64,000 nucleotides of DNA from NCBI RefSeq assembly GCF_009711135.1, contig NZ_WMIC01000006.1:186001-250000 (forward strand), read 5' to 3'. Below the pieces are notes generated by a model, which was not told where the DNA came from, did no database searches, and was given only the letters and a program-made list of their open reading frames with translations. The DNA is from Flavobacterium sp. LC2016-01 (GTDB taxonomy: Bacteria; Bacteroidota; Bacteroidia; Flavobacteriales; Flavobacteriaceae). Of this stretch, positions 1 to 64,000 are shown piece by piece. Numbering within the stretch: the first letter of the stretch is position 1; every line of letters starts with the position of its first letter. A program made the translations under genes and the position numbers.

Positions 1-278
1 TCTTTTAATTCGGTTAAAGCTGTAGTCATTACACTTTCGTAAACTTCCATAGTTGGCATTTCAGGAATTTCAAGAATTTTTAATGGTATTCCGATGCTTT
101 TTGCCTGAGCTTCTAACAATTCAACTCGTACGCCATGCATTGAAATTCGCTGAAATTGCTGATTCACGCTTGTCATTAAACATTCAATTTTATGCGCAGG
201 ATGCTGCAGAATTTTATATAAGGCAAGAGCAGAATCTTTTCCGCTGCTCCAGTTGAATAAGGCTTTTTTTATCGACAC
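1..278 (-). CDS. Dph6-like PP-loop ATP-binding protein (diphthine-ammonia ligase family), partial
   Basis: The reverse strand reads as an open frame running off the left edge, about 92 codons from a GTG at 278. Residues 8-16 read FNWSSGKDS, the PP-loop signature (SGGKDS type) of the ATP_bind_4/Dph6-like family of N-type ATP pyrophosphatases. Archaeal and eukaryotic members amidate diphthine. Bacteria have no diphthamide, so the bacterial role is uncertain. The frame is closed by a stop just upstream (291-293) and the only plausible start is the GTG. The family call rests on the N-terminal motif; the C-terminal substrate region is outside the window. Confidence 0.72.
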   Translation of the reverse strand, partial: MSIKKALFNWSSGKDSALALYKILQHPAHKIECLMTSVNQQFQRISMHGVRVELLEAQAKSIGIPLKILEIPEMPTMEVYESVMTTALTELK

Positions 279-339
279 GATTTGGTATTTTTATGCGGTA
301 AACTTACAAATTTCATTCTATTTGTTGGTGAAAGGTTTG

Positions 340-347
340 TAACTTTG
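340..347 (+). promoter_or_regulatory. Putative -7 box TAACTTTG of the RAYT gene
   Basis: Exact match to the Bacteroidota -7 consensus TAnnTTTG, 19 nt before the ATG at 367. The nearest upstream TTTG (321-324) is only 15 nt away, so the -33 element is poor. Confidence 0.45.
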
Positions 348-366
348 GGAATTTACACGCCTAAAT

Positions 367-1002
367 ATGTCATTATATAAAGATAAATTCAAAATCGATT
401 CAACTAGATTAAAGAATTGGGATTACTCAAGTGAAGCAGTCTATTTTATTACAATGGTTGCAAAAAATAGAGAATGTGTTTTTGGAACAATTGAAGATGA
501 TAAAATGATTTTAAACGATAATGGAAAGATTATTGAGACAGAACTTTTGAAATCAATTGCGATTCGTAAAAATTGGTTTTTCCATAATTGGGTTATTATG
601 CCAAATCATATTCATTTATTGATTGAAATTCAAAATAAAAACGAAATTCAAAACACAACGCATATCGTAGAGGCGCACAGCAGTGCGTCTCCGTCCAGCA
701 TATCGACAACAGAATGTGACACATCTTTGTCGACAAACGTTACGGAGACGCACAGCTGTGCGCCTCTACGTGACAATAGGGACGAAAAACAATCTGAATC
801 TAATTTTGGACGTAAACCAAAATCTATTTCATCATTTGTAGCAATTTTTAAATCGGTGACGACCAAACAAATAAATGGTACAAAATCCATTTGGCAGGAT
901 AATTATCATGATCACATCGTCAGAAATTATAAACGATTCGAAATAATTTATGATTATATTAAAAACAATCCGAAATCTTGGGAAACAGATTCTTTAAAAT
1001 AA
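367..1002 (+). CDS. REP-associated tyrosine transposase (RAYT, Y1_Tnp / IS200-like)
   Basis: 211 aa. The HUH motif is H81-x-H83 in PNHIHLLI, and the catalytic Tyr is probably Y180 in WQDNYHDHIVRN. These are the hallmarks of single-copy RAYTs, which mobilise REP palindromes. Residues about 100-135 are low-complexity (Ser/Thr-rich) and are encoded by two inverted REP-like palindromes (666-770). The conserved RKPKSISSF block resumes directly after them at residue 149. The frame is intact through the 105-bp (35-codon) insert. The gene ends 8 nt before the M1 peptidase start. It could still make active protein, since the insert sits in a linker that is normally variable, but this is inference. Confidence 0.85.
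   Translation: MSLYKDKFKIDSTRLKNWDYSSEAVYFITMVAKNRECVFGTIEDDKMILNDNGKIIETELLKSIAIRKNWFFHNWVIMPNHIHLLIEIQNKNEIQNTTHIVEAHSSASPSSISTTECDTSLSTNVTETHSCAPLRDNRDEKQSESNFGRKPKSISSFVAIFKSVTTKQINGTKSIWQDNYHDHIVRNYKRFEIIYDYIKNNPKSWETDSLK
666..770. repeat. Inverted REP doublet (REPIN-like) inside the RAYT coding sequence
   Basis: Left arm 666-694 and right arm 742-770 are 29-nt reverse complements of each other except for one mismatch at the centre. Each arm is itself a hairpin: GAGGCGCAC / GTGCGTCTC on the left and GAGACGCAC / GTGCGCCTC on the right, with 4-nt loops AGCA and AGCT. The spacer carries a further inverted pair, TCGACAA (703-709) and TTGTCGA (727-733). The total of 105 bp keeps the host reading frame. 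It is visibly more GC-rich than its surroundings. I saw no other copy in the window. Confidence 0.88.
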
Positions 1003-1010
1003 AATTTTCA

Positions 1011-3071
1011 ATGAAATATATCTTTTTACTTTTTACTGGATTTATTTTTGCACAACAAACTCAATTCGTCGATTTTAAATCGGTTAATGCGCAATTAACT
1101 TTAAATGCCAAAGAAAAATCAGTTTCAGGTACTGTTGATTACGGTTTTATGGTTTTAAAATCTATAGACACCATAAAAATTGATGCCAAAAACATGGAAT
1201 TTTCCAAAGTACAAATTGACAACAAAGACGTTGTTTTCGTTAATTCTGGGAAACAGCTGCAGCTTATTGGAAATTTTCAAAAAGGAGAAAATCATCTGAC
1301 TTTTAAATATACTGCAAAACCAAAACAAGCCTTGTATTTTGTTGATATTGAAGGAAAAGATGTTCAAATCTGGACACAAGGTCAAGGTCGATACACAAGT
1401 AATTGGTTTCCGAGTTTTGACGATGTTAATGAAAAAGTGATCTTCAATTTAGGTATATCTTATGACAAAGAGTATCAGGTTATTTCAAATGGAATTTTAA
1501 AAGATAAAACGCAAAAGGATAATTTATTTCATTGGCAGTACAAAATGGAAAAACCAATGAGTTCTTACGTTTTGATGCTTGCAGTTGGGAAATACGATAA
1601 AAAAAGTTTGAAATCGAAATCGAATGTTCCGCTTGAATATTACTTAGAAAATAAAGATGCGTCTCGTTTTGAACCTACATTTCGATATTCAAAACGTATT
1701 TTTGATTTTTTAGAAAAAGAAATTGGCGTTTCATATCCATGGCAAGTTTATAGAGAAATTCCGGTTCGAGATTTTTTATATGCCGGAATGGAAAATACAA
1801 CTTCAACGCTTTTTGCCACTCGATATGTAGTCGATTCAATTGGATTTACCGACAGAAATTATACAAACGTCGATGCGCACGAATTAGCGCATCATTGGTT
1901 TGGGAATTTAATAACCGCCGAAAGCAGTAAACATCACTGGCTTCAGGAAGGTTTTGCAACTTATTATGCTGCGCTTGCAGAACGTGAAATTTTTGGTGAC
2001 GATTATTTTTATTCTAAACTTTATGACACCGCACAGCAAATAAAGTTTGCTTCAAGAACCGATTCTATTCCGGTTTTGAATCCAAAAGCGAGTTCGCTGA
2101 CGTTTTACGAAAAAGGGGCTTGGACGCTTTTTGTTCTTCATGAATCAATTGGTGATAAAGCCTTTAAAAAAGCAATAAAAAGTTACCTGAAAAAATATGC
2201 CTATCAAATTGTAAATACAGAAGATTTCTTTAATGAAATTAAAAAGGTATCCGATTTTGATTTGGATAAATTCCAGAAAACCTGGCTGGAATCAACAGTT
2301 TTTGATACACCGACTGCGAATGCTTTGTTGAGTAAAAATAAAGCTATTCAGGTTAGATTGGAAGTTGATAAATTGAAGAAAACACCTTTAGCTGAAAAAA
2401 AGGATTTCTTTATAAAAACTTTAAATTCGGATGTTTATCATACAGTAAAAGAGTCAATTGTTGATCAATTAGAAAATGAGAAATACGAAGCAAAAAAAGA
2501 TTTACTGCTTTTAGCAATGCAGACAAATAATGTACAGATTCGTCAAACTGTTGCAGAAACTTTAACCAAAATTCCGGAAGATTTTAGAGCAGCATATGAA
2601 ACGCTGTTAAACGATCAATCGTATCAAACACAGGAAATTGCTTTGTACTGGCTTTGGAGAAATTTTCCAGATCACCGAAACGAATATTTGAATAAATCAA
2701 AAAATTGGATTGGTTTTAATGATTATAATCTTCGCACTTTGTGGCTTTCACTCGCGTTATCAACATCAAATTATGCTGATAATCCAGATGAACTTGTTGC
2801 CGAATTAATTGGTTTTTCGTCTACTAAATATGAAGCCACGACCAGACAAAATGCACTTGAAAAATTAATAGCTTTCAAAATTATTAACGATCAGGTTTTG
2901 AGTAATTTAGTTTCCTCCACAACGCATCATATGTGGCAGTTTTCAAAATTTGGAAGAGACACAATAAGAATGTTATTAAAAAATTCAGAAATGCGTGCCT
3001 CGTTTGAAAGAATTTTGCCTAATTTGACCCCCGATGAACAATTTCAATTGAACCGTTTATTGAAAGAGTGA
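1011..3071 (+). CDS. M1 family metallopeptidase (aminopeptidase N-like), secreted
   Basis: 686 aa from the ATG at 1011, which opens a signal peptide (MKYIFLLFTGFIFA, then QQ). The further upstream in-frame start would put extra residues before the signal peptide. GMEN at 259-262 is the M1 substrate-binding motif. H290-E-L-A-H294 with E313 gives the HEXXH-x18-E zinc site. The C-terminal half resembles the helical/HEAT-like domain of M1 enzymes. It probably trims peptides in the periplasm or at the cell surface. It begins only 8 nt after the RAYT stop and no clear own promoter was seen, so it may be read through from the transposase gene. Confidence 0.93.
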   Translation: MKYIFLLFTGFIFAQQTQFVDFKSVNAQLTLNAKEKSVSGTVDYGFMVLKSIDTIKIDAKNMEFSKVQIDNKDVVFVNSGKQLQLIGNFQKGENHLTFKYTAKPKQALYFVDIEGKDVQIWTQGQGRYTSNWFPSFDDVNEKVIFNLGISYDKEYQVISNGILKDKTQKDNLFHWQYKMEKPMSSYVLMLAVGKYDKKSLKSKSNVPLEYYLENKDASRFEPTFRYSKRIFDFLEKEIGVSYPWQVYREIPVRDFLYAGMENTTSTLFATRYVVDSIGFTDRNYTNVDAHELAHHWFGNLITAESSKHHWLQEGFATYYAALAEREIFGDDYFYSKLYDTAQQIKFASRTDSIPVLNPKASSLTFYEKGAWTLFVLHESIGDKAFKKAIKSYLKKYAYQIVNTEDFFNEIKKVSDFDLDKFQKTWLESTVFDTPTANALLSKNKAIQVRLEVDKLKKTPLAEKKDFFIKTLNSDVYHTVKESIVDQLENEKYEAKKDLLLLAMQTNNVQIRQTVAETLTKIPEDFRAAYETLLNDQSYQTQEIALYWLWRNFPDHRNEYLNKSKNWIGFNDYNLRTLWLSLALSTSNYADNPDELVAELIGFSSTKYEATTRQNALEKLIAFKIINDQVLSNLVSSTTHHMWQFSKFGRDTIRMLLKNSEMRASFERILPNLTPDEQFQLNRLLKE

Positions 3072-3075
3072 AAAA

Positions 3076-3185
3076 AAGAGAATAGAATATAGAAAATAGA
3101 GCAAAGAAGCAAGAGTAAAGAAGGAAGATTTCACTTTTAAAGAAAGTCTTTGTTCTTGCTTCTTTCTTCTAATTTCTAAAAAAGA
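3076..3185. repeat. Purine-rich spacer with inverted half (family A)
   Basis: An AG-rich run containing AAGAAGCAAGA is followed by a CT-rich run containing TCTTGCTTCTT, so the transcript could fold into a long imperfect hairpin. The same words, including the central AAGTCTT, recur in the hisD-hisC gap (59091-59176). Related sequence lies at 9519-9560, 60227-60335 and 63841-63890. Confidence 0.6.
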
Positions 3186-3201
3186 ACCTACAATACCATA
3201 T

Positions 3202-4101
3202 ATGAGAGCATTAGTTATTTCTGGCGGCGGAAGCAAAGGCGCCTTTGCCGGCGGAGTTGCGCAGTATTTAATAGAAGAGAAAAATCACGAGTATGATTTA
3301 TTTTTAGGCACTTCTACAGGAAGTTTGCTTATTCCGCATTTAGCTTTGGGACATATTAGAAAGATTCATTCGGTTTATACTAATGTTACAATGGCAAGTA
3401 TTTTCAATATTTGTCCGTTTGTGGTTAAAAATAAAGAAGGTGTTGATATTGTAACAATTAATCATTTCAATGTATTACGTCAGTTTTTTAAAGGTAAAAG
3501 GACTTTTGGCGAAAGCAAAGGTTTGAGAAAATATATTCGAAATAATTTTTCATTATCAGATTTCAATAAGCTAAAAAAGCTGAAGACTGATGTAATTATT
3601 ACGGTCACCAATTTTACAAAAAACGAATCAGAATATAAGTCGGTAAAAGATTGCAGTTATGAAGAATTCATAGAATGGTCCTGGATTTCAAGTAATTATG
3701 TTCCGTTTATGAGTTTAGTTGAGAAAAATAATTATGAATACGGCGATGGCGGATTTTCAAGTTTAGTGCCAATTCGTGAAGCAATCAATCGTGGTGCAAC
3801 AGAGATCGACGTAATTATTTTGGAAACCGAAGTGAATATGGATAAAACCGTTATCGGTAAAAACCCGTTTTCACTAATGATTGATTTGTTCCGAATTGCT
3901 CTAGATCAGGTAGAAAAACATGATATTGCTATAGGAAAACTTATGGCAAACAATAAGAATGTGAAACTTAACTTATATTACACACCAACAAAACTGACTG
4001 ATAATGCCTTAATTTTCAACAAAGAAGTAATGAAGGAATGGTGGGAGCAAGGTTATGAATACGCCCAGAATAAGTCTGAAGTTATGAGTGATAATAGGTA
4101 G
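3202..4101 (+). CDS. Patatin-like phospholipase
   Basis: 299 aa, no signal peptide. The oxyanion-hole motif GGGSKG is at residues 8-13. The nucleophile elbow GTSTG has Ser38, and the second dyad residue is D182 in GDGGF. This is the compact bacterial patatin fold, a Ser-Asp dyad lipid acyl hydrolase acting on membrane phospholipids or acylglycerols from the cytoplasmic side. It follows a hairpin spacer and precedes a small lipoprotein gene by 26 nt. The substrate cannot be told from the sequence. Confidence 0.9.
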   Translation: MRALVISGGGSKGAFAGGVAQYLIEEKNHEYDLFLGTSTGSLLIPHLALGHIRKIHSVYTNVTMASIFNICPFVVKNKEGVDIVTINHFNVLRQFFKGKRTFGESKGLRKYIRNNFSLSDFNKLKKLKTDVIITVTNFTKNESEYKSVKDCSYEEFIEWSWISSNYVPFMSLVEKNNYEYGDGGFSSLVPIREAINRGATEIDVIILETEVNMDKTVIGKNPFSLMIDLFRIALDQVEKHDIAIGKLMANNKNVKLNLYYTPTKLTDNALIFNKEVMKEWWEQGYEYAQNKSEVMSDNR

Positions 4102-4127
4102 ATATAAAAAATAATTTATCTGAAATT

Positions 4128-4757
4128 ATGAGAAGTTTAAATTATTTTGGTTCACTTTTAGTATTGATTTTCTTTTTTATAAGCTGTCAGAAGGAAAAGC
4201 AAATTCCTAATTTTAGATTGCCAAAAAATGAAGAAGTTAATGAAATAATTAAAGCGCTCATTAATAGTGATAGCTTAGAAATCGCTCCTTATTTAGGAAA
4301 GAAAAAGAAGATTTCTTTTTGCGAAGATCTGCAAAAGCTGAGAATTGATCATGTGGAGAAAAACAAGTTGCCAAAGAAAGCAGAAGGTGAGTCTGAGTTG
4401 ATAGAACTTCTTATTGGACTACCAGATATTCCTAGAGAAAAATTTTTCTTTTCAAAATCAGATTCGTTATACATTGAATTTCAAAACAAAAACTTTAATG
4501 CTTTCAAAATATCGCAAAATGATTTTAATGAAGTCGATATCAAATCTATCCAAGAAGTTAGGAATGATATTAAGAATGTAAAATACTTTAGTTATTATTA
4601 CGCAACGATTCCAATAATTTCACTTGACGGAAAGAAGGCTTATGTCAAATATATTTTAAACTGTTCTGGCTTATGCGGCGCAGGTTACCGGGTTTTCTTA
4701 GAAAAAAAGAAAGGAAAATGGGTAGTAGTAAAATATAGCGAAGAATGGGTTAGCTAA
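4128..4757 (+). CDS. Putative lipoprotein of unknown function
   Basis: 209 aa. The N-terminus is a lipoprotein signal (hydrophobic LLVLIFFFISC with Cys20 as the lipidated residue). The rest is Lys/Glu-rich and recalls no family to me. Near the C-terminus is a CSGLCG pair of cysteines. It lies 26 nt after the patatin gene and may be cotranscribed with it. It ends just before a strong bidirectional terminator. Confidence 0.7.
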   Translation: MRSLNYFGSLLVLIFFFISCQKEKQIPNFRLPKNEEVNEIIKALINSDSLEIAPYLGKKKKISFCEDLQKLRIDHVEKNKLPKKAEGESELIELLIGLPDIPREKFFFSKSDSLYIEFQNKNFNAFKISQNDFNEVDIKSIQEVRNDIKNVKYFSYYYATIPIISLDGKKAYVKYILNCSGLCGAGYRVFLEKKKGKWVVVKYSEEWVS

Positions 4758-4767
4758 AAAAAAAATG

Positions 4768-4802
4768 AAAGATTGAGTATGTTTTAATTACTCAATCTTT
4801 CG
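4768..4802. terminator. Bidirectional Rho-independent terminator
   Basis: A 13-bp perfect stem, GAAAGATTGAGTA (4768-4780) with its complement at 4790-4802, flanked by an A-run on the left. It lies between convergent genes ending at 4757 and 4816. Confidence 0.8.
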
Positions 4803-4815
4803 AGTAAATTATATT

Positions 4816-5337
4816 TTACCAAAGTTCAGCAACTTCATTTTTAATATATCCTAAAGCAGCGTTGCTAGGTGATTGTTTTTCTAATAAATCATTCAAAATA
4901 ACTTCACGCAATTTATCTGCATTTTCTACTTTATCGCTCATTGCAGCTTTACGAATCATTTGGATTGTAGCATTTTTAGCAGTTGTGATAATCGTCCAGC
5001 ACTCGTCAGACATGTAAATCTGCTGCGTTAAATTATGTTCAAATTCCTGTTCAATTTGGTCAATTACGTAGTTTTCGTAATCGTGTTTATTTTGCGAAAT
5101 TGGGGCAATTCGAATTAATAATTTGGTCAAGTTTATACGCTCCAAAAATAAAGTCATACGCTCGTAAGCCTGTAAACGTATTGGCAATGACTGTTTTTGA
5201 TAGTCTCTATTCAATAAAAAAGCACGCTTTTTATCATTGTTTTTAATATGCAGTTCAAAAAAACTGTAGGCAACAAATCCTGTTACAATTGCAGGCAAAG
5301 TATAACTGGCTAATTCTATAATTCTTGTAAAATCCAT
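4816..5337 (-). CDS. Membrane-anchored protein of unknown function
   Basis: 173 aa from the ATG at 5337 (MDFTRIIELASYTLP). One hydrophobic segment lies at about residues 8-28, followed by a charged, mostly helical domain with no motif I recognise. A longer frame opens 16 codons upstream at 5385, but a -7 box (5356-5363, minus strand) falls inside that extension, so the downstream ATG is preferred. The gene is divergent from the TSUP transporter gene. It resembles Bacteroidota hypothetical proteins of this size, but I cannot name a family. Confidence 0.7.
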   Translation of the reverse strand: MDFTRIIELASYTLPAIVTGFVAYSFFELHIKNNDKKRAFLLNRDYQKQSLPIRLQAYERMTLFLERINLTKLLIRIAPISQNKHDYENYVIDQIEQEFEHNLTQQIYMSDECWTIITTAKNATIQMIRKAAMSDKVENADKLREVILNDLLEKQSPSNAALGYIKNEVAELW

Positions 5338-5355
5338 TTGGGTTAAATTTTTTAG

Positions 5356-5363
5356 CAAAAATA
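5356..5363 (-). promoter_or_regulatory. Putative -7 box TATTTTTG, minus strand
   Basis: Exact TAnnTTTG match, 18 nt upstream of the ATG at 5337. It decides the start codon by excluding the longer frame. Confidence 0.5.
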
Positions 5364-5419
5364 TACTTTTTGAGGAGAAATCCATTTTAAATTTTTGGTA
5401 ATAAACAAAACGGAAAACT

Positions 5420-5427
5420 TATTTTTG
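5420..5427 (+). promoter_or_regulatory. Putative -7 box TATTTTTG of the TSUP gene
   Basis: Exact TAnnTTTG match, 36 nt before the ATG at 5464. It is back-to-back with the minus-strand promoter at 5356-5363. Confidence 0.5.
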
Positions 5428-5463
5428 CAACTGGTTTTCAAAATCTGAACAAAACTACTTTTA

Positions 5464-6231
5464 ATGGATTCATACATAATATTTTTTCTTTGCTTAGCTG
5501 CCTTTGCTGCAGGATTTATCGATGCAATTGTTGGTGGCGGTGGACTAATCCAAACTCCAATGGGGCTAATTTTATTGCCTAATTTGCCTGTTTCAACAGT
5601 AATAGGATCGCTAAAAATTCCGGCTTTCAGCGGAACGGCTTTTGCTGCTTTTCAATATTTAAAGAAAGTAGTTATTCAGTGGAAATTATTAATCATAATG
5701 ATGTGTTTGGCAGTTCCATCGGCATTTTTGGGTTCTACCATTTTGACAATGGTCAGCAACGATTTTATGAAACCGCTTTTACTTGTGGTTTTGTCGTTGT
5801 TGTTTGTTTATACGTATGCAAAGAAGAATTTTGGTCAGCACGTTGCCAAAGATCATTCGGAAACAACTCAAATTATTTATGCAATTGTAATTAGTATGAT
5901 TGTTGGTTTTTATGACGGATTTATTGGGCCAGGAACTGGAAGCTTTTTTGTAGTTGCGTTTATTGCACTTTTAGGTTTTGATTTTTTGCACGCTTCCGCG
6001 AATGCTAAAATGGTAAACTTGGCGACAAATTTTGGTTCGATTTGTTTGTTTATGATTAAAGGAAAAATAATCTGGTCCATCGCGATTCCAATGGCAATAA
6101 GCAACGGACTTGGCGGATGGCTTGGTGCAAAACTGGCAATTAATAAGGGAAATGGTTTTATTCGAATTTTCTTTTTGGTTGTTGTGGTTGGGACATTAAT
6201 TCGCTTTGCTTATGATGTGTTTTTTAAATAA
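5464..6231 (+). CDS. TSUP family transporter (TauE/SafE, YfcA-like)
   Basis: 255 aa, almost wholly hydrophobic, with about eight predicted membrane segments in two similar halves. The first half carries FIDAIVGGGGLIQTP and the second GFYDGFIGPGTGSFF; these paired Gly-rich signatures are typical of the TauE/SafE (YfcA) family. Known members export or import sulfite, sulfoacetate or other organic anions across the inner membrane. The substrate here is unknown. It is a single gene with its own promoter. Confidence 0.88.
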   Translation: MDSYIIFFLCLAAFAAGFIDAIVGGGGLIQTPMGLILLPNLPVSTVIGSLKIPAFSGTAFAAFQYLKKVVIQWKLLIIMMCLAVPSAFLGSTILTMVSNDFMKPLLLVVLSLLFVYTYAKKNFGQHVAKDHSETTQIIYAIVISMIVGFYDGFIGPGTGSFFVVAFIALLGFDFLHASANAKMVNLATNFGSICLFMIKGKIIWSIAIPMAISNGLGGWLGAKLAINKGNGFIRIFFLVVVVGTLIRFAYDVFFK

Positions 6232-6316
6232 GATACTATCCACGAAGCTTCGGAACTGATGTCTTTAATATTGTAAGTTTTAACTTAATTCTGTTTTATT
6301 TATCATTTAGTTAGAT

Positions 6317-6324
6317 TATATTTG
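6317..6324 (+). promoter_or_regulatory. Putative -7 box TATATTTG of the antitoxin-like gene
   Basis: Exact TAnnTTTG match, 29 nt before the ATG at 6354. Confidence 0.5.
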
Positions 6325-6353
6325 TAGAATAATAGTACTTAAAATATCATTTT

Positions 6354-6653
6354 ATGATAGAAATAGTTGAAAATTACGAGAATTATATTAATAGCCTGCC
6401 AGATTTAATAGGTAAGTCATATTATAAAGCTGAGTTTTTTATGCAAAAACTAGGTTTGAAACATGCAACTTATTATAGAAAATTGAAGTCAAAAAGTTTT
6501 ACACATCAAGAAGTAAAGTTGATTACAAATTTGTTGTTTCCTGAAGAGATTTTGATTCAAGAATTACAGAAAAGTGAAGAAGATATAAAAGCAGGTAGAA
6601 CAATTGATTTTTCTGATTTTAAAGAAAAATTAAGAACTAAGTATAACATCTAG
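6354..6653 (+). CDS. Putative HTH antitoxin of a convergent toxin-antitoxin pair
   Basis: 99 aa. Residues about 20-60 (SYYKAEFFMQKLGLKHATYYRKL) look like a small helix-turn-helix. The acidic-amphipathic tail (QKSEEDIKAGRTIDFSDF) resembles the toxin-wrapping C-terminus of RelB/Phd-type antitoxins. The gene overlaps the RelE/ParE-like gene on the other strand tail-to-tail by 24 bp. The antitoxin assignment rests on tail shape and position. A small DNA-binding protein with an unrelated role is the alternative. Confidence 0.6.
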   Translation: MIEIVENYENYINSLPDLIGKSYYKAEFFMQKLGLKHATYYRKLKSKSFTHQEVKLITNLLFPEEILIQELQKSEEDIKAGRTIDFSDFKEKLRTKYNI

Positions 6654-6917
6654 AATCAAGGGGTTCCTTTTGTTGTCCCAAAACAAAACCACATAAATTA
6701 TATCAATTTCAATTTTGTAAAATAAATACACTTGATTCGAAATCAAAAATTTTCGGTAAAGAGTTTTTTGGTGGCGTGGACCAATTTTATTGTTGTCTGA
6801 TATAATTCTAATTACAGAAAATGTAGTTTTAGAAAATTCAGCAGCTTTCTTTTCAGTATATTTTCTAACAATTTCATAATAACTTTTTTCGGCTGTTTCA
6901 GTAAGTTTTATTTTCAT
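6630..6917 (-). CDS. RelE/ParE-like toxin of a convergent toxin-antitoxin pair
   Basis: 95 aa from the ATG at 6917 (MKIKLTETAEKSYYEIV). An ATG four codons upstream (6929) would be almost leaderless given the -7 box at 6938-6945. The pattern matches the RelE/ParE barrel: N-terminal helical hairpin, a central basic LYRKFLISNQVYLFYKI strand pair, then IIYVVLFWDNKRNPL. Family members cleave mRNA on the ribosome or poison gyrase; which applies cannot be told. Its last 24 bp lie within the antitoxin-like gene. Confidence 0.7.
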   Translation of the reverse strand: MKIKLTETAEKSYYEIVRKYTEKKAAEFSKTTFSVIRIISDNNKIGPRHQKTLYRKFLISNQVYLFYKIEIDIIYVVLFWDNKRNPLILDVILSS

Positions 6918-6937
6918 ATTATTAATCATAGTTATTG

Positions 6938-6945
6938 CAAATATA
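6938..6945 (-). promoter_or_regulatory. Putative -7 box TATATTTG of the toxin-like gene
   Basis: Exact TAnnTTTG match on the minus strand, 20 nt upstream of the ATG at 6917. The toxin-like gene therefore appears to have its own promoter rather than sharing one with the antitoxin. Confidence 0.5.
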
Positions 6946-6993
6946 AATTAAATTTAAAGATTTTTCTTTCAAATCATATTGTTTGTTTTCTAG

Positions 6994-7056
6994 CCCCGAT
7001 AGAGGTGATATCCTCGCAGTGAAACGGAGAGATAAAGCCGAAAGCGGGAAACCATG
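6994..7056 (+). ncRNA. Structured intergenic element, possibly Flavo-1-type RNA
   Basis: A GC-rich island in AT-rich DNA. An outer stem can form between CCCCG (6996-7000) and CGGG near 7050. Inside it are GAGG..CCTC and the conserved-looking words GATAGAGGTGATATCC and GATAAAGCCGAAAGCGGGA. From memory this layout (AGCCC-GATAG-AGTG-ATCC, variable hairpin, GATA-AGC-GA-AGC-GGGA) recurs between genes in Flavobacteria and may match the Rfam Flavo-1 family. I could not test that. No ORF covers it. Confidence 0.5.
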
Positions 7057-7100
7057 TTCAATAAAATGCCTATTCTTTGGCTTCAAAAAAAGAAAAAAAA

Positions 7101-7140
7101 CTTAGCATCTCAGAACCTTAGAATCTTAGTAGCTTATTAA
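7101..7140 (+). repeat. Period-8 degenerate tandem repeat (family B, copy 1)
   Basis: Five consecutive 8-mers close to CTTAGNAN: CTTAGCAT, CTCAGAAC, CTTAGAAT, CTTAGTAG, CTTATTAA. A second array with the same period and words lies at 32347-32386. Both sit just upstream of a gene start. Confidence 0.7.
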
Positions 7141-7152
7141 ATCATTAATTCT

Positions 7153-7160
7153 TATTTTTG
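7153..7160 (+). promoter_or_regulatory. Putative -7 box TATTTTTG of the helicase gene
   Basis: Exact TAnnTTTG match. It covers the in-frame TTG at 7158, ruling that out as a start, and leaves a short leader with AAGGAG about 10 nt before the ATG at 7182. Confidence 0.55.
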
Positions 7161-7181
7161 CATATAAAGGAGATAAATTAC

Positions 7182-9518
7182 ATGCAGAAATATATTGACC
7201 AGCTCAACGAAGCGCAAAGACAACCCGTTCTTAAAAAAGACGGGCCAATGATTATTATTGCTGGTGCAGGTTCGGGAAAAACCCGTGTTTTAACGATTAG
7301 AATTGCCTATTTAATGGCTCAGGGTGTTGATGCGTTCAATATTTTGTCGCTGACTTTTACCAATAAAGCAGCCCGCGAGATGAAGCACAGGATTTCGGAT
7401 ATTGTGGGAGCGAGTGAAGCTAAAAATCTTTGGATGGGAACATTTCACTCGATTTTTGCACGTATCCTTCGTGCGGAATCAGATCATTTGGGATATCCTT
7501 CTAATTTCACTATTTACGATTCGCAGGATTCGGCCAGACTAATTTCTTCCATTATTAAAGAAATGCAATTAGATCGTGATATCTATAAACCAAAACAGAT
7601 TTTAGGACGTATATCTAGTTATAAGAATAGCTTGATTACAGTAAAAGCCTATTTCAATAATCCAGAATTGGTAGAAGCCGATGCTATGGCAAAAAGACCA
7701 AGATTAGGTGAAATTTATCAGCAATATGTGGAGCGCTGTTTTAAAGCCGGCGCAATGGATTTTGATGATTTGTTATTGAAAACCAATGAGTTGTTGACAC
7801 GTTTTCCGGAAGTTTTAGCTAAATATCAAGACCGTTTCCGTTATATTTTGGTTGATGAGTACCAAGATACAAATCACTCTCAATATTTGATTGTAAGGGC
7901 TTTGTCAGACAGATTTCAGAATATTTGTGTGGTTGGTGACGATGCACAGAGTATTTATGCGTTCCGTGGAGCAAACATTAATAACATTTTGAATTTCCAG
8001 AAGGATTATGAAGGTGTTGTAATGTTTCGTCTAGAGCAGAATTATCGTTCAACACGAAATATTGTTGAAGCGGCAAATACGGTTATGGAGCATAATAAAA
8101 CCAAACTGGATAAAGTAGTTTGGACAGCAAATGATTTTGGACCGAAAATTAAAGTGCACCGCAGTTTAACAGATGCCGAAGAAGGTCGCTTTGTGGCAAG
8201 TACCATTTTTGAACAGAAAATGCAGAACCAGCTTCATAATGGATCTTTTGCCATTTTGTATCGTACGAATGCTCAGTCACGTGCGATGGAAGATGCGTTG
8301 AGAAAGCGTGATATTCCGTATCGAATTTATGGCGGATTGTCTTTTTATCAGCGTAAAGAGATTAAAGATGTTTTGTGTTATTTACGTTTGGTAATTAACC
8401 CAAAAGATGAAGAAGCACTAATTCGCGTGATTAATTATCCAGCGAGAGGAATTGGCGACACAACCGTAGAAAAATTGACAATTGCGGCAAATCATTACAA
8501 ACGCTCAATTTGGGAAGTAATGGTTAACATTGATAAAATTGATTTGAAACTGAATACCGGAACAAAAAACAAATTGAAAGATTTTGTGACTATGATTCAG
8601 AGTTTTCAGGTAATTGATCAGAATCAGGATGCTTTTTATTTAACGGACCATGTTGCAAAGAAGACAGGTTTGGTTCAGGAATTGAAAAAAGATGCTACTC
8701 CCGAAGGAATGGCGAAAATTCAAAATATCGAAGAACTTTTAAACGGTATTAAAGATTTTACCGAAGGACAAAGAGAAATTGATGGAGCTAGAGGAGCACT
8801 TTCTGAATTTATGGAAGATGTAGCTTTGGCAACAGATCTAGATAAAGATACAAATGATGAAGACCGAGTGGCGTTGATGACTATTCACTTAGCGAAAGGA
8901 CTTGAGTTTCCTCATGTTTTTGTGGTTGGAATGGAAGAAGATTTGTTTCCGAGTGCCATGAGTATGAGTACCAGAAGCGAATTAGAAGAAGAACGTCGAT
9001 TATTTTACGTAGCTTTAACTCGTGCGGAACATCAAGCATATTTGACTTATGCACAGTCCCGTTACCGTTGGGGGAAATTAACAGATAGTGAACCGTCACG
9101 TTTTATTGAAGAAATTGATGGTCAATTTTTAGAATATCTAACTCCCGCTGAAAGTAATTATCGTTATAAATCGCCAATTGATGGTGATATTTTTGGCGAT
9201 GTTGATAAATCAAAATTAAGACTGGCAAAACCAGTAGGAGGAACACCGCCAAAACATGTTACTGATAATAATCCGAAACCGGATTTAAATATCAGAAAAC
9301 TAAAACCAGTAACAGGAACGAATCCAAATGCTAGTGCTCCAAATTTATTTGACAGCAAATTAACTGTTGGAAATATTGTTATGCACGAGCGTTTTGGAAA
9401 AGGAGAAGTGATTAATTTAGAAGGCGTTGGAGCTGATAAAAAAGCCGAAATCAAATTTGAAGTTGGCGGAATTAAGAAACTTTTACTAAGATTTGCTAAA
9501 TTAGATGTTGTAGGGTAG
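7182..9518 (+). CDS. UvrD/PcrA-type superfamily 1A DNA helicase
   Basis: 778 aa. The ATG at 7182 is preferred because it follows an AAGGAG and the upstream in-frame TTG lies in the promoter. Walker A is AGAGSGKT (27-34), Walker B is DEYQ (225-228), and GDDAQSIYAFRG, QNYRS and the C-terminal VALMTIHLAKGLEFPHVF and FYVALTRAE blocks are all present. The C-terminal about 60 residues form a Tudor-like domain, as in PcrA. It is a 3'-5' helicase in nucleotide excision and mismatch repair and in clearing stalled polymerase. All helicase motifs look intact. Confidence 0.95.
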   Translation: MQKYIDQLNEAQRQPVLKKDGPMIIIAGAGSGKTRVLTIRIAYLMAQGVDAFNILSLTFTNKAAREMKHRISDIVGASEAKNLWMGTFHSIFARILRAESDHLGYPSNFTIYDSQDSARLISSIIKEMQLDRDIYKPKQILGRISSYKNSLITVKAYFNNPELVEADAMAKRPRLGEIYQQYVERCFKAGAMDFDDLLLKTNELLTRFPEVLAKYQDRFRYILVDEYQDTNHSQYLIVRALSDRFQNICVVGDDAQSIYAFRGANINNILNFQKDYEGVVMFRLEQNYRSTRNIVEAANTVMEHNKTKLDKVVWTANDFGPKIKVHRSLTDAEEGRFVASTIFEQKMQNQLHNGSFAILYRTNAQSRAMEDALRKRDIPYRIYGGLSFYQRKEIKDVLCYLRLVINPKDEEALIRVINYPARGIGDTTVEKLTIAANHYKRSIWEVMVNIDKIDLKLNTGTKNKLKDFVTMIQSFQVIDQNQDAFYLTDHVAKKTGLVQELKKDATPEGMAKIQNIEELLNGIKDFTEGQREIDGARGALSEFMEDVALATDLDKDTNDEDRVALMTIHLAKGLEFPHVFVVGMEEDLFPSAMSMSTRSELEEERRLFYVALTRAEHQAYLTYAQSRYRWGKLTDSEPSRFIEEIDGQFLEYLTPAESNYRYKSPIDGDIFGDVDKSKLRLAKPVGGTPPKHVTDNNPKPDLNIRKLKPVTGTNPNASAPNLFDSKLTVGNIVMHERFGKGEVINLEGVGADKKAEIKFEVGGIKKLLLRFAKLDVVG

Positions 9519-9569
9519 AAGAATAAAGAATAAAGAATAAAGAATAAAGAAAATAGATAGATATTAAGC

Positions 9570-10067
9570 ATGTTGAATAAAACGCTTTCTAAAAAGCTCA
9601 ATTTTATTGAAATTTACCAGTTTTTTGGAGGACTTGTCGGTTTATTACTAACGATTTATTTATTATTGACAACGAATCCTGGTAAATACCAAAATCCGTT
9701 TTTTATTCCCTTAATTCTCCCTTTTGTTTTTTTTGGTTTATCCATATATTCGGCATGGTTATTAAATAAGAAAAAATATTTGAAAGGATTAAATTTACTT
9801 ATCATTTTGTTATTTTTACAAATGATTGCTTTCGAATTTTATGGATTGTATTATACATCTGTAAGTGGTATTGCTATAAATTTTACTTTGGATCTTACAA
9901 ATGACACTTTTGCAGGATTTGATTTTCAACCATCACAATTTTTTTTAACATTTAATGCAAGCGATGAAGTTTTTCGTTTCAAGTTGAATTTATTTGCTTT
10001 TGGAATGTTGTTTTTTGTGTCTAAAACTATAAGGGAATTAAAGAGTAGTCTTTATTCTATTGTCTAA
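9570..10067 (+). CDS. Membrane protein of unknown function
   Basis: 165 aa with about four hydrophobic segments (roughly residues 17-33, 42-64, 73-93 and 138-152) and a polar loop between the third and fourth. No signature I recognise. It follows the helicase gene after a 51-bp AATAAAG-repeat spacer and ends 18 nt before tsaC, so it is probably cotranscribed with one of them. Confidence 0.6.
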   Translation: MLNKTLSKKLNFIEIYQFFGGLVGLLLTIYLLLTTNPGKYQNPFFIPLILPFVFFGLSIYSAWLLNKKKYLKGLNLLIILLFLQMIAFEFYGLYYTSVSGIAINFTLDLTNDTFAGFDFQPSQFFLTFNASDEVFRFKLNLFAFGMLFFVSKTIRELKSSLYSIV

Positions 10068-10085
10068 AATCTATCTTCTAAAAAA

Positions 10086-10706
10086 ATGGCTGAATTCATA
10101 AAAATATATCCAGATAAACCTAGTGAAGCTGCAATTGCAAAAGTTGTAAAAGTGCTTCAAAATGGCGGATTGGTAATTTATCCGACAGATACTGTTTATG
10201 GTTTGGGCTGTGATATTACCAATTCAAGGGCTTTAGAAAAGATTGCAAAAATAAAAGGAGTTAAGTTAGAGAAAGCAAATTTTTCGTTTATTTGTCATGA
10301 CTTAAGTAACTTATCAGATTATGTTCGTCAGATTGATACGTCGACATTCAAAATTTTGAAAAGAGCATTGCCGGGTCCTTATACTTTTATTTTGCCAGGA
10401 AATAATAATTTGCCAAAAGAGTTTAAAAAGAAAACGACAGTCGGTATTCGTGTTCCTGATAATAATATTATTTTAGAGATTGTTCGTCAACTTGGAAATC
10501 CGGTTGTTTCGACTTCGATTCGTGATGAAGATGATGTAATTGAATACACAACAGATCCAGAATTGATTTTTGAAAAATGGCAAAATCTAGTAGATTTGGT
10601 AATCGATGGAGGCTATGGTGATAATGTTGGTTCGACGATTATTGACTTGTCTGAATATGAACCAATTATTGTGAGAGAGGGTAAAGGCGATATTGGAATT
10701 TTGTAA
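10086..10706 (+). CDS. L-threonylcarbamoyladenylate synthase (TsaC/Sua5/YrdC family)
   Basis: 206 aa. The YrdC fold is seen in GGLVIYPTDTVYGLGCD near the N-terminus, LPGPYTFIL in the middle and VGIRVPDN then NPVVSTSIRDED towards the end. The enzyme makes threonylcarbamoyl-AMP from Thr, bicarbonate and ATP for tRNA t6A37. It is the short form without the Sua5 C-terminal domain. The partner TsaE is encoded at 22413-22820. The usual KRP nucleotide-binding segment reads KGVKLEKANFSF, a lineage variant. It could be a YciO-type paralogue rather than the essential TsaC. Confidence 0.85.
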   Translation: MAEFIKIYPDKPSEAAIAKVVKVLQNGGLVIYPTDTVYGLGCDITNSRALEKIAKIKGVKLEKANFSFICHDLSNLSDYVRQIDTSTFKILKRALPGPYTFILPGNNNLPKEFKKKTTVGIRVPDNNIILEIVRQLGNPVVSTSIRDEDDVIEYTTDPELIFEKWQNLVDLVIDGGYGDNVGSTIIDLSEYEPIIVREGKGDIGIL

Positions 10707-10840
10707 AAAAAAACTGAAATTGTATAAAAGTTAAAAAATAATCCCTAACTTTAGTATAGTTAAAATTTAGTTAGTTGATTAAAAATAATGCTATTCTTGA
10801 TTTATATTTAATTGGTTATTAAAAAAATTAAGGATACATA

Positions 10841-10865
10841 AAAGCAGGTCGTAAGACCTGCTTTT
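10841..10865. terminator. Rho-independent terminator
   Basis: AAAGCAGGTC (10841-10850), GTAA loop, GACCTGCTTT, then T-run: a 10-bp perfect stem between convergent tsaC and the OmpA-type gene. Confidence 0.85.
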
Positions 10866-10893
10866 TCTGTTTTTATGATATGTAAAACAAGGA

Positions 10894-11727
10894 TTATTTA
10901 GCTTGTTTTTTCATTTCTTTTTCAATCATATCGTAGAATTGATCGATTTTTGGCATAACAACAATACGAGTTCTTCTGTTACGAGCTTTGTTGTCTGGAG
11001 TATCATTTGCAACTAATGGTACATATGAACTTCTACCAGCTGCAATTAATTTAGCAGGATTAACACCAAGATCGTTTGTTAATACACGAACGATAGAAGT
11101 AGAACGTTTAACACTTAAATCCCAGTTGTCTAACAAAACTCCGTTGCTTTTGTAAGGAACATCATCTGTGTGCCCTTCAACCATACATTCAAAATCAGGT
11201 TTGTCATTTACAACTTTTGCAACTTTAGCTAAAACAGATTTTGCTTTGTCACTTACGTCATAACTTCCGCTTTTGAATAACAATTTATCAGCGATAGAAA
11301 TAAATACAACTCCTTTTTCAACATTGATTTCGATATCTGGATCGTTGATTCCAACTGCTCCTTTTAAACTTGTAACTAATGCTAAAGTTACACTGTCTTT
11401 TTTCGTAAGAGCATCTTGAAGTCTTGAGATTTTCAAATCTTTCTCTTTTAAGCTTTCTAGAGATTTTTCAAGGTTTTCAGCTCCTTTAGTAGTTAAAACC
11501 GTTAAATCTTTTGAACTGTTGATTAAGTCTTGATTGTGTTGTTTGTAGCTTTCAGCTGTAGCAGCTAAACCAGCTTTTTCTTCTAAACAAGAATTTAATT
11601 TAACAGTGCAAGAGTTTAATAAATCTTGGGTCTCTTTGTTCTTAGCTTCAAGTGCTGCGTATTGTTTTTTCGATACACACGAAGTTAAGGCCATTAATAC
11701 TGATAGTGCGATAACTATTTTTCTCAT
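10894..11727 (-). CDS. OmpA-family lipoprotein with peptidoglycan-binding domain
   Basis: 277 aa. Lipoprotein signal MRKIVIALSVLMALTSC with Cys17 as the lipidation site. Then a long charged coiled-coil (about 25-110), rich in Lys/Glu, and a C-terminal OmpA/MotB domain containing VEGHTDDVPY, DLSVKRSTSIVRVL, GRSSYVPL and the NRRTRIVVMP tail. It probably tethers the outer membrane to peptidoglycan. It has its own promoter overlapping the end of the glycosyltransferase gene. The coiled-coil-plus-OmpA layout recurs in Bacteroidota. Confidence 0.9.
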   Translation of the reverse strand: MRKIVIALSVLMALTSCVSKKQYAALEAKNKETQDLLNSCTVKLNSCLEEKAGLAATAESYKQHNQDLINSSKDLTVLTTKGAENLEKSLESLKEKDLKISRLQDALTKKDSVTLALVTSLKGAVGINDPDIEINVEKGVVFISIADKLLFKSGSYDVSDKAKSVLAKVAKVVNDKPDFECMVEGHTDDVPYKSNGVLLDNWDLSVKRSTSIVRVLTNDLGVNPAKLIAAGRSSYVPLVANDTPDNKARNRRTRIVVMPKIDQFYDMIEKEMKKQAK

Positions 11728-11756
11728 AGGTATTATATTTAATTAAACGTTGATTA

Positions 11757-11764
11757 CAAATTTA
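11757..11764 (-). promoter_or_regulatory. Putative -7 box TAAATTTG of the OmpA-type gene
   Basis: Exact TAnnTTTG match on the minus strand, 29 nt upstream of the ATG at 11727. It overlaps the stop codon of the upstream glycosyltransferase gene. Confidence 0.55.
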
Positions 11765-12781
11765 GTTTTTAATATTTTGATTACTGTTAAAGATTTCTTT
11801 AAAAACCAGTAATTTCTTTATGTAATACAGGTAAACGATACTTTTTACGGTATAGTATTGCTGTATTTGAAAATCTTTTCTTTTTTTAAGATATTTTAAA
11901 GATAGGCAATAAAAAGAGAAATGTGCTTTTAAAATGGCAAAAGTATGGCTGAATTTCCCCTGCGTAAGAAAACGGATACCAGCAATTCCGTCTAAAATCA
12001 TTCGAAGAAAAATGACCCAGAATAATCCTCTTTTTGGTAGGTTTTTGACAAGCATTAATAGGGAATTTCTAAAATTCAAATATGTTTTTTTAGGATTTCC
12101 CTGTTGCAGTGTTGCACCGCCAACATGATATACCAAAGACTGATAATTATACTTAATAATGTGTCCTTCATTCAAAGCACGCCAGCATAAATCAATTTCT
12201 TCTTGATGTGCAAAAAAGCTCTCGTCAAAACCGCCTAGTTCATGAAACACGTTTTTTCGGATAAAAAAACAAGCGCCTGAAGCCCAGAACAATTCACAAT
12301 TATCATCATATTGTCTGTTATCTTTTTCAATAGTTTCAAAGACTCTTCCTCTGCAGAATGGAAAACCAAATTTATCAATGAAACCGCCGGCGGCACCAGC
12401 GTACTCAAAATATTCTTTGTTTTTAAAATCAAGGATTTTCGGCTGAATAATTCCGGTTTGCTTTTCATTATCAAAATTCTCAAGAATTGGCTTAAGCCAA
12501 TCTTTGGTCACTTCAATATCTGAATTGACTAACGCATAAATTTCAGCATCAATATGTTTCAAAGCATCATTATAGCCTTTTGCAAAGCCATAATTGCCAG
12601 TGTTTTTTACAATTTTAACTGTAGGGAAATTTTGCTGAACAAATTCAACTGAATTATCTGTAGAATCATTATCGGCAACATATATTGTCGCTCCTTCTGA
12701 AAATTGGATAACAGATGGTAAAAACTGCTCCAGCAATTTTACTCCGTTCCAATTTAAAATGACAACTGCTATTTTATCCAA
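11762..12781 (-). CDS. Glycosyltransferase family 2
   Basis: 339 aa. GT-A fold: AVVILNWNG at residues 5-13, then VADNDSTDNS and NTGNYGFAKGYNDAL. The metal-binding DxD equivalent is NSDIEV. An acceptor-site block reads SGACFFIRKNVF with GGFDESFFAHQEEIDLCWR. The tail has hydrophobic stretches. This is the rhamnosyltransferase-like (WbbL) group that adds sugars to surface polysaccharide or O-antigen from nucleotide sugars. The donor is unknown. It lies 20 nt after the HsdR_N gene, with which it could be transcribed. Confidence 0.88.
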   Translation of the reverse strand: MDKIAVVILNWNGVKLLEQFLPSVIQFSEGATIYVADNDSTDNSVEFVQQNFPTVKIVKNTGNYGFAKGYNDALKHIDAEIYALVNSDIEVTKDWLKPILENFDNEKQTGIIQPKILDFKNKEYFEYAGAAGGFIDKFGFPFCRGRVFETIEKDNRQYDDNCELFWASGACFFIRKNVFHELGGFDESFFAHQEEIDLCWRALNEGHIIKYNYQSLVYHVGGATLQQGNPKKTYLNFRNSLLMLVKNLPKRGLFWVIFLRMILDGIAGIRFLTQGKFSHTFAILKAHFSFYCLSLKYLKKRKDFQIQQYYTVKSIVYLYYIKKLLVFKEIFNSNQNIKN

Positions 12782-12801
12782 AAGTTCTTAAATTATTTAT
12801 T

Positions 12802-13254
12802 TTAATGGTTTTCTTTATAATCAGGCAGACTTCTTAAAAACTCATATTTTTCGTTTTCAAAATCCATTTGACAATAAAAATGGTTTAGTCCGTTTGTGAC
12901 ATTCAAAAACCGTGCCTGCATTGTCATGTTATAACGTGCAATTTGATCAAAAGTTGCCTGAGATATTTTTACCTCGGGAGCTTTACACTCTACCAGTATA
13001 TGTATAGAGCCGTCAGGATTGAAAACTACAACATCATATCTTTTTCTTAATCCGTTGACTTTTAAAACTTTCTCTACATTTATCAGCGATTTTGGGTATT
13101 TTTTTTCGTTCATCAAATAATGAACAACATGCTGTCGAACCCATTCTTCTGGGGTAAGAATGATGAATTTTTTTCTGATTTCATCAAAAATAGACACTTT
13201 ATTTTCGCTATTTTTGAATCGGAAAGTGTAAACTGGGAAATTAAGTTTAAGCAT
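12802..13254 (-). CDS. Stand-alone HsdR N-terminal domain protein (PD-(D/E)XK nuclease-like)
   Basis: 150 aa. The core reads RKRYDVVVF then ILVECKAPEV: the D...ExK arrangement of the PD-(D/E)XK nuclease fold as found in the N-terminal domain of type I restriction HsdR subunits (HSDR_N). No helicase domain follows and there are no hsdS/hsdM genes nearby, so this is a single-domain protein, not a restriction system. Such short proteins are common in Bacteroidota, with no role I can name. It is divergent from holA across a hairpin-rich spacer. Confidence 0.78.
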   Translation of the reverse strand: MLKLNFPVYTFRFKNSENKVSIFDEIRKKFIILTPEEWVRQHVVHYLMNEKKYPKSLINVEKVLKVNGLRKRYDVVVFNPDGSIHILVECKAPEVKISQATFDQIARYNMTMQARFLNVTNGLNHFYCQMDFENEKYEFLRSLPDYKENH

Positions 13255-13272
13255 AAAGCAAAAATATAAAAT

Positions 13273-13338
13273 AGTTTCAGGTTTCAGGTTTAAAGTTTCA
13301 AGATTTGAAGCCAGAACCTGAAACTTTAAACTTGAAAC
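13273..13338. repeat. Inverted-repeat spacer (family F)
   Basis: GTTTAAAGTTTCA (13288-13300) and its exact complement (13319-13331) form a 13-bp stem, extended by GTTTCAGG / CTTGAAAC words outside. A related hairpin is at 51951-51975. It fills the divergent gap between the HsdR_N gene and holA. Confidence 0.65.
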
Positions 13339-13349
13339 AAAAATATTTA

Positions 13350-14354
13350 ATGGACGAAGTAGTAAAAATTGTTAATGATATCAAAGCAGGAAATATTAAG
13401 CCAATTTATTTTTTAATGGGGGAAGAACCTTATTATATAGATAAACTAGCTGAATATATTGAAGGGAATATTCTTGCTGAAGAAGAGAAAGGTTTTAACC
13501 AGACAGTTTTATACGGAAGAGATGTTTCTATTGAAGATATTGTTTCAACGGCCAAGCGCTATCCTATGATGGCTGACCGTCAAGTTGTTATTGTAAAAGA
13601 AGCCCAAGATTTGTCCAGAAATATTGATAAACTTGAATCGTATGCCAATAATCCGATGGAAACTACGGTTTTGGTTTTTTGTTATAAATACAAAACGCTC
13701 GACAAACGTAAAAAAGTAACCAAGGTATTGGCTCAAAATGGTTTGGTTTACGAAAGTAAAAAACTATACGAAAATCAGGTAGGAGACTGGATTAAGCGTG
13801 TTCTGGCTGGAAAAAAATACACAATTGACCCAAAAGCAAATGCCATGTTGGTTGAGTTTTTAGGAACAGATTTGAGTAAAATCAATAACGAACTTGAAAA
13901 ACTGCAGATTATTTTGCCGCAGGGAACCATGATTACGCCTCAGCATATTGAGGAGAATATTGGTTTTAGCAAAGATTATAATGTATTCGAATTGCGAAAA
14001 GCAATTGGAGAACGCAATCAATTGAAAGCGTATAAGATAGCAGAAAATTTTGCGCATAATCCTAAAGAATATCCTTTAGTAATGACTACTGGATTAATAT
14101 TTGGATTCTTTGTACAGCTCTTAAAATATCATGGTTTAAAAGATAAAAATCCAAAAAACGTTGCTGCAGCAATTGGTGTAAATCCGTATTTCTTGAAAGA
14201 ATATGATTTAGCGATTAAAAATTACCCAATGCGAAAAGTAAGTCAGATTGTTGGCGCTTTGCGAGATATTGATGTTAAGAGTAAAGGAGTCGGTGCCAAT
14301 GCTTTGCCTCAATCAGATTTACTTAAAGAAATGCTATATAAAATATTTAATTAA
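13350..14354 (+). CDS. holA: DNA polymerase III subunit delta
   Basis: 334 aa from the ATG at 13350 (MDEVVKIVNDIKAG). The TTG-initiated extension to 13305 falls inside the inverted-repeat spacer and is rejected. Sequence landmarks are IKPIYFLMGEEPYYID at the start (degenerate AAA+ domain), VIVKEAQDLS and GTDLSKINNELEKL, then a helical C-terminal collar domain. HolA opens the beta sliding clamp within the clamp loader. The gene has no operon partner in sight. Confidence 0.92.
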   Translation: MDEVVKIVNDIKAGNIKPIYFLMGEEPYYIDKLAEYIEGNILAEEEKGFNQTVLYGRDVSIEDIVSTAKRYPMMADRQVVIVKEAQDLSRNIDKLESYANNPMETTVLVFCYKYKTLDKRKKVTKVLAQNGLVYESKKLYENQVGDWIKRVLAGKKYTIDPKANAMLVEFLGTDLSKINNELEKLQIILPQGTMITPQHIEENIGFSKDYNVFELRKAIGERNQLKAYKIAENFAHNPKEYPLVMTTGLIFGFFVQLLKYHGLKDKNPKNVAAAIGVNPYFLKEYDLAIKNYPMRKVSQIVGALRDIDVKSKGVGANALPQSDLLKEMLYKIFN

Positions 14355-14419
14355 GCCGTAATAATTCACGATATTTGCCTTTCTAAAAATTAATCAGATT
14401 AAAAAATAATTACACAATT

Positions 14420-14602
14420 ATGGGAATGAATAAAAATACCGTTTTAGGATGGGCTACTTTTATAATGGTACTTATGGGATTGTTGCTTATAGGTCTTGGA
14501 ATCTTTAGATACAGTGATGTTTCGGGATGGGGATTTGCTGCTGTTGGAGTTGGTTTTTTAGCTAATGCATGGGTATTCAATGCTTTAAAAGGCAGGGTTT
14601 AA
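14420..14602 (+). CDS. Small membrane protein (CAL67264-family-like)
   Basis: 60 aa with two hydrophobic segments (about 9-29 and 36-55) separated by RYSDVSGWG. From memory it resembles the short Bacteroidota proteins annotated as the CAL67264 family, whose function is unknown. It lies between holA and the ABC-F gene, 65 nt and 70 nt away. Confidence 0.65.
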   Translation: MGMNKNTVLGWATFIMVLMGLLLIGLGIFRYSDVSGWGFAAVGVGFLANAWVFNALKGRV

Positions 14603-14672
14603 TTTTTTCAATAATAAATGCAAAAATCTTTTGCAACGTATCTAATTAAATAATTAAAATAAAATATAGAAA

Positions 14673-16364
14673 ATGTCAGACGATAAGAAAGTAATTTTCT
14701 CAATGCAGAAATTGAGTAAAACCTATCAGGGAGCAGACAAGCCGGTGCTTAAAAACATTTATTTGAGTTTCTTTTATGGAGCAAAAATTGGTATTTTGGG
14801 ACTTAACGGTTCTGGAAAATCTTCTCTTTTAAAAATTATTGCAGGAGTTGATAAAAATTATCAAGGTGATGTAGTTTTTCAGCCTGGTTATACTGTCGGT
14901 TACTTAGAGCAAGAACCAATTCTTGATGATTCTAAAACAGTAATCGAAATTGTTCGTGAAGGAGCAGCTGAGACTATGGCTGTTTTAGAAGAATACAATC
15001 AGATAAATGATTTATTTGGTCTTGAAGAAAATTACTCAGATCCAGATAAAATGGATAAATTGATGGACCGCCAGGCAGCATTACAAGATAAAATTGATGC
15101 ACTTGGCGCTTGGGAAATCGATACGAAATTAGAAATTGCAATGGATGCTTTGCGTACGCCTGAAGGTGATACGCCAATTAAAAACCTTTCTGGAGGTGAG
15201 CGTCGTCGTGTAGCATTATGTCGTTTGTTATTGCAGCAGCCTGATGTATTGTTACTTGATGAGCCAACCAACCACCTTGATGCTGAGTCTGTACTTTGGT
15301 TAGAGCAGCATTTAGCGCAATATGCAGGAACTGTAATCGCTGTAACGCACGATAGATATTTCCTTGACAATGTTGCAGGATGGATTTTAGAGTTGGATAG
15401 AGGAGAAGGTATTCCATGGAAAGGAAATTATTCTTCTTGGTTAGATCAAAAATCAAGCCGTATGGCTCAGGAAGAAAAAGTAGCTTCTAAACGTAGAAAA
15501 ACTTTAGAGCGCGAGTTGGAATGGGTTCGTCAAGGCGCAAAAGGCCGTCAAACCAAACAAAAAGCACGTTTACAGAACTACGACAAATTATTAAATGAAG
15601 ATCAAAAACAACTAGATGAGAATTTAGAGATCTACATTCCTAATGGTCCACGTTTAGGAACTAATGTAATTGAAGCTAAAAATGTTGCAAAAGCTTTTGG
15701 TGAAAAATTACTTTATGATAATTTGAATTTTACATTGCCACAAGCCGGAATTGTTGGAATTATCGGGCCAAACGGTGCTGGTAAATCTACCATTTTTAAA
15801 ATGATTATGGGAGAGCAAGCTACTGACAGCGGCGAATTTTCAGTTGGTGAAACTGTGAAAATTGCTTATGTAGATCAGTCTCACTCTAATATTGATCCAA
15901 ATAAATCGATTTGGGAAAACTTTGCAGACGGTCAGGAATTAGTAATGATGGGCGGAAAGCAGGTGAACTCAAGAGCTTATTTATCACGTTTCAACTTTGG
16001 TGGTGGTGAGCAAAATAAAAAAGTTTCAATGTTGTCAGGTGGAGAACGTAACCGTTTGCACTTAGCAATGACTTTGAAAGAAGAAGGAAATGTACTTTTA
16101 CTGGATGAGCCAACGAATGACCTTGACGTAAATACGCTTCGTGCACTAGAAGAAGGTTTAGAAAATTTTGCTGGTTGTGCTGTAATTATTTCTCACGACA
16201 GATGGTTCTTAGATAGAATTTGTACGCACATTTTAGCCTTTGAAGGAGATTCTGAAGTTTATTTCTTTGAAGGAAGTTTCTCTGATTATGAAGAAAATAA
16301 AAAGAAACGTCTTGGTGGTGATTTAACTCCAAAACGTTTGAAATACAGAAAATTGATTAGATAA
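14673..16364 (+). CDS. ettA: ABC-F translational ATPase, EttA-like
   Basis: 563 aa, the usual EttA length. Two ABC domains: Walker A GLNGSGKS (43-50) and GPNGAGKS, with signatures LSGGERRRVALCRLLL and LSGGERNRLHLAM and Walker B LLLDEPTNHLD / LLLDEPTNDLD. The linker between them holds the basic RQGAKGRQTKQKARL segment that contacts ribosome and tRNA. There are no membrane segments. EttA binds the ribosomal E site and gates elongation according to energy state. The start is well supported by homology. Confidence 0.93.
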   Translation: MSDDKKVIFSMQKLSKTYQGADKPVLKNIYLSFFYGAKIGILGLNGSGKSSLLKIIAGVDKNYQGDVVFQPGYTVGYLEQEPILDDSKTVIEIVREGAAETMAVLEEYNQINDLFGLEENYSDPDKMDKLMDRQAALQDKIDALGAWEIDTKLEIAMDALRTPEGDTPIKNLSGGERRRVALCRLLLQQPDVLLLDEPTNHLDAESVLWLEQHLAQYAGTVIAVTHDRYFLDNVAGWILELDRGEGIPWKGNYSSWLDQKSSRMAQEEKVASKRRKTLERELEWVRQGAKGRQTKQKARLQNYDKLLNEDQKQLDENLEIYIPNGPRLGTNVIEAKNVAKAFGEKLLYDNLNFTLPQAGIVGIIGPNGAGKSTIFKMIMGEQATDSGEFSVGETVKIAYVDQSHSNIDPNKSIWENFADGQELVMMGGKQVNSRAYLSRFNFGGGEQNKKVSMLSGGERNRLHLAMTLKEEGNVLLLDEPTNDLDVNTLRALEEGLENFAGCAVIISHDRWFLDRICTHILAFEGDSEVYFFEGSFSDYEENKKKRLGGDLTPKRLKYRKLIR

Positions 16365-16385
16365 TAAAAATCTAAATTTTCAATA

Positions 16386-16427
16386 AAAAAATCCCAAATT
16401 CCTGATTTACCGGAGTTTGGGATTTTT
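16386..16427. terminator. Rho-independent terminator
   Basis: AAATCCCAAA paired with TTTGGGATTT (stem extended by A/T pairs) and a T-run, between convergent ettA and the DCC-family gene. Confidence 0.8.
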
Positions 16428-16494
16428 ATTTTATATGTTTCAATTGTGAAAATTCTCCTTCGTCGAAATGAGAATATTGTGAAAATTAAAATTT

Positions 16495-16908
16495 TTAAAG
16501 AAACTTGGCTTTTAATTCCGGAGTAGGAATCATGCAGCTTTCTTTTTTGCCATACCAATTGTATCTATTCTTTGCGATATAATCATAAATTTTGTCACTG
16601 ATGAAAATGGGCACAATTCTAAAGATTAAAATTAATTTCCAAAATCCACCAAAACTTTTAGCAATTTCAATAGCGGCCGAAGATTTATAAAAATAAGCAG
16701 TCCGAGGATGGTATAAAATAATGCTGTCCATTTTTGAAAAGCCGATTCCAAGATGTTTACAAATTGAAATACCTAATTCGGATTGCAATGCTACAAATCT
16801 AAAAATATCATTTTTATCGTGTTTGATAATAAATTGAACAGCAGAATCGCATAAATTGCAAACTCCATCAAAAAGGATTATTTTTTTATCTTTTGGAAGA
16901 TTTTCCAT
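16495..16908 (-). CDS. Thiol-disulfide oxidoreductase DCC family protein (DUF393)
   Basis: 137 aa. ILFDGVCNLC near residues 11-20 is the DxxCxxC signature that names the DCC family. It is followed by AVQFIIKHDKND and FRFVALQS, the usual second block. The CxxC suggests thiol redox activity in a thioredoxin-like fold. The substrate is unknown. The C-terminus is hydrophobic then basic (NRYNWYGKKES). Single gene. Confidence 0.85.
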   Translation of the reverse strand: MENLPKDKKIILFDGVCNLCDSAVQFIIKHDKNDIFRFVALQSELGISICKHLGIGFSKMDSIILYHPRTAYFYKSSAAIEIAKSFGGFWKLILIFRIVPIFISDKIYDYIAKNRYNWYGKKESCMIPTPELKAKFL

Positions 16909-17201
16909 TTTTATTGTGAATCAAGTTTTGTACTTAACTATAAACGTTGAGAATTTGCAATATCGTATTTTAATTTACTAACTAGATTGCTATTTGTAAA
17001 ATTTATTGAATTTTAAATTTTGATAAGTTTTATAAATAAAAAACAGCATTCATATTTTACTTTAAATCAATTTTTAAAAATTATTTATGTCTTTTACTGC
17101 ATTTTTGAAAATAGTTTCTAAAATCGCTTTATTTTAATTTTGGCAGAATTTTACTCTTTTTTAAGTCTAAAAACTGCCACTGCGACTGGAAATTAAAAAA
17201 C
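16909..17201. other. 293-bp AT-rich gap, nothing recognised
   Basis: The gap between the DCC gene and the end of mutS2 holds no ORF, hairpin or repeat that I can support. It is upstream of the minus-strand DCC gene, so the DCC promoter should be here, but no exact TAnnTTTG box was seen. Confidence 0.6.
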
Positions 17202-19367
17202 TTATTTTTTAGCAGCTTCAACCAATTCTAATTCGTCCAAACTTACTTTAGACGTGAAAATTCCGTAATTTACTGTTGCTTTATTTTTTTCGATTGAATC
17301 AATACTTCCAACGGATCTCCCATCTAACATTCTGACGCGATCGCCAACTTTTAAAATTGGTTTTGGTTTTTCGACAACTGGTTTAAGTTTCTTTTCTTTT
17401 TTCTCCTGGCGAATTTCCTCAACTTTTACCTGTACTTCAGCAATAATTTCTTTTTGTTTTTCAACTTTCGCCTTAACTTCTTTTGGAGTTGCTTTTTTAC
17501 GTTTTGAATTTTCGATTTCAACAATTTTCAAAAATTCTCCAATAAGTTCTTTTTTGTTTTTGTTGTTGAAATATTTCTCAGAAATATCATCAATTTTCTG
17601 TCCTATGTAAATTATCTTCTGGTTGCTGTCATATAATTCCTGATAGCTTTCTAGTTTTTGCTGGATTCTCGTATTGATGTTTTCCATCTTTTTGCTTTCT
17701 TCGCGCGCACGAGTTTCTTCTTCTTTTAAATTTAAAGAAGTTTTTTCAAGCTTAGATCTTTCTTTTTGGAGCGTCGCAATGGTTTTGTCAAAACGAACTT
17801 TTCCAACTTCAATTTTCTTTTTCGCACGATTAATTAATCCAAACGGAATTCCATTTTTCTGAGCGACTTCAAAGGTAAAAGAACTTCCAGCCTGACCCAA
17901 AGCCAGTTTATACATTGGTTCCAATGACTTTTCGTCAAACATCATATTGGCATTTGTAGCAAAAGGCAATTCGTTTGCAAGAATTTTTAAATTAGAATAA
18001 TGGGTTGTGATTATTCCGAAAGCTTCTCTATGATAAAATTCTTCTAAGAAAATTTCAGCCAAAGCACCTCCTAATTCAGGATCAGAACCTGTACCGAATT
18101 CATCAATTAAAAACATGGTTTTCTTGTTGCATTTCTTCAAGAAATAATTCATGTTTTTTAATCGATAACTATATGTACTTAAGTGATTTTCAATAGATTG
18201 ATTGTCTCCAATATCAGTTAAAATTCGATCAAATAAGAAAGTTTCGCTTCTTTCGTGAACCGGAATCAAAATTCCGGACTGAAGCATTAATTGCAGTAAA
18301 CCAACTGTTTTTAACGAAATAGTTTTTCCTCCGGCATTTGGTCCAGAAATTACAATAATTCGGTTTTCTTGTTTTAATTCAATAGTTTGCGGATGCGTGA
18401 TTTCTTTTTTCTCCTTATTATTAAGGTATAAAATCGGGTGATATGCTTCTCTGAAAAACAATCTTCTTTCTTCAGTAATGGTTGGTAAAATTCCGTTGAT
18501 TCGATTCGCATATTTTGCTTTTCCGGCAACGACATCAATATCGCTTAAAAAGTCTTGATATTCAACTAACAGAGGTAAAAATGGGCGAATTACATTTGAT
18601 AAATTTTTTAAAATTCTCGTAATTTCTTCCTTTTCTTCATACTCTAAATTCGCTAATTCTCTCGAATATTTTAAAGTAGCTTCTGGTTCAATATAAGCAA
18701 TACTTCCTGTTTTGGAACTTCCTAAAATTGAGCCTTTTACTTTACGGCGGTACATTGCCAAAACCGCTAAAACTCTACGATTTTGTACAAAACTTTCTTT
18801 AATATCGTCCAAATAACCTAAGCCGTTGTACTGAGTTAAAGCTACACCAAAACTTTGATTTACTTTACCGCGAACCAAATTCATATTCTGACGAATACTG
18901 GCTAAAGCTGGCGATGCATTGTCTTTTATTTCTCCGTATTTATCAACGATGGCATCAATCGCGGTGATAATATCTTTAGTCAATTCAACACGAGAAGCTC
19001 TTGCATTAAGGTTTGGATAATAATCATCAAACTTTCTTAAAAAATTCAGCAGGAAATTTGTTGTTGACGAAAGATTAGCAATTTTTCTAAAACTTCCAAC
19101 TTCTAGAAAGCTGTCTTCAATAGCCAAAAATTTGATTTCGTGTGTGATGGCGTCAAATCCGTGATTCGGAATTGCGTTATTGTTTTGAAATGAAGATACA
19201 TATTCTGATGTCTGCATTAAAGACTGCATCAATGTTTCTTTATCTCTGAAAGGTATTATTTGTAAAGCTTTTTCTTTTCCAATGTCTGTGTTACAGCCTG
19301 CTGAAATTGTTTCAAGCACCGTTGGAAATTGTAAATCTTGTAATGTTTTTTCTGTAATAGATATCAT
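17202..19367 (-). CDS. mutS2: MutS2-like ATPase lacking the Smr domain
   Basis: 721 aa. Order: N-terminal helical core, clamp, then the ABC ATPase with Walker A GPNAGGKTIS (around residues 340-350), MFLIDEFGTGSDPELGGALAE and ITTHYSNLK. Next comes a long Lys/Glu coiled coil (about 515-640), ending in a small KOW-like segment (KVGDRVRMLDGRSVGSID). Classical MutS2 is longer and ends in an Smr nuclease domain; here the protein stops without one. MutS2 resolves branched DNA or rescues collided ribosomes. Without Smr only the ATPase and clamp roles are expected. Confidence 0.88.
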   Translation of the reverse strand: MISITEKTLQDLQFPTVLETISAGCNTDIGKEKALQIIPFRDKETLMQSLMQTSEYVSSFQNNNAIPNHGFDAITHEIKFLAIEDSFLEVGSFRKIANLSSTTNFLLNFLRKFDDYYPNLNARASRVELTKDIITAIDAIVDKYGEIKDNASPALASIRQNMNLVRGKVNQSFGVALTQYNGLGYLDDIKESFVQNRRVLAVLAMYRRKVKGSILGSSKTGSIAYIEPEATLKYSRELANLEYEEKEEITRILKNLSNVIRPFLPLLVEYQDFLSDIDVVAGKAKYANRINGILPTITEERRLFFREAYHPILYLNNKEKKEITHPQTIELKQENRIIVISGPNAGGKTISLKTVGLLQLMLQSGILIPVHERSETFLFDRILTDIGDNQSIENHLSTYSYRLKNMNYFLKKCNKKTMFLIDEFGTGSDPELGGALAEIFLEEFYHREAFGIITTHYSNLKILANELPFATNANMMFDEKSLEPMYKLALGQAGSSFTFEVAQKNGIPFGLINRAKKKIEVGKVRFDKTIATLQKERSKLEKTSLNLKEEETRAREESKKMENINTRIQQKLESYQELYDSNQKIIYIGQKIDDISEKYFNNKNKKELIGEFLKIVEIENSKRKKATPKEVKAKVEKQKEIIAEVQVKVEEIRQEKKEKKLKPVVEKPKPILKVGDRVRMLDGRSVGSIDSIEKNKATVNYGIFTSKVSLDELELVEAAKK

Positions 19368-19477
19368 TATATATCGTAAGTTGTAAAGATTTCAAAGTTA
19401 CAAAGTTTTAAAACGAAATTGCACTAATAATTGGCAGTTTGAGTAAAACTTTGCTTAATTTGTAATAAAATTTTAAA

Positions 19478-20149
19478 ATGAAAATTAATTTATCTCCAGA
19501 TTGGCAAGCAGTTTTAAAAGATGAAATTCAAAAACCGTACTTCATTGAATTAATGAAGGCTTTAGATGTCGAATATAAAACGCATACTTGTTATCCGCCG
19601 GCTGAATTAATTTTTGCTGCTTTTAATAACTGCAGTTTTGAGGATCTAAAAGTTGTAATTATTGGTCAAGATCCTTACCATGGAGAAGGAGAAGCCAATG
19701 GTTTAAGCTTTTCTGTAAATGATGATGTCAAAATTCCGCCTTCGCTTCGTAATATTTTTAGAGAAATAAACACCGATTTTGATTCGATTTTTATGCCAAC
19801 ATCTGGAAATCTTCAAAAATGGGCGAAACAGGGTGTTTTACTTTTGAATGCCTCGTTGACTGTTAGAAAAGACAGTCCAAACAGTCATAAACATTTAAAA
19901 TGGAACCTTTTTACAGATGCTGTTATTCAAGCTATTTCTGGTCAAAAAGAAAATGTTGTTTTCCTTTTATGGGGAAGCTTTGCGCAGAAAAAAGGCTTAA
20001 AAATTGATCGCTCAAAACATTATGTTTTAGAATCAGGTCATCCTTCGCCTATGAGTGCAAATCAGGGGAAATGGTTTGGAAATAAGCATTTCAGTCAGAC
20101 AAATGATTTCTTAAAATCGAAGCGAATTAAAGAAATAGAATGGTTTTGA
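19478..20149 (+). CDS. ung: Uracil-DNA glycosylase, family 1
   Basis: 223 aa. GQDPYHGEGEANGLSF begins at residue 63, with D65 the water-activating Asp. The C-terminal GHPSPMSANQG carries the catalytic His of the minor-groove loop. LLLNASLTV and VVFLLWGS are also conserved. It removes uracil from DNA to start base excision repair. Full length and convergent with the DUF4258 gene, 16 nt apart, with no clear terminator between. Confidence 0.96.
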   Translation: MKINLSPDWQAVLKDEIQKPYFIELMKALDVEYKTHTCYPPAELIFAAFNNCSFEDLKVVIIGQDPYHGEGEANGLSFSVNDDVKIPPSLRNIFREINTDFDSIFMPTSGNLQKWAKQGVLLLNASLTVRKDSPNSHKHLKWNLFTDAVIQAISGQKENVVFLLWGSFAQKKGLKIDRSKHYVLESGHPSPMSANQGKWFGNKHFSQTNDFLKSKRIKEIEWF

Positions 20150-20165
20150 TGGAATAAAAAGCTAA

Positions 20166-20540
20166 TTATTTCTTCGCAATTTCCTCTAAAACAGCTTTGT
20201 TTTCGTAGTTTACGACTTTTAAAATTATCTCTTGATTTTTTGCCGTTTTTCCTTCAATGATATACAATTTCCCTTTTTTGAATGGAACGTTGCTTTGGTC
20301 AAAATCAACATCTCCGTAAGTTAAAGTATTTTTAATATCGGCAGTATCAACCCATTTTTCGTTTAAAGTCTGAATTGCTTTAGGTGAATATTGAAAAGGT
20401 TTTGTTCTTAAATTATTTAAAACTCGGGCATTCGGAAAGTAATTGCATCGAGTATCTTTTCCACTAAATACAAGGGCTACAAAAAAGCATCCCATAACTA
20501 AACCAATCAAATAATATGCAAAACGATGTACGAACTTCAT
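20166..20540 (-). CDS. DUF4258-like small membrane-anchored protein
   Basis: 124 aa from the ATG at 20540. The TTG at 20558 overlaps a -7 box and is rejected. One N-terminal membrane helix (AYYLIGLVMGCFFVALVF), then a periplasmic or cytoplasmic domain with FQYSPKAIQTLNEKWVDT and KKGKLYIIEGKTAKNQ. The pattern suits DUF4258, but I cannot confirm it. Probably the last gene of the ald group, although the -7 box gives it its own promoter. Confidence 0.65.
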   Translation of the reverse strand: MKFVHRFAYYLIGLVMGCFFVALVFSGKDTRCNYFPNARVLNNLRTKPFQYSPKAIQTLNEKWVDTADIKNTLTYGDVDFDQSNVPFKKGKLYIIEGKTAKNQEIILKVVNYENKAVLEEIAKK

Positions 20541-20555
20541 GAAATAAATTTTTTG

Positions 20556-20563
20556 CAAAGGTA
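20556..20563 (-). promoter_or_regulatory. Putative -7 box TACCTTTG of the DUF4258 gene
   Basis: Exact TAnnTTTG match in the 36-nt gap after ald, 15 nt upstream of the ATG at 20540. It implies a start separate from ald. Confidence 0.5.
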
Positions 20564-20576
20564 CATTAAAGTTCCT

Positions 20577-21776
20577 TTAAAATACAAGTAAATTAATATC
20601 GTTGTCTGGCAAATCAAACCAGTCGCCAATTGCTTTATTTGTTAAGATTCCGTGGTACAAATAAATTCCATTTTTAAGTCCTTTGTTGCATCTGATTGCA
20701 CTTTCTAAACCACCATCTTCGGCTATCTGATGAAGATAAGGTGTTAAGATGTTACTTATTGATAATGAGGCAGTTTTGGAATATCGTGAGGGTATATTTG
20801 GTACACAATAGTGTAAAACATTGTTTTTAATGAAGGTAGGTTTTTCATGTGTAGTAACTTCAGAACTTTCGAAGCATCCGCCAGTGTCAATACTGACGTC
20901 AACAATAACGGCTCCTTTTTTCATGTGTTCAACCATAGTTTCGGTAACTACAATTGGACAGCGTTCTTTACCGCGCATCGCACCAATAGCAACATCACAA
21001 CGTCTTAAAGCTTTTAAAAGACCTTTTTGCTGAATGGTTGAAGTGAAAATTCGTTGATTTAAATTATTCTGTAAACGACGTAGTTTTGTAATCGAATTAT
21101 CAAAAACTTTTACGTTTGCACCTAGTCCGATGGCGGTTTTTGCAGCAAACTCACCAACCGTTCCAGCACCTAAAATTACAACTTCAGTAGGAGGAACGCC
21201 AGTAATGTTTCCAAATAAAAGTCCTTTCCCAAATTCATCGGTAATCATCAATTCGGCTGCAATTAGGATAGAAGCAGTTCCGGCAATTTCGCTTAAAGAT
21301 TTTACAGCTGGGTAAGATCCATCTTCATCTTTAATATATTCAAAAGCAAGAGCAGTAATTTTCTTTTGTGCCAACGCTTCAAAGTATTCTTTCTTTTTGG
21401 TTTTCAATTGAATAGCAGAAATGATAACCGTTTCAGGATTAATCATTTTAATTTCGGCTAAAGTCGGCGGTTCTACTTTTAGTAAAAATGGACAACCAAA
21501 TACTCTTTTTGTATCTTTTGTGATTTCTGCACCAGCATCGGCATATTCCTTATCGGTATAACTAGAACTTTCACCCGCGCCAGATTCAATCATAACGCGA
21601 TGTCCTTCATAAGTTAGGGAATTTACGGCATCTGGAGTTAGGCAAATACGGCGTTCCTGATAACTTGTTTCCTTAGGAATTCCTATAAAAAGTTCTCTTT
21701 TAAAACGACCAACCTCAAGTTTTTCTTCCTGTGGCAGTAATTGTTGTTTTGTAAATGGAGTTAACGTGATTGACAT
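20577..21776 (-). CDS. ald: Alanine dehydrogenase
   Basis: 399 aa. N-terminal IGIPKETSYQERRICLTPDAV and HRVMIESGAGESSSY match the alanine dehydrogenase/PNT substrate domain. VVILGAGTVGEFAAKTAIGLGANVKVFDNS is the NAD-binding Rossmann stretch, followed by CDVAIGAMRGKERCPIVVTE. It interconverts L-alanine and pyruvate plus ammonium with NAD. It is somewhat longer than the Bacillus enzyme, with an N-terminal extension usual for Bacteroidota. The ald/PNT division is uncertain in this lineage, but no PNT-beta gene is nearby. Confidence 0.9.
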   Translation of the reverse strand: MSITLTPFTKQQLLPQEEKLEVGRFKRELFIGIPKETSYQERRICLTPDAVNSLTYEGHRVMIESGAGESSSYTDKEYADAGAEITKDTKRVFGCPFLLKVEPPTLAEIKMINPETVIISAIQLKTKKKEYFEALAQKKITALAFEYIKDEDGSYPAVKSLSEIAGTASILIAAELMITDEFGKGLLFGNITGVPPTEVVILGAGTVGEFAAKTAIGLGANVKVFDNSITKLRRLQNNLNQRIFTSTIQQKGLLKALRRCDVAIGAMRGKERCPIVVTETMVEHMKKGAVIVDVSIDTGGCFESSEVTTHEKPTFIKNNVLHYCVPNIPSRYSKTASLSISNILTPYLHQIAEDGGLESAIRCNKGLKNGIYLYHGILTNKAIGDWFDLPDNDINLLVF

Positions 21777-21861
21777 GGGTTGTGCAAAAAATTAAAGGTA
21801 CAAATTACGTAAAAAGATTTAAAATTAGTGCAAAAATTCTGCTAATACTGTAGCGACAATG

Positions 21862-22335
21862 TTAAGATATTTTTTTTGCCATTTTTATGTCTGCTCTTTC
21901 GTAAATGCCCGTTTCTAAAGGGATTTCTGTGAAACCGAATTTTCTATATAAATGAATTGCCGGAAGTAAAATTGTATTCGAATATAAAATGAGTGTTTTA
22001 ACATTGTTTTCTTTGGCTACATTAAAGCAATGTTCAAGAAGTTTAGTGCCAATTCCTAAACCTTGTGCATTATTTGAAACTGCCATTTTGCTTAATTCAA
22101 ATGTTGAATCATCAACTTTCATTAAAGAGGCAGTTCCTATAATCTCATTATTATAACGAGCGTAAAAAATCATGCCGCCTTTGTCTATAATTTCTTCCTG
22201 CGGATTTGAAAGTGTGAGTTTATCTTTTTCTTCAACTTTGAAATATTTTTCCAGCCAGGCAATATTTAAAGTTTTGATGTGCTCTTTTAAATCTGAGGAA
22301 AAAGGGATTATTTCTACGGTATTTTGAGAATTCAT
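21862..22335 (-). CDS. GNAT family N-acetyltransferase
   Basis: 157 aa. The acetyl-CoA-binding motif A reads FELSKMAVSNNAQGLGIGTKLLEHCF and the second signature LYSNTILLPAIHLYRKFGFTEI. The N-terminal half has IPFSSDLKEHIKTLNIAWLEKYF. The substrate is unknown; the MarR-associated GNAT group looks similar. It sits between ald and tsaE on the same strand (gaps of 85 and 77 nt). Confidence 0.87.
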   Translation of the reverse strand: MNSQNTVEIIPFSSDLKEHIKTLNIAWLEKYFKVEEKDKLTLSNPQEEIIDKGGMIFYARYNNEIIGTASLMKVDDSTFELSKMAVSNNAQGLGIGTKLLEHCFNVAKENNVKTLILYSNTILLPAIHLYRKFGFTEIPLETGIYERADIKMAKKIS

Positions 22336-22412
22336 TTTGGATATTTTTTTGTTGTCTCTTTGTGGTTATTTCAAAAATTCTAAAAAGGTTTTCACAGAGA
22401 TGAACAAAGATT

Positions 22413-22820
22413 TTAAACTAATTTCAGCTCTCTTTTTCCGTCTGCCAACAACTCAATATTTATAGTAGAATATTCTTCAGGAAGCAAATTCGCGATTTTT
22501 TCAGACCATTCAATAAAACACCAATTTCCAGAGTATAAATAATCATCAACGCCCATATCGAGTGCTTCAGTTTCCTTATTTAATCGGTAAAAATCAAAAT
22601 GATAAACGATTTGATTGTTAGACGTATAATATTCGTTAACTAAAGAAAAAGTTGGGCTGCTGGTTGCGTCCTGAACATCTAAACTCTTGCATAATTGTTT
22701 GATTAAAGTGGTTTTTCCAACACCCATTTCTCCATTAAAAAGAATAATCTTTTTAGGATTCGAGTCTAATATTTGCTGAGCAACTTCTTGAATTTGATCT
22801 AATGAAAAAACGATATTCAT
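22413..22820 (-). CDS. tsaE: tRNA t6A synthesis ATPase TsaE
   Basis: 135 aa. Walker A GEMGVGKTT (30-38), switch-like SSPTFSLVNEY, HFDFYRL and FIEWSEKI, all diagnostic of TsaE (YjeE). It supports the TsaD-TsaB core during tRNA threonylcarbamoyladenosine formation by ATP hydrolysis. The other t6A gene seen here is tsaC at 10086. It follows porX after a 70-bp spacer of GAGACTGAAAACT repeats. Confidence 0.93.
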   Translation of the reverse strand: MNIVFSLDQIQEVAQQILDSNPKKIILFNGEMGVGKTTLIKQLCKSLDVQDATSSPTFSLVNEYYTSNNQIVYHFDFYRLNKETEALDMGVDDYLYSGNWCFIEWSEKIANLLPEEYSTINIELLADGKRELKLV

Positions 22821-22844
22821 TTTTATATTTATTTATAGTTTCAG

Positions 22845-22885
22845 TCGCAGTTTTCAGACTGAGACTGAAAACTGAGACTGAAAAC
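22845..22885. repeat. Tandem and inverted repeat spacer
   Basis: Between porX and tsaE: CAGTTTTCAG is followed by two copies of GAGACTGAAAACT, which also complement the first part. It is one of the intergenic spacer families of this window. Confidence 0.6.
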
Positions 22886-22890
22886 TCTTT

Positions 22891-24444
22891 CTATTTTGGA
22901 TTAAAAACTAGAAACGGAATAATCATTTCTTCTAGCGAAATGCCGCCGTGCTGGTACGTGTTTTTGTAATAACTAACATAATGATTGTAGTTGTTTACAT
23001 AAGCCAAGAAAAAATCATTTTTGGCAAAAATAAACGAACTGCTCATATTTATTGCCGGTAAACCAATTGTTTTAGGTTCTTTTACCACATAAACATCCTT
23101 TTGTTCGTACGTTAAACTGCGTCCGGTTTTATAACGCAAATTTAAACTTGTATTTTTATCTCCCACAACTTTCGACGGGTTTTTTACATTAATTGTACCG
23201 TGATCTGTGGTTAAAATTAGTTTGAAGCCTAATAATTGAGCTTGCTGAATAATCTCTAATAATGGAGAGTTTTTAAACCAACTCAAAGTTAAGGAGCGAT
23301 ATGCTTTATCGTCAGAAGCTAGTTCTTTTACTACTTCCATTTCGGTTTTAGCGTGCGAAAGCATATCGACAAAGTTGTAAACAACTGTAACCAAGTCGTT
23401 TTCTTTTAAAGCTCTAAAGTTTTCTGCCAGTTTTTTGCCTCCTGCATAATTGGTGATTTTAAAATAATCTTCTTTCAGATTTAATCCTAAACGTTTTAAT
23501 TGAGCCGAAAGAAACTCTGCTTCGTAAAGGTTTTTTCCGCCATCTTCAACATCATTTTTCCAATATTGCGGAAATTGTTTTTCCATTTCAATTGGCAATA
23601 AACCAGAGAAAATGGCATTTCGCGCGTATTGCGTCGCTGTTGGTAAAATAGAGAAATACGGAACTTCTTTTTCTAATTTGTAATAGTTAGAAATAACAGT
23701 TTCAAAGGATTTCCATTGGTCATAGCGAAGATTGTCAATTACAACAAACAGAACAGGTTTGTCTTTCTTTTTTAGTTCTGGAACAACTAATTCTTTAAAT
23801 AAATTATGCGATTGAATTGGTTTATCTGCTTTTGGAGCAAACCAGTCTTCGTAATTTCTTTCGATATATTTTCCGAATTGAGAATTGGCTTCCACTTTTT
23901 GAGATTCAAGAATTTCAATCATCGCAGTATCGTTGATATCTTCTAGTTTCAATTCCCAAAAAAGCAGTTTTTTGTACAATTCAACCCAGTCTTCATAGGA
24001 ATTAACCATGGCTAATTCCATCGAAATTTTTCTGAATTCCTTCTGATAATCTAAAGTCGTTTTTTCAGTAATCAATCTCGAATCGTCCAAATTCTTCTTC
24101 AAACTCAGTAAAATCTGATTTGGATTTACTGGTTTTATCAGATAATCAGCGATTTTAGAACCAATCGCTTCCTCCATTATATATTCTTCTTCACTTTTGG
24201 TGATCATAATCATCGGGATAGCTGATTTTTTTTCTTTCATTTCCGAAAGCGTTTCCAAACCGCTCATTCCTGGCATGTTTTCATCTAAAAAAACAATATC
24301 AAAATTATCTTCTTCAAATAAAGCAATTGCATCAAGGCCGTTGTTGCAAGTGGTTACTGAGTAGTTTTTTTTCTCCAGAAATAATATATGTGGTTTCAAA
24401 AGATCAATTTCATCATCGACCCAAAGTATTTTTATCTTATCCAT
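22891..24444 (-). CDS. porX: Response regulator with PglZ domain, type IX secretion regulator PorX
   Basis: 517 aa from the ATG at 24444; an in-frame TTG two codons upstream is less likely. The receiver domain has D10-D11, phospho-acceptor D54 in VFLDENMPG, and YLIKPVNP. The C-terminal two thirds is a PglZ/alkaline-phosphatase-fold domain (VLFVVIDNLRYDQWK at its start, LTTDHGTINV near its metal site). This layout is that of PorX, which with the histidine kinase PorY and sigma factor SigP controls type IX secretion in Porphyromonas. The PglZ domain has nucleotide phosphodiesterase activity. PorY is not in the window. Confidence 0.93.
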   Translation of the reverse strand: MDKIKILWVDDEIDLLKPHILFLEKKNYSVTTCNNGLDAIALFEEDNFDIVFLDENMPGMSGLETLSEMKEKKSAIPMIMITKSEEEYIMEEAIGSKIADYLIKPVNPNQILLSLKKNLDDSRLITEKTTLDYQKEFRKISMELAMVNSYEDWVELYKKLLFWELKLEDINDTAMIEILESQKVEANSQFGKYIERNYEDWFAPKADKPIQSHNLFKELVVPELKKKDKPVLFVVIDNLRYDQWKSFETVISNYYKLEKEVPYFSILPTATQYARNAIFSGLLPIEMEKQFPQYWKNDVEDGGKNLYEAEFLSAQLKRLGLNLKEDYFKITNYAGGKKLAENFRALKENDLVTVVYNFVDMLSHAKTEMEVVKELASDDKAYRSLTLSWFKNSPLLEIIQQAQLLGFKLILTTDHGTINVKNPSKVVGDKNTSLNLRYKTGRSLTYEQKDVYVVKEPKTIGLPAINMSSSFIFAKNDFFLAYVNNYNHYVSYYKNTYQHGGISLEEMIIPFLVFNPK

Positions 24445-24623
24445 AAACAAATTAATTTTGATGCAATTTAGAAGTATAGAACTTAAAAAGTATTAAAAAT
24501 AGTATAAATTTCATAAAAACGAAACCTAAATTTTAGATTAAATCTTTTTGAATATAAGGTATTTGTCTCAAAGTCAAGTGAATTTAATGTCAACTTTTAA
24601 ATGAAAAACTATAGTTATTTACT

Positions 24624-24631
24624 TATATTTG
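24624..24631 (+). promoter_or_regulatory. Putative -7 box TATATTTG of the HD hydrolase gene
   Basis: Exact TAnnTTTG match, 22 nt before the GTG at 24654. Confidence 0.5.
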
Positions 24632-24653
24632 TTGACCTAAAAATAACCAAATA

Positions 24654-25883
24654 GTGACTCATATTAATAAGTTAAAAATATTCAATGATCCCATTTACGG
24701 GTTTATTACCATCCCGAACGAACTTATTTACGACTTAATTCAGCACCCATATTTTCAGCGTTTACGTCGTATTTCGCAAATGGGTTTGTCGTATTTGGTT
24801 TATCCGGGTGCTAATCACACACGTTTTCATCATGCCTTGGGGTGCATGCATTTAATGCAGAAAGTTGTTGATACACTTCGTTTTAAAGGTGTTGCAATTT
24901 CAAGCGAAGAAGAGAACGCTTTGCTGATTGCCATTTTACTGCATGATATTGGTCACGGACCATTTTCACATGCAATGGAAAAAAGCATTGTTGAAGATGT
25001 AAATCACGAAGCAATTTCATTATTATTCATGAAAGAATTAAATGATGAATTTGACGGAAGATTAAGTTTAGCAATTAAGGTTTTTAAAGGCGAATATCAT
25101 CGAAAATTTATGTTGCAATTGATTTCAAGTCAATTGGATATGGATCGAATGGATTATTTAAAACGAGACAGTTTTTACACAGGAGTTGCAGAAGGTAATG
25201 TGAATTCTGAACGATTGATTCAGATGATGAATGTGGTTGATGATGTTTTGGTTATTGAAGAAAAAGGAATTTATTCGGTTGAAAAATTTCTGCTTTCGAG
25301 ACGTTTAATGTATTGGCAGGCTTATTTGCATAAAACAAGTTTAGTAGCCGAATTAATTTTGATGAAAGTCTTAAAAAGAGCAAAAGAGCTTACACTTAAA
25401 GGAACAAAACTTCCTTGCAGCGAACCGCTTTTGTATTTTATGCAAAACAAAATAACACTGGAAGATTTTGATGCCGAAAAACTAGACCTTTTTTCTCAAT
25501 TAGATGATTTTGATATTATAAGTGCTTTAAAAGCATGGCAAAGACAAGATGATTTTATACTTTCGACATTAAGTAAAATGATCATTAACAGAGATTTGCT
25601 TAAAATAAAAATGAGTGCAGAGAAAATTCCGATGGAAGAATCTCAATCTTTAAAAGAAGAATTTGCTGAGGACCATCATATTTCAGCAGTAGATGCGGGT
25701 TATTTTATTTTTAGAGGAAAAATTAAAAACCAGGCATACAGTAAAGCGGCTGAACCGATACGAATTTTGAAAAAAGATAAAACAATTGAAGATGTTGTTG
25801 AAGCCTCTGATCAGCTGAATTTGAAATCGTTATCTAAATTGGTAACAAAATATTACATCTGTTTCCCAAAACAACTTATCTAA
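24654..25883 (+). CDS. HD superfamily phosphohydrolase (dGTPase/SAMHD1-like)
   Basis: 409 aa, GTG start. There is no ATG until residue 43, inside the conserved region, and the promoter lies 22 nt upstream, so GTG is the likely start. HD metal ligands: H59/H60, HD at 97-98 in LLHDIGHGPFSH, and QLDMDRMDYLKRD for the distal Asp. The conserved KIFNDPIYGFITIP N-terminus is typical of this family in Bacteroidota. Probably a metal-dependent nucleotide triphosphohydrolase. It leads the lipid A gene run by 39 nt. Confidence 0.87.
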   Translation: MTHINKLKIFNDPIYGFITIPNELIYDLIQHPYFQRLRRISQMGLSYLVYPGANHTRFHHALGCMHLMQKVVDTLRFKGVAISSEEENALLIAILLHDIGHGPFSHAMEKSIVEDVNHEAISLLFMKELNDEFDGRLSLAIKVFKGEYHRKFMLQLISSQLDMDRMDYLKRDSFYTGVAEGNVNSERLIQMMNVVDDVLVIEEKGIYSVEKFLLSRRLMYWQAYLHKTSLVAELILMKVLKRAKELTLKGTKLPCSEPLLYFMQNKITLEDFDAEKLDLFSQLDDFDIISALKAWQRQDDFILSTLSKMIINRDLLKIKMSAEKIPMEESQSLKEEFAEDHHISAVDAGYFIFRGKIKNQAYSKAAEPIRILKKDKTIEDVVEASDQLNLKSLSKLVTKYYICFPKQLI

Positions 25884-25909
25884 AATTAACATTTAAAATC
25901 TATTTTTTA

Positions 25910-25917
25910 TATTTTTG
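25910..25917 (+). promoter_or_regulatory. Putative -7 box TATTTTTG of lpxD
   Basis: Exact TAnnTTTG match ending 5 nt before the ATG at 25923. If it is used, transcription would begin at or next to the start codon. Confidence 0.45.
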
Positions 25918-25922
25918 TCGCA

Positions 25923-26966
25923 ATGAAATTTACAGCAGAACAAATAGCAGGAATTTTAGAAGGAGAAGTTGTTGGGAATCCCAATGCAGAAGTTTCTCGG
26001 CTATCTAAAATAGAAGAAGGCGAAGAAGGATCGCTTACTTTTTTGGCTAACCCTAAGTATGTCAACTATATATATACTACAAAAGCGACAGTAACAATTG
26101 TTAACGACAGCTTTGTTCCAGAACAGGATATCACTACAACTTTAATAAAAGTTGAAGATGCTTACGCAGCTTTTTCTAAACTTTTGCATTTCTACAATCA
26201 GGTAAAATTAAATAAAACCGGAATTGAAGCGCAGTCTTTTATATCAGAAGGGACAAAATATGGAGAGAATTTATATTTAGGAAGCTTTAGTTATATAGGA
26301 CAAAATGTAGTTTTAGGAAATAATGTTAAAATTTATCCAAACAGTTTTATTGGAGACAATGTGACAATTGGTGATAACGTTTTTGTTTTTGCAGGTGCAA
26401 AAATTTATTCTGAAACTATAATTGGAAACAATTGTACGATTCATTCAGGAACTATTATTGGAGCTGACGGTTTTGGTTTTGTGCCAAATGAAGAAGGAGT
26501 ATATAGTAAAGTACCACAAATAGGTAATGTTATCATTGAAGATAATGTTGATATTGGTGCAAATACAACAATTGACAGAGCAACTCTTGGTTCTACGATT
26601 ATCAGACAAGGAGTTAAGTTAGACAATCAAATTCAGATCGCTCATAATGTTGAAATTGGGAAAAACACAGTAATTGCTGCTCAAAGCGGTGTTGCTGGTT
26701 CTACTAAAATTGGAGAAAGCTGTATGATTGGCGGGCAGGTTGGTATCGCAGGCCATTTAATTATAGGGAATAATGTTAGACTTCAGGCGCAGTCTGGTGT
26801 TGCAAGAAACATTAAAGATGATGAAATTTTACAAGGTTCACCATCACTTGGATATAGTGATTTTAATAAATCATATGTTCACTTTAAAAACTTCCCTAAA
26901 ATTGTTGCCGAAGTTGAAGAATTAAAAAAACAAATAATAAACCCAAAAAATGGAAATAATGGTTAA
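25923..26966 (+). CDS. lpxD: UDP-3-O-acylglucosamine N-acyltransferase LpxD
   Basis: 347 aa. N-terminal uridine-binding domain ([26 protein letters not shown]), then a left-handed beta-helix of hexapeptide repeats ([11 protein letters not shown] and similar) with the catalytic His region [21 protein letters not shown]-terminal helix. It adds the second 3-hydroxyacyl chain in lipid A synthesis from acyl-ACP, in the cytoplasm. Followed by lpxC/fabZ with an 8-nt overlap. A second, shorter LpxD-like gene lies at 30003. Confidence 0.94.
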
Positions 26967-28347
26967 ACAGAAGACCATCAAAAATGAAATTTCACTAACA
27001 GGCGTAGGATTACACACTGGAAAAGAAGTTACAATGACTTTTAAACCGGCTCCTATTAATAATGGTTTCACTTTTGTTAGAGTAGATTTGCAAGGTCAGC
27101 CAATTATTGAGGCTGATGCTAATTATGTTGTTAACACGCAAAGAGGTACTAATTTAGAAAAATTAGGTGTAAAAATACAAACTCCAGAACATGTTTTAGC
27201 AGCAGTAGTTGGGTGCGATTTGGATAATATTATTATTGAATTAGATGCATCTGAACTTCCAATTATGGATGGTTCATCAAAATATTTTGTTGAAGCAATT
27301 GAAAAGGCAGGAATAGAAGAACAAGACGCAAGCCGTAATGTTTATGTGGTAAAAGAAGTGATTTCATTTACTGACGAAGCAACAGGAAGCGAAATCCTTG
27401 TGATGCCTAGTGACGACTACCAAGTTACAGCAATGGTAGATTTTGGCACAAAAGTTTTAGGTACGCAAAATGCTACACTTAAAAGTATTTCCGATTTTAA
27501 AACTGAAATCGCAAGTTCAAGAACTTTCAGTTTCTTGCATGAATTAGAGTCTCTATTAGAAAACGGACTTATTAAAGGTGGTGATTTAAATAACGCCATT
27601 GTTTATGTAGACAAAGAGATTTCTGAGGCAACTATGGAAAATTTAAAGAAAGCCTTTGGTAAAGATGAAATTTCTGTAAAACCAAACGGAGTTTTAGACA
27701 ATCTTACTTTGCATTATCCAAACGAAGCTGCAAGACACAAATTACTTGATGTTATTGGAGATTTGTCTTTAATTGGAGTTCGTATTCAAGGAAAAATTAT
27801 TGCAAATAAGCCAGGTCATTTTGTAAACACTCAGTTTGCTAAAAAATTGGCTAAAATTATCAAAATAGAACAGAGAAATCACGTTCCAGTTTATGATTTA
27901 AATCAAGAGCCATTGATGGATATTCATAAAATTATGGCAATGTTGCCTCACAGACCTCCATTTTTGTTGATTGACAGAATTATCGAAATGTCTGATCGTC
28001 ATGTTGTTGGTTTGAAAAATGTTACTATGAATGAAAATTTCTTTGTAGGACACTTTCCAGAAGCACCAGTTATGCCAGGAGTTTTAATTGTTGAAGCTAT
28101 GGCACAGACAGGAGGGATTTTGGTTTTAAGCACGGTTCCAGATCCTGAAAATTATTTAACATATTTCATGAAAATTGACAATGTTAAGTTCAAACATAAA
28201 GTATTGCCTGGTGATACCTTAATTTTCAAATGCGAATTGATTTCTCCTATTAGAAGAGGAATCTGCCACATGCAGGCAAATGCTTATGCAAACGGAAAAT
28301 TAGTTACTGAGGCAGAATTAATGGCACAAATCGCAAGAAAACAATAA
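26959..28347 (+). CDS. lpxC/fabZ: Bifunctional LpxC deacetylase / FabZ dehydratase
   Basis: 462 aa from the ATG at 26959; an ATG at 26950 is also in frame, so the start is uncertain by three codons. Residues about 1-310 are LpxC ([31 protein letters not shown] and the late [14 protein letters not shown] zinc-site region). About 320-462 is FabZ ([33 protein letters not shown]). It joins the committed lipid A step to the 3-hydroxyacyl-ACP dehydratase, which competes for the same substrate. The fusion is common in Bacteroidota. Confidence 0.95.
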
Positions 28348-28365
28348 TTAATCAAATTTATTGTT

Positions 28366-28373
28366 TAGGTTTG
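28366..28373 (+). promoter_or_regulatory. Putative -7 box TAGGTTTG of lpxA
   Basis: Exact TAnnTTTG match in the 72-nt gap, 46 nt before the lpxA ATG. It suggests internal initiation within the lpx run. Confidence 0.45.
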
Positions 28374-28419
28374 TTGCCCTCAAATTAGACTATTTTAATT
28401 TAAAATATAAAACTTACAG

Positions 28420-29205
28420 ATGAATCAACCATTAGCATATGTTCATCCTGGCGCTAAAATCGCTAAAAACGTTGTAATTGAGCCTTTTACAACAATTCAC
28501 AATAATGTTGTTATTGGTGATGGTACTTGGATTGGTTCAAATGTGACCATCATGGAAGGTGCGCGTATTGGAAAAAATTGTAATATTTTTCCAGGAGCTG
28601 TAATTTCTGCGGTGCCACAAGATTTAAAATTTGGAGGAGAAGATTCTCTTGCTATTATTGGAGATAATTGTACTATTAGAGAATGTGTAACTATTAATAG
28701 AGGTACAGTTGCATCTGGACAGACTATTCTTGGAAACAATTGTCTAGTAATGGCTTATGCTCACATTGCACACGACTGCGAAATTGGAAATAACGCTATT
28801 ATTGTAAATGGTGTAGCATTAGCAGGTCACGTAGTTGTTGGAAATCATGCAGTTATCGGTGGTTTAGCAGCGATTCACCAATTTATTCATATTGGAGATC
28901 ACGCTATGATTTCAGGTGGATCTTTGGTTAGAAAAGACGTTCCGCCTTATACAAAAGCAGCGAAAGAGCCTTTGTCATACGTTGGAATCAATTCAGTTGG
29001 TTTAAGAAGAAGAGGTTTTAGTACTGAAAAAATTAGAGAAATTCAGGAAATCTACAGAATTTTATACCAAAAAAATTACAATACAACTCAAGCTTTAAGT
29101 ATTATTGAAGCTGAAATGGAAGCGACTCCTGAGAGAGATGAAATTCTGGATTTTATCAGAAATTCATCACGAGGAATTATGAAAGGTTATTCAGGAAATT
29201 ATTAA
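28420..29205 (+). CDS. lpxA: UDP-N-acetylglucosamine acyltransferase LpxA
   Basis: 261 aa, standard length. Starts YVHPGAKIAKNVVIEPF with many hexapeptide turns. The catalytic His is in VMAYAHIAHDCEIGNNAI, and the C-terminal helical acyl-carrier region follows GINSVGLRRRGFS. It catalyses the first acylation of UDP-GlcNAc in lipid A synthesis. The GAVISAVPQDLKFGGE block supports LpxA over other hexapeptide enzymes. Confidence 0.95.
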   Translation: MNQPLAYVHPGAKIAKNVVIEPFTTIHNNVVIGDGTWIGSNVTIMEGARIGKNCNIFPGAVISAVPQDLKFGGEDSLAIIGDNCTIRECVTINRGTVASGQTILGNNCLVMAYAHIAHDCEIGNNAIIVNGVALAGHVVVGNHAVIGGLAAIHQFIHIGDHAMISGGSLVRKDVPPYTKAAKEPLSYVGINSVGLRRRGFSTEKIREIQEIYRILYQKNYNTTQALSIIEAEMEATPERDEILDFIRNSSRGIMKGYSGNY

Positions 29206-29210
29206 AATAC

Positions 29211-29275
29211 CGTTTAACTGTTTATTTGTTTAATCGTTTGATCGAATAAACAATTAAACGAATAAACGATTCAAC
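29211..29275. repeat. Inverted-repeat spacer before efp
   Basis: TTTATTTGTTTAATCGTTT is followed by AAACAATTAAACGAATAAACG, the two halves being largely complementary, so a long imperfect hairpin can form in the lpxA-efp gap. Confidence 0.55.
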
Positions 29276-29299
29276 AAAAATTAAATAAAACAAACAAAA

Positions 29300-29866
29300 A
29301 TGGCATCTACATCAGATATTAGAAACGGATTATGTATTAAATTCAATCACGATATTTATAAAATCGTTGAATTTCTTCACGTAAAACCTGGAAAAGGTCC
29401 TGCTTTCGTAAGAACAAAATTAAGAAGTTTAACTACAGGAAGAGTATTAGATAATACGTTTTCAGCAGGTCATAAAATTGACGTTATTCGTGTAGAAACA
29501 CATAATTATCAGTTTTTATATGCTGAAGGAGATGAATTTCATTTTATGAATACAGAATCTTTTGAGCAGATTTCTTTGAATAAAAATATCTTGGACGCTC
29601 CAGGATTATTGAAAGAAGGAACAAGTGTAATGGTTCAGGTAAATACTGAAACTGATTTGCCTTTATCAGTAGATATGCCATCTTCAGTAATTCTTGAAGT
29701 TACATACGCTGAGCCAGGAGTAAAAGGAAATACAGCTACAAATGCTACAAAAAATGCAACAGTAGAAACTGGAGCATCGGTAAACGTTCCTTTATTCATC
29801 AACGAAGGTGATAAAATTAAAATTGATACAGCTTCAGGTTCTTACATGGAGCGTGTAAAAGAGTAG
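29300..29866 (+). CDS. efp: Translation elongation factor P
   Basis: 188 aa. The loop HVKPGKGPAFVRTKLRSL puts the potentially modified Lys at position 32. IKIDTASGSYMERVKE is the usual C-terminus. EF-P relieves ribosome stalling at polyproline. I see no epmA/epmB or other modification gene in the window. Standard length and start. Confidence 0.96.
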   Translation: MASTSDIRNGLCIKFNHDIYKIVEFLHVKPGKGPAFVRTKLRSLTTGRVLDNTFSAGHKIDVIRVETHNYQFLYAEGDEFHFMNTESFEQISLNKNILDAPGLLKEGTSVMVQVNTETDLPLSVDMPSSVILEVTYAEPGVKGNTATNATKNATVETGASVNVPLFINEGDKIKIDTASGSYMERVKE

Positions 29867-29879
29867 TTTATTGATTAAG

Positions 29880-30000
29880 ATAATTTGTCAATGAGTCAAT
29901 TAGATAATTTTTGAATAGGCATATTTTTGAACATTCATTTTCTAATTGACTCATTTTCTGATTGACACGTTTTCTAATTGACAAATTTTCTAATTATAAC
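29880..30000. repeat. AATTGAC/TAATTGACA spacer with inverted halves (family D)
   Basis: Repeated TTTTCTAATTGAC-like units follow a complementary GTCAATGAGTCAATTAGATAA start. The same words recur in the hisA-hisF gap (63000-63070). Confidence 0.6.
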
Positions 30001-30002
30001 AT

Positions 30003-30932
30003 ATGAAATTTCCAAAGATTCATTCTTTACAAGAAATTGCAGATTTGCTTAACTGCGAATTTATAGGCGATAAAAACTTTGAGGTTTTAGGCATGAATGA
30101 AATTCATGTTGTAGAACCCGGTGATATTGTTTTTGTTGACCATCCTAAATATTATGACAAAGCTTTACAGTCTGCAGCAACTATTGTTTTGATCAATAAA
30201 AAAGTTGACTGCCCAGAAGGTAAAGCACTTTTAATTTCTGATGATCCTTTCAGAGATTTTAATACCTTAACCAAGCATTTTAAGCCTTTTCAATTTGCAA
30301 ATGTGTCAATTTCATCTTCTGCAGAAATTGGAGAAGGTACATTAATACAGCCTAACAGCTTTATAGGCAACCATGTGAAAATTGGTAAAAACTGTCTGAT
30401 ACATTCAAATGTTTCTATTTACGATCATACTGTAATTGGAGATAATGTAATTATTCATGCCGGAACGATTTTAGGTGCAGACGCATTTTATTATAAAAAA
30501 CGTCCGGATGGTTTTGATCAGTTAATTTCTGGTGGAAGAGTTGTTATTGAAGACAATGTTGGAATTGGTGCTCTTTGTACAATTGACAAAGGAGTGACCG
30601 GCGACACTACAATTGGTGAAGGAACTAAGTTGGACAATCAGGTTCATGTTGGACATGATACAGTGATCGGAAAAAAATGTTTAATTGCATCGCAGACCGG
30701 AATTGCAGGCTGTGTGGTTATTGAAGATGAAGTAACGATCTGGGGACAGGTAGGTACGACCAGTGGCATCACAATAGGAGCCAAGGCTGTTATTATGGGA
30801 CAGACTGGCGTTACTAAATCGGTTGAAGGAGGAAAATCATATTTTGGAACTCCAATCGAAGAATCAAGAGAAAAGTTGAAACAATTGGCTAATATCAAAA
30901 AGATTCCTGAAATTCTAAATAAATTGAAATAA
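30003..30932 (+). CDS. LpxD-like UDP-3-O-acylglucosamine N-acyltransferase paralogue
   Basis: 309 aa. It starts FPKIHSLQEIADLLNCEF and keeps the uridine-domain signature (IVFVDHPKYYDKAL) and a beta-helix with HVGHDTVIGKKCLIASQTG, the counterpart of the LpxD His region. About 38 residues shorter than the lpxD product and missing its C-terminal helix extension. It could acylate another nucleotide sugar or be an accessory LpxD. The downstream NTF2-like gene begins 1 nt after its stop, so the two are cotranscribed. Confidence 0.8.
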   Translation: MKFPKIHSLQEIADLLNCEFIGDKNFEVLGMNEIHVVEPGDIVFVDHPKYYDKALQSAATIVLINKKVDCPEGKALLISDDPFRDFNTLTKHFKPFQFANVSISSSAEIGEGTLIQPNSFIGNHVKIGKNCLIHSNVSIYDHTVIGDNVIIHAGTILGADAFYYKKRPDGFDQLISGGRVVIEDNVGIGALCTIDKGVTGDTTIGEGTKLDNQVHVGHDTVIGKKCLIASQTGIAGCVVIEDEVTIWGQVGTTSGITIGAKAVIMGQTGVTKSVEGGKSYFGTPIEESREKLKQLANIKKIPEILNKLK

Positions 30933-30933
30933 T

Positions 30934-31296
30934 ATGTCTATTAAAGAATTTGTTCAAAAATTTTATAAGTCAGATGCCTTAATTGATAGCGAGATCATGA
31001 AAATTTATTTGCATCCTGATGTAAAATTAGATTGGAACAGTACCAAAGGATTAATCGAAATGGATTATGATTCGATGCTCGCAATGGCTAATGAACTCAG
31101 TCGCGCGTATGTGCGTTCGAAGGTTAGAATTAGTCATATTATTGCCGAAGACGACTTGGTTTCAATACGTTATTCTCATTTTGTGAAAACGATTGAAAAC
31201 CCGAGAGAAGAGATGTTATTGGCTCATTTTTCTACAATATGGCAAATTAAGGATGATAAATTGTACCGCGGTTATCAAATGAGTCAATTTTCTTAA
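30934..31296 (+). CDS. NTF2/SnoaL-like domain protein
   Basis: 120 aa; the start lies 1 nt after the LpxD paralogue stop. VKLDWNSTKGLIEMDYDSML and VRISHIIAEDDLVSIRYSHFV fit the cone-shaped NTF2-like fold with its central pocket. No catalytic residues can be assigned. Its fixed position next to lipid A and sucD genes is known in Bacteroidota, but its role is not. Confidence 0.75.
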   Translation: MSIKEFVQKFYKSDALIDSEIMKIYLHPDVKLDWNSTKGLIEMDYDSMLAMANELSRAYVRSKVRISHIIAEDDLVSIRYSHFVKTIENPREEMLLAHFSTIWQIKDDKLYRGYQMSQFS

Positions 31297-31337
31297 TTTT
31301 TTTGAAGACAAAAAGATTAAAATACATTACAAAACCT

Positions 31338-31345
31338 TACTTTTG
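31338..31345 (+). promoter_or_regulatory. Putative -7 box TACTTTTG of sucD
   Basis: Exact TAnnTTTG match, 35 nt before the sucD ATG. Confidence 0.5.
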
Positions 31346-31380
31346 CATCACAATTTTAAAAACTACATAAAATATATATC

Positions 31381-32253
31381 ATGAGTGTTTTAGTTAATAA
31401 AGATTCCAAAATAATTGTTCAAGGATTTACAGGAAGCGAAGGAACTTTCCACGCTTCTCAAATGATTGAGTACGGTACTAATGTTGTTGGTGGTGTTACT
31501 CCAGGAAAAGGAGGAACTAGCCATTTAGATCGTCCGGTTTTTAACACAGTAAAAGATGCTGTTGATCAAGCTGGAGCTGATACATCTATCATTTTTGTAC
31601 CACCAGCTTTTGCTGCTGATGCAATTATGGAAGCTGCTGATGCTGGAATTAAAGTAATTATTGCTATTACAGAAGGAATTCCTGTAGCAGATATGATTAA
31701 AGCAAATAATTATGTTAAAGAAAGAAATTCTAGATTAATTGGACCAAACTGTCCTGGAATTATTACTCCAGGTGAAGCTAAAGTTGGTATTATGCCAGGT
31801 TTCGTTTTCAAAAAAGGAACAGTTGGTATCGTTTCTAAATCAGGAACTTTAACTTACGAAGCTGCTGACCAAGTTGTAAAACAAGGTTTAGGAATCACTA
31901 CAGCTATTGGAATTGGTGGAGATCCAATCATTGGAACTACAACTAAAGAAGCTGTTGAATTATTAATGAACGATCCAGAAACTGAAATTATCATCATGAT
32001 TGGTGAAATTGGAGGTCAATTAGAAGCTGATGCAGCTAAATGGGTTAGAGCTGATGGTAACCGTAAACCAGTTGTTGGTTTTATCGCTGGAGAAACTGCT
32101 CCTGCTGGTAGAACAATGGGTCACGCTGGTGCTATTGTTGGTGGTTCTGACGATACTGCAGCTGCTAAAAAACAAATTATGAGAGACAACGGAATTCACG
32201 TTGTTGATTCACCAGCTGAAATTGGTAAAAAAGTAAAAGAAGTACTTGGATAA
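31381..32253 (+). CDS. sucD: Succinate-CoA ligase, alpha subunit
   Basis: 290 aa. [20 protein letters not shown] carries the CoA-binding Rossmann motif, [11 protein letters not shown] the substrate region, and [14 protein letters not shown] the phosphohistidine loop. It converts succinyl-CoA to succinate with nucleotide triphosphate formation in the TCA cycle. The beta subunit gene sucC is not adjacent, which is normal for Bacteroidota. It is followed by a strong terminator. Codon use looks like that of a highly expressed gene. Confidence 0.96.
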
Positions 32254-32280
32254 TCTCCAAATAGTAAAATAATAAATTCC

Positions 32281-32313
32281 AAAAAAGTCTCAATATTTTG
32301 TTGAGACTTTTTT
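32281..32313 (+). terminator. Rho-independent terminator of sucD
   Basis: AAAAAAGTCTCAA (32281-32293), 7-nt loop, TTGAGACTTTTTT: perfect stem with T-tract. Confidence 0.88.
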
Positions 32314-32346
32314 ACATTTTTGGAATATTAAGGAAGATGAAAAAAA

Positions 32347-32386
32347 CTTAGCGACTTAGCACCTTAGTATCTCAGAAGCTAAAACA
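32347..32386 (+). repeat. Period-8 degenerate tandem repeat (family B, copy 2)
   Basis: CTTAGCGA, CTTAGCAC, CTTAGTAT, CTCAGAAG, CTAAAACA: the same 8-bp period and words as 7101-7140, ending 7 nt before the ATG at 32394. Confidence 0.7.
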
Positions 32387-32393
32387 AAATTAT

Positions 32394-32822
32394 ATGTATA
32401 AAGAATTAGAAAAGTTTAAAGCAAGCAACAGTTTTGCTTTTACTATTGAAGACAGTTTAGAAGAAGTTTGCAATGCACCGGAAGGAAGCGCTGGGATTTT
32501 TGTAGTCTATGCTGTTGAAGGAGGAGAGAAGGAGCTTATTATGGTAGGTTCTACAGGAACAGTTCAGAATGACGGAACTTTAAAAAGCAAAAATGGTGGT
32601 CTTTACGATAAGATTGTTAACGGACACCAATTTGCTAAAACTGGAAGAAAATATTCTTGGCCAGCTCAAATGAAATTAGAGGGCATTTCTGTACTTGAAG
32701 TAGTTTGGTACGAAACTTTCAATGCTGATGTGAAAGCAATTCCAACAGCTGTTGAAGGTTTGGTTTTGCAGAATTTCTTAGATGAAAATGCTAAATTGCC
32801 AAGATGGAATGTAGCTTTCTAA
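32394..32822 (+). CDS. Unknown protein with possible degenerate GIY-YIG-like fold
   Basis: 142 aa. GIFVVYAVEGGEKELIMVGSTG and GLYDKIVNGHQF recall the GIY and YIG strands of GIY-YIG nuclease domains, where typical text is GVYVIY..ELIYVGSTG. The catalytic Arg is not obvious and the rest (ADVKAIPTAVEGLVLQNFLDE) is family-specific. It may be a non-catalytic relative, or the similarity may be chance. It sits between two terminators as a single gene. Confidence 0.5.
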   Translation: MYKELEKFKASNSFAFTIEDSLEEVCNAPEGSAGIFVVYAVEGGEKELIMVGSTGTVQNDGTLKSKNGGLYDKIVNGHQFAKTGRKYSWPAQMKLEGISVLEVVWYETFNADVKAIPTAVEGLVLQNFLDENAKLPRWNVAF

Positions 32823-32848
32823 GAAAGAAATATTGATAAAATATATCG

Positions 32849-32878
32849 AAGCCTTACTTAAATAGTAAGGCTTTTTTG
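32849..32878 (+). terminator. Rho-independent terminator
   Basis: AAGCCTTACT, 5-nt loop, AGTAAGGCTT, then T6: a 10-bp perfect stem 26 nt after the stop at 32822. Confidence 0.88.
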
Positions 32879-33028
32879 TTTTTTATAGATTATGGAGATT
32901 CATTTTGATGTAGAATCTTTGGAACACATTTTTTCAAAATTAAAGTTGTTATTGACTTGCTTATAATTCATATGTAATCGATTGCGTTAAGTTTATTATT
33001 AAAAAAATGTCTCTTTTATGTAAAAAAA

Positions 33029-33059
33029 TTGTTTTTACAAGATCGCTTTTATATATTTA
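33029..33059 (+). promoter_or_regulatory. Putative promoter of the sigma-factor gene
   Basis: TTG (33029-33031), 20-nt spacer, TATATTTA (33052-33059), a 7/8 match to TAnnTTTG. It lies in the 327-bp gap 32823-33149, whose remaining content is the terminator at its left end and plain AT-rich DNA. Confidence 0.4.
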
Positions 33060-33149
33060 TCGCACAATATGAAAGGATAATGTTAAAAAAAATACAATCC
33101 TTACATTAAATAAATCTCAATATAAGAGAATCTTGTCCCCAAAAATACC

Positions 33150-33764
33150 ATGAAGAGTTCGACTTTACTATTTAATGTTGTTGATGATAATACGCTTTGG
33201 AATAAATTGAAAGATGGTGATGAACAATCATTTTCAATGTTATTCGAGAGATATTATGCCGATTTAGTACGATATGGAAATTCGCTTTCTCCATTTGAAG
33301 AAAAAGTTCAAGATTGCATTCAGGATGTTTTTACAGATGTTTGGATTTACAGAAGTTCTTTGCAGTCCTCAGTTGTTGTAAAAGCTTATTTGTTGTCAAG
33401 CGTACGTAAACGAATTGCACGTTTGCACGAACGGGATCATATTTTTCGAAAAACTGCCAGTACAGATTCAATTGCTTTTCTTCTTGAATTTTCAGTTGAT
33501 CATGAGCTTTTAGACGAAGCGGATGATGATGCCAAAGGAAAAATAATTCATTTGAATAAACTGCTGAATGATTTGCCATCCAGACAAAAGGAAGCCTTAT
33601 ATCTTCGTTATCATCAAGGTCTTAGCGTAGAGCAGATTGCCGAAATGCTTGACGTGAATTATCAGTCAGCCAGTAATTTGCTGCACCGTGGATTAATGAC
33701 GCTTCGCAGAGAATGGAAAGGCAGTTTTTCCTTATTTCTTCTGCTATCCGCAAGCAGTTTTTAA
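33150..33764 (+). CDS. ECF RNA polymerase sigma factor (FecI-like)
   Basis: 204 aa. Region 2 is GDEQSFSMLFERYYADLVRYGNSL, with DCIQDVFTDVW for promoter melting. Region 4 is LPSRQKEALYLRYHQGLSVEQIAEML with an HTH. Followed 89 nt later by a FecR-type anti-sigma gene and then by SusC. The standard model is that the outer-membrane receptor signals through its N-terminal STN domain to FecR, which frees this sigma factor to transcribe the import genes. Its target promoter sequence was not identified. Confidence 0.92.
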   Translation: MKSSTLLFNVVDDNTLWNKLKDGDEQSFSMLFERYYADLVRYGNSLSPFEEKVQDCIQDVFTDVWIYRSSLQSSVVVKAYLLSSVRKRIARLHERDHIFRKTASTDSIAFLLEFSVDHELLDEADDDAKGKIIHLNKLLNDLPSRQKEALYLRYHQGLSVEQIAEMLDVNYQSASNLLHRGLMTLRREWKGSFSLFLLLSASSF

Positions 33765-33853
33765 TTTTATTTCAAAAAAAATAAAAAAAATCATAATTTA
33801 GTGAGTATATAATAAGAGTGCTGTCCTCTATGTTTTTGTAACCTTATTTTTAG

Positions 33854-34966
33854 ATGCAAAAACGTAACACATATACTCAAATTGAAGACTTCTTGTCTGA
33901 CGAATCATTCCAGTCATGGGTTTTGCTTAAAGCTGATCAAGACGGCTGGGAAGAGTGGACTTTAGAGAGCCGTCATCGTGCAAAACTTGTTCAGGATGCG
34001 AGACATTTGCTTTTAGCAATGAAAGTTCCAGAATCGAATTTATCGAAATCTGATATTCACAAAGCACTTCAAAATACTTGGCGTAAAATAGAAGAAAAGG
34101 AAAATCAAATTCTTTTTGGTAAAAATGCCGGCACAAAGTTTTTCAAAAACTACTTTTTTACTGGAATTGCAGCAAGTTTGTTTTTTTGCCTGCTGTCAGT
34201 CTGGTATTATAAAAATTATTATCCCGCTGATAATATTGTTACCTATAAAGAACTGATAGCTGAAAATAGTGAAGGATTGGTTGAACAGACAAACAATTCC
34301 AGCAATCCGCAAATTATTACACTGTCAGACGGCAGTTCTGTTTTATTACAGCCAAATAGTAAATTAAGTTACCCTAAAATCTTTACCGGGAACGAAAGAA
34401 AGGTGTATTTATCCGGCGAAGGTTTCTTTGAAATTAGTAAAAATCCTAAAAAGCCTTTTTTCGTTTACGCTAATGAGATTGTTACAAAGGTAGTTGGGAC
34501 TAGTTTTAGAGTTAAAGCTTATTCTGATCAGCCTGATGTTGAAGTTCTTGTTCGCACCGGTAAAGTTAAGGTAAAGTCAAATGATCTGGTTTCGAAATCA
34601 GATCATCAGGAAGTGATACTTCTTCCTAATCAGGCACTTCGTTTTTTCAGAAGCGATTTAAAATTCAATAAAATCACAAATATTACTAAGGACAAAGCAT
34701 TAGTACAGAGCGTGGGGAATATTGAGCAGTTAAGTTTTGAGTTTAGCGATATTCCGGTCTCTCAAATCTTCGAAACGATTGAACAGGCGTATCAGGTTAA
34801 GATCGATTATCCTAAAAATAAATTAAAAGACTGCCATTTGACCACTTCGCTCAGTGATCAGCCTTTGCCTGAAAAATTAAAAATTGTCTGTAAAAGTATC
34901 AGTGCCGAAACCAATTTTGAAATGAATGGAAATCAGGTTATTATAACATCTGAAGGGTGTAATTAA
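33854..34966 (+). CDS. FecR family anti-sigma factor (DUF4974 C-terminus)
   Basis: 370 aa. A cytoplasmic N-terminal part (about 1-95) binds sigma. One membrane helix (YFFTGIAASLFFCLLSVWYY). The periplasmic FecR core runs IITLSDGSSVLLQPNSKLSYP through VVGTSFRVKAY and LLPNQALRFFR. C-terminal DUF4974 domain (LSFEFSDIPVSQIFETIEQAYQ). It holds the ECF sigma until the SusC STN domain signals. Order and spacing fit a cell-surface signalling unit. Confidence 0.92.
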   Translation: MQKRNTYTQIEDFLSDESFQSWVLLKADQDGWEEWTLESRHRAKLVQDARHLLLAMKVPESNLSKSDIHKALQNTWRKIEEKENQILFGKNAGTKFFKNYFFTGIAASLFFCLLSVWYYKNYYPADNIVTYKELIAENSEGLVEQTNNSSNPQIITLSDGSSVLLQPNSKLSYPKIFTGNERKVYLSGEGFFEISKNPKKPFFVYANEIVTKVVGTSFRVKAYSDQPDVEVLVRTGKVKVKSNDLVSKSDHQEVILLPNQALRFFRSDLKFNKITNITKDKALVQSVGNIEQLSFEFSDIPVSQIFETIEQAYQVKIDYPKNKLKDCHLTTSLSDQPLPEKLKIVCKSISAETNFEMNGNQVIITSEGCN

Positions 34967-35221
34967 TTCAATATTTTATAACTGTAATTATAAAGTGTTT
35001 TTGACTTTCATTCTTAAAATAAAACTAAAAAACCAAAGCTAAAAATTAACCAAAACCAAACTAATAGTATAAGCCTATGTAAAATAAAAATGCATAAAAA
35101 AAGTGCCGAAATGCTGTAACATTATCGACACTTATTAGATTGAATTTCTCTCTGTAAAGAGCAATTCAGTTCGTTTCTTAAAATACACGCGAATCAGTAT
35201 TAATCAAAACAAACCAAAATT
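34967..35221. other. 255-bp leader region upstream of susC
   Basis: AT-rich with no ORF. An imperfect hairpin (AAGTG-C-CGA at 35101 with TCG-A-CACTT near 35130) lies about 90 nt before the SusC start. It might be where the ECF sigma promoter lies; no consensus is known to me for testing. Confidence 0.4.
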
Positions 35222-38200
35222 ATGAAAAAACCAGTTGGTAAACAACGATTACTCCATCGAATCATGAAAATAACACTATTTCAGTTTGTCTTAGCACTTA
35301 TATTTTCAAGTGTTACAATGGCAAACAGTGTAAATGGGCAGAAAAAATTAGATACTAAAGTTACAATTACAGTTGAAAATTTAACTTTAGACAACGCATT
35401 ATCTAAAATTGAAAAGTCAGCACAAGTAAAATTTTCTTATAATTCAAGATTACCTCAATTAAACCAAAAAGTTAGTATTGAGGCAAATCAAGAAACTTTG
35501 GCTAGTATTCTTAACCGAATCCTAGCGCCTTTTAATATCACTTTTTCTGAAGTAAGCAATCAGATTGTTTTGCAAAAAAATGCAGTAGCAGATCCTTTTT
35601 CTGCGACAGCAAATCATGATGCCTTATTAAATATTTTTACTGCAGGTCCAATTATTAAAGGAAAAGTAACAGATGTTACAGGAAGTCCGCTTCCTGGTGC
35701 AACAGTAATGGCAAAAGGAACTAAAATTGCAGTTTTGACTGATTTTGATGGGAATTTCTCTATAGAAATGCCTGCAAATAGTACAACTTTAGTGATTTCT
35801 TATGTAGGAATGGAGACTAAAGAAATTGACACTTCAAATACTTCGCCAACTATTGTTTTGACTGAATTGGGTCAAAATTTAAAAGAAGTTGTGGTAACAA
35901 CAGGTTATGAAAAAACTTCTAAAAGAACTTTTACGGGGGCAATTAGTAAAATTTCTGGTGCCGAATTAAAAGTTGATGGTGTAGTTGACGTAAGCCGAAT
36001 GATCGAAGGAAAAGCTGCCGGGGTAACCGTGCAGAATGTTACAGGTACCTTTGGTACAGCTCCTAAAATTACCGTTCGTGGATCTTCTTCTATTTTTGGA
36101 GATACAAAACCTTTATGGGTAATTGACGGTGTTGTTCAGGAAGATATCATCAATATGTCGTTTGCAGATTTAGCTTCTGGAAATTCATCGACATTATTAA
36201 GTTCATCTGTAGCAGGTTTAAACGCAAACGACATTCAAAATATCGAAATTCTTAAAGATGCATCGGCTACGTCAATTTATGGTTCAAGATCGTTAAATGG
36301 GGTTGTAGTTGTAACTACCAAGGGAGGTCGTAGAGATTCTCCATTAAAAATAACATACGGTTTAGAACAAACTGTCAGAACGGTTCCAAACTACAGCCAG
36401 TATGATATTTTGAATTCTCAGGAGTCTATGAGTATTTTTAAGGAAATGGAAGCGAAAGGCTATCTTGATTTGCCTTCAACTGTAAATGGAAGATATGGAG
36501 GAGCATACAACATTTTAGGAAGAGCAATAAATACTTATAATCCTGAAACTGGAACTTATTTAGTGAATAATGATCCTGTTAGCCGTAATAATTTCTTAAA
36601 GAAATATGAATTAGCAAATACAGACTGGTTCGAGGTTTTATTTAGACCATCTATTACACAAAACCACTCTTTGAGTTTTTCTGGCGGAGGAAAAAACAAT
36701 ACGTTCTATGCTTCGTTAGGCTACTATACAGATCCAGGATGGACTATTGCTGATGATGTAAAACAAATATCAAGTAACCTAAAAGGTACATTTTTTATAA
36801 ATGATAAATTGAATATTACCTTATCTACGTTAGCTTCTATTCGTGATCAGGGTGCGCCTGGAAGTTATGAAAGCGAAAAAGATGTTGTTTTTGGAAAAGT
36901 AACACGTGATTTTGATATCAATCCATTCAACTATGTATTAAATACAAGCAGAACTTTGCGTCCTTACGATGAAAATGGTAATCTGGAATACTATAGAAAT
37001 AACTGGGCAAAAATGAATATTGTGAACGAATTGGCCAACAATTATATGGAAATTGAGGTTAAGGATATTCGTTTTCAATTGGATTTAGATTATAAAATAT
37101 CTAAGCATTTGAATTATAACTTAACAGGTTCTGCGCGTTATGCCAATACAAGTCGTGAGCATAAAATTTTAGAAGGCTCAAATGTTGTAGGCGCTTATAA
37201 AGCGGGTACGCCAGAAGGTGAAGACGGGGTAAATACATTGGTAAGAAATGATAATATTTTTTTATATCAGGACCCGAATGACTTAAACGCTCCTAAAGTT
37301 TCTGTTTTACCAAATGGAGGTTTCTTAAGAAAATTTACAAATGATATGACTTCTTATAACTTAAGAAACAGTATCAATTATAGAAATATTTTTAACGAAA
37401 AACATGAGGTTGAAGGTTTATTTGGAACTGAAATGAGAGTCGTAGATCGATCTAGCGATAATTTTACAGCTGCAGGTTTACAATACGACAGAGGTTTAAC
37501 GGCCTTTACTGATCCAAGATTAATTGAAAAAATTATCAATGGAGGAGATTCTTATTATGGATTCAATGAAGAAAAAGAAAGAACAGTTGGTTTCTTCGGG
37601 AAAGTAGGATATACTTATGATCGTCGTTATACGGCTTCTGTTACAGGACGTTATGATGGGTCAAACAGACAAGGAAATAGTGATTCATCAAGATGGCTGC
37701 CAACTTATACTTTTAGTGGAAAATGGAATGTTGCTGAAGAAAAATTTATGAAAAATGTTGAATCAGTAAATACTTTAGCATTAAGAGCTTCTTACGGTTT
37801 AACAGCTACAGCGGGACCTGCAACAAACTCTTTGGCTATTTACAAAAGTTATGTAACAGATCGTTTTAATCTTGATGACAGAGAAACAGGAATTAGAATT
37901 GACGAATTACAAAACGGAGATTTAACTTGGGAAAAGCAATTCGAAACGAACATTGGAGTTGATCTGGGAATGTTCAATAACAGAGTGCAGTTCACTACTG
38001 ATGTCTATCGTCGTAAAGCATTTGACTTAGTTGATTACGTAATTACTTCCGGAATTGGAGGTCAAAGAATCAGACAAGGAAATAATGCTGATATGGAAAC
38101 AAAAGGTTTAGAGGTTGCTTTTACAACTAAAAACTTTGATAACAGAGATTTCAAATGGTCTACAACGATGAATTTTTCAGTTTATAATCAGGAAATTACA

Positions 38201-38950
38201 AGATTGGAAAATACGCCAACTGCATTTGATTTGATTGATGCAAATGGAGGAAATACATTAGGACATCCAAGAAATTCATTGTACTCTTATCAATTTACAG
38301 GCTTAAACAATCAAGGTCTTCCAACGTTCATTTTACAAGACGGAGCTGTGAATAATATTACAGAAGCTAATTTTCAGGATAATTTAAATGTGACGAAATA
38401 TTTAAAATATGAAGGATCAATTGAGCCAAATAAATCTATTGGTTTAGCCAATACATTCACGTACAAAAACTGGTCTTTATATGTGTTTTTTGTTGGATCA
38501 GGAGGAAACAAAGTTCGTTTAAATCCAATTTACGACAGTACTTATGATGATTTAACGGTATTCACAAAAGATTTCACAAACCGCTGGATCAATCCGGGCG
38601 ATGAAAATTTCACTGATGTTCCAGTTATCGCAGACAGACGTTTAAATGCTAATTATGATGGAGCGAGAAACCTTGCAAAAGCATACAACACCTATAATTA
38701 TTCAGATGTTCGTATTGCAGACGGTGATTTTGTAAGATTAAAAAACATATCATTAAGTTGGGAATTTCCTAGTGATTTCAAGAAAAAAATAGGAGTAAGT
38801 ACATTTACTTTAAAAGGATCAGCGGTTAATCCATGGCTAATTTATTCTGATAAAAGATTAAACGGTCAGGATCCTGAATTTCGTAATTCTGGAGGAGTTG
38901 CTTTACCAGTAACCTCTCAATACACATTTACTTTAAACCTTTCATTATAA
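35222..38950 (+). CDS. SusC/RagA family TonB-linked outer membrane protein with STN domain
   Basis: 1242 aa. Signal region with a long basic leader (to about residue 38; a second ATG at 35264 is possible). STN/secretin domain at about 42-120 (VTITVENLTLDNALSKIEK). Carboxypeptidase-D-like repeat from IIKGKVTDVTGSPLPGATV. Plug domain from LKEVVVTTGYEK, then the beta-barrel to the C-terminal TFTLNLSL with a terminal aromatic/hydrophobic strand. Takes up substrate with SusD as lid. The STN domain means it also signals to FecR. Full length, no break seen. Confidence 0.95.
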   Translation: MKKPVGKQRLLHRIMKITLFQFVLALIFSSVTMANSVNGQKKLDTKVTITVENLTLDNALSKIEKSAQVKFSYNSRLPQLNQKVSIEANQETLASILNRILAPFNITFSEVSNQIVLQKNAVADPFSATANHDALLNIFTAGPIIKGKVTDVTGSPLPGATVMAKGTKIAVLTDFDGNFSIEMPANSTTLVISYVGMETKEIDTSNTSPTIVLTELGQNLKEVVVTTGYEKTSKRTFTGAISKISGAELKVDGVVDVSRMIEGKAAGVTVQNVTGTFGTAPKITVRGSSSIFGDTKPLWVIDGVVQEDIINMSFADLASGNSSTLLSSSVAGLNANDIQNIEILKDASATSIYGSRSLNGVVVVTTKGGRRDSPLKITYGLEQTVRTVPNYSQYDILNSQESMSIFKEMEAKGYLDLPSTVNGRYGGAYNILGRAINTYNPETGTYLVNNDPVSRNNFLKKYELANTDWFEVLFRPSITQNHSLSFSGGGKNNTFYASLGYYTDPGWTIADDVKQISSNLKGTFFINDKLNITLSTLASIRDQGAPGSYESEKDVVFGKVTRDFDINPFNYVLNTSRTLRPYDENGNLEYYRNNWAKMNIVNELANNYMEIEVKDIRFQLDLDYKISKHLNYNLTGSARYANTSREHKILEGSNVVGAYKAGTPEGEDGVNTLVRNDNIFLYQDPNDLNAPKVSVLPNGGFLRKFTNDMTSYNLRNSINYRNIFNEKHEVEGLFGTEMRVVDRSSDNFTAAGLQYDRGLTAFTDPRLIEKIINGGDSYYGFNEEKERTVGFFGKVGYTYDRRYTASVTGRYDGSNRQGNSDSSRWLPTYTFSGKWNVAEEKFMKNVESVNTLALRASYGLTATAGPATNSLAIYKSYVTDRFNLDDRETGIRIDELQNGDLTWEKQFETNIGVDLGMFNNRVQFTTDVYRRKAFDLVDYVITSGIGGQRIRQGNNADMETKGLEVAFTTKNFDNRDFKWSTTMNFSVYNQEITRLENTPTAFDLIDANGGNTLGHPRNSLYSYQFTGLNNQGLPTFILQDGAVNNITEANFQDNLNVTKYLKYEGSIEPNKSIGLANTFTYKNWSLYVFFVGSGGNKVRLNPIYDSTYDDLTVFTKDFTNRWINPGDENFTDVPVIADRRLNANYDGARNLAKAYNTYNYSDVRIADGDFVRLKNISLSWEFPSDFKKKIGVSTFTLKGSAVNPWLIYSDKRLNGQDPEFRNSGGVALPVTSQYTFTLNLSL

Positions 38951-38961
38951 TATTCAAAATC

Positions 38962-40440
38962 ATGAAAAACTTAAAAATAGCATTATCCCTGTTAATACTT
39001 ATATGTATTTCTAGCTGTGATGATTTCCTTTCAGAAAAGCCAGATAACAGAACCGAAATTGATACGCCTGCAAAAATATCAGAGTTGTTAGTAGAAGCGT
39101 ACCCAAAAATGAGTTATTTCGAGATTGCTGAAACAATGTCTGACAACGTTTTTGATAGCGGATTGCCAGAAACATTACAAAAAAACGAGCAAAACTATAA
39201 TTGGTTAATTCAAACCGAAACAACGGATATTGATACACAGGCCTACTATTGGGATGCTTGTTATAATGCCATTGCGCACGCCAATAAGGCTTTGGAAGCA
39301 ATTGACCAATTAGGAAATCCTGCAAGCCTTAATCCGCAAAAAGGAGAAGCACTTGTAGCAAGAGCTTATTCTCATTTTATGTTAGTTTCACTTTGGTCAA
39401 AACGTTATAATCCTGCAACAGCAGCTTCAGATCTAGGAATTCCGTATGTAACAAAACCGGAAACTGAATTATTGACTAAATACAAAAGAAATACGGTTGC
39501 TGAAGTTTTTAGTTTTATAGAAAAAGACTTAGAAGAAGGTTTGAAATTGGTAACAAACGATTACAAAGAGCCTAAATTTCACTTTAATATTAATGCGTCA
39601 AAAGCTTTTGCAAGCAGATTTTATTTAGTGAAAGGAAATTGGGACAGAGTTCTTGAATTGTCTAACGATTTTGCAACAAAGCCAGTAGGCAAATTAAGAG
39701 ATTATTCCTCTTACGAATCTATAGGTGTTGAAGATCAGCAATTAAAATATGGAGCCAGTAATATTGAAACTAATTTATTAATAGTTTCTGCTAATACAAT
39801 TGTGAGCAGAGCATATTATTTAAATCGTTTTAACTTGTCCGGAACACGTCAAACAGATGTTTTTGGTGGAACGACAAACCTTTTTGGGAAAGCATATTAC
39901 TATAACCTTTATTCGTCAAACAGCAGTATTACTTTATTTGTTCCAAAGTTCTATGAGTACTTTAAATATTCTAATGTAACTGCTGGAATTGGAGATCCAT
40001 ATGTTGCTGAAGTTTTACTAAGTAATGATGAGTTTTTCTTAAACCGAATCGAAGCACACGTTATGAAAGGTCAGACTGCTATAGCGAATGAAGAACTGGA
40101 ATATTTTTTAGCTACAAGAACACCAACGTATAATAGTACAACAGATAAAGTTACAGAAGCAAAAGTGGTAGCAAAATTCCCGGTTATTGCAGATGAATAC
40201 ACACCATTCTATCCAATGACAGCGGTACAGACTTCTTATATAAAAGCGATTGCAGAAACAAGAAGAAGAGATTTTATACATGAAGGATTAAGATGGTTTG
40301 ATATTAAGCGTTTTAACATTGTTGTGAAGCATGAAACGGCAAATAAGCCGGTTAATACATTAGCAAAAGATGATAACCGCAGAGCATTGCAAATTCCATT
40401 GCATGCATCAAACACTGGCGTTGAACTAAATCCTAGATAA
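38962..40440 (+). CDS. SusD/RagB family outer-membrane lipoprotein
   Basis: 492 aa. Lipoprotein signal MKNLKIALSLLILICISSC with Cys19, then the TPR-like SusD fold: DACYNAIAHANKALEAID, GEALVARAYSHFMLV and the C-terminal ETRRRDFIHEGLRWFDIKRFNI, all typical. Pairs with the SusC 11 nt upstream as the substrate-capturing lid. The family binds glycans in Bacteroides, but peptide and other substrates are known. The substrate here is unknown. Confidence 0.95.
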   Translation: MKNLKIALSLLILICISSCDDFLSEKPDNRTEIDTPAKISELLVEAYPKMSYFEIAETMSDNVFDSGLPETLQKNEQNYNWLIQTETTDIDTQAYYWDACYNAIAHANKALEAIDQLGNPASLNPQKGEALVARAYSHFMLVSLWSKRYNPATAASDLGIPYVTKPETELLTKYKRNTVAEVFSFIEKDLEEGLKLVTNDYKEPKFHFNINASKAFASRFYLVKGNWDRVLELSNDFATKPVGKLRDYSSYESIGVEDQQLKYGASNIETNLLIVSANTIVSRAYYLNRFNLSGTRQTDVFGGTTNLFGKAYYYNLYSSNSSITLFVPKFYEYFKYSNVTAGIGDPYVAEVLLSNDEFFLNRIEAHVMKGQTAIANEELEYFLATRTPTYNSTTDKVTEAKVVAKFPVIADEYTPFYPMTAVQTSYIKAIAETRRRDFIHEGLRWFDIKRFNIVVKHETANKPVNTLAKDDNRRALQIPLHASNTGVELNPR

Positions 40441-40455
40441 CTAAAAATTAAAATT

Positions 40456-41316
40456 ATGAAATTATTAAAATATAATAAAATTGCGGTTTTAGCACTAGTT
40501 TCGATCACTCTAATTTCATGTGGTAATGACGAAATGCCAGGAGAAAGTCAGTTAGACTATACACAACCAGCAAAAACAACTTTAGATAATTGGATCACAA
40601 ATGCTTATGTGAAGCCTTATAATATTAATGTACAATATAAGTGGAATCAAAATACAGTTGATAACAGTCGTTATTTATTTCCTCCAACAGTTGATAAAGT
40701 ACAGCCTGCGCTGGAAATTGTACAGACAATCTGGCTTAAAAGTTATGCAACAATCGGAGGTCCTGATTTCGTAAAGAAAATAGCGCCAAGAGAAATTGTT
40801 TTAGTAGGAGGGGTGAATTTAAATAGTGTAGGTACAAGAACTTTAGGTTTGGCAGAAGGCGGACAGCGTGTTACCTTGTTTGAAACTGATTATATTGATA
40901 AATCAAATCGAGCAAACGTTTCGGAGTTTATACATACCATTCAGCACGAGTACATCCATATTTTAAATCAAAATAAACCTTTTGACGAAAAAGCATGGAA
41001 ACTTTTAACGCCTGGTGGTTATACGGCAGATTGGTATAATTATGAGATACCGGAATCCAATGAGCTTGGATTTATCACAAGTTATGCAAGATCAAACATC
41101 AACGAGGATTTTGCTGAAACTGCTTCAATGATATTAATCTATTCAAAAGCGGAATATGCTTCATTTTTAGCTGGCATTAAAAGCCCAACTGCTCTTGCAG
41201 CCTTAAAAGCAAAAGAAGCAATCGTAGTGAAATATTTTAAAGAAGCTTTCAATATGGATTTTTATGCTTTGAGAGATGAAGCCGAAAAAAATACAACAGC
41301 TGTAATAAATAATTAA
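40456..41316 (+). CDS. Import-associated zinc metallohydrolase lipoprotein (Peptidase_Mx1-like)
   Basis: 286 aa. Lipoprotein signal with Cys22 (VSITLISCGND). HTIQHEYIHILNQ gives HEXXH, and GFITSYARSNINEDFAETASMIL supplies the downstream Glu expected of this zincin. I associate it with the group described as substrate import-associated zinc metallohydrolase lipoproteins, found beside SusC/SusD. It probably processes the imported polymer at the cell surface. Starts 15 nt after susD, with DUF4302 10 nt after it. Confidence 0.85.
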   Translation: MKLLKYNKIAVLALVSITLISCGNDEMPGESQLDYTQPAKTTLDNWITNAYVKPYNINVQYKWNQNTVDNSRYLFPPTVDKVQPALEIVQTIWLKSYATIGGPDFVKKIAPREIVLVGGVNLNSVGTRTLGLAEGGQRVTLFETDYIDKSNRANVSEFIHTIQHEYIHILNQNKPFDEKAWKLLTPGGYTADWYNYEIPESNELGFITSYARSNINEDFAETASMILIYSKAEYASFLAGIKSPTALAALKAKEAIVVKYFKEAFNMDFYALRDEAEKNTTAVINN

Positions 41317-41326
41317 AAAAAGTATT

Positions 41327-42673
41327 ATGAAAATGAAAGATATATTTAAGTACTTATTTGCAACGCTTTTGGTGTTGTACTTGAGCAGCTGTAGCAATAA
41401 TACAGATGCGGAACAAAATTTTGATCAAACGCCAACAGAGCGATTAAATGCTCAAAAAAGTGAATTAAATAATTTGTTGCTTTCTTCAGAATTTGGTTGG
41501 AAAGCAGTTTATTTTACAGATAATACTGTTTTAGGCGGATATACACATTTGTTCAAATTTGCCAAAGACGGAACGGTACAAATGGCTTCAGATTTTGATA
41601 GCGATACTAACGTTTATAAAAGCGAGTACGAAGTTCAGTTAGGAAGCACGGTCAGTGTAGTTTTTACTACCAGAAATAGAATTCATCTTTTGTCAGAGTC
41701 AGACAATTACCCGATTCCTGCTTTAAGAGCAAAAGGGTATTTAGGAGATTTTCAGTTTTTATATTATGGACAGGAAAATGGTGAAATCATTTTTAGAACA
41801 AATAGAAGTGGAGAGGAATTACGTTTTGTAAAAGCAACGGCTAATGACTGGACAGATCTTCCTAAAAATATTATAATGGAGCAAAATGTTGTTGGAGGAG
41901 ATGACAGACCACTTTTTAGACTGCTTGAAACAAACGATGGTAAAGCAATTCATAAATTTGATTTTTCATTTAGTGCAGTAACTCGTTTTGCAGAATCAAA
42001 CTCTATAGAAAGTGGTTATACTGTGAGTTACAATATGGGAGTTGGATACACACCAACCGGAATCGTAGTGAGTCCTGCGGTTGAAGTAGGAGGACAGAAA
42101 TTGACGAATTTCATATACAACAGTACGGATGGAAGTTTTACAGCAACAGGAACAAATGGGGTAACTGCTGTTATAAAATATACAGACAAACCCTTAGTTC
42201 TTACAGATGATTATAAAATAATGCTTCCTGGACAGCCAGTTGCTTGGTTTGGATTCTTTACTGATGACTATACTGTAGAAGCACAGACTAATTCACCATT
42301 GTTTTATGCGGAATTGGAAAAAATTAATGCATCCTTACCAGCAGGGCAAAGTATTGCTTCGGTTGAAATATATAGTAATCATGCCATTGGAACCTTTATT
42401 TATTACACTTTCGTAGGAAGATCACCGTTGCAGCATCATGTAACTATTCAAGAGGATGCCGCTGGTAAGAAAATAATTCTGAAACATAAATCATGGAACG
42501 GAAATACGACTGTAGCCACACCGGCTTTCCTTGCAAGTTTTGATAAATATCTTATGGATCCTAACGGAATTTATGTGAAAAAAGAAAATTTCAGATTAGT
42601 TTATAGCAATACTGTTTATACGTTTACGAGTTCATCAAGTCCGTTTAGAATGACGACTTGGAAGCTTAATTAA
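41327..42673 (+). CDS. DUF4302-type surface lipoprotein
   Basis: 448 aa. Lipoprotein signal with the LYLSSCSNN lipobox. N-terminal QTPTERLNAQKSELNNLLLSSEFGWKAVYF is the DUF4302-type opening. The rest is beta-rich (many short Gly/Thr strands). This family recurs with SusC/SusD and the zinc metallohydrolase and may be a surface binding or accessory protein. No enzyme motif was seen. Last gene of the locus, closed by a terminator. Confidence 0.78.
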   Translation: MKMKDIFKYLFATLLVLYLSSCSNNTDAEQNFDQTPTERLNAQKSELNNLLLSSEFGWKAVYFTDNTVLGGYTHLFKFAKDGTVQMASDFDSDTNVYKSEYEVQLGSTVSVVFTTRNRIHLLSESDNYPIPALRAKGYLGDFQFLYYGQENGEIIFRTNRSGEELRFVKATANDWTDLPKNIIMEQNVVGGDDRPLFRLLETNDGKAIHKFDFSFSAVTRFAESNSIESGYTVSYNMGVGYTPTGIVVSPAVEVGGQKLTNFIYNSTDGSFTATGTNGVTAVIKYTDKPLVLTDDYKIMLPGQPVAWFGFFTDDYTVEAQTNSPLFYAELEKINASLPAGQSIASVEIYSNHAIGTFIYYTFVGRSPLQHHVTIQEDAAGKKIILKHKSWNGNTTVATPAFLASFDKYLMDPNGIYVKKENFRLVYSNTVYTFTSSSSPFRMTTWKLN

Positions 42674-42700
42674 TTTTTAGTTTTGTTTTTAATTTTGGGG

Positions 42701-42731
42701 AAAAGCAGCTCATTTTGTGAGTTGCTTTTTT
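42701..42731 (+). terminator. Rho-independent terminator of the SusCD locus
   Basis: AAAAGCAGCTCA, TTTTG loop, TGAGTTGCTTTT with one G-U pair and a T-tract. Nearly the same words are used at 43115-43147. Confidence 0.88.
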
Positions 42732-42807
42732 TCTCTAAAACAAAGAAGTAACATAGTTTTTATGTAAGAATTTCGAATATAAATTAGTAATTAAAATATT
42801 CAAAATT

Positions 42808-43083
42808 ATGATGAGAAAAATTATAACACCAGTAATCACTATTTTCTTTTTCTGGGGATTAGTATTAGTGACATTTTCAGAATCATATCCGCAGTACACT
42901 AGATATTATTTGTACGCATCTATTCTTGTAATTCTTCCAATAATGATTTTTGATCTTAGAAAACAGAGAAAAGAAGACAAAGAAAATGGAACAGTAAAAT
43001 TTCAATCGGCCATTTATAGAATGCTTATTATGGCAGTAATGTTAGGAATCGCGTATTTTATAACGAAACAAAATCACATCTAA
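42808..43083 (+). CDS. Small membrane protein of unknown function
   Basis: 91 aa with three hydrophobic segments (about 6-22, 32-49 and 71-85) and a charged DLRKQRKEDKENG loop. No family I recognise. Flanked on both sides by near-identical terminators, so transcribed alone. Confidence 0.65.
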   Translation: MMRKIITPVITIFFFWGLVLVTFSESYPQYTRYYLYASILVILPIMIFDLRKQRKEDKENGTVKFQSAIYRMLIMAVMLGIAYFITKQNHI

Positions 43084-43114
43084 ATTTATACTTTTGTTTT
43101 TATTTTTTTGAGCG

Positions 43115-43147
43115 AAAAGCAACTCCTGTTTTGGAGTTGCTTTTTTT
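43115..43147 (+). terminator. Rho-independent terminator
   Basis: AAAAGCAACTCC, 6-nt loop, GGAGTTGCTTTT then T-tract: perfect 12-bp stem. Confidence 0.88.
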
Positions 43148-43210
43148 CTTGTTTAGGAAGATTATATGCCATTTTTTGCAATCCAAATTTTATTAAACGC
43201 CCAAATAATC

Positions 43211-43218
43211 TATATTTG
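43211..43218 (+). promoter_or_regulatory. Putative -7 box TATATTTG of fabG
   Basis: Exact TAnnTTTG match, 31 nt before the ATG at 43250. It rules out the longer in-frame start at 43166. Confidence 0.5.
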
Positions 43219-43249
43219 TAGTTCAAAAAATAAAAACGAATACCTTAAT

Positions 43250-43996
43250 ATGAAATTACTAGAAGGAAAAGTAGCAATCATTACGGGCGCTAGCCGCGGA
43301 ATTGGAAAAGGAATTGCAGAAGTTTTTGCTAAACATGGTGCAAACGTAGCATTTACATATAGTTCATCTGCTGCATCTGCAGAAGCTCTTGAAGCTGAAT
43401 TGAATAGTTTAGGAGTTAAAGCAAAAGGTTATCAATCTAATGCTGCCGATTTTAATGAAGCACAAACTTTTGTTGATGCTGTTTTAGCTGATTTTGGAAC
43501 TGTTGATATTTTGATCAACAACGCCGGAATTACAAAAGATAACTTATTAATGCGTATGTCTGAAGCTGATTTTGACCAAGTTATTGATGTTAACTTGAAA
43601 TCTGTTTTCAATATGACTAAAGCGATTCAAAAAACATTTTTGAAACAACGCGCTGGTTCTATCATCAACATTAGTTCAGTTGTTGGTGTTTCTGGAAACG
43701 CTGGTCAAACAAACTATGCAGCTTCAAAAGCGGGTGCAATTGGTTTTACAAAATCTGTAGCGCTTGAATTAGGTTCTCGTAATATTCGTTGCAACGCTAT
43801 CGCTCCTGGTTTCATCGAAACTGAAATGACTGCAAAATTACCTGAAGATGTCGTAAAAGGATGGAGAGACGGAATTCCGTTGAAACGTGGTGGAACTACT
43901 GAAGATGTAGCAAATGCTTGTCTTTTCTTAGCTTCAGATATGAGTGCTTACGTTACAGGACAAGTGCTTAACGTTTGCGGAGGAATGCTTACTTAA
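43250..43996 (+). CDS. fabG: 3-oxoacyl-[ACP] reductase
   Basis: 248 aa from the ATG at 43250 (MKLLEGKVAIITGASRGIG), the usual FabG length. The 28-residue upstream extension covers a -7 box and is rejected. The NADP-binding GASRGIGKG, NNAG, and the SDR catalytic Ser/Tyr/Lys (ISSVVGVSGNAGQTNYAASK) are intact. Reduces 3-oxoacyl-ACP in fatty acid elongation. Strong codon use. Confidence 0.95.
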   Translation: MKLLEGKVAIITGASRGIGKGIAEVFAKHGANVAFTYSSSAASAEALEAELNSLGVKAKGYQSNAADFNEAQTFVDAVLADFGTVDILINNAGITKDNLLMRMSEADFDQVIDVNLKSVFNMTKAIQKTFLKQRAGSIINISSVVGVSGNAGQTNYAASKAGAIGFTKSVALELGSRNIRCNAIAPGFIETEMTAKLPEDVVKGWRDGIPLKRGGTTEDVANACLFLASDMSAYVTGQVLNVCGGMLT

Positions 43997-44004
43997 TAGT
44001 TTGC

Positions 44005-44117
44005 AGTGTTCAGTTTTTGAGTATTCAGTAAATTCAATCTGAAAAATAATAAAAAGAACACGTTTGTTATAATTCGATTTTTAAATTCTGATCACTAAAA
44101 ACTGATTACTGAACACT
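44005..44117. repeat. Inverted-repeat spacer
   Basis: AGTGTTCAGT (44005-44014) and ACTGAACACT (44108-44117) with further AGTTTTT / AAAAACT pairs inside: a long imperfect hairpin between fabG and the VWA-like gene. Confidence 0.55.
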
Positions 44118-44125
44118 AAATATAT

Positions 44126-46153
44126 ATGACTACAAACTCGATTTTATTATTATTGCTTTCTTTAGTAATAGCTGGTGGTTTGTCGTATTTTCAATATTTT
44201 TTTAAAGCCAAAAACAAATCAAATCTGATTTGGTTTTTGGCTTTTTTACGTTTTCTGGCCATTTTTGGATTATTGGTTTTATTGATAAATCCAATAATTT
44301 CTAAAAGTTCGCTTGAAATCACCAAAACACCATTAGCAATTGCTGTCGATAATTCAAGCTCGATTGAAGCTTTAAAATCAGATAAAAAAGCAGTTGAACT
44401 ATATCAAAAACTGATTTCAAATCCTGCTCTTAAAGAGAAATTTGATATTCAGTCTTATCAATTTGATGCCGATTTTAAGTCTTCTGATAAATTTGATTTT
44501 AAAGGAAAACAAACTAATCTTGATGAAGTTGCCAAAAATCTAAAAAGCATTAATAAAAACCTGACTTTTCCAACTGTTATAATTACGGACGGAAATCAGA
44601 CTACAGGAAATGATTATGTATATCGATTCGATCCTGTCAATAAAGTTTATCCTTTGGTTGTGGGAGATACAACTACTTTTTTTGATTTAAAAATCAATCA
44701 GCTTAACGTAAATAAATACGCTTTTCATAAAAATAAATTTCCTGTCGAAATTTTTCTGCAATATTCTGGTGAAAAAGCCACAACTGCTGATTTTACAATT
44801 TCACAAGGAAATTCAGTTGTTGCAAAAGAGAAAGTTTCCTTTTCACCATCGAAAAAAACAGCTTCGTTGAATTTGCTTTTGCCAGCAGATAAAGTTGGAT
44901 TGCAGATTTTTAGAGCTAGTGTTTCTTCAAATGCAAAAGAGAAAAACAGCTATAATAATATCAAGAATTTTGCTGTTGAAATAATTGATCAAAAATCTAC
45001 AATTGCAATTGTTTCGGCTATAAATCATCCAGATATTGCGGCTTTAAAACGTTCAATTGAAGTTAATGCGCAACGTAAAGTAATTTTGGTTAAACCAAAT
45101 GATATCAATCAGTTGCAAGAAGCTTCTGTTTTGGTTTTGTATCAACCAAATGCATCTTTCAAAGCTGTTTTTGACAACAATAAAAATGCAGGAAGAAATA
45201 TCTTCATCATCACAGGAAACAATACCGATTTCAATTTTTTAAATCAGCAACAAAACAATCTGATTTTTAAAATGAGTGGACAAGTTGAGGATTATTTGTC
45301 TGAATTTCAATCTCAGTTTAATCTGTTTGCAATTGATAATATAGGTTTCGAAAATTTCCCTCCATTACAAAATGCATTCGGAACGATAACAACTAACGGA
45401 AATGTTTCTGTTCTGCTTTCTTCAAGAATTAGAAATGTTTCTACAAATGCGCCTTTATTGGCTTTCGCCGAAAATCAAGGAAAAAGAACCGCTTTTCTTT
45501 TAGGAGAAAACAGCTGGAAATGGCGTTTGCAAAGTCATATTGACAATCAGTCGTTTGAAAAATATGATGTTTTTATAGATAAGATAATTCAGTTTTTAGC
45601 GACTTCGGCTTCAAAAAAATCTTTGGTTGTAACACATGAAAGTTTTTACAATTCTGGAGATGAATTGGTGATCAATGCGCAATATTTTAATAAAAACTAC
45701 GAATTTGACGAAAAGGCGCGATTAACAATTTCAGTAACAAATTTAGAAACGAAACAAAATAAAAACTACGATTTATTAAAAGGAAACAATTCGTATTCTG
45801 TAAATCTAGACGGATTAACAGCCGGAAAATATAATTTTACGGTAAAAGAATTAAATTCAAATACTTCGTATTCAAGTCATTTTGAGATTTTAGATTTTGA
45901 TATTGAAAAACAATTCGTAAATCCTGACGTTTTAAAATTAAAGCAATTGGCACTACAAACAAACGGTAAAGCTTTCTTTGAAAATCAAGCCGATGATTTG
46001 ATCAATACACTTTTAGAAAACAAAGAATACAAATCAATCGAAAAAAACGTTTCAACAAAAACTCCAATAATTGATTGGGTTTGGTTGTTGATCTTAATCG
46101 CTGCTTTATTGACTACTGAATGGTTTGTTAGAAAATATAACGGATTGTTGTGA
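44126..46153 (+). CDS. VWA-domain-like inner-membrane protein
   Basis: 675 aa. Two N-terminal membrane helices (about 5-22, 36-56). The VWA-like domain starts PLAIAVDNSSS with DxSxS at D75/S77/S79, suggesting a MIDAS. A C-terminal helix WVWLLILIAALLTTEWFV precedes the last basic residues. Between them are beta-rich segments. It resembles Bacteroidota membrane proteins near aerotolerance (Bat)-like operons, but no MoxR or Bat partner is adjacent, so its role stays open. Confidence 0.75.
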   Translation: MTTNSILLLLLSLVIAGGLSYFQYFFKAKNKSNLIWFLAFLRFLAIFGLLVLLINPIISKSSLEITKTPLAIAVDNSSSIEALKSDKKAVELYQKLISNPALKEKFDIQSYQFDADFKSSDKFDFKGKQTNLDEVAKNLKSINKNLTFPTVIITDGNQTTGNDYVYRFDPVNKVYPLVVGDTTTFFDLKINQLNVNKYAFHKNKFPVEIFLQYSGEKATTADFTISQGNSVVAKEKVSFSPSKKTASLNLLLPADKVGLQIFRASVSSNAKEKNSYNNIKNFAVEIIDQKSTIAIVSAINHPDIAALKRSIEVNAQRKVILVKPNDINQLQEASVLVLYQPNASFKAVFDNNKNAGRNIFIITGNNTDFNFLNQQQNNLIFKMSGQVEDYLSEFQSQFNLFAIDNIGFENFPPLQNAFGTITTNGNVSVLLSSRIRNVSTNAPLLAFAENQGKRTAFLLGENSWKWRLQSHIDNQSFEKYDVFIDKIIQFLATSASKKSLVVTHESFYNSGDELVINAQYFNKNYEFDEKARLTISVTNLETKQNKNYDLLKGNNSYSVNLDGLTAGKYNFTVKELNSNTSYSSHFEILDFDIEKQFVNPDVLKLKQLALQTNGKAFFENQADDLINTLLENKEYKSIEKNVSTKTPIIDWVWLLILIAALLTTEWFVRKYNGLL

Positions 46154-46219
46154 TGAAATATAATTGAATTTCTTCTAGCATTTTGTAATCTTATGGTTGT
46201 AAATTAAAAGTATAAAATT

Positions 46220-47053
46220 ATGAAAGTTAAATTCTTTTCTATTGTGGCAATTTTGATAGTAATTTTTTGTTTTTTTTCATTTTCAGAGACAAATGCTATT
46301 AGCAAAAGCAATCTTTTGGAAAACACAATTCAACAACGTTTTCAACTACCTCAGGGATTTGTGAGAGAAGAGGAATCTAAAACTTCGTTTGACTTTTTTT
46401 TACGAAATCTTCCATTAAAATCATCTGGTTCAAATGTTTTGTATTTTGATGGAACTACAAAACCAAATAAAAACGTTTATGAAGCGGTTGTGGATTTACC
46501 CATTGGAAAACAAGATTTGCATCAATGTGCTGATGCCGTGATGCGTTTGCGAGCGGATTATTTTTATAGCCAAAAACAGTACGATAAAATACATTTTAAT
46601 TTTACAAATGGCTTTCGAGCTGATTTTAGTAAATGGGCCGCAGGGTACAGAATTGCAATTAAAGGCAACAAAACTAGTTGGGCTAAAACTGCAAAACCAT
46701 CTGACAGTTATGAAACTTATTGGAAATACTTAGAGACGGTTTTTATGTATGCGGGAACGGCTTCGTTAGAAAAAGAACTGAAACCAATTAATATTTCAGA
46801 CATAAAAATAGGGGATGTTTTTATAAAAGGAGGCTTTCCAGGTCACGCTGTTATTGTAGTTGATATGGCTGTGAATCCAAAAAACAATCAAAAAATTATG
46901 CTTTTAGCACAAAGTTATATGCCTGCGCAGGAAATTCAAATATTGAAAAATCCAAATAATAGTTCGTTGAGTCCTTGGTACGCTGTCGATTTTGGAACTT
47001 CTCTGAAAACCCCCGAATGGACTTTTAGTTCCTCACAATTAAAACGTTTTTAA
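46220..47053 (+). CDS. DUF4846 domain protein, secreted
   Basis: 277 aa. Signal peptide (VKFFSIVAILIVIFCFFSF). Conserved DLPIGKQDLHQCADAVMRLRADYFYSQKQ and GGFPGHAVIVVDMA blocks fit DUF4846. The conserved His in PGHAVIV and the Cys in HQCADA are candidate active-site residues, but no activity is known to me. Its stop abuts the M15 peptidase start with no gap, so the two are surely cotranscribed. Confidence 0.85.
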   Translation: MKVKFFSIVAILIVIFCFFSFSETNAISKSNLLENTIQQRFQLPQGFVREEESKTSFDFFLRNLPLKSSGSNVLYFDGTTKPNKNVYEAVVDLPIGKQDLHQCADAVMRLRADYFYSQKQYDKIHFNFTNGFRADFSKWAAGYRIAIKGNKTSWAKTAKPSDSYETYWKYLETVFMYAGTASLEKELKPINISDIKIGDVFIKGGFPGHAVIVVDMAVNPKNNQKIMLLAQSYMPAQEIQILKNPNNSSLSPWYAVDFGTSLKTPEWTFSSSQLKRF

Positions 47054-47800
47054 ATGAAACGATTCTTTTTTTTAGTCCTTATATTTCAAAATGCTTTTTC
47101 GCAAGAAATTCCATTGAATGTTCAAAAATTAATGAAAGCATATCCAGATCAAATTGTTGGTTATAAAGACAATAAAATTATTTTTAGCGATAAATCAAAT
47201 TTGATTTATGATGATTTTAAAAATAAAACGAATCAAGAATTATTAGACAATCCTGATATTGAGGATCAATTTAAGTTTGTTTATAATAAAGCAGATAAGA
47301 ATTTAATTCCAAAGGAAGATGCAGGAAGAATTCGAAATGAAGCTTTTTTTAAGAAAATTTACGGAAATTCAAAATCAGAAGTTGAATCAAAATTGACAGA
47401 AATTATTTGGTGCCCGAAATTAGTCAATCAGAGTATAAAAGTAACAACCGTAAATGGAATTGATAAAATAGTAAAAAAACTCTCAGCAGAATTAGATAAT
47501 AATCCAGAATTTAAAAAATACATTAGTGATATTGGAGGTACATTTAATTGGAGAAAAATTTCAGGAACAAACCGATTGAGTATGCATAGTTATGGAATGA
47601 CAATTGATATTAATGTCAAAAATTCTAATTATTGGCAATGGGATTGTAAATGTAAAAATGAAGAAGATACTCTTTCGTATAGAAATCAAATTCCCCTCAA
47701 GCTAGTTTCAATTTTTGAAAAATATGGCTTTATTTGGGGAGGAAATTGGAAACATTATGACACAATGCATTTTGAGTATCGACCTGAACTTTTGTTATAA
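47054..47800 (+). CDS. M15 family peptidase (D-Ala-D-Ala carboxypeptidase-like)
   Basis: 248 aa. Signal peptide MKRFFFLVLIFQNAFS. RLSMHSYGMTIDINVKN gives the zinc His and Asp of the M15 fold, and WKHYDTMHFEY supplies the third ligand and the catalytic region. It should cut D-Ala or LD/DL bonds in peptidoglycan in the periplasm. Immediately follows the DUF4846 gene. Confidence 0.87.
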   Translation: MKRFFFLVLIFQNAFSQEIPLNVQKLMKAYPDQIVGYKDNKIIFSDKSNLIYDDFKNKTNQELLDNPDIEDQFKFVYNKADKNLIPKEDAGRIRNEAFFKKIYGNSKSEVESKLTEIIWCPKLVNQSIKVTTVNGIDKIVKKLSAELDNNPEFKKYISDIGGTFNWRKISGTNRLSMHSYGMTIDINVKNSNYWQWDCKCKNEEDTLSYRNQIPLKLVSIFEKYGFIWGGNWKHYDTMHFEYRPELLL

Positions 47801-47870
47801 ATTTTAAAATTATTTTATTGCAAAAACATATTACGGAGAAAAGTGGATTAGGGATTAAAAATTTATGATT

Positions 47871-48767
47871 ATGGATTTCAGGCTAAAAGTATTTTACACC
47901 GTTGCGCTCCGCCTTAATTTTACTAAAGCGGCCACGGAATTATACATTACACAGCCAGCAGTTTCGAAACACATTCAGGAACTTGAAGAAACCTATAAAA
48001 CAAAACTTTTTGAACGAAACGGTTCTAAAATTGCATTAACTCCTGCCGGACATATTCTGCTGAAACATACAAAAGAGATTTTCGAAATTTACCGCGAAAT
48101 TGATTTTGAAATGAGTTCATTTATCAGTGAACGCCAAGGTTTATTGAGGTTAGGAGCAAGTACAACCATTTCTCAATATATAATTTCGCCTATTTTAGCC
48201 CGTTTTCATCAGAAGCAAAAAGATATAAAAGTCAATTTGCTGAACGGAAATACAGAACAAATCGAAAATGCTTTAATTAATAAAGAAATCGAAATTGGAA
48301 TTGTTGAAGGGCAATCTAAAAATCAATCCATAAAATATATTCCGTTTTTAAAAGACGAATTGGTTTTAGTCTGCAGCAATAATAATCCATTTGCAAAACA
48401 GAATGAAATTTCTTTAAAGGATTTAAAATCAATGAAATTCATAACTCGGGAGCGCGGATCAGGAACACTTGAAGTTATTGAATTTGAATTGAAAAAAGCT
48501 GGTATCAAGTTTTCTGATTTACAAATTGAAATGCAGCTTGGAAGTACAGAAAGTATAAAATCGTATTTGTTAAATTCAGATTGTTTTGCTTTTATGTCTA
48601 TTCATGCTGTGAATAAAGAATTGAAAAACAAAGAATTAATTGTTTTGGACGTCGAGAATTTGACAATCGAAAGATATTTTTATATTATCACATTAGTAGG
48701 GAAATCAGATGCTTTATCAGAATTGTTTATTCAGAATATTGCGTCTCATTATAATCTGAAGTTATAG
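47871..48767 (+). CDS. LysR-type transcriptional regulator
   Basis: 298 aa from the ATG at 47871 (MDFRLKVFYTVA); an ATG two codons upstream is also possible. N-terminal winged HTH (NFTKAATELYITQPAVSKHIQELEETY) and the effector-binding type-2 periplasmic-fold domain (LRLGASTTISQYIISPIL). Its direct neighbour is a YeiH-type exporter, the same pairing as yeiE-yeiH in E. coli. The ligand is unknown. Confidence 0.9.
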   Translation: MDFRLKVFYTVALRLNFTKAATELYITQPAVSKHIQELEETYKTKLFERNGSKIALTPAGHILLKHTKEIFEIYREIDFEMSSFISERQGLLRLGASTTISQYIISPILARFHQKQKDIKVNLLNGNTEQIENALINKEIEIGIVEGQSKNQSIKYIPFLKDELVLVCSNNNPFAKQNEISLKDLKSMKFITRERGSGTLEVIEFELKKAGIKFSDLQIEMQLGSTESIKSYLLNSDCFAFMSIHAVNKELKNKELIVLDVENLTIERYFYIITLVGKSDALSELFIQNIASHYNLKL

Positions 48768-48841
48768 CGGATTGTTTTTTAGAATTAGCTTATTCCGTTT
48801 AATCGGCGGAACTTTGCTGCATAATAATCTATTTTTCTATT

Positions 48842-49807
48842 TTGAAAACGAAACAACATACCGCGTCACAATTATTTGAAGTTACTATTTTTTTACAACA
48901 GTTAATTTTTGCTGTTGTAATAGTATTGTGTTTATTTTCAATAATTTCGCCGCCAATTGCTTTATTGTTTGGAGTAGTAATGGTAAATGTTTTCGGAAAT
49001 CCGTTTGCAGCATTTAATGCCAAAGCAATCACATTTTTATTGCAGTTCTCAGTTATCGGTTTGGGTTTTGGCATGAATGCTGAAAGTGCTTTTTCAGCTG
49101 GTCAAGAAGGGTTTGTTTTAACTGTATTTTCAATTTTCAGCACATTGCTTTTTGGATTTCTGTTAGGGAAATGGCTAAAAACAGAGAAAAAAACATCACA
49201 TTTAATTTCCTGCGGAACAGCAATTTGCGGAGGAAGTGCTATTGCGGCAATTTCTCCTGTAATTAAATCAAACGAAAATCAGACTTCAATAGCGTTAGGA
49301 GTTATTTTTATCCTAAATTCAATTGCCTTATTTGTTTTCCCTTTTATCGGACATCAGTTGGATTTGTCACAAAAAGATTTCGGATTATGGTGCGCAATCG
49401 CCATTCATGATACAAGTTCTGTTGTGGGAGCAGCAAACAGATACGGAGCTGAAGCTTTACAGATCGCGACAACTGTAAAACTAGCCAGAGCTTTATGGAT
49501 TATCCCGATTTCACTTTTAACCGCAGTAATTTTCAAGAATAAGAACAGTAAAATCAAAATTCCTTACTTTATAGGACTTTTTATTGTAGCAATGCTTTTG
49601 AATTCGTATACCCCAAGCGTTTCTTCTTTTGCGCCACACATTGTAAATTTAGCTAAAATTGGTTTGACCATAACTTTGTTCTTAATTGGCGCTACTTTGA
49701 ATGTCAATACTTTAAAATCAGTAGGAGTAAAGCCATTGCTTCAAGGTGTTTTTCTTTGGGTATTTATTGCTAGTTTGAGTTTACTGGCAATTATCTATTT
49801 AGGCTAA
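48842..49807 (+). CDS. YeiH family putative sulfate exporter
   Basis: 321 aa, TTG start. No ATG occurs before residue 41, which is inside the membrane region, and the predicted N-terminus agrees with homologues as I recall them, so TTG is likely. About nine membrane segments, with the signature SVIGLGFGMN and LISCGTAICGGSAIAAISPVI, and VVGAANRYGAEAL. The substrate of the family (sulfate or related anions) is not proven. Regulated probably by the upstream LysR gene (74 nt away). Confidence 0.88.
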   Translation: MKTKQHTASQLFEVTIFLQQLIFAVVIVLCLFSIISPPIALLFGVVMVNVFGNPFAAFNAKAITFLLQFSVIGLGFGMNAESAFSAGQEGFVLTVFSIFSTLLFGFLLGKWLKTEKKTSHLISCGTAICGGSAIAAISPVIKSNENQTSIALGVIFILNSIALFVFPFIGHQLDLSQKDFGLWCAIAIHDTSSVVGAANRYGAEALQIATTVKLARALWIIPISLLTAVIFKNKNSKIKIPYFIGLFIVAMLLNSYTPSVSSFAPHIVNLAKIGLTITLFLIGATLNVNTLKSVGVKPLLQGVFLWVFIASLSLLAIIYLG

Positions 49808-49808
49808 A

Positions 49809-50759
49809 TTATTTTACGTTGGAGAATTTTACAATTGGTTCGCCCGTCATTTTATAGAATTTTCCTTTAAATGAAAAACGTCTTTCAATCTCAAAATTAA
49901 ATTGTTTTTTAGTTTTTGCCATTAGAGCTAATTCTTTCGGGAAGTCAACTTCAAATTCATCTTCGGCTTGTGCGGCTTTATCAAAAGAACCATTTGTTTT
50001 GATGATGATATCTCTGAAATGTTTTTTGGTATTATCATTTACAACAGTGTAAGAACTAGACCATTGGGCGCTTGCAACGTTTGTCATTTGATAGTACGGA
50101 ACCTCTAATATAGGTTGGTATCGACCTTCAAATCCGGCAACTAGATAAAGCCAGCCTTCAAAAGGTCCGCCGGCGCCTCCATTAACATGCAGGAATGTAA
50201 ACGCATATTGATCTTCGCCAATTTCTACAAGTTTAGGTTTCGGAGCCTGAGAAAAAGCGCCAAATGCTGCAACAGCGGGCTGGAACGATCGCATTTCCCA
50301 AATTGATCCATTTTTGGCAAATTTAGCAACGCCAACAAGACCACCAAAGAATCGGCCAGTTTGCAATCCATCTTCATCCCCTTCTGAATGATTGAAAAAT
50401 ATAAGCTTGAATTTATTTTCTTTTGAATCTGAATAATCAATATTAGCAAGAAGTCTTGTTGCAACGCCTTCGGTATAAGGAAATAATTGATCACCTTCGA
50501 TACCGTTAACATCAGTAAAAGGAGCAGGTTTACAAGTTTTACAACTCCAGTTTATAAAAGTATTATGATCTGGCAGATTAAATAATTTGCCGGGAAAAAG
50601 TTTCTGCATTGTTTTTACACCATCAAAAGGTTCAGAAATTTTAAGTACTCTTTTTGGATTCAAAACAGTATCATTTAAATTTTTTAGCTGTAAACTAGGT
50701 TGTTGTGCGAAACAAAAAGTAGAAAAAAGGAAAATGAAATTTAAAAAAGCAAGGCGCAT
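49809..50759 (-). CDS. Secreted protein of unknown function
   Basis: 316 aa from the ATG at 50759, which opens a signal peptide (MRLAFLNFIFLFSTFCFA). The upstream alternative at 50789 is inside a -7 box. Contains NWSCKTCKPAPF (CxxC), DGLQTGRFFGG, and GAGGPFEGWLYLVAGFEGRY; no family I can name. Convergent with the YeiH gene, with only 1 nt between the two stops. Confidence 0.7.
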   Translation of the reverse strand: MRLAFLNFIFLFSTFCFAQQPSLQLKNLNDTVLNPKRVLKISEPFDGVKTMQKLFPGKLFNLPDHNTFINWSCKTCKPAPFTDVNGIEGDQLFPYTEGVATRLLANIDYSDSKENKFKLIFFNHSEGDEDGLQTGRFFGGLVGVAKFAKNGSIWEMRSFQPAVAAFGAFSQAPKPKLVEIGEDQYAFTFLHVNGGAGGPFEGWLYLVAGFEGRYQPILEVPYYQMTNVASAQWSSSYTVVNDNTKKHFRDIIIKTNGSFDKAAQAEDEFEVDFPKELALMAKTKKQFNFEIERRFSFKGKFYKMTGEPIVKFSNVK

Positions 50760-50782
50760 ATTTGTAAGATTTGACTTTGTAT

Positions 50783-50790
50783 CAAACATA
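50783..50790 (-). promoter_or_regulatory. Putative -7 box TATGTTTG, minus strand
   Basis: Exact TAnnTTTG match, 23 nt upstream of the ATG at 50759. Confidence 0.5.
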
Positions 50791-50902
50791 CAAATAAAAA
50801 ATCTTGTTCATGAACTTAAATTACTTATATGACGTAAAAACTGTAAAAAATCAAATTAGCAGAATCTTAATTAGTAAATTTTTAAATTATCTTTAAATAA
50901 GG

Positions 50903-50910
50903 TAACTTTG
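50903..50910 (+). promoter_or_regulatory. Putative -7 box TAACTTTG, plus strand
   Basis: Exact TAnnTTTG match, 21 nt before the ATG at 50932, covering the in-frame TTG at 50908. Confidence 0.5.
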
Positions 50911-50931
50911 CTTTCCAAATACAAAAACAAA

Positions 50932-51930
50932 ATGAAAAACTTCAAAATGAGACCAAAATTAATCGCATTATTCGCATTAGTTATTGGTTTTTTCACCCTT
51001 TCATGGGGAATTGTCGGTCACGAACGAATCAATAAAGCAGCTGTAATGGCTTTGCCAAAACAGGTTCAAGTATTTTTTTACAATCATATCGATTTTATTA
51101 CACAAGAAGCTTCGGTTCCGGACATTCGTAAATATGCTTTAAATTATAAAGATGAAAATCCTAGGCATTATTTTGATATGGAAAACTTTGGTTCTGCTGA
51201 CAGTATTCCGCAGACTATGGAAGAAGCAAAGAAAAAATATAATGCTAAATTCTTGAATGATAACGGAATCCTGCCTTGGTATATTGAAGATATGATGGCA
51301 AAATTGACCAAAGCATTTAAAGATAAAAACAGAGCTGAAATCTTGTTTTTAGCTGCTGATTTAGGTCATTATATTGGTGATGCGCACATGCCATTGCATA
51401 CTTCTGCAAATCACGACGGCCAATTGAGTGACCAAAAAGGAATCCATTCTCTTTGGGAAAGCAGATTGCCTGAATTATTTGCTAAAAACTATAAATATAA
51501 TGTTCCTGAAGCACAGTATTATCAAGATGTTCATAAAGCGACTTGGGATATGATTAATGATACGCATGCTCTGGTAAAACCTTTATTAGATATCGATAAA
51601 AAACTACGTACTTCAACTCCAGAAAATAAAGTGTTTAAAGTAGATGCTGATGGGAAAGTGATGAAAAGCAAATACAATACGGCTCTTTTTACTGATGAAT
51701 ATGCTGCAAAACTGAACACCGATTTAAATGGAATGGTTGAACAACAGATGCGAAAAGCTATTGCTGCAACAGCGAGTTTTTGGTACACAGCTTGGGTAAA
51801 TGCTGGAAAACCAGATTTAAGTGATTTAGATGCGCCTGCAGTGACGCAAAGAAATTATCAATCTTTACAAGACGATTTGAAATTATATCAAAAAGGAGAT
51901 TTATTCGGAATGAGAAATCAGAATGATTAA
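50932..51930 (+). CDS. P1-nuclease / zinc-dependent phospholipase C-fold hydrolase
   Basis: 332 aa from the ATG at 50932. Signal peptide (LIALFALVIGFFTLSWG). The mature N-terminus WGIVGHERINKAA has the Trp and His zinc ligands. LGHYIGDAHMPLHTSANHDGQ and GIHSLWESRL are the core HxxxDxHxPxH motifs of the S1/P1 nuclease and phospholipase C fold. Trinuclear zinc hydrolase acting on nucleic acids or phospholipids outside the cytoplasm; the substrate is unclear. Own promoter, divergent from the gene at 49809. Confidence 0.85.
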   Translation: MKNFKMRPKLIALFALVIGFFTLSWGIVGHERINKAAVMALPKQVQVFFYNHIDFITQEASVPDIRKYALNYKDENPRHYFDMENFGSADSIPQTMEEAKKKYNAKFLNDNGILPWYIEDMMAKLTKAFKDKNRAEILFLAADLGHYIGDAHMPLHTSANHDGQLSDQKGIHSLWESRLPELFAKNYKYNVPEAQYYQDVHKATWDMINDTHALVKPLLDIDKKLRTSTPENKVFKVDADGKVMKSKYNTALFTDEYAAKLNTDLNGMVEQQMRKAIAATASFWYTAWVNAGKPDLSDLDAPAVTQRNYQSLQDDLKLYQKGDLFGMRNQND

Positions 51931-51950
51931 TTTTTTGTTTCAAGTTAATG

Positions 51951-51975
51951 TTTCAAGTTGCAGGTCAACTTGAAA
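51951..51975. repeat. Inverted-repeat hairpin (family F)
   Basis: TTTCAAGTTG, CAGGT loop, CAACTTGAAA: perfect 10-bp stem. Same TTTCAAG words as 13273-13338. Confidence 0.6.
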
Positions 51976-51985
51976 CTTAAAAAGA

Positions 51986-52020
51986 GAAAGCCTCAAATTC
52001 AAATGAATTTGAGGCTTTTC
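51986..52020. terminator. Bidirectional Rho-independent terminator
   Basis: AAAGCCTCAAATTC, AAAT loop, GAATTTGAGGCTTT then TTC: a 14-bp stem between convergent genes. Confidence 0.88.
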
Positions 52021-52068
52021 TTTTCTCTTTCTTCTTGTATCTATTCCCCTTTTTCTTGCGTCTATTTT

Positions 52069-54204
52069 CTAACGAAGTTTTGCATATAACTTTTTATTCT
52101 TCGCTTTTAGATCTTCAAATTGATATTGCTTTTCTTTTAATAAATAGGATGCCGACTGGTAAAAAGAAATAGCGTCATTTACTAAATCATTTCTTTCCGT
52201 TTTTACTGGGATTTCGTCGTAAAGAACTTGAAATTCTGGAGCAACTCCCGCTGATGGTTTCACTTTTAAATCATATTGTTTTACAACTTGTTTAGGTGAT
52301 AAAATGGTCAATACATTATCTTTTATCAACCCTAGATCCTGATAAGTTGCAATAAAAGCTCTTGGTTTATAATCGGCTTTAAAAACATTTTGTCCGAAAA
52401 ATTTGCTTTCATAATCAAAATGCAATAATCCAAAAAGCGTTGGCATCAAATCAATCTGCGACATTAATTGATTGTATTGAGCTGGCTTTTTATTTGGCGT
52501 ATAAATGAAAGCTGGAATTCGATATTTGTCTAGTGGAAGCTGCGTTTTTCCTGCGCTGGAAGCACAATGATCAGCCACGATAACAAAAACAGTATTTTGA
52601 AACCAAGGCTGTTTACTTGCCATTGCAAAAAATCTTCGAAGTGCATAATCTGTATATTTTACGCCGCCTTCACGAGATTTTATATCACCTGGTATATCGA
52701 TTTTGTTATTAGGATATGTAAACGGCCTGTGATTGCTCACCGTCATGATATGATTAAAGAACGGCTTGTTTTGTTTAGCCTCAGCATTCATCACTTTTAT
52801 TGCCTTGTTGTACATATCTTCATCACAAACGCCCCAAACATTCGAAAATGTGATCTCTTCAGGCGAAAAACTTGATTTGTCAATAATGTCATAACCGTTT
52901 CCAGAATAAAAATCCTGCATATTGTCAAAGAAAGCATCACCGCCATACATGAATTTTACATTGTAGCCTTTTTGTTTGAAGACAGCTCCGGTTGAAAACT
53001 TATTTTTATTGTCTTCGCGTTTTACTACACTTTCTCCGGCAGTAGGAGGCAGGCACAAAGTCACCGCTTCAAGACCGCGTACAGTTCTATTTCCTGCAGC
53101 ATACAAGTTTGTAAACTGCAGACTTTTTTGCGCCAGACTATCTAAAAATGGTGTTATGTTCTGCTTGTTTCCATACGCTTTCATGAAATCAGCGCTGTAA
53201 CTTTCAATGGTAATTAAAACGACATTTTTATGATTTTCAAGAGAATCTTCACTAATGGTTCGAATTGTATTTTCTCCCGAAATAGTTGGAAACTGTTCTC
53301 TTAAATTTGCAAACGCCTGATGATTTGGCAGTGTTTTATAGAACTTTAAATAATCAAGTTTATTGTTTTGGAAAGCCAAGTAAAATTTATATAATCCATT
53401 GGACTGTAATTCGTTTACAAAAACATTTTTAGAGTTTTCTGTTTTGGCAAACATTGGAATTGCTGCTAATGAAATTGCAAACAAAACGATATAAAGTGCC
53501 GAAAATTTAATTTTTTCAACAAGATTCGGAATTTCTTTTATAAAGTCACCTGAGTTCTTCAATATGAAATAAGTAACAGTTCCAGATGCTAAAAACAAGG
53601 CAGAAAACAACGGTACTACAGGATATGACTGCATGATGTTTCCTATTACTTCATTAGTGTAAATCAAATAATTAACAGCAATAAAGTTGTATTTTACGCC
53701 AAATTCATTCCAAAAGAAATATTCGCTTAAGCCATTCTGAAGAATCAATACAACATAAAGGAAAATTACGAAAGCGAACATCCAGAAACGTATTTTGTCT
53801 CTCCATTTTGGTAAAAAAAGCAAAAGCGCAAAAAGAGCAGTCTTTATTCCTATGAAAATCAAAATTATTCTTGGCAAAGCTCCTCCGTATTCATCAAAAA
53901 TACTTTTTCCAGATGCTATATAAAGAAATAAAGCAATGAAAGAACCTAGAATAATATATCCGTAAGGCTTGTCATATTTTAAATTGGATATAAAAATCAG
54001 ATACAGCCACAGAAACACGCTCGCTAAAACAAAAACAAAAAAATCAGAGATTAATCCTAATGAAAAAATCTTCAGACTATCAAGAACTGTAAAGCTGCTT
54101 TGTGTTATTGGATGAAAAAAAAGGACAATTCGCAAAAGAAAACTGATAATGAAATAGAAAACTGCGAGATTGTAAAATGGTGAAAGCTTTTTGTAAAAAA
54201 TCAT
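52069..54204 (-). CDS. LtaS-like phosphoglycerol transferase / sulfatase-fold membrane protein
   Basis: 711 aa. Five N-terminal membrane helices (to about residue 240), then an alkaline-phosphatase-superfamily domain: VVLITIESYSADFMKAYG with the metal Glu, AAGNRTVRGLEAVT with a Thr nucleophile candidate, and FVIVADHCASS as the His-Asp metal motif. Resembles LTA synthase and phosphoglycerol or phosphoethanolamine transferases that modify surface glycolipids. Bacteroidota lack LTA, so a decorating role on lipid or polysaccharide is likely. Divergent from the two-component genes. Confidence 0.85.
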   Translation of the reverse strand: MIFYKKLSPFYNLAVFYFIISFLLRIVLFFHPITQSSFTVLDSLKIFSLGLISDFFVFVLASVFLWLYLIFISNLKYDKPYGYIILGSFIALFLYIASGKSIFDEYGGALPRIILIFIGIKTALFALLLFLPKWRDKIRFWMFAFVIFLYVVLILQNGLSEYFFWNEFGVKYNFIAVNYLIYTNEVIGNIMQSYPVVPLFSALFLASGTVTYFILKNSGDFIKEIPNLVEKIKFSALYIVLFAISLAAIPMFAKTENSKNVFVNELQSNGLYKFYLAFQNNKLDYLKFYKTLPNHQAFANLREQFPTISGENTIRTISEDSLENHKNVVLITIESYSADFMKAYGNKQNITPFLDSLAQKSLQFTNLYAAGNRTVRGLEAVTLCLPPTAGESVVKREDNKNKFSTGAVFKQKGYNVKFMYGGDAFFDNMQDFYSGNGYDIIDKSSFSPEEITFSNVWGVCDEDMYNKAIKVMNAEAKQNKPFFNHIMTVSNHRPFTYPNNKIDIPGDIKSREGGVKYTDYALRRFFAMASKQPWFQNTVFVIVADHCASSAGKTQLPLDKYRIPAFIYTPNKKPAQYNQLMSQIDLMPTLFGLLHFDYESKFFGQNVFKADYKPRAFIATYQDLGLIKDNVLTILSPKQVVKQYDLKVKPSAGVAPEFQVLYDEIPVKTERNDLVNDAISFYQSASYLLKEKQYQFEDLKAKNKKLYAKLR

Positions 54205-54220
54205 GTCATTATAATTTGTG

Positions 54221-54228
54221 CAAAGTTA
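54221..54228 (-). promoter_or_regulatory. Putative -7 box TAACTTTG, minus strand
   Basis: Exact TAnnTTTG match, 16 nt upstream of the LtaS-like ATG at 54204. Confidence 0.5.
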
Positions 54229-54282
54229 ATTTGCATTAATGAATGGCAGATGAAGTTAGGCTTTTATCTTCCTTAGTGTTAA

Positions 54283-54345
54283 CTTAATGTTTTCTTAAGA
54301 TGATTAAAATGTATTTATTTTTGCAATTCTTAAGTAATTATTAAG
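54283..54345. promoter_or_regulatory. Candidate response-regulator binding boxes
   Basis: CTTAA-N6-CTTAA at 54283-54298 and TTAAG-N6-TTAAG at 54330-54345. Both are direct repeats with an 11-bp step, as OmpR/PhoB-type regulators bind. They lie in the divergent region between the LtaS-like gene and the response regulator and straddle a -7 box at 54316-54323. Confidence 0.45.
54316..54323 (+). promoter_or_regulatory. Putative distal -7 box TATTTTTG of the two-component operon
   Basis: Exact TAnnTTTG match about 97 nt before the ATG at 54420, lying between the two repeat boxes. Confidence 0.4.
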
Positions 54346-54368
54346 TGATTTCTCTGCGTGAAAATAGG

Positions 54369-54376
54369 TATCTTTG
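54369..54376 (+). promoter_or_regulatory. Putative proximal -7 box TATCTTTG of the two-component operon
   Basis: Exact TAnnTTTG match, 43 nt before the ATG at 54420, with the second operator-like repeat (54330-54345) ending 23 nt upstream. Confidence 0.45.
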
Positions 54377-54419
54377 ACAAACCGTTAAGGCAGATTAATC
54401 TTAATTAAAATCAAAATAC

Positions 54420-55085
54420 ATGCATATTTTAATAGTAGAAGATGAATTAGGAATTGTACAATTTTTACAGCAGGGACTGCAGGAAGAAGGTTATTTGGTT
54501 ACCACTGCCAATGACGGTTCTAAAGGTTTTGAATTAATTCAGAATCACCAATACGACTTGATTTTGCTGGATTGGATGCTTCCCAAAATTAACGGCTTGG
54601 ATTTGTGCAAAGCCATAAGAATTAAAGATCAGCATACGCCAATAATATTTTTGACAGCCAAAGATACTGTTCAGGAAACTATAGCGGGTTTAAAAGCTGG
54701 TGCAAACGATTATATTAAAAAACCTTTTAGTTTTGAAGAACTTGTAGAACGTATTAAGGTGCATTTTAGGCATAAAAAAGAAGATAAAGAATTGACTTTA
54801 GGAACAATTAAAATTGATTTATCTAAGCATATTGTGCTCAAAAATGAAGAAGAAGTCACACTTACTCAAAGAGAGTTTGAACTGCTGACTTATTTAATTC
54901 AGCATAAAGGAAAAGTCTGTACGCGAAATCAAATTTTAAAAGATGTCTGGGATATTAATTTTGAGTATGATACAGGCGTAATTGATGTTTTTATGAACGC
55001 AATACGAAAAAAGCTGAATTTAAAAATTGAAGAAGATTATATCAAAACAATCCGAGGTATTGGGTACATCGCAAACGACTTATAA
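54420..55085 (+). CDS. OmpR/PhoB family response regulator
   Basis: 221 aa. Receiver with acidic E7-D8-E9, phospho-acceptor D51 in LILLDWMLP, and IKKPFSFEEL. C-terminal winged-helix domain (LTQREFELLTYLIQHKGKV, YIKTIRGIGYIA). The histidine kinase gene starts 1 nt after its stop. Probably autoregulated through the repeat boxes at 54283-54345. The stimulus is unknown; this RprY/CopR-like class includes envelope and metal sensors. Confidence 0.93.
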   Translation: MHILIVEDELGIVQFLQQGLQEEGYLVTTANDGSKGFELIQNHQYDLILLDWMLPKINGLDLCKAIRIKDQHTPIIFLTAKDTVQETIAGLKAGANDYIKKPFSFEELVERIKVHFRHKKEDKELTLGTIKIDLSKHIVLKNEEEVTLTQREFELLTYLIQHKGKVCTRNQILKDVWDINFEYDTGVIDVFMNAIRKKLNLKIEEDYIKTIRGIGYIANDL

Positions 55086-56471
55086 ATGACACAGCTTTCG
55101 TTTAAAAACAGAATTGCCTTAAACTATATAATCACAACAGGTTTGCTGATTTTAGTGGTTTTTTCAGCAACTTATTTTACTGTAAAATTCACTGTTTATA
55201 AGCATATTGATGAAAATTTAATGATTGAAATTCAAGATCATTTAAAAGAAATCAGGGCAGAGAATAAGAAAGTGATTTTCATGGATACTGAAGAATGGGA
55301 GGAGCGAGAGCATAATTCTGTCGATGTGAATCCGGTTTTTGTTCAGTTTTTAGATTTGAATAAGAAGATTATTGAAAAATCTCCAAATTTAAAAAAAGAA
55401 GTACTTGTTTATCACGGTAGCAAAGACCATTATGAATTATTTGACACGAAGTTATTAAACAATAAAATCAGGCAAATTCAGATCCCGCTTTATTTAAAAT
55501 CGAAGAAAATTGGGTATTTGATTATTGCGATGTCACTGGCTGATTCGGCCAAAGTTTTAAAAAACCTTCTTGATACTTTGGTGATTGCATTTCCAATTAT
55601 TCTGGTTCTACTGTTTTTAATTGCCCGTTTTTTTGCAGGCCGAAGCATAAAACCAATTAATGCGATTATAAATACGTCTCGAATAATTACAAAAGACAAT
55701 TTAAAAACGAGAATTCCACTGCCAAAAACGCGTGACGAATTGTTTACACTTTCAAAAACGATCAATAATTTATTGAACAGAATTGAAGATGCAATCGAGC
55801 GCGAAAAACAATTTACTTCAGATGCTTCACACGAATTAAGAACGCCATTAACGGTTATTAAAGGAACACTTGAAGTGCTTGTTCGTAAACCTAGAGACAG
55901 CAAGGAATATGAAGAGAAAATAAACTATTGCATAAATGAAGTTGACCACTTAAATACGCTCGTAGATCAATTGCTTTTAATGGCGCGTTTTGAGAATCAA
56001 AAGCAAAATATCAGCACCGAATCTGTTTATTTAAATGCATTAATTTTAGATGTTTTAACTTTAAATTCGGAGAAGATAAGCGGTAAAAAAATTGACGTAC
56101 AATTTGATGCCGTTGCAGATTGCTATATTCAGTCGGATAATTTTTTAGTGATTACGATATTGAGAAATATTATTTCTAATGCAATTAAATACACAAACAA
56201 TGGCGGTCATATTTTAATTTTGCTCTTGAAAGAAAATGGCAAAATAGTATTAAAAATTTCAGACAACGGAATAGGAATTGCAAAAGCCGATTTAGAATCT
56301 ATTTTAAATCCATTTTTTAGATCAAATTCTACGGATCACCCTGAAATTAAAGGAACTGGTTTAGGTTTGTCCATTGTAAAAAGAACAACGGAATTACTGC
56401 ATATAAAGTTTAAAATTGAAAGTGAATTAGAAGTTGGAACAACGGTAATTTTGACTTTTAATGATAAATAA
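55086..56471 (+). CDS. Sensor histidine kinase
   Basis: 461 aa. First membrane helix at about residue 13-34, extracellular sensor region to about 160, second helix (VIAFPIILVLLFLIARFF), HAMP domain, then HisKA with H249 in DASHELRTPL. HATPase motifs are NAIKYTNNGG, DNGIGI and GTGLGLSIV. Starts 1 nt after the response regulator stop; the pair forms an operon. Confidence 0.94.
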   Translation: MTQLSFKNRIALNYIITTGLLILVVFSATYFTVKFTVYKHIDENLMIEIQDHLKEIRAENKKVIFMDTEEWEEREHNSVDVNPVFVQFLDLNKKIIEKSPNLKKEVLVYHGSKDHYELFDTKLLNNKIRQIQIPLYLKSKKIGYLIIAMSLADSAKVLKNLLDTLVIAFPIILVLLFLIARFFAGRSIKPINAIINTSRIITKDNLKTRIPLPKTRDELFTLSKTINNLLNRIEDAIEREKQFTSDASHELRTPLTVIKGTLEVLVRKPRDSKEYEEKINYCINEVDHLNTLVDQLLLMARFENQKQNISTESVYLNALILDVLTLNSEKISGKKIDVQFDAVADCYIQSDNFLVITILRNIISNAIKYTNNGGHILILLLKENGKIVLKISDNGIGIAKADLESILNPFFRSNSTDHPEIKGTGLGLSIVKRTTELLHIKFKIESELEVGTTVILTFNDK

Positions 56472-56561
56472 GAAAACGTTATCGTAAATTGAAAATATGC
56501 ATTAAAAAAGGTGCTTGGACTTTTTTTTTAACAATAAACTTTCGTTAAGTTAAATTAAAAA

Positions 56562-56593
56562 TTGCTTTTTTATGAAATTAACTAGTATATTTG
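56562..56593 (+). promoter_or_regulatory. Putative promoter of the his operon
   Basis: TTG (56562-56564), 21-nt spacer, TATATTTG (56586-56593), an exact -7 match. It precedes the leader ATG by 35 nt, so transcripts would begin near 56599. The 327-bp gap 56472-56798 is explained by this promoter, the leader peptide and the attenuator. Confidence 0.6.
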
Positions 56594-56628
56594 CAACCGA
56601 ATCAAAGAATTATAAAACAAACCAAACA

Positions 56629-56688
56629 ATGATTTCAATTCAATTACATCATCATCATTTTCATTATTGCTCTCAAGCGATGTATTAA
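56629..56688 (+). CDS. hisL: his operon leader peptide
   Basis: 19 aa: MISIQLHHHHFHYCSQAMY. Five His codons, four in a row at residues 7-10 and one at 12. This is the classical layout in which scarcity of charged His-tRNA stalls the ribosome. Too short for the usual gene callers. The His codons (56647-56658 and 56662-56664) lie just before the antiterminator strand (56672-56679). The start ATG follows an AT-rich leader without a clear Shine-Dalgarno. Confidence 0.9.
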   Translation: MISIQLHHHHFHYCSQAMY

Positions 56689-56750
56689 TGGTATGCATGT
56701 AAATCATCATATTTTAAAACCCGTTTGAGTACATCAAACGGGTTTTTTTT
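56672..56750 (+). terminator. his attenuator (antiterminator and Rho-independent terminator)
   Basis: Terminator: AACCCGTTTGA (56718-56728), loop GTACA, TCAAACGGGTT (56734-56744), then T-run, 11 bp plus A/T extension. Antiterminator: CTCAAGCG (56672-56679) pairs with CGTTTGAG (56722-56729), 8 bp with one G-U, which would take the 5' arm of the terminator. A ribosome stalled at the His codons leaves 56672-56679 free; one that reaches the stop at 56686 covers it. hisG begins 48 nt after the T-run. Confidence 0.85.
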
Positions 56751-56798
56751 ATACCAATTCTTTGTACTCAAACTATCAATCCAACAAAAAACTAAAAA

Positions 56799-57656
56799 AT
56801 GAGTACTTTAAAAATTGCAATTCAAAAATCTGGACGTCTAAACGAAGACAGCATTCAAATTCTAAAAGACTGCGGTATTTCGATCAATAATGGAATTGAC
56901 CAGCTAAAAGCCGAAGCTTCAAACTTTCCTCTTGAAGTTTTATATCTAAGAAATTCAGATATTCCTCAATATCTTCTAGATGGAGTAGTTGATTTAGCTA
57001 TTGTGGGCGACAATCTTTTGGTAGAAAAAGGAAAAGGGATCGAAGTGGTTCAGAAATTAGGTTTCTCAAAATGCAAAGTTTCTGTCGCAGTTCCTAAAAC
57101 ATTCGACTATAATTCGGTACAGGATTTAGCTGGATTACGTATCGCGACTTCTTACCCAAATACTGTAAATGAATATTTTAGCCAATTCGGTTTGTCTGTT
57201 GATATTCACCAAATTTCTGGTTCGGTAGAAATTGCACCAAACATAGGTCTTGCCGATGCTATTGTAGATATTGTTTCAAGCGGAAGCACTTTATTCAAAA
57301 ACAATTTAAAAGAAGTTGAAGTTATCTTAAAAAGTGAAGCGGTTCTTGCAGTTTCACCAAAAGTTTCTCCAGAAATTCAAAAACACATTGATACGTTAAA
57401 ATTTAGGATTCAGGCTGTTTTAAGAGCTAGAAATTCAAAATATATTTTGATGAACGTTCCAAATGATAAAATTGATGCAGTTGGAAAAATCCTTCCGGTT
57501 TTGAGAAGCTTAACGGTTTTGCCGTTGGCACAAGAAGGCTGGAGCAGTGTTCACTCTGTAATTGACAAAGACACTTTTTGGGATGTAATCGACCAATTAA
57601 AAGAAGTTGGAGCAGAAGGAATTTTAGTTTGCCCAATTGAGAAAATGGTTCTATAA
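56799..57656 (+). CDS. hisG: ATP phosphoribosyltransferase
   Basis: 285 aa, the long form with its own C-terminal regulatory domain (KYILMNVPNDKIDAVGKILP), so no HisZ partner is needed. N-terminal LKIAIQKSGRLNEDSIQILKDCGI and VDLAIVGDNLL, with DAIVDIVSSGSTLFKN as the phosphoribosyl-binding region. First step of histidine synthesis: ATP + PRPP. Normally inhibited by histidine at the C-terminal domain. Directly after the attenuator. Confidence 0.96.
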   Translation: MSTLKIAIQKSGRLNEDSIQILKDCGISINNGIDQLKAEASNFPLEVLYLRNSDIPQYLLDGVVDLAIVGDNLLVEKGKGIEVVQKLGFSKCKVSVAVPKTFDYNSVQDLAGLRIATSYPNTVNEYFSQFGLSVDIHQISGSVEIAPNIGLADAIVDIVSSGSTLFKNNLKEVEVILKSEAVLAVSPKVSPEIQKHIDTLKFRIQAVLRARNSKYILMNVPNDKIDAVGKILPVLRSLTVLPLAQEGWSSVHSVIDKDTFWDVIDQLKEVGAEGILVCPIEKMVL

Positions 57657-57703
57657 GAAGAAATTTCAATTGGAAAATTCCAAATTCCAATTGTCGACAA
57701 CAG

Positions 57704-57764
57704 CTTTGCGAACTTAGCGTTTTCTAAGACAAAGAATAGAAAAAAACCTTGCGTACTTTGCGGT
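57704..57764 (+). repeat. Period-9 degenerate repeat in the hisG-hisD gap (family C)
   Basis: CTTTGCGAA, CTTAGCGTT (57704-57721), then CCTTGCGTA, CTTTGCGGT (57747-57764), and TTTTGCGGTT again at 57781. Lies in the 150-bp gap before hisD, with its own copy of TTCCAAATTCCAATT upstream. Confidence 0.65.
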
Positions 57765-57806
57765 TAAAAAACACACAAAGTTTTGCGGTTAAAAAAAAAC
57801 ATAAGG

Positions 57807-59090
57807 ATGAATATAATAGACAATCCAAAACCAGAAAACTGGTCAGATATATTAAAAAGACCGACTCAAACTATTGATGATATTGAGGTTACAGTAAAAG
57901 AAATCTTCAAAGAAATACAAAGAAAAGGAGATGAAGCCGTAGCAAAATACACTTCTATTTTTGACGGAATTTCATTAGACAACTATGAAGTTTCTGAAGA
58001 AGAAATACAGGATGCAATTAAATTGATTCCGACTGAATTGAAAGAAGCGATTCAATTAGCAAAAGACAATATTTATAAATTCCACAGCGCTCAAAAAACA
58101 GACAGGATCGAAATTGAAACTGTTGAAGGCGTAAATTGCTGGCAGGAAAAAAGACCTATTCAAAAAATTGGCTTGTATATTCCGGGCGGAACGGCGCCTT
58201 TGTTTTCAACTGTTTTAATGTTGGCTGTGCCTGCTGAAATTGCTGGCTGTAAAGAAATTGTATTATGTTCTCCGCCAGATAAAACAGGAAAAATAAATCC
58301 GGCAATTTTATACGCTGCAAACTTATGCGGTGTGACGAAAATTTTAAAAGTTGGCGGTATTCAGGCAATTGCGGGAATGACTTTCGGGACACAATCGATT
58401 CCAAAAGTGTACAAAATTTTCGGACCTGGAAATCAGTTCGTAACTGTGGCAAAACAATTGGCAACGCAGTTTGGTGTTGCAATCGATATGCCGGCTGGTC
58501 CTTCAGAATTGTTAATTGTTGCCGATGATACTGCAGTTCCTGCTTTTGTAGCTTCAGATTTATTATCACAGGCAGAACATGGAACAGACAGTCAGGTAAT
58601 TTTGGTTTCGACTTCAAGAAAATTGATTACTGAAGTTGAAGAAGAAATTCAGTCCCAGCTGGAAGCGCTTCCAAGAAAAGCAATAGCAAAAAAAGCAATT
58701 GAAAATTCGAAATTAATTTATGTTGAAAATGATCAGATTGCACTTGATTTAATCAACGAATATGGGCCAGAACACTTTATTATTTGTTCAGAATATGATG
58801 ATTTTTACTGCAATGGAATCGTAAATGCTGGTTCTGTCTTTATTGGAAATTATACGCCAGAAAGTGCTGGGGATTATGCTTCAGGAACCAATCATACTTT
58901 GCCGACAAACGGTTATGCAAAAAATTACAGCGGTGTAAATCTGGATAGTTTCATGAAATCGATGACATTTCAGAAAATATCTAAAATCGGAATTCAAAAT
59001 ATTGGAAAAGCGATTGAAGTTATGGCTGAAGCTGAAGGTTTACAGGCGCATAAAAATGCAGTAACTTTAAGGTTGAAGAGTTTAGAATAA
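57807..59090 (+). CDS. hisD: Histidinol dehydrogenase
   Basis: 427 aa from the ATG at 57807 (MNIIDNPKPENWSDIL); a longer frame from 57783 lies in repetitive spacer and is rejected. KIGLYIPGGTAPLFSTVLMLAVPA, FGPGNQFVTVAKQ and DMPAGPSELLIVAD are diagnostic; SAGDYASGTNHTLPTNG is the C-terminal catalytic block. Makes histidine from histidinol in two NAD-dependent oxidations, with zinc. Confidence 0.96.
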   Translation: MNIIDNPKPENWSDILKRPTQTIDDIEVTVKEIFKEIQRKGDEAVAKYTSIFDGISLDNYEVSEEEIQDAIKLIPTELKEAIQLAKDNIYKFHSAQKTDRIEIETVEGVNCWQEKRPIQKIGLYIPGGTAPLFSTVLMLAVPAEIAGCKEIVLCSPPDKTGKINPAILYAANLCGVTKILKVGGIQAIAGMTFGTQSIPKVYKIFGPGNQFVTVAKQLATQFGVAIDMPAGPSELLIVADDTAVPAFVASDLLSQAEHGTDSQVILVSTSRKLITEVEEEIQSQLEALPRKAIAKKAIENSKLIYVENDQIALDLINEYGPEHFIICSEYDDFYCNGIVNAGSVFIGNYTPESAGDYASGTNHTLPTNGYAKNYSGVNLDSFMKSMTFQKISKIGIQNIGKAIEVMAEAEGLQAHKNAVTLRLKSLE

Positions 59091-59176
59091 AAGACAAAGG
59101 AAGAAGAAAGAGCAAAGAAGCAAGATTTAAAAAAAGTCTTTCATCTTGGTTCTTGCTTCTTAAAAAAAATAAAGTA
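59091..59176. repeat. Purine-rich hairpin spacer, hisD-hisC gap (family A)
   Basis: AAGAAGCAAGA (59115-59125) pairs with TCTTGCTTCTT (59151-59161). Shares long words with the spacer at 3076-3185. Confidence 0.65.
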
Positions 59177-60226
59177 ATGAGTACATTCGATATAAATACA
59201 ATAACACGTGAAAACGTAAAATCTTTAAAGCCTTATTCGTCTGCAAGAGATGAATTTGAAGATTTCGATACCGCCGAAATGATTTTTTTGGACGCCAATG
59301 AAAACCCTTATCAGAATGGTGTGAATCGTTATCCAGATCCACAGCAGAATTCGGTTAAAGCGATTTTGGCTAAAAACAATAATACCAAACAAAGCCAGAT
59401 TTTGTTAGGTAACGGCAGCGACGAAGTTCTAGATTTGCTTTTTAGAGCTTTTTGCGAACCAAAAAAAGACAATATTATTTCGTTGCCGCCAACTTACGGA
59501 ATGTACGGCGTTTTGGCAAATATCAATGCGGTCGAAAACAGGGAAATTCTGTTGACAACTGATTTTCAGCCACAGGTGGAAAAGATTTTAGAAGCTGTTG
59601 ATGAGAATACAAAAATCATTTTTTTATGTTCGCCAAACAATCCAACTGGAAATTCTTTTTCTGATGAAAGCGTAGTGAAACTGCTTCAAAATTTTAAAGG
59701 ATTAATTGTAATTGATGAAGCGTATATTGACTTTTCAGAAAAAGAAAGCTGGCTGACAGAAATCGACGAATATCCAAATTTGGTGATCACGCAGACACTT
59801 TCAAAAGCCTATGGTTTAGCTGGAATTCGTTTAGGAATTTGTTATGCTTCTGAAGCTGTTATTTCGGTTTTGAACAAAATAAAACCTCCATATAATGTAA
59901 ATGAGCTAACACAGCAAAGAGCGAAAGAACGTTTAAAAGATTCAGAAAAAATAAAGCAAGAAATAGCTTCTATTATTGAACAAAGAGAAGAATTACTTAA
60001 AGTTTTAGTTGAAGTAAATTTTGTCGAAAAAGTATATCCGACTGAAGCCAATTTTGTCTTAGTAAAAGTAGATGACGCAAACAAAAGATACGATCAATTA
60101 ATCCAAAAAGGAATCGTAATTCGTAACAGAACAACGCAGCCTTTATGCGAAAACTGTCTTCGTTTTACAATTGGAACAGGAGAAGAAAATGCTGTTTTAA
60201 TTAAAGAATTAAAGTTATTAAAATAG
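59177..60226 (+). CDS. hisC: Histidinol-phosphate aminotransferase
   Basis: 349 aa from the ATG at 59177 (MSTFDINTITRENV), the upstream frame start (59153) being spacer. FLDANENPYQNGVNRYPDP, LGNGSDEVLDLL, LCSPNNPTGN, IDEAYIDFS and the PLP Lys in TLSKAYGLAGIRLG are all present. Fold type I PLP enzyme converting imidazole-acetol phosphate to histidinol phosphate with glutamate. Confidence 0.96.
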   Translation: MSTFDINTITRENVKSLKPYSSARDEFEDFDTAEMIFLDANENPYQNGVNRYPDPQQNSVKAILAKNNNTKQSQILLGNGSDEVLDLLFRAFCEPKKDNIISLPPTYGMYGVLANINAVENREILLTTDFQPQVEKILEAVDENTKIIFLCSPNNPTGNSFSDESVVKLLQNFKGLIVIDEAYIDFSEKESWLTEIDEYPNLVITQTLSKAYGLAGIRLGICYASEAVISVLNKIKPPYNVNELTQQRAKERLKDSEKIKQEIASIIEQREELLKVLVEVNFVEKVYPTEANFVLVKVDDANKRYDQLIQKGIVIRNRTTQPLCENCLRFTIGTGEENAVLIKELKLLK

Positions 60227-60335
60227 AAGAAAGAATATAGAGCAAAGAAGAAAGAAAAAAAATGAAAGAGCTTTTTGGATAGAATGAAAAGTCTATTTTC
60301 TTTACTCTTTTTTCTTTATTCTCAAAAATAAAAAT
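60227..60335. repeat. AG-rich/CT-rich spacer, hisC-hisB gap (family A-like)
   Basis: AGAAAGAATATAGAGCAAAG opens the gap and TTTCTTTACTCTTTTTTC closes it; the halves are roughly complementary and the words match 3076-3185. Confidence 0.6.
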
Positions 60336-61472
60336 ATGAAAAAAGTACTTTTTATCGATCGTGACGGAACGATCGTTTTAGAACCTGAAAATTTACAATT
60401 AGACAGTTTGGATAAACTGGAGTTTTATCCAAAAGCTTTTCAATATCTGGCTAAAATTGCCAATGAATTAGATTACGAATTGGCAATGGTAACCAATCAG
60501 GATGGATTAGGAACAGACAGTTTTCCTGAAGAGACGTTTTGGCCAACACAAAATTTCATTTTGAGAGCTTTTGAAAATGAAGGCGTTTTATTTGATGAAA
60601 TTTTTGTTGATCGTTCTTTTCCAGAAGAAAATGCTCCAACAAGAAAACCGAGAACTGGAATGCTGACGAAATATTTGAATAATCCCGAATATGATTTGGC
60701 AAATTCTTTTGTTTTAGGAGATCGTTTGACAGATGTTGAATTGGCAAAAAACCTTGGTGCAAAAGCGATATTTATGAACGATACAGATGGAGCAGGAAGC
60801 AATGAAATTTCGTCAAAACGCGAAGAATTAGACGAAACAATTGTTTTACAGTCCATGGATTGGAAGAAAATTTATGAGTTTTTGAAACTAGAAGCACGTT
60901 CGGCTTCAATTACGCGTAAAACGAATGAAACCGATATCTATATCAATCTAAATCTCGACGGTACAGGAAAAAGCAAAATCGATACTGGAATTGCTTTTTT
61001 TGACCATATGTTAGATCAAATTTCGCGTCACGGTCAAATGGACTTAGAAATTCTTGTAAAGGGAGATTTAGAAGTTGATGAACATCATACGATCGAAGAT
61101 ACAGCAATTGCATTGGGTGAGGTTTTCGCGAAAGCGTTAGGAAATAAACTAGGAATTGAGCGTTACGGATTCTGTTTGCCAATGGACGATTGTCTGGCTC
61201 AAGCGGCAATTGATTTTGGTGGAAGAAACTGGTTGATTTGGGAAACCGAATTTAAACGCGAAATGGTGGGTAAAATGCCTACTGAAATGTTTTATCATTT
61301 CTTCAAATCATTTACAGACGGCGCAAAAGCCAACTTAAATATCAAAGCAGAAGGAATCAACGAACATCATAAAATTGAAGCTATTTTTAAAGCTTTCGCG
61401 AAAGCAATAAAAGTAGCCGTAAAAAGAGACACCGAAAAGATGATTTTGCCTTCAACGAAAGGAATGCTTTAA
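60336..61472 (+). CDS. hisB: Bifunctional histidinol-phosphatase / IGP dehydratase
   Basis: 378 aa. HAD-type phosphatase N-terminus FIDRDGTIV (D8, D10), with [19 protein letters not shown] and LGDRLTDVE. The IGPD domain begins near residue 185 with [28 protein letters not shown] and FDGGRNW-type DFGGRNWL. Performs two non-consecutive steps. Fused as in enteric bacteria. Full length. Confidence 0.96.
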
Positions 61473-61475
61473 TTG

Positions 61476-61566
61476 AGTCAAAAGTTGAAAGTCATAAAGT
61501 CAAAAGATTACTAAATTATGGTTATCAAAAAGCGACTTTAAGACTTTAGACTTTGGACTTTAAGAC
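61476..61566. repeat. GACTTTA-type spacer with inverted half, hisB-hisH gap (family E)
   Basis: GACTTTAA, GACTTTA, GACTTTG, GACTTTAA, GAC (61534-61566), with AAAGTCATAAAGTC-like complement before it. ACTTTAGACTAAA recurs before hisI (63905-63950). Confidence 0.65.
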
Positions 61567-61574
61567 TAAACAAA

Positions 61575-62168
61575 ATGAAAATAGTAATTATAAATTACGG
61601 AGCAGGAAATATTCAGAGCATTATGTTTGCTATTGAAAGATTAGGTTTTAAGGCTGTTTTGAGTAATAATCCAGAGGAAATAAAATCGGCAGATAAAGTG
61701 ATTTTTCCTGGTGTGGGCGAGGCGAGTTCGGCGATGGCTAAACTTCGTGAAAGCGGTTTGGATAGTTTGATTCCAGAATTGAAACAGCCGGTTTTAGGAA
61801 TTTGCCTCGGAATGCAGCTAATGTGCAATCAAACTGAAGAAGGAAATACCAAAGGTTTAGGAATTTTTGATGTTGATGTGGTGAAATTTTCAAACAATGT
61901 AAAAGTACCGCAAATGGGCTGGAATCAGATTTATGATTTAAAATCTGATTTGTTTAATGAAATTTCGGAGAATGAATTTATGTATTTGGTTCATAGTTTT
62001 TATGCTCCAAATTGTGCAGAATCTATTGCAACAACAAATTATGACGTTGAATATGCGTCAGCTTTGCAAAAAGATAATTTTTACGGAACTCAGTTTCACC
62101 CAGAAAAAAGCGGTGATGTTGGGGAGAAGATTTTAGGAAATTTCCTTAAATTAAATTCCAATTTTTAA
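61575..62168 (+). CDS. hisH: Imidazole glycerol phosphate synthase, glutamine amidotransferase subunit
   Basis: 197 aa. Class I amidotransferase triad: C77 in GICLGMQLM, plus the His-x-Glu in GTQFHPEKSG near residue 180. NYGAGNIQSI opens the protein. Delivers ammonia to HisF. Spaced 102 nt from hisB and 91 nt from hisA. Confidence 0.96.
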   Translation: MKIVIINYGAGNIQSIMFAIERLGFKAVLSNNPEEIKSADKVIFPGVGEASSAMAKLRESGLDSLIPELKQPVLGICLGMQLMCNQTEEGNTKGLGIFDVDVVKFSNNVKVPQMGWNQIYDLKSDLFNEISENEFMYLVHSFYAPNCAESIATTNYDVEYASALQKDNFYGTQFHPEKSGDVGEKILGNFLKLNSNF

Positions 62169-62259
62169 AATTCCAAATTCCAATTCAAAAAAGAATCAAA
62201 ATATCAATTTCAATTTTAGAAAATCTAAAATCTAAAATCAGAAATCTAAAATAATAAAA
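62169..62259. repeat. AAATCTAAAATC-type spacer, hisH-hisA gap
   Basis: TCCAAATTCCAATT (as in the hisG-hisD gap) followed by AAAATCTAAAATCTAAAATCAGAAATCTAAAAT: a short-period degenerate array. Confidence 0.6.
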
Positions 62260-62985
62260 ATGAGAATAATACCAGCTATAGATATCATTGACGGAAAATG
62301 CGTTCGTTTGTCCAAAGGTGATTATGATACCAAAATAATTTACAATGAGAATCCGCTTGAAGTGGCGAAAACATTTGAGGCACACGGAATTGAATATCTG
62401 CATTTAGTAGATTTAGATGGTGCGAAATCAAGTAAAATTGTCAATTATAAAATTTTAGAACAAATTGCATCGCAAACAAGCTTAAAAATTGATTTTGGAG
62501 GTGGATTAAAATCGGATGATGATTTGAGAATTGCTTTTGAAAGTGGTGCAAACCAAATCACTGGCGGAAGTATTGCCGTAAAAAACAGAGCAATTTTTGA
62601 AAAATGGATTTCAGAATACGGTTCAGAAAAAATCATTTTAGGTGCTGATGCAAAAGATGAAAAAATAGCAGTTTCTGGCTGGTTAGAAGAATCAAATGAG
62701 GATTTAATTCCGTTTATAAAAGATTATATGAATAAAGGAATAGAATATGTAATCTGCACTGATATTGCTAAAGACGGAATGCTTGAAGGACCGAGTTTTG
62801 ATTTATACAGCAAAATTTTAGCAGAAGCAAAAGGAGTAAAACTAATTGCCTCTGGCGGCATTTCAACTTTCGATGAATTACCAAAATTAGCCGAATTAGG
62901 ATGCGAAGGAACAATAATTGGAAAAGCGATTTACGAAGGAAGAATTAGTTTGAAACAATTGGAGAACTATATAATTAGAAAATAA
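62260..62985 (+). CDS. hisA: ProFAR isomerase
   Basis: 241 aa TIM barrel. D8 in [20 protein letters not shown], the second catalytic Asp in [16 protein letters not shown], and phosphate sites [11 protein letters not shown] and ASGGIST. Isomerises the ring-opened ProFAR to PRFAR for HisF/HisH. Confidence 0.96.
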
Positions 62986-63084
62986 ATAATTGAGATAATA
63001 TGTCAATTAGATAATTAGATAATTGTTTTAGCGTTGTGCTGAAATTATCTAATTATCAAATTTTCTCATTAACACATTAAAAAC
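62986..63084. repeat. AATTAGATAATT spacer, hisA-hisF gap (family D)
   Basis: AATTAGATAATTAGATAATT near 63006 and AATTATCTAATTATC near 63043 are complementary, giving a long AT hairpin; words match 29880-30000. Confidence 0.65.
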
Positions 63085-63840
63085 ATGTTAGCAAAAAGAA
63101 TCATACCTTGTTTAGATATAAAAAACGGAAGAACGGTAAAAGGTGTTAATTTCGTTGACCTGCGTGATGCTGGAGATCCAGTTGAATTGGCAGAAATTTA
63201 CTCGGCTGAAGGCGCAGACGAACTGGTTTTTCTCGATATTTCAGCCACAGAAGAAAGGCGCAAAACGTTGGTTAATATGGTGAGAAGTGTTGCAGAAAAA
63301 ATCAATATTCCGTTTACGGTTGGCGGTGGAATTTCGTCTGTAGAAGATGTTGATATTCTGCTGAATAATGGAGCCGATAAAGTTTCGATTAATTCATCGG
63401 CAGTAAAAAATCCGCAATTGATTAATGATTTGGCACAAAAATTTGGAAGCCAATGCGTTGTTGTAGCTATCGACGCCAAACAAATTGATGGACAATGGAT
63501 CGTACATTTGGTTGGTGGAAAAGTTCCCACAGAACTGAATTTATTCGATTGGGCTGTAGAAGTAGCAGAACGTGGTGCAGGTGAAATTTTATTCACTTCG
63601 ATGGATAATGACGGAACTAAAAATGGTTTTGCAAACGAAGCTTTGGCCAAACTTTCAGAATTAGTAAATATTCCAATTATTGCTTCGGGAGGAGCGGGAA
63701 ATATACAGCATTTTGTAGATTCTTTTAAAGAAGGAAAAGCAGACGCGGCTTTGGCGGCAAGCGTTTTTCATTTTAAAGAAATAGAGATCAGAACTTTGAA
63801 AGAAGAATTGAGGAAGAATGATATTGAAGTAAGGCTTTAG
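63085..63840 (+). CDS. hisF: Imidazole glycerol phosphate synthase, cyclase subunit
   Basis: 251 aa TIM barrel. D11 in [18 protein letters not shown], the second catalytic Asp in [11 protein letters not shown], and SINSSAVKN and [11 protein letters not shown] phosphate sites. Takes ammonia from HisH to make IGP and AICAR. Full length. Confidence 0.96.
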
Positions 63841-63952
63841 AAAATAGAAGCAAGAAACAAGAAGAAAGATTTAAAAAAAAATAAAATAATATAGAAGTTC
63901 GAGTTTAGTTTTAACTTTAAAACTTTCGACTTTACAACTTTAGACTAAAAAT
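63841..63952. repeat. Composite spacer, hisF-hisI gap (families A and E)
   Basis: AGAAGCAAGAAACAAGAAGAAAG at the left is family A; AACTTTAAAACTTTCGACTTTACAACTTTAGACTAAA at the right is family E. Confidence 0.6.
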
Positions 63953-64000
63953 ATGGAAATCGATATAAAAAGTGCACACGGTTTAATTCCAGCAATAATC
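63953..64000 (+). CDS. hisI: Phosphoribosyl-AMP cyclohydrolase (HisI/HisIE), partial
   Basis: The ATG at 63953 opens 16 codons (MEIDIKSAHGLIPAII) that run off the right edge. The GLIPAII opening and its place after hisF fit HisI or the HisIE fusion; the usual order in Flavobacteria ends with hisIE. Confidence 0.8.
   Translation, partial: MEIDIKSAHGLIPAII

Follow-up and report, generated by a model that had tools for sequence, protein, structure and literature searches.

A complete REPIN of 105 nt (positions 666 to 770) lies in frame within the gene of its presumed mobilizer, a RAYT gene of Flavobacterium sp. LC2016-01. The element is conserved across species, it is constrained at the DNA level, and it matches the REPs found elsewhere in the genome. 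As an explanation, we consider it probable that the REPIN is a cis-linked cognate element, i.e., that the substrate hairpin of the enzyme has been inherited within a tolerant linker of the protein and is maintained as DNA. Unless labeled otherwise, positions refer to the window, which is the whole stretch of 64,000 nucleotides that was analyzed.

Identity and neighborhood of the RAYT gene

The protein encoded by the RAYT gene scored 31.8 bits against the Pfam profile Y1_Tnp (cut-off, 23; E value, 1.7e-7), which places it in this family, and 60.9 bits (E value, 1.2e-16) against the NCBIfam profile REP_Tyr_transpos, a value below the equivalog cut-off of 80. The match to the latter profile was split into two stretches, of which the internal insert may be the cause. 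The motifs NHIH, IWQ, and YIKNNP of the protein agree with the pattern of subclass 2.4 (NH[IFV]H, WQ, and YIxNNP), and a variable insert containing in-frame REPs is located between β3 and αC, with the limits of strand and helix taken from a poor structural model. By these motifs and the insert, the protein can be assigned to the kind described as TnpA_REP subclass 2.4. The model itself had a mean pLDDT of 50, and the lowest block means, 23 to 27, were obtained for residues 101 to 140. In the alignment, the linker between the HUH motif and the tyrosine was very variable in length and in sequence across RAYTs; an earlier reading of the DNA without database searches, here called the sequence-only reading, had considered a tolerated linker insert, and the poor conservation of the linker is in accordance with this.

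The translation of the gene downstream of RAYT displays an HExxH motif, and we take this gene to encode an M1 aminopeptidase. Among 16 named loci of relatives, 14 had the same upstream gene and 12 the same downstream peptidase gene, counts in which the filter applied may have hidden some neighbors; the shared neighbors presumably code for an ATP-pyrophosphatase-like protein and an M1-type peptidase, respectively. The core of the RAYT gene is under purifying selection, with dN/dS values of 0.07 to 0.12 in nine pairs; a dead gene was rejected for this reason, and the self-targeting dead end envisaged in the sequence-only reading is not supported. In a few relatives, the gene is no longer intact: the reading frame ends shortly past the REP in L137 and L135, and the C terminus is changed in L123.

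Structure of the internal REPIN

REPINs consist of two REPs in inverted order, with their feet pointing outward and a shared spacer, and are dispersed in the genome. All of these properties, i.e., inverted REPs, outward feet, a shared spacer, and dispersed copies, were found for the segment 666-770 (Table 1). The inverted repeat 666-709/727-770 has arms of 44 nt that are 84% complementary, and the GTAG feet face outward (667-670, and CTAC at 766-769). When the outer 29 nt are compared, 666-694 versus 742-770 in reverse complement, a single mismatch is found, just as had been stated for the two hairpins from the sequence alone. The location of the doublet between the HUH motif (residues 81 to 83) and the conserved tyrosine (residue 197) and the preservation of the reading frame were likewise confirmed. 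The assertion that the segment occupies exactly 35 codons is correct for its length of 105 nt, but not for its alignment with the codons, as it begins at the third base of codon 100. Folded as a single strand, 666-770 was predicted to form one long hairpin, with -45.4 kcal/mol as DNA, versus -16.0 ± 2.7 kcal/mol for shuffled sequences (z, -10.9), and with -69.1 kcal/mol as RNA, versus -30.7 ± 3.6 kcal/mol for shuffled sequences (z, about -11).

Table 1. Features of the RAYT locus, with positions in the window
Feature	Position	Strand	Basis
RAYT/TnpA_REP (Y1 HUH transposase), 211 aa	367..1002	+	Pfam and NCBIfam profiles, ORF, alignment
HUH motif, His81-Ile82-His83	607..615	+	Both His invariant in 14-row alignment
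REPIN, in frame in the HUH-Tyr linker	666..770	+	Repeat search, folding, spacer comparison
First REP: GTAG foot and hairpin, encoding VEAHSSAS	667..691	+	REP sites, codon comparison
REPIN spacer with direct repeat TCGACAA (703-709, 730-736)	692..744	+	Resembles spacers of non-RAYT REPINs
Second REP, inverted, CTAC at the outer end; ETHSCAPL on the + strand	745..769	-	REP sites
Presumed catalytic Tyr197, in YIKNNP	955..957	+	Invariant in RAYT alignment
Peptidase-like gene, first ATG 8 nt past the RAYT stop	1011..3071	+	ORF; neighbor common to relatives

Copies in the host genome and position relative to genes

In the host genome (5.24 Mb, 34 contigs), 28 distinct sites of the REP were found, whereas a control pattern gave 0. 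Two of the sites are those inside RAYT, which bears out the earlier view of a REP/REPIN unit residing in the gene of its presumed mobilizer, and the 26 outside it bear out the expectation of further copies in the genome. These 26 were judged intergenic; seven of them overlap ORFs that were dismissed as 5' extensions or as antisense, and one more touches a stop codon by one base. With random placement of the 28 sites, the number expected in the RAYT gene is 0.003. On the contig of RAYT, no other type-A site was detected within 3 mismatches; the REPs of this gene are internal only.

Across five genomes, the RAYT gene was occupied in all five, and 4 of the 71 non-RAYT sites examined were located inside genes: 0/18 examined in G075, which are part of its sites, 1/12 listed in G007, 0/8 in G138, and 3/7 type-D sites in G032. 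REPs are accordingly rare in other genes in four of the five genomes examined. In the genomes other than the host, some sites were judged by hand: L093 as a 5' extension, L095 and L099:2134 as ORFs lying under longer ORFs, and L099:1470 and L101 as merely touching the end of an ORF. A separate observation was made in G007, where an in-frame REP (near 1499 in L089:289-2199, minus strand) fuses two genes into an open frame of 637 aa; the fused genes are presumably trpF and trpB.

One other copy in the host genome has the same spacer and is without the right-hand REP. Of the 150 genomes of the genus, 15 contained the REP end together with the spacer, and 11 of these contained it also or only outside RAYT; the gene context of such copies was examined for a single intergenic one, G000 C7:225958-226003, which shares 44/46 nt including the spacer. 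The idea that this copy had been copied out of RAYT was rejected, since the same spacer is found outside RAYTs in other genomes too, which is compatible with copying in either direction.

Internal REPs in RAYT genes of the genus and the phylum

RAYT matches were obtained in 50 of 150 genomes of the genus with a query that held the REP-encoded residues and may favor REP-bearing homologs, and the best 30 loci, the one of the window included, were read. An internal in-frame type-A REP was present in all 17 RAYT genes of the close group (the gene of the window included; L025 is truncated) and in all 16 named loci, which are assigned to Flavobacterium or Flavobacteriaceae and partly belong to the same species. 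The sequence-only reading had left room for a recent landing of the element and had proposed an alignment that might reveal homologs without the insert. The homologs do have the insert, and a recent one-off insertion is thus ruled out, since every close homolog carries the REP. REPs of the same type were found within 0.9 to 1.5 kb on each side of 3/17 close genes and of 7/13 others. One of seven hairpin types, which were defined from the same 30 genes, occurs in 29 of the 30 loci, with non-A types in the distant RAYTs; the remaining locus, L040, has weaker hairpins. Of these types, A to G, the genome-wide searches covered A, C, and D.

RAYT matches were obtained in 131 of the 296 genomes searched across the phylum. 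The best 29 new loci were taken, of which L176, L181, and L185 were left unparsed; L170 and L171 were already in the genus sample. Of the 26 parsed loci, all of them best-scoring matches and 6 of them from the same genus, 25 contained a linker hairpin that no more than 2 of 60 codon-shuffled controls equaled. The stems of these hairpins are of many different kinds and are read in at least two frames; in the remaining locus, L192, hairpins occur at the two ends of the gene rather than in the linker. A plasmid search with a type-D RAYT as query returned 3 records.

Several genes display further arrangements. In L018 and L136, the whole REPIN-coding unit is repeated in tandem in the RAYT linker, with up to six REP sites per gene. 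In the RAYTs of L022 and L019, a half-REP peptide, VETHD or VETHN, is expanded in short tandem arrays, and the linker before IWQ contains a second REP in another frame. In F. hungaricum (L129:561-2774), twenty REP sites, arranged in pairs with a period of about 220 nt, are situated directly upstream of RAYT.

Constraint on the DNA of the internal REP

Synonymous change is nearly absent from the REP codons, and what is conserved is the DNA, not the peptide. When the same residue was encoded, the same codon was used at a frequency of 0.964 in REP1, i.e., the eight codons of the first REP (24 sequences, 1859 pairs), versus 0.629 in the core of the gene (29091 pairs), with the pairs drawn from 24 open genes of the group. 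The value for REP1 was reached by 0/140 eight-codon windows of the core and by 0/20000 random sets. For REP2, codon identity was 1.000 (9 sequences, 242 pairs). The codons retained in the REP are minority codons in the same genes, with GAG, GCG, and AGT accounting for 12%, 13%, and 8% of their synonymous sets, respectively, and residue changes occur mainly at the third codon and at the loop codon, which is where REPs vary. REP1 was located by a peptide pattern, which matched in 24/24 genes; the test omits L013, in which the start codon is unclear, the broken genes L025/L137, L123, and L135, and the four duplicates L126, L128, L129, and L133. Some cases stand against the constraint: REP1 is decayed in L014 and, in L021, in the first copy, and L022 and L026 have one stem mismatch each.

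Match between internal and genomic REPs

The internal REP usually matches the REPs of its genome in type and loop. Type-A REPs were found in 17/17 genomes with a close-group RAYT, versus 33/133 others (Fisher P value of 9e-10, which overstates independence because the genomes are related); in these 33 genomes, type-A REPs are thus present without a detected close-group RAYT. Type-C REPs occur in 5/150 genomes, among them both genomes read that have a type-C RAYT. Type-D REPs occur in 42/150 genomes and hence are not specific; again, both genomes read that have a type-D RAYT are included. In a hand count covering 9 of the 15 close-group genomes with external copies, the first internal loop was the commonest external loop among the sites listed in 8/9. 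In the ninth, G015, the internal loop was the second commonest outside, with 10 sites versus 11.

In G036 and G145, no type-A copy was present besides the internal ones within 3 mismatches of the pattern. The internal copies comprise one intact REP in G145 and, in G036, one intact REP plus one with a stem mismatch; G036 does have type-D REPs. A separate group of genomes, G004, G057, and G103, has up to 47, 49, and 42 type-A matches per strand, respectively, and no close-group RAYT was detected in them. Their REPs were perhaps left over after loss of the enzyme.

Interpretation and alternative explanations

We regard the REPIN as maintained as DNA because its synonymous sites are nearly frozen and because the type and loop of the internal REP follow those of the genome. 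The 105 bp represent a REPIN of the family that is scattered through the same genome. According to our proposal, the RAYT gene is vertically inherited and single of its kind in the genome, and the element is ancestral to the close group; it sits in a poorly conserved linker leading from the HUH strand to the next helix, where its translation is presumably tolerated. The gene would in this way carry the recognition hairpin of the enzyme in cis, a role thought to be played by flanking REPs in the case of other RAYTs. Enzyme and cognate REP would thereby remain linked, and specificity would drift in both together. We infer that RAYT may bind the single-stranded hairpin of its own gene and that the cis link may be a selected trait.

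A different view would be that the linker tolerates any in-frame insert and that the REPIN landed there once and has since been inherited without a function. The very variable length and sequence of the linker, the lowest confidence for residues 101 to 140 within a model that is poor as a whole, and the interpretation of the REP-bearing region as peripheral, perhaps with little impact, in the accessible part of Quentin et al. 2018 (PMC6006769) are all in line with such a passenger; synonymous divergence similar to that of the neighboring sequence would, however, be expected and was not seen, and hairpins recur in the linkers of many RAYT families with different stems, at two positions, and in at least two frames. 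We therefore consider a functionless insert to be quite improbable, and among the passenger, the preferred target, and the regulatory element discussed below, it is the only one clearly disfavored by the frozen synonymous sites. Still far less credible is a constraint on the protein, with the REP-encoded peptide as a functional part of RAYT: the pattern VE.H..AS recurs within the close group, but residues do vary, mostly at the third and loop codons, while unchanged residues keep identical codons, and in other RAYTs different hairpins are translated into unrelated peptides.

It is conceivable, although we would not presume it, that RAYT prefers its own gene as a target for REPs, by a cis preference or a target preference, and that copying from the genome refreshes the internal REP. 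The REPs occupy different places and frames, with the V-E frame used in linker 1, the R-D frame in linker 2, and type F located before IWQ. This variety, the tandem units of L018 and L136, and the agreement, in most cases, of the internal type and loop with those of the genome would fit this possibility, and copying from genomic REPs could also be the cause of the frozen codons. Refreshing from outside is nevertheless argued against by the lack of external type-A donors within 3 mismatches in G145 and G036, unless these were lost recently, and the position of the doublet is common to much of the close group, so that most internal copies look inherited rather than new. An autoregulatory role, in which expression is limited by the hairpin that the REPIN forms in the mRNA or by RAYT binding to its own gene, appears unlikely. 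The long RNA hairpin predicted, with its free energy far from that of shuffled sequences, speaks for it, and the constraint at the DNA level is compatible with it; number, position, and orientation of the REPs, on the other hand, vary by species (1 to 6 sites, in one or two linkers), which is odd for a tuned control.

Returning to the cis-linked cognate REPIN, we tentatively suggest, as a possibility rather than an expectation, that the RAYT frame serves as the master copy of the REP family, in which the substrate hairpin is selected over synonymous drift and enzyme and element form one heritable piece; this might act as a seed to restart the family where the dispersed copies have been lost, as seemingly in G036 and G145. 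A gene-internal REPIN kept at the DNA level would be a simple physical answer to the question of how REP and enzyme remain matched in the long term in this class, and it offers a system in which a recoded hairpin, with the protein left unaltered, could show directly whether the cis copy matters.

Comparison with known systems

REPINs were reportedly described by Bertels and Rainey in 2011 as inverted REP doublets; the element studied here is alike in this respect but lies inside a coding sequence instead of beside a RAYT gene. The arrangement as such is already known in kind, since Quentin et al. 2018 (PMC6006769) describe REPs that lie in frame inside tnpA_REP genes as a trait unique to subclass 2.4, in which, according to the accessible part of that paper, internal REPs are predominant and generally lie between HuH and Y. 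The same part equates subclass 2.4 with RAYT group 4 of Bertels et al. 2017. The likeness extends to the three motifs, the occurrence in Bacteroidetes, the in-frame REPs between HuH and Y, the β3-αC variable domain, and the presence of canonical and double-foot REPs, and the accessible part of PMC6006769 offers no categorical difference. What differs here is that a whole REPIN resides inside RAYT, that close relatives are mostly without flanking REPs within 0.9 to 1.5 kb, and that the codon constraint was measured, although the supplementary figures of that paper may hold some of this. As far as could be seen, the frozen REP codons, the match in type and loop, the two genomes without external type-A copies, and the spacer shared with REPINs outside are new; the codon-level constraint, the loop match, and genomes without external copies were not met with in the literature searched, which mostly excluded subscription papers and supplements.

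For other TnpA_REP proteins, recognition of the single-stranded REP and cleavage aided by GTAG are described in the accessible parts of two papers (PMC3733652, PMC8266576). The REPtron (Di Nocera et al. 2013, PMC3733652), as far as that accessible part goes, likewise combines a RAYT with GTAG-footed REPs, which there lie beside the gene and here inside the coding sequence. The same part of PMC3733652 deals with intragenic REPs and the RPE elements of Rickettsia, which resemble the present case as palindromic repeats located in frame in protein genes; there, varied host genes are affected, whereas here it is the gene of the presumed mobilizer.
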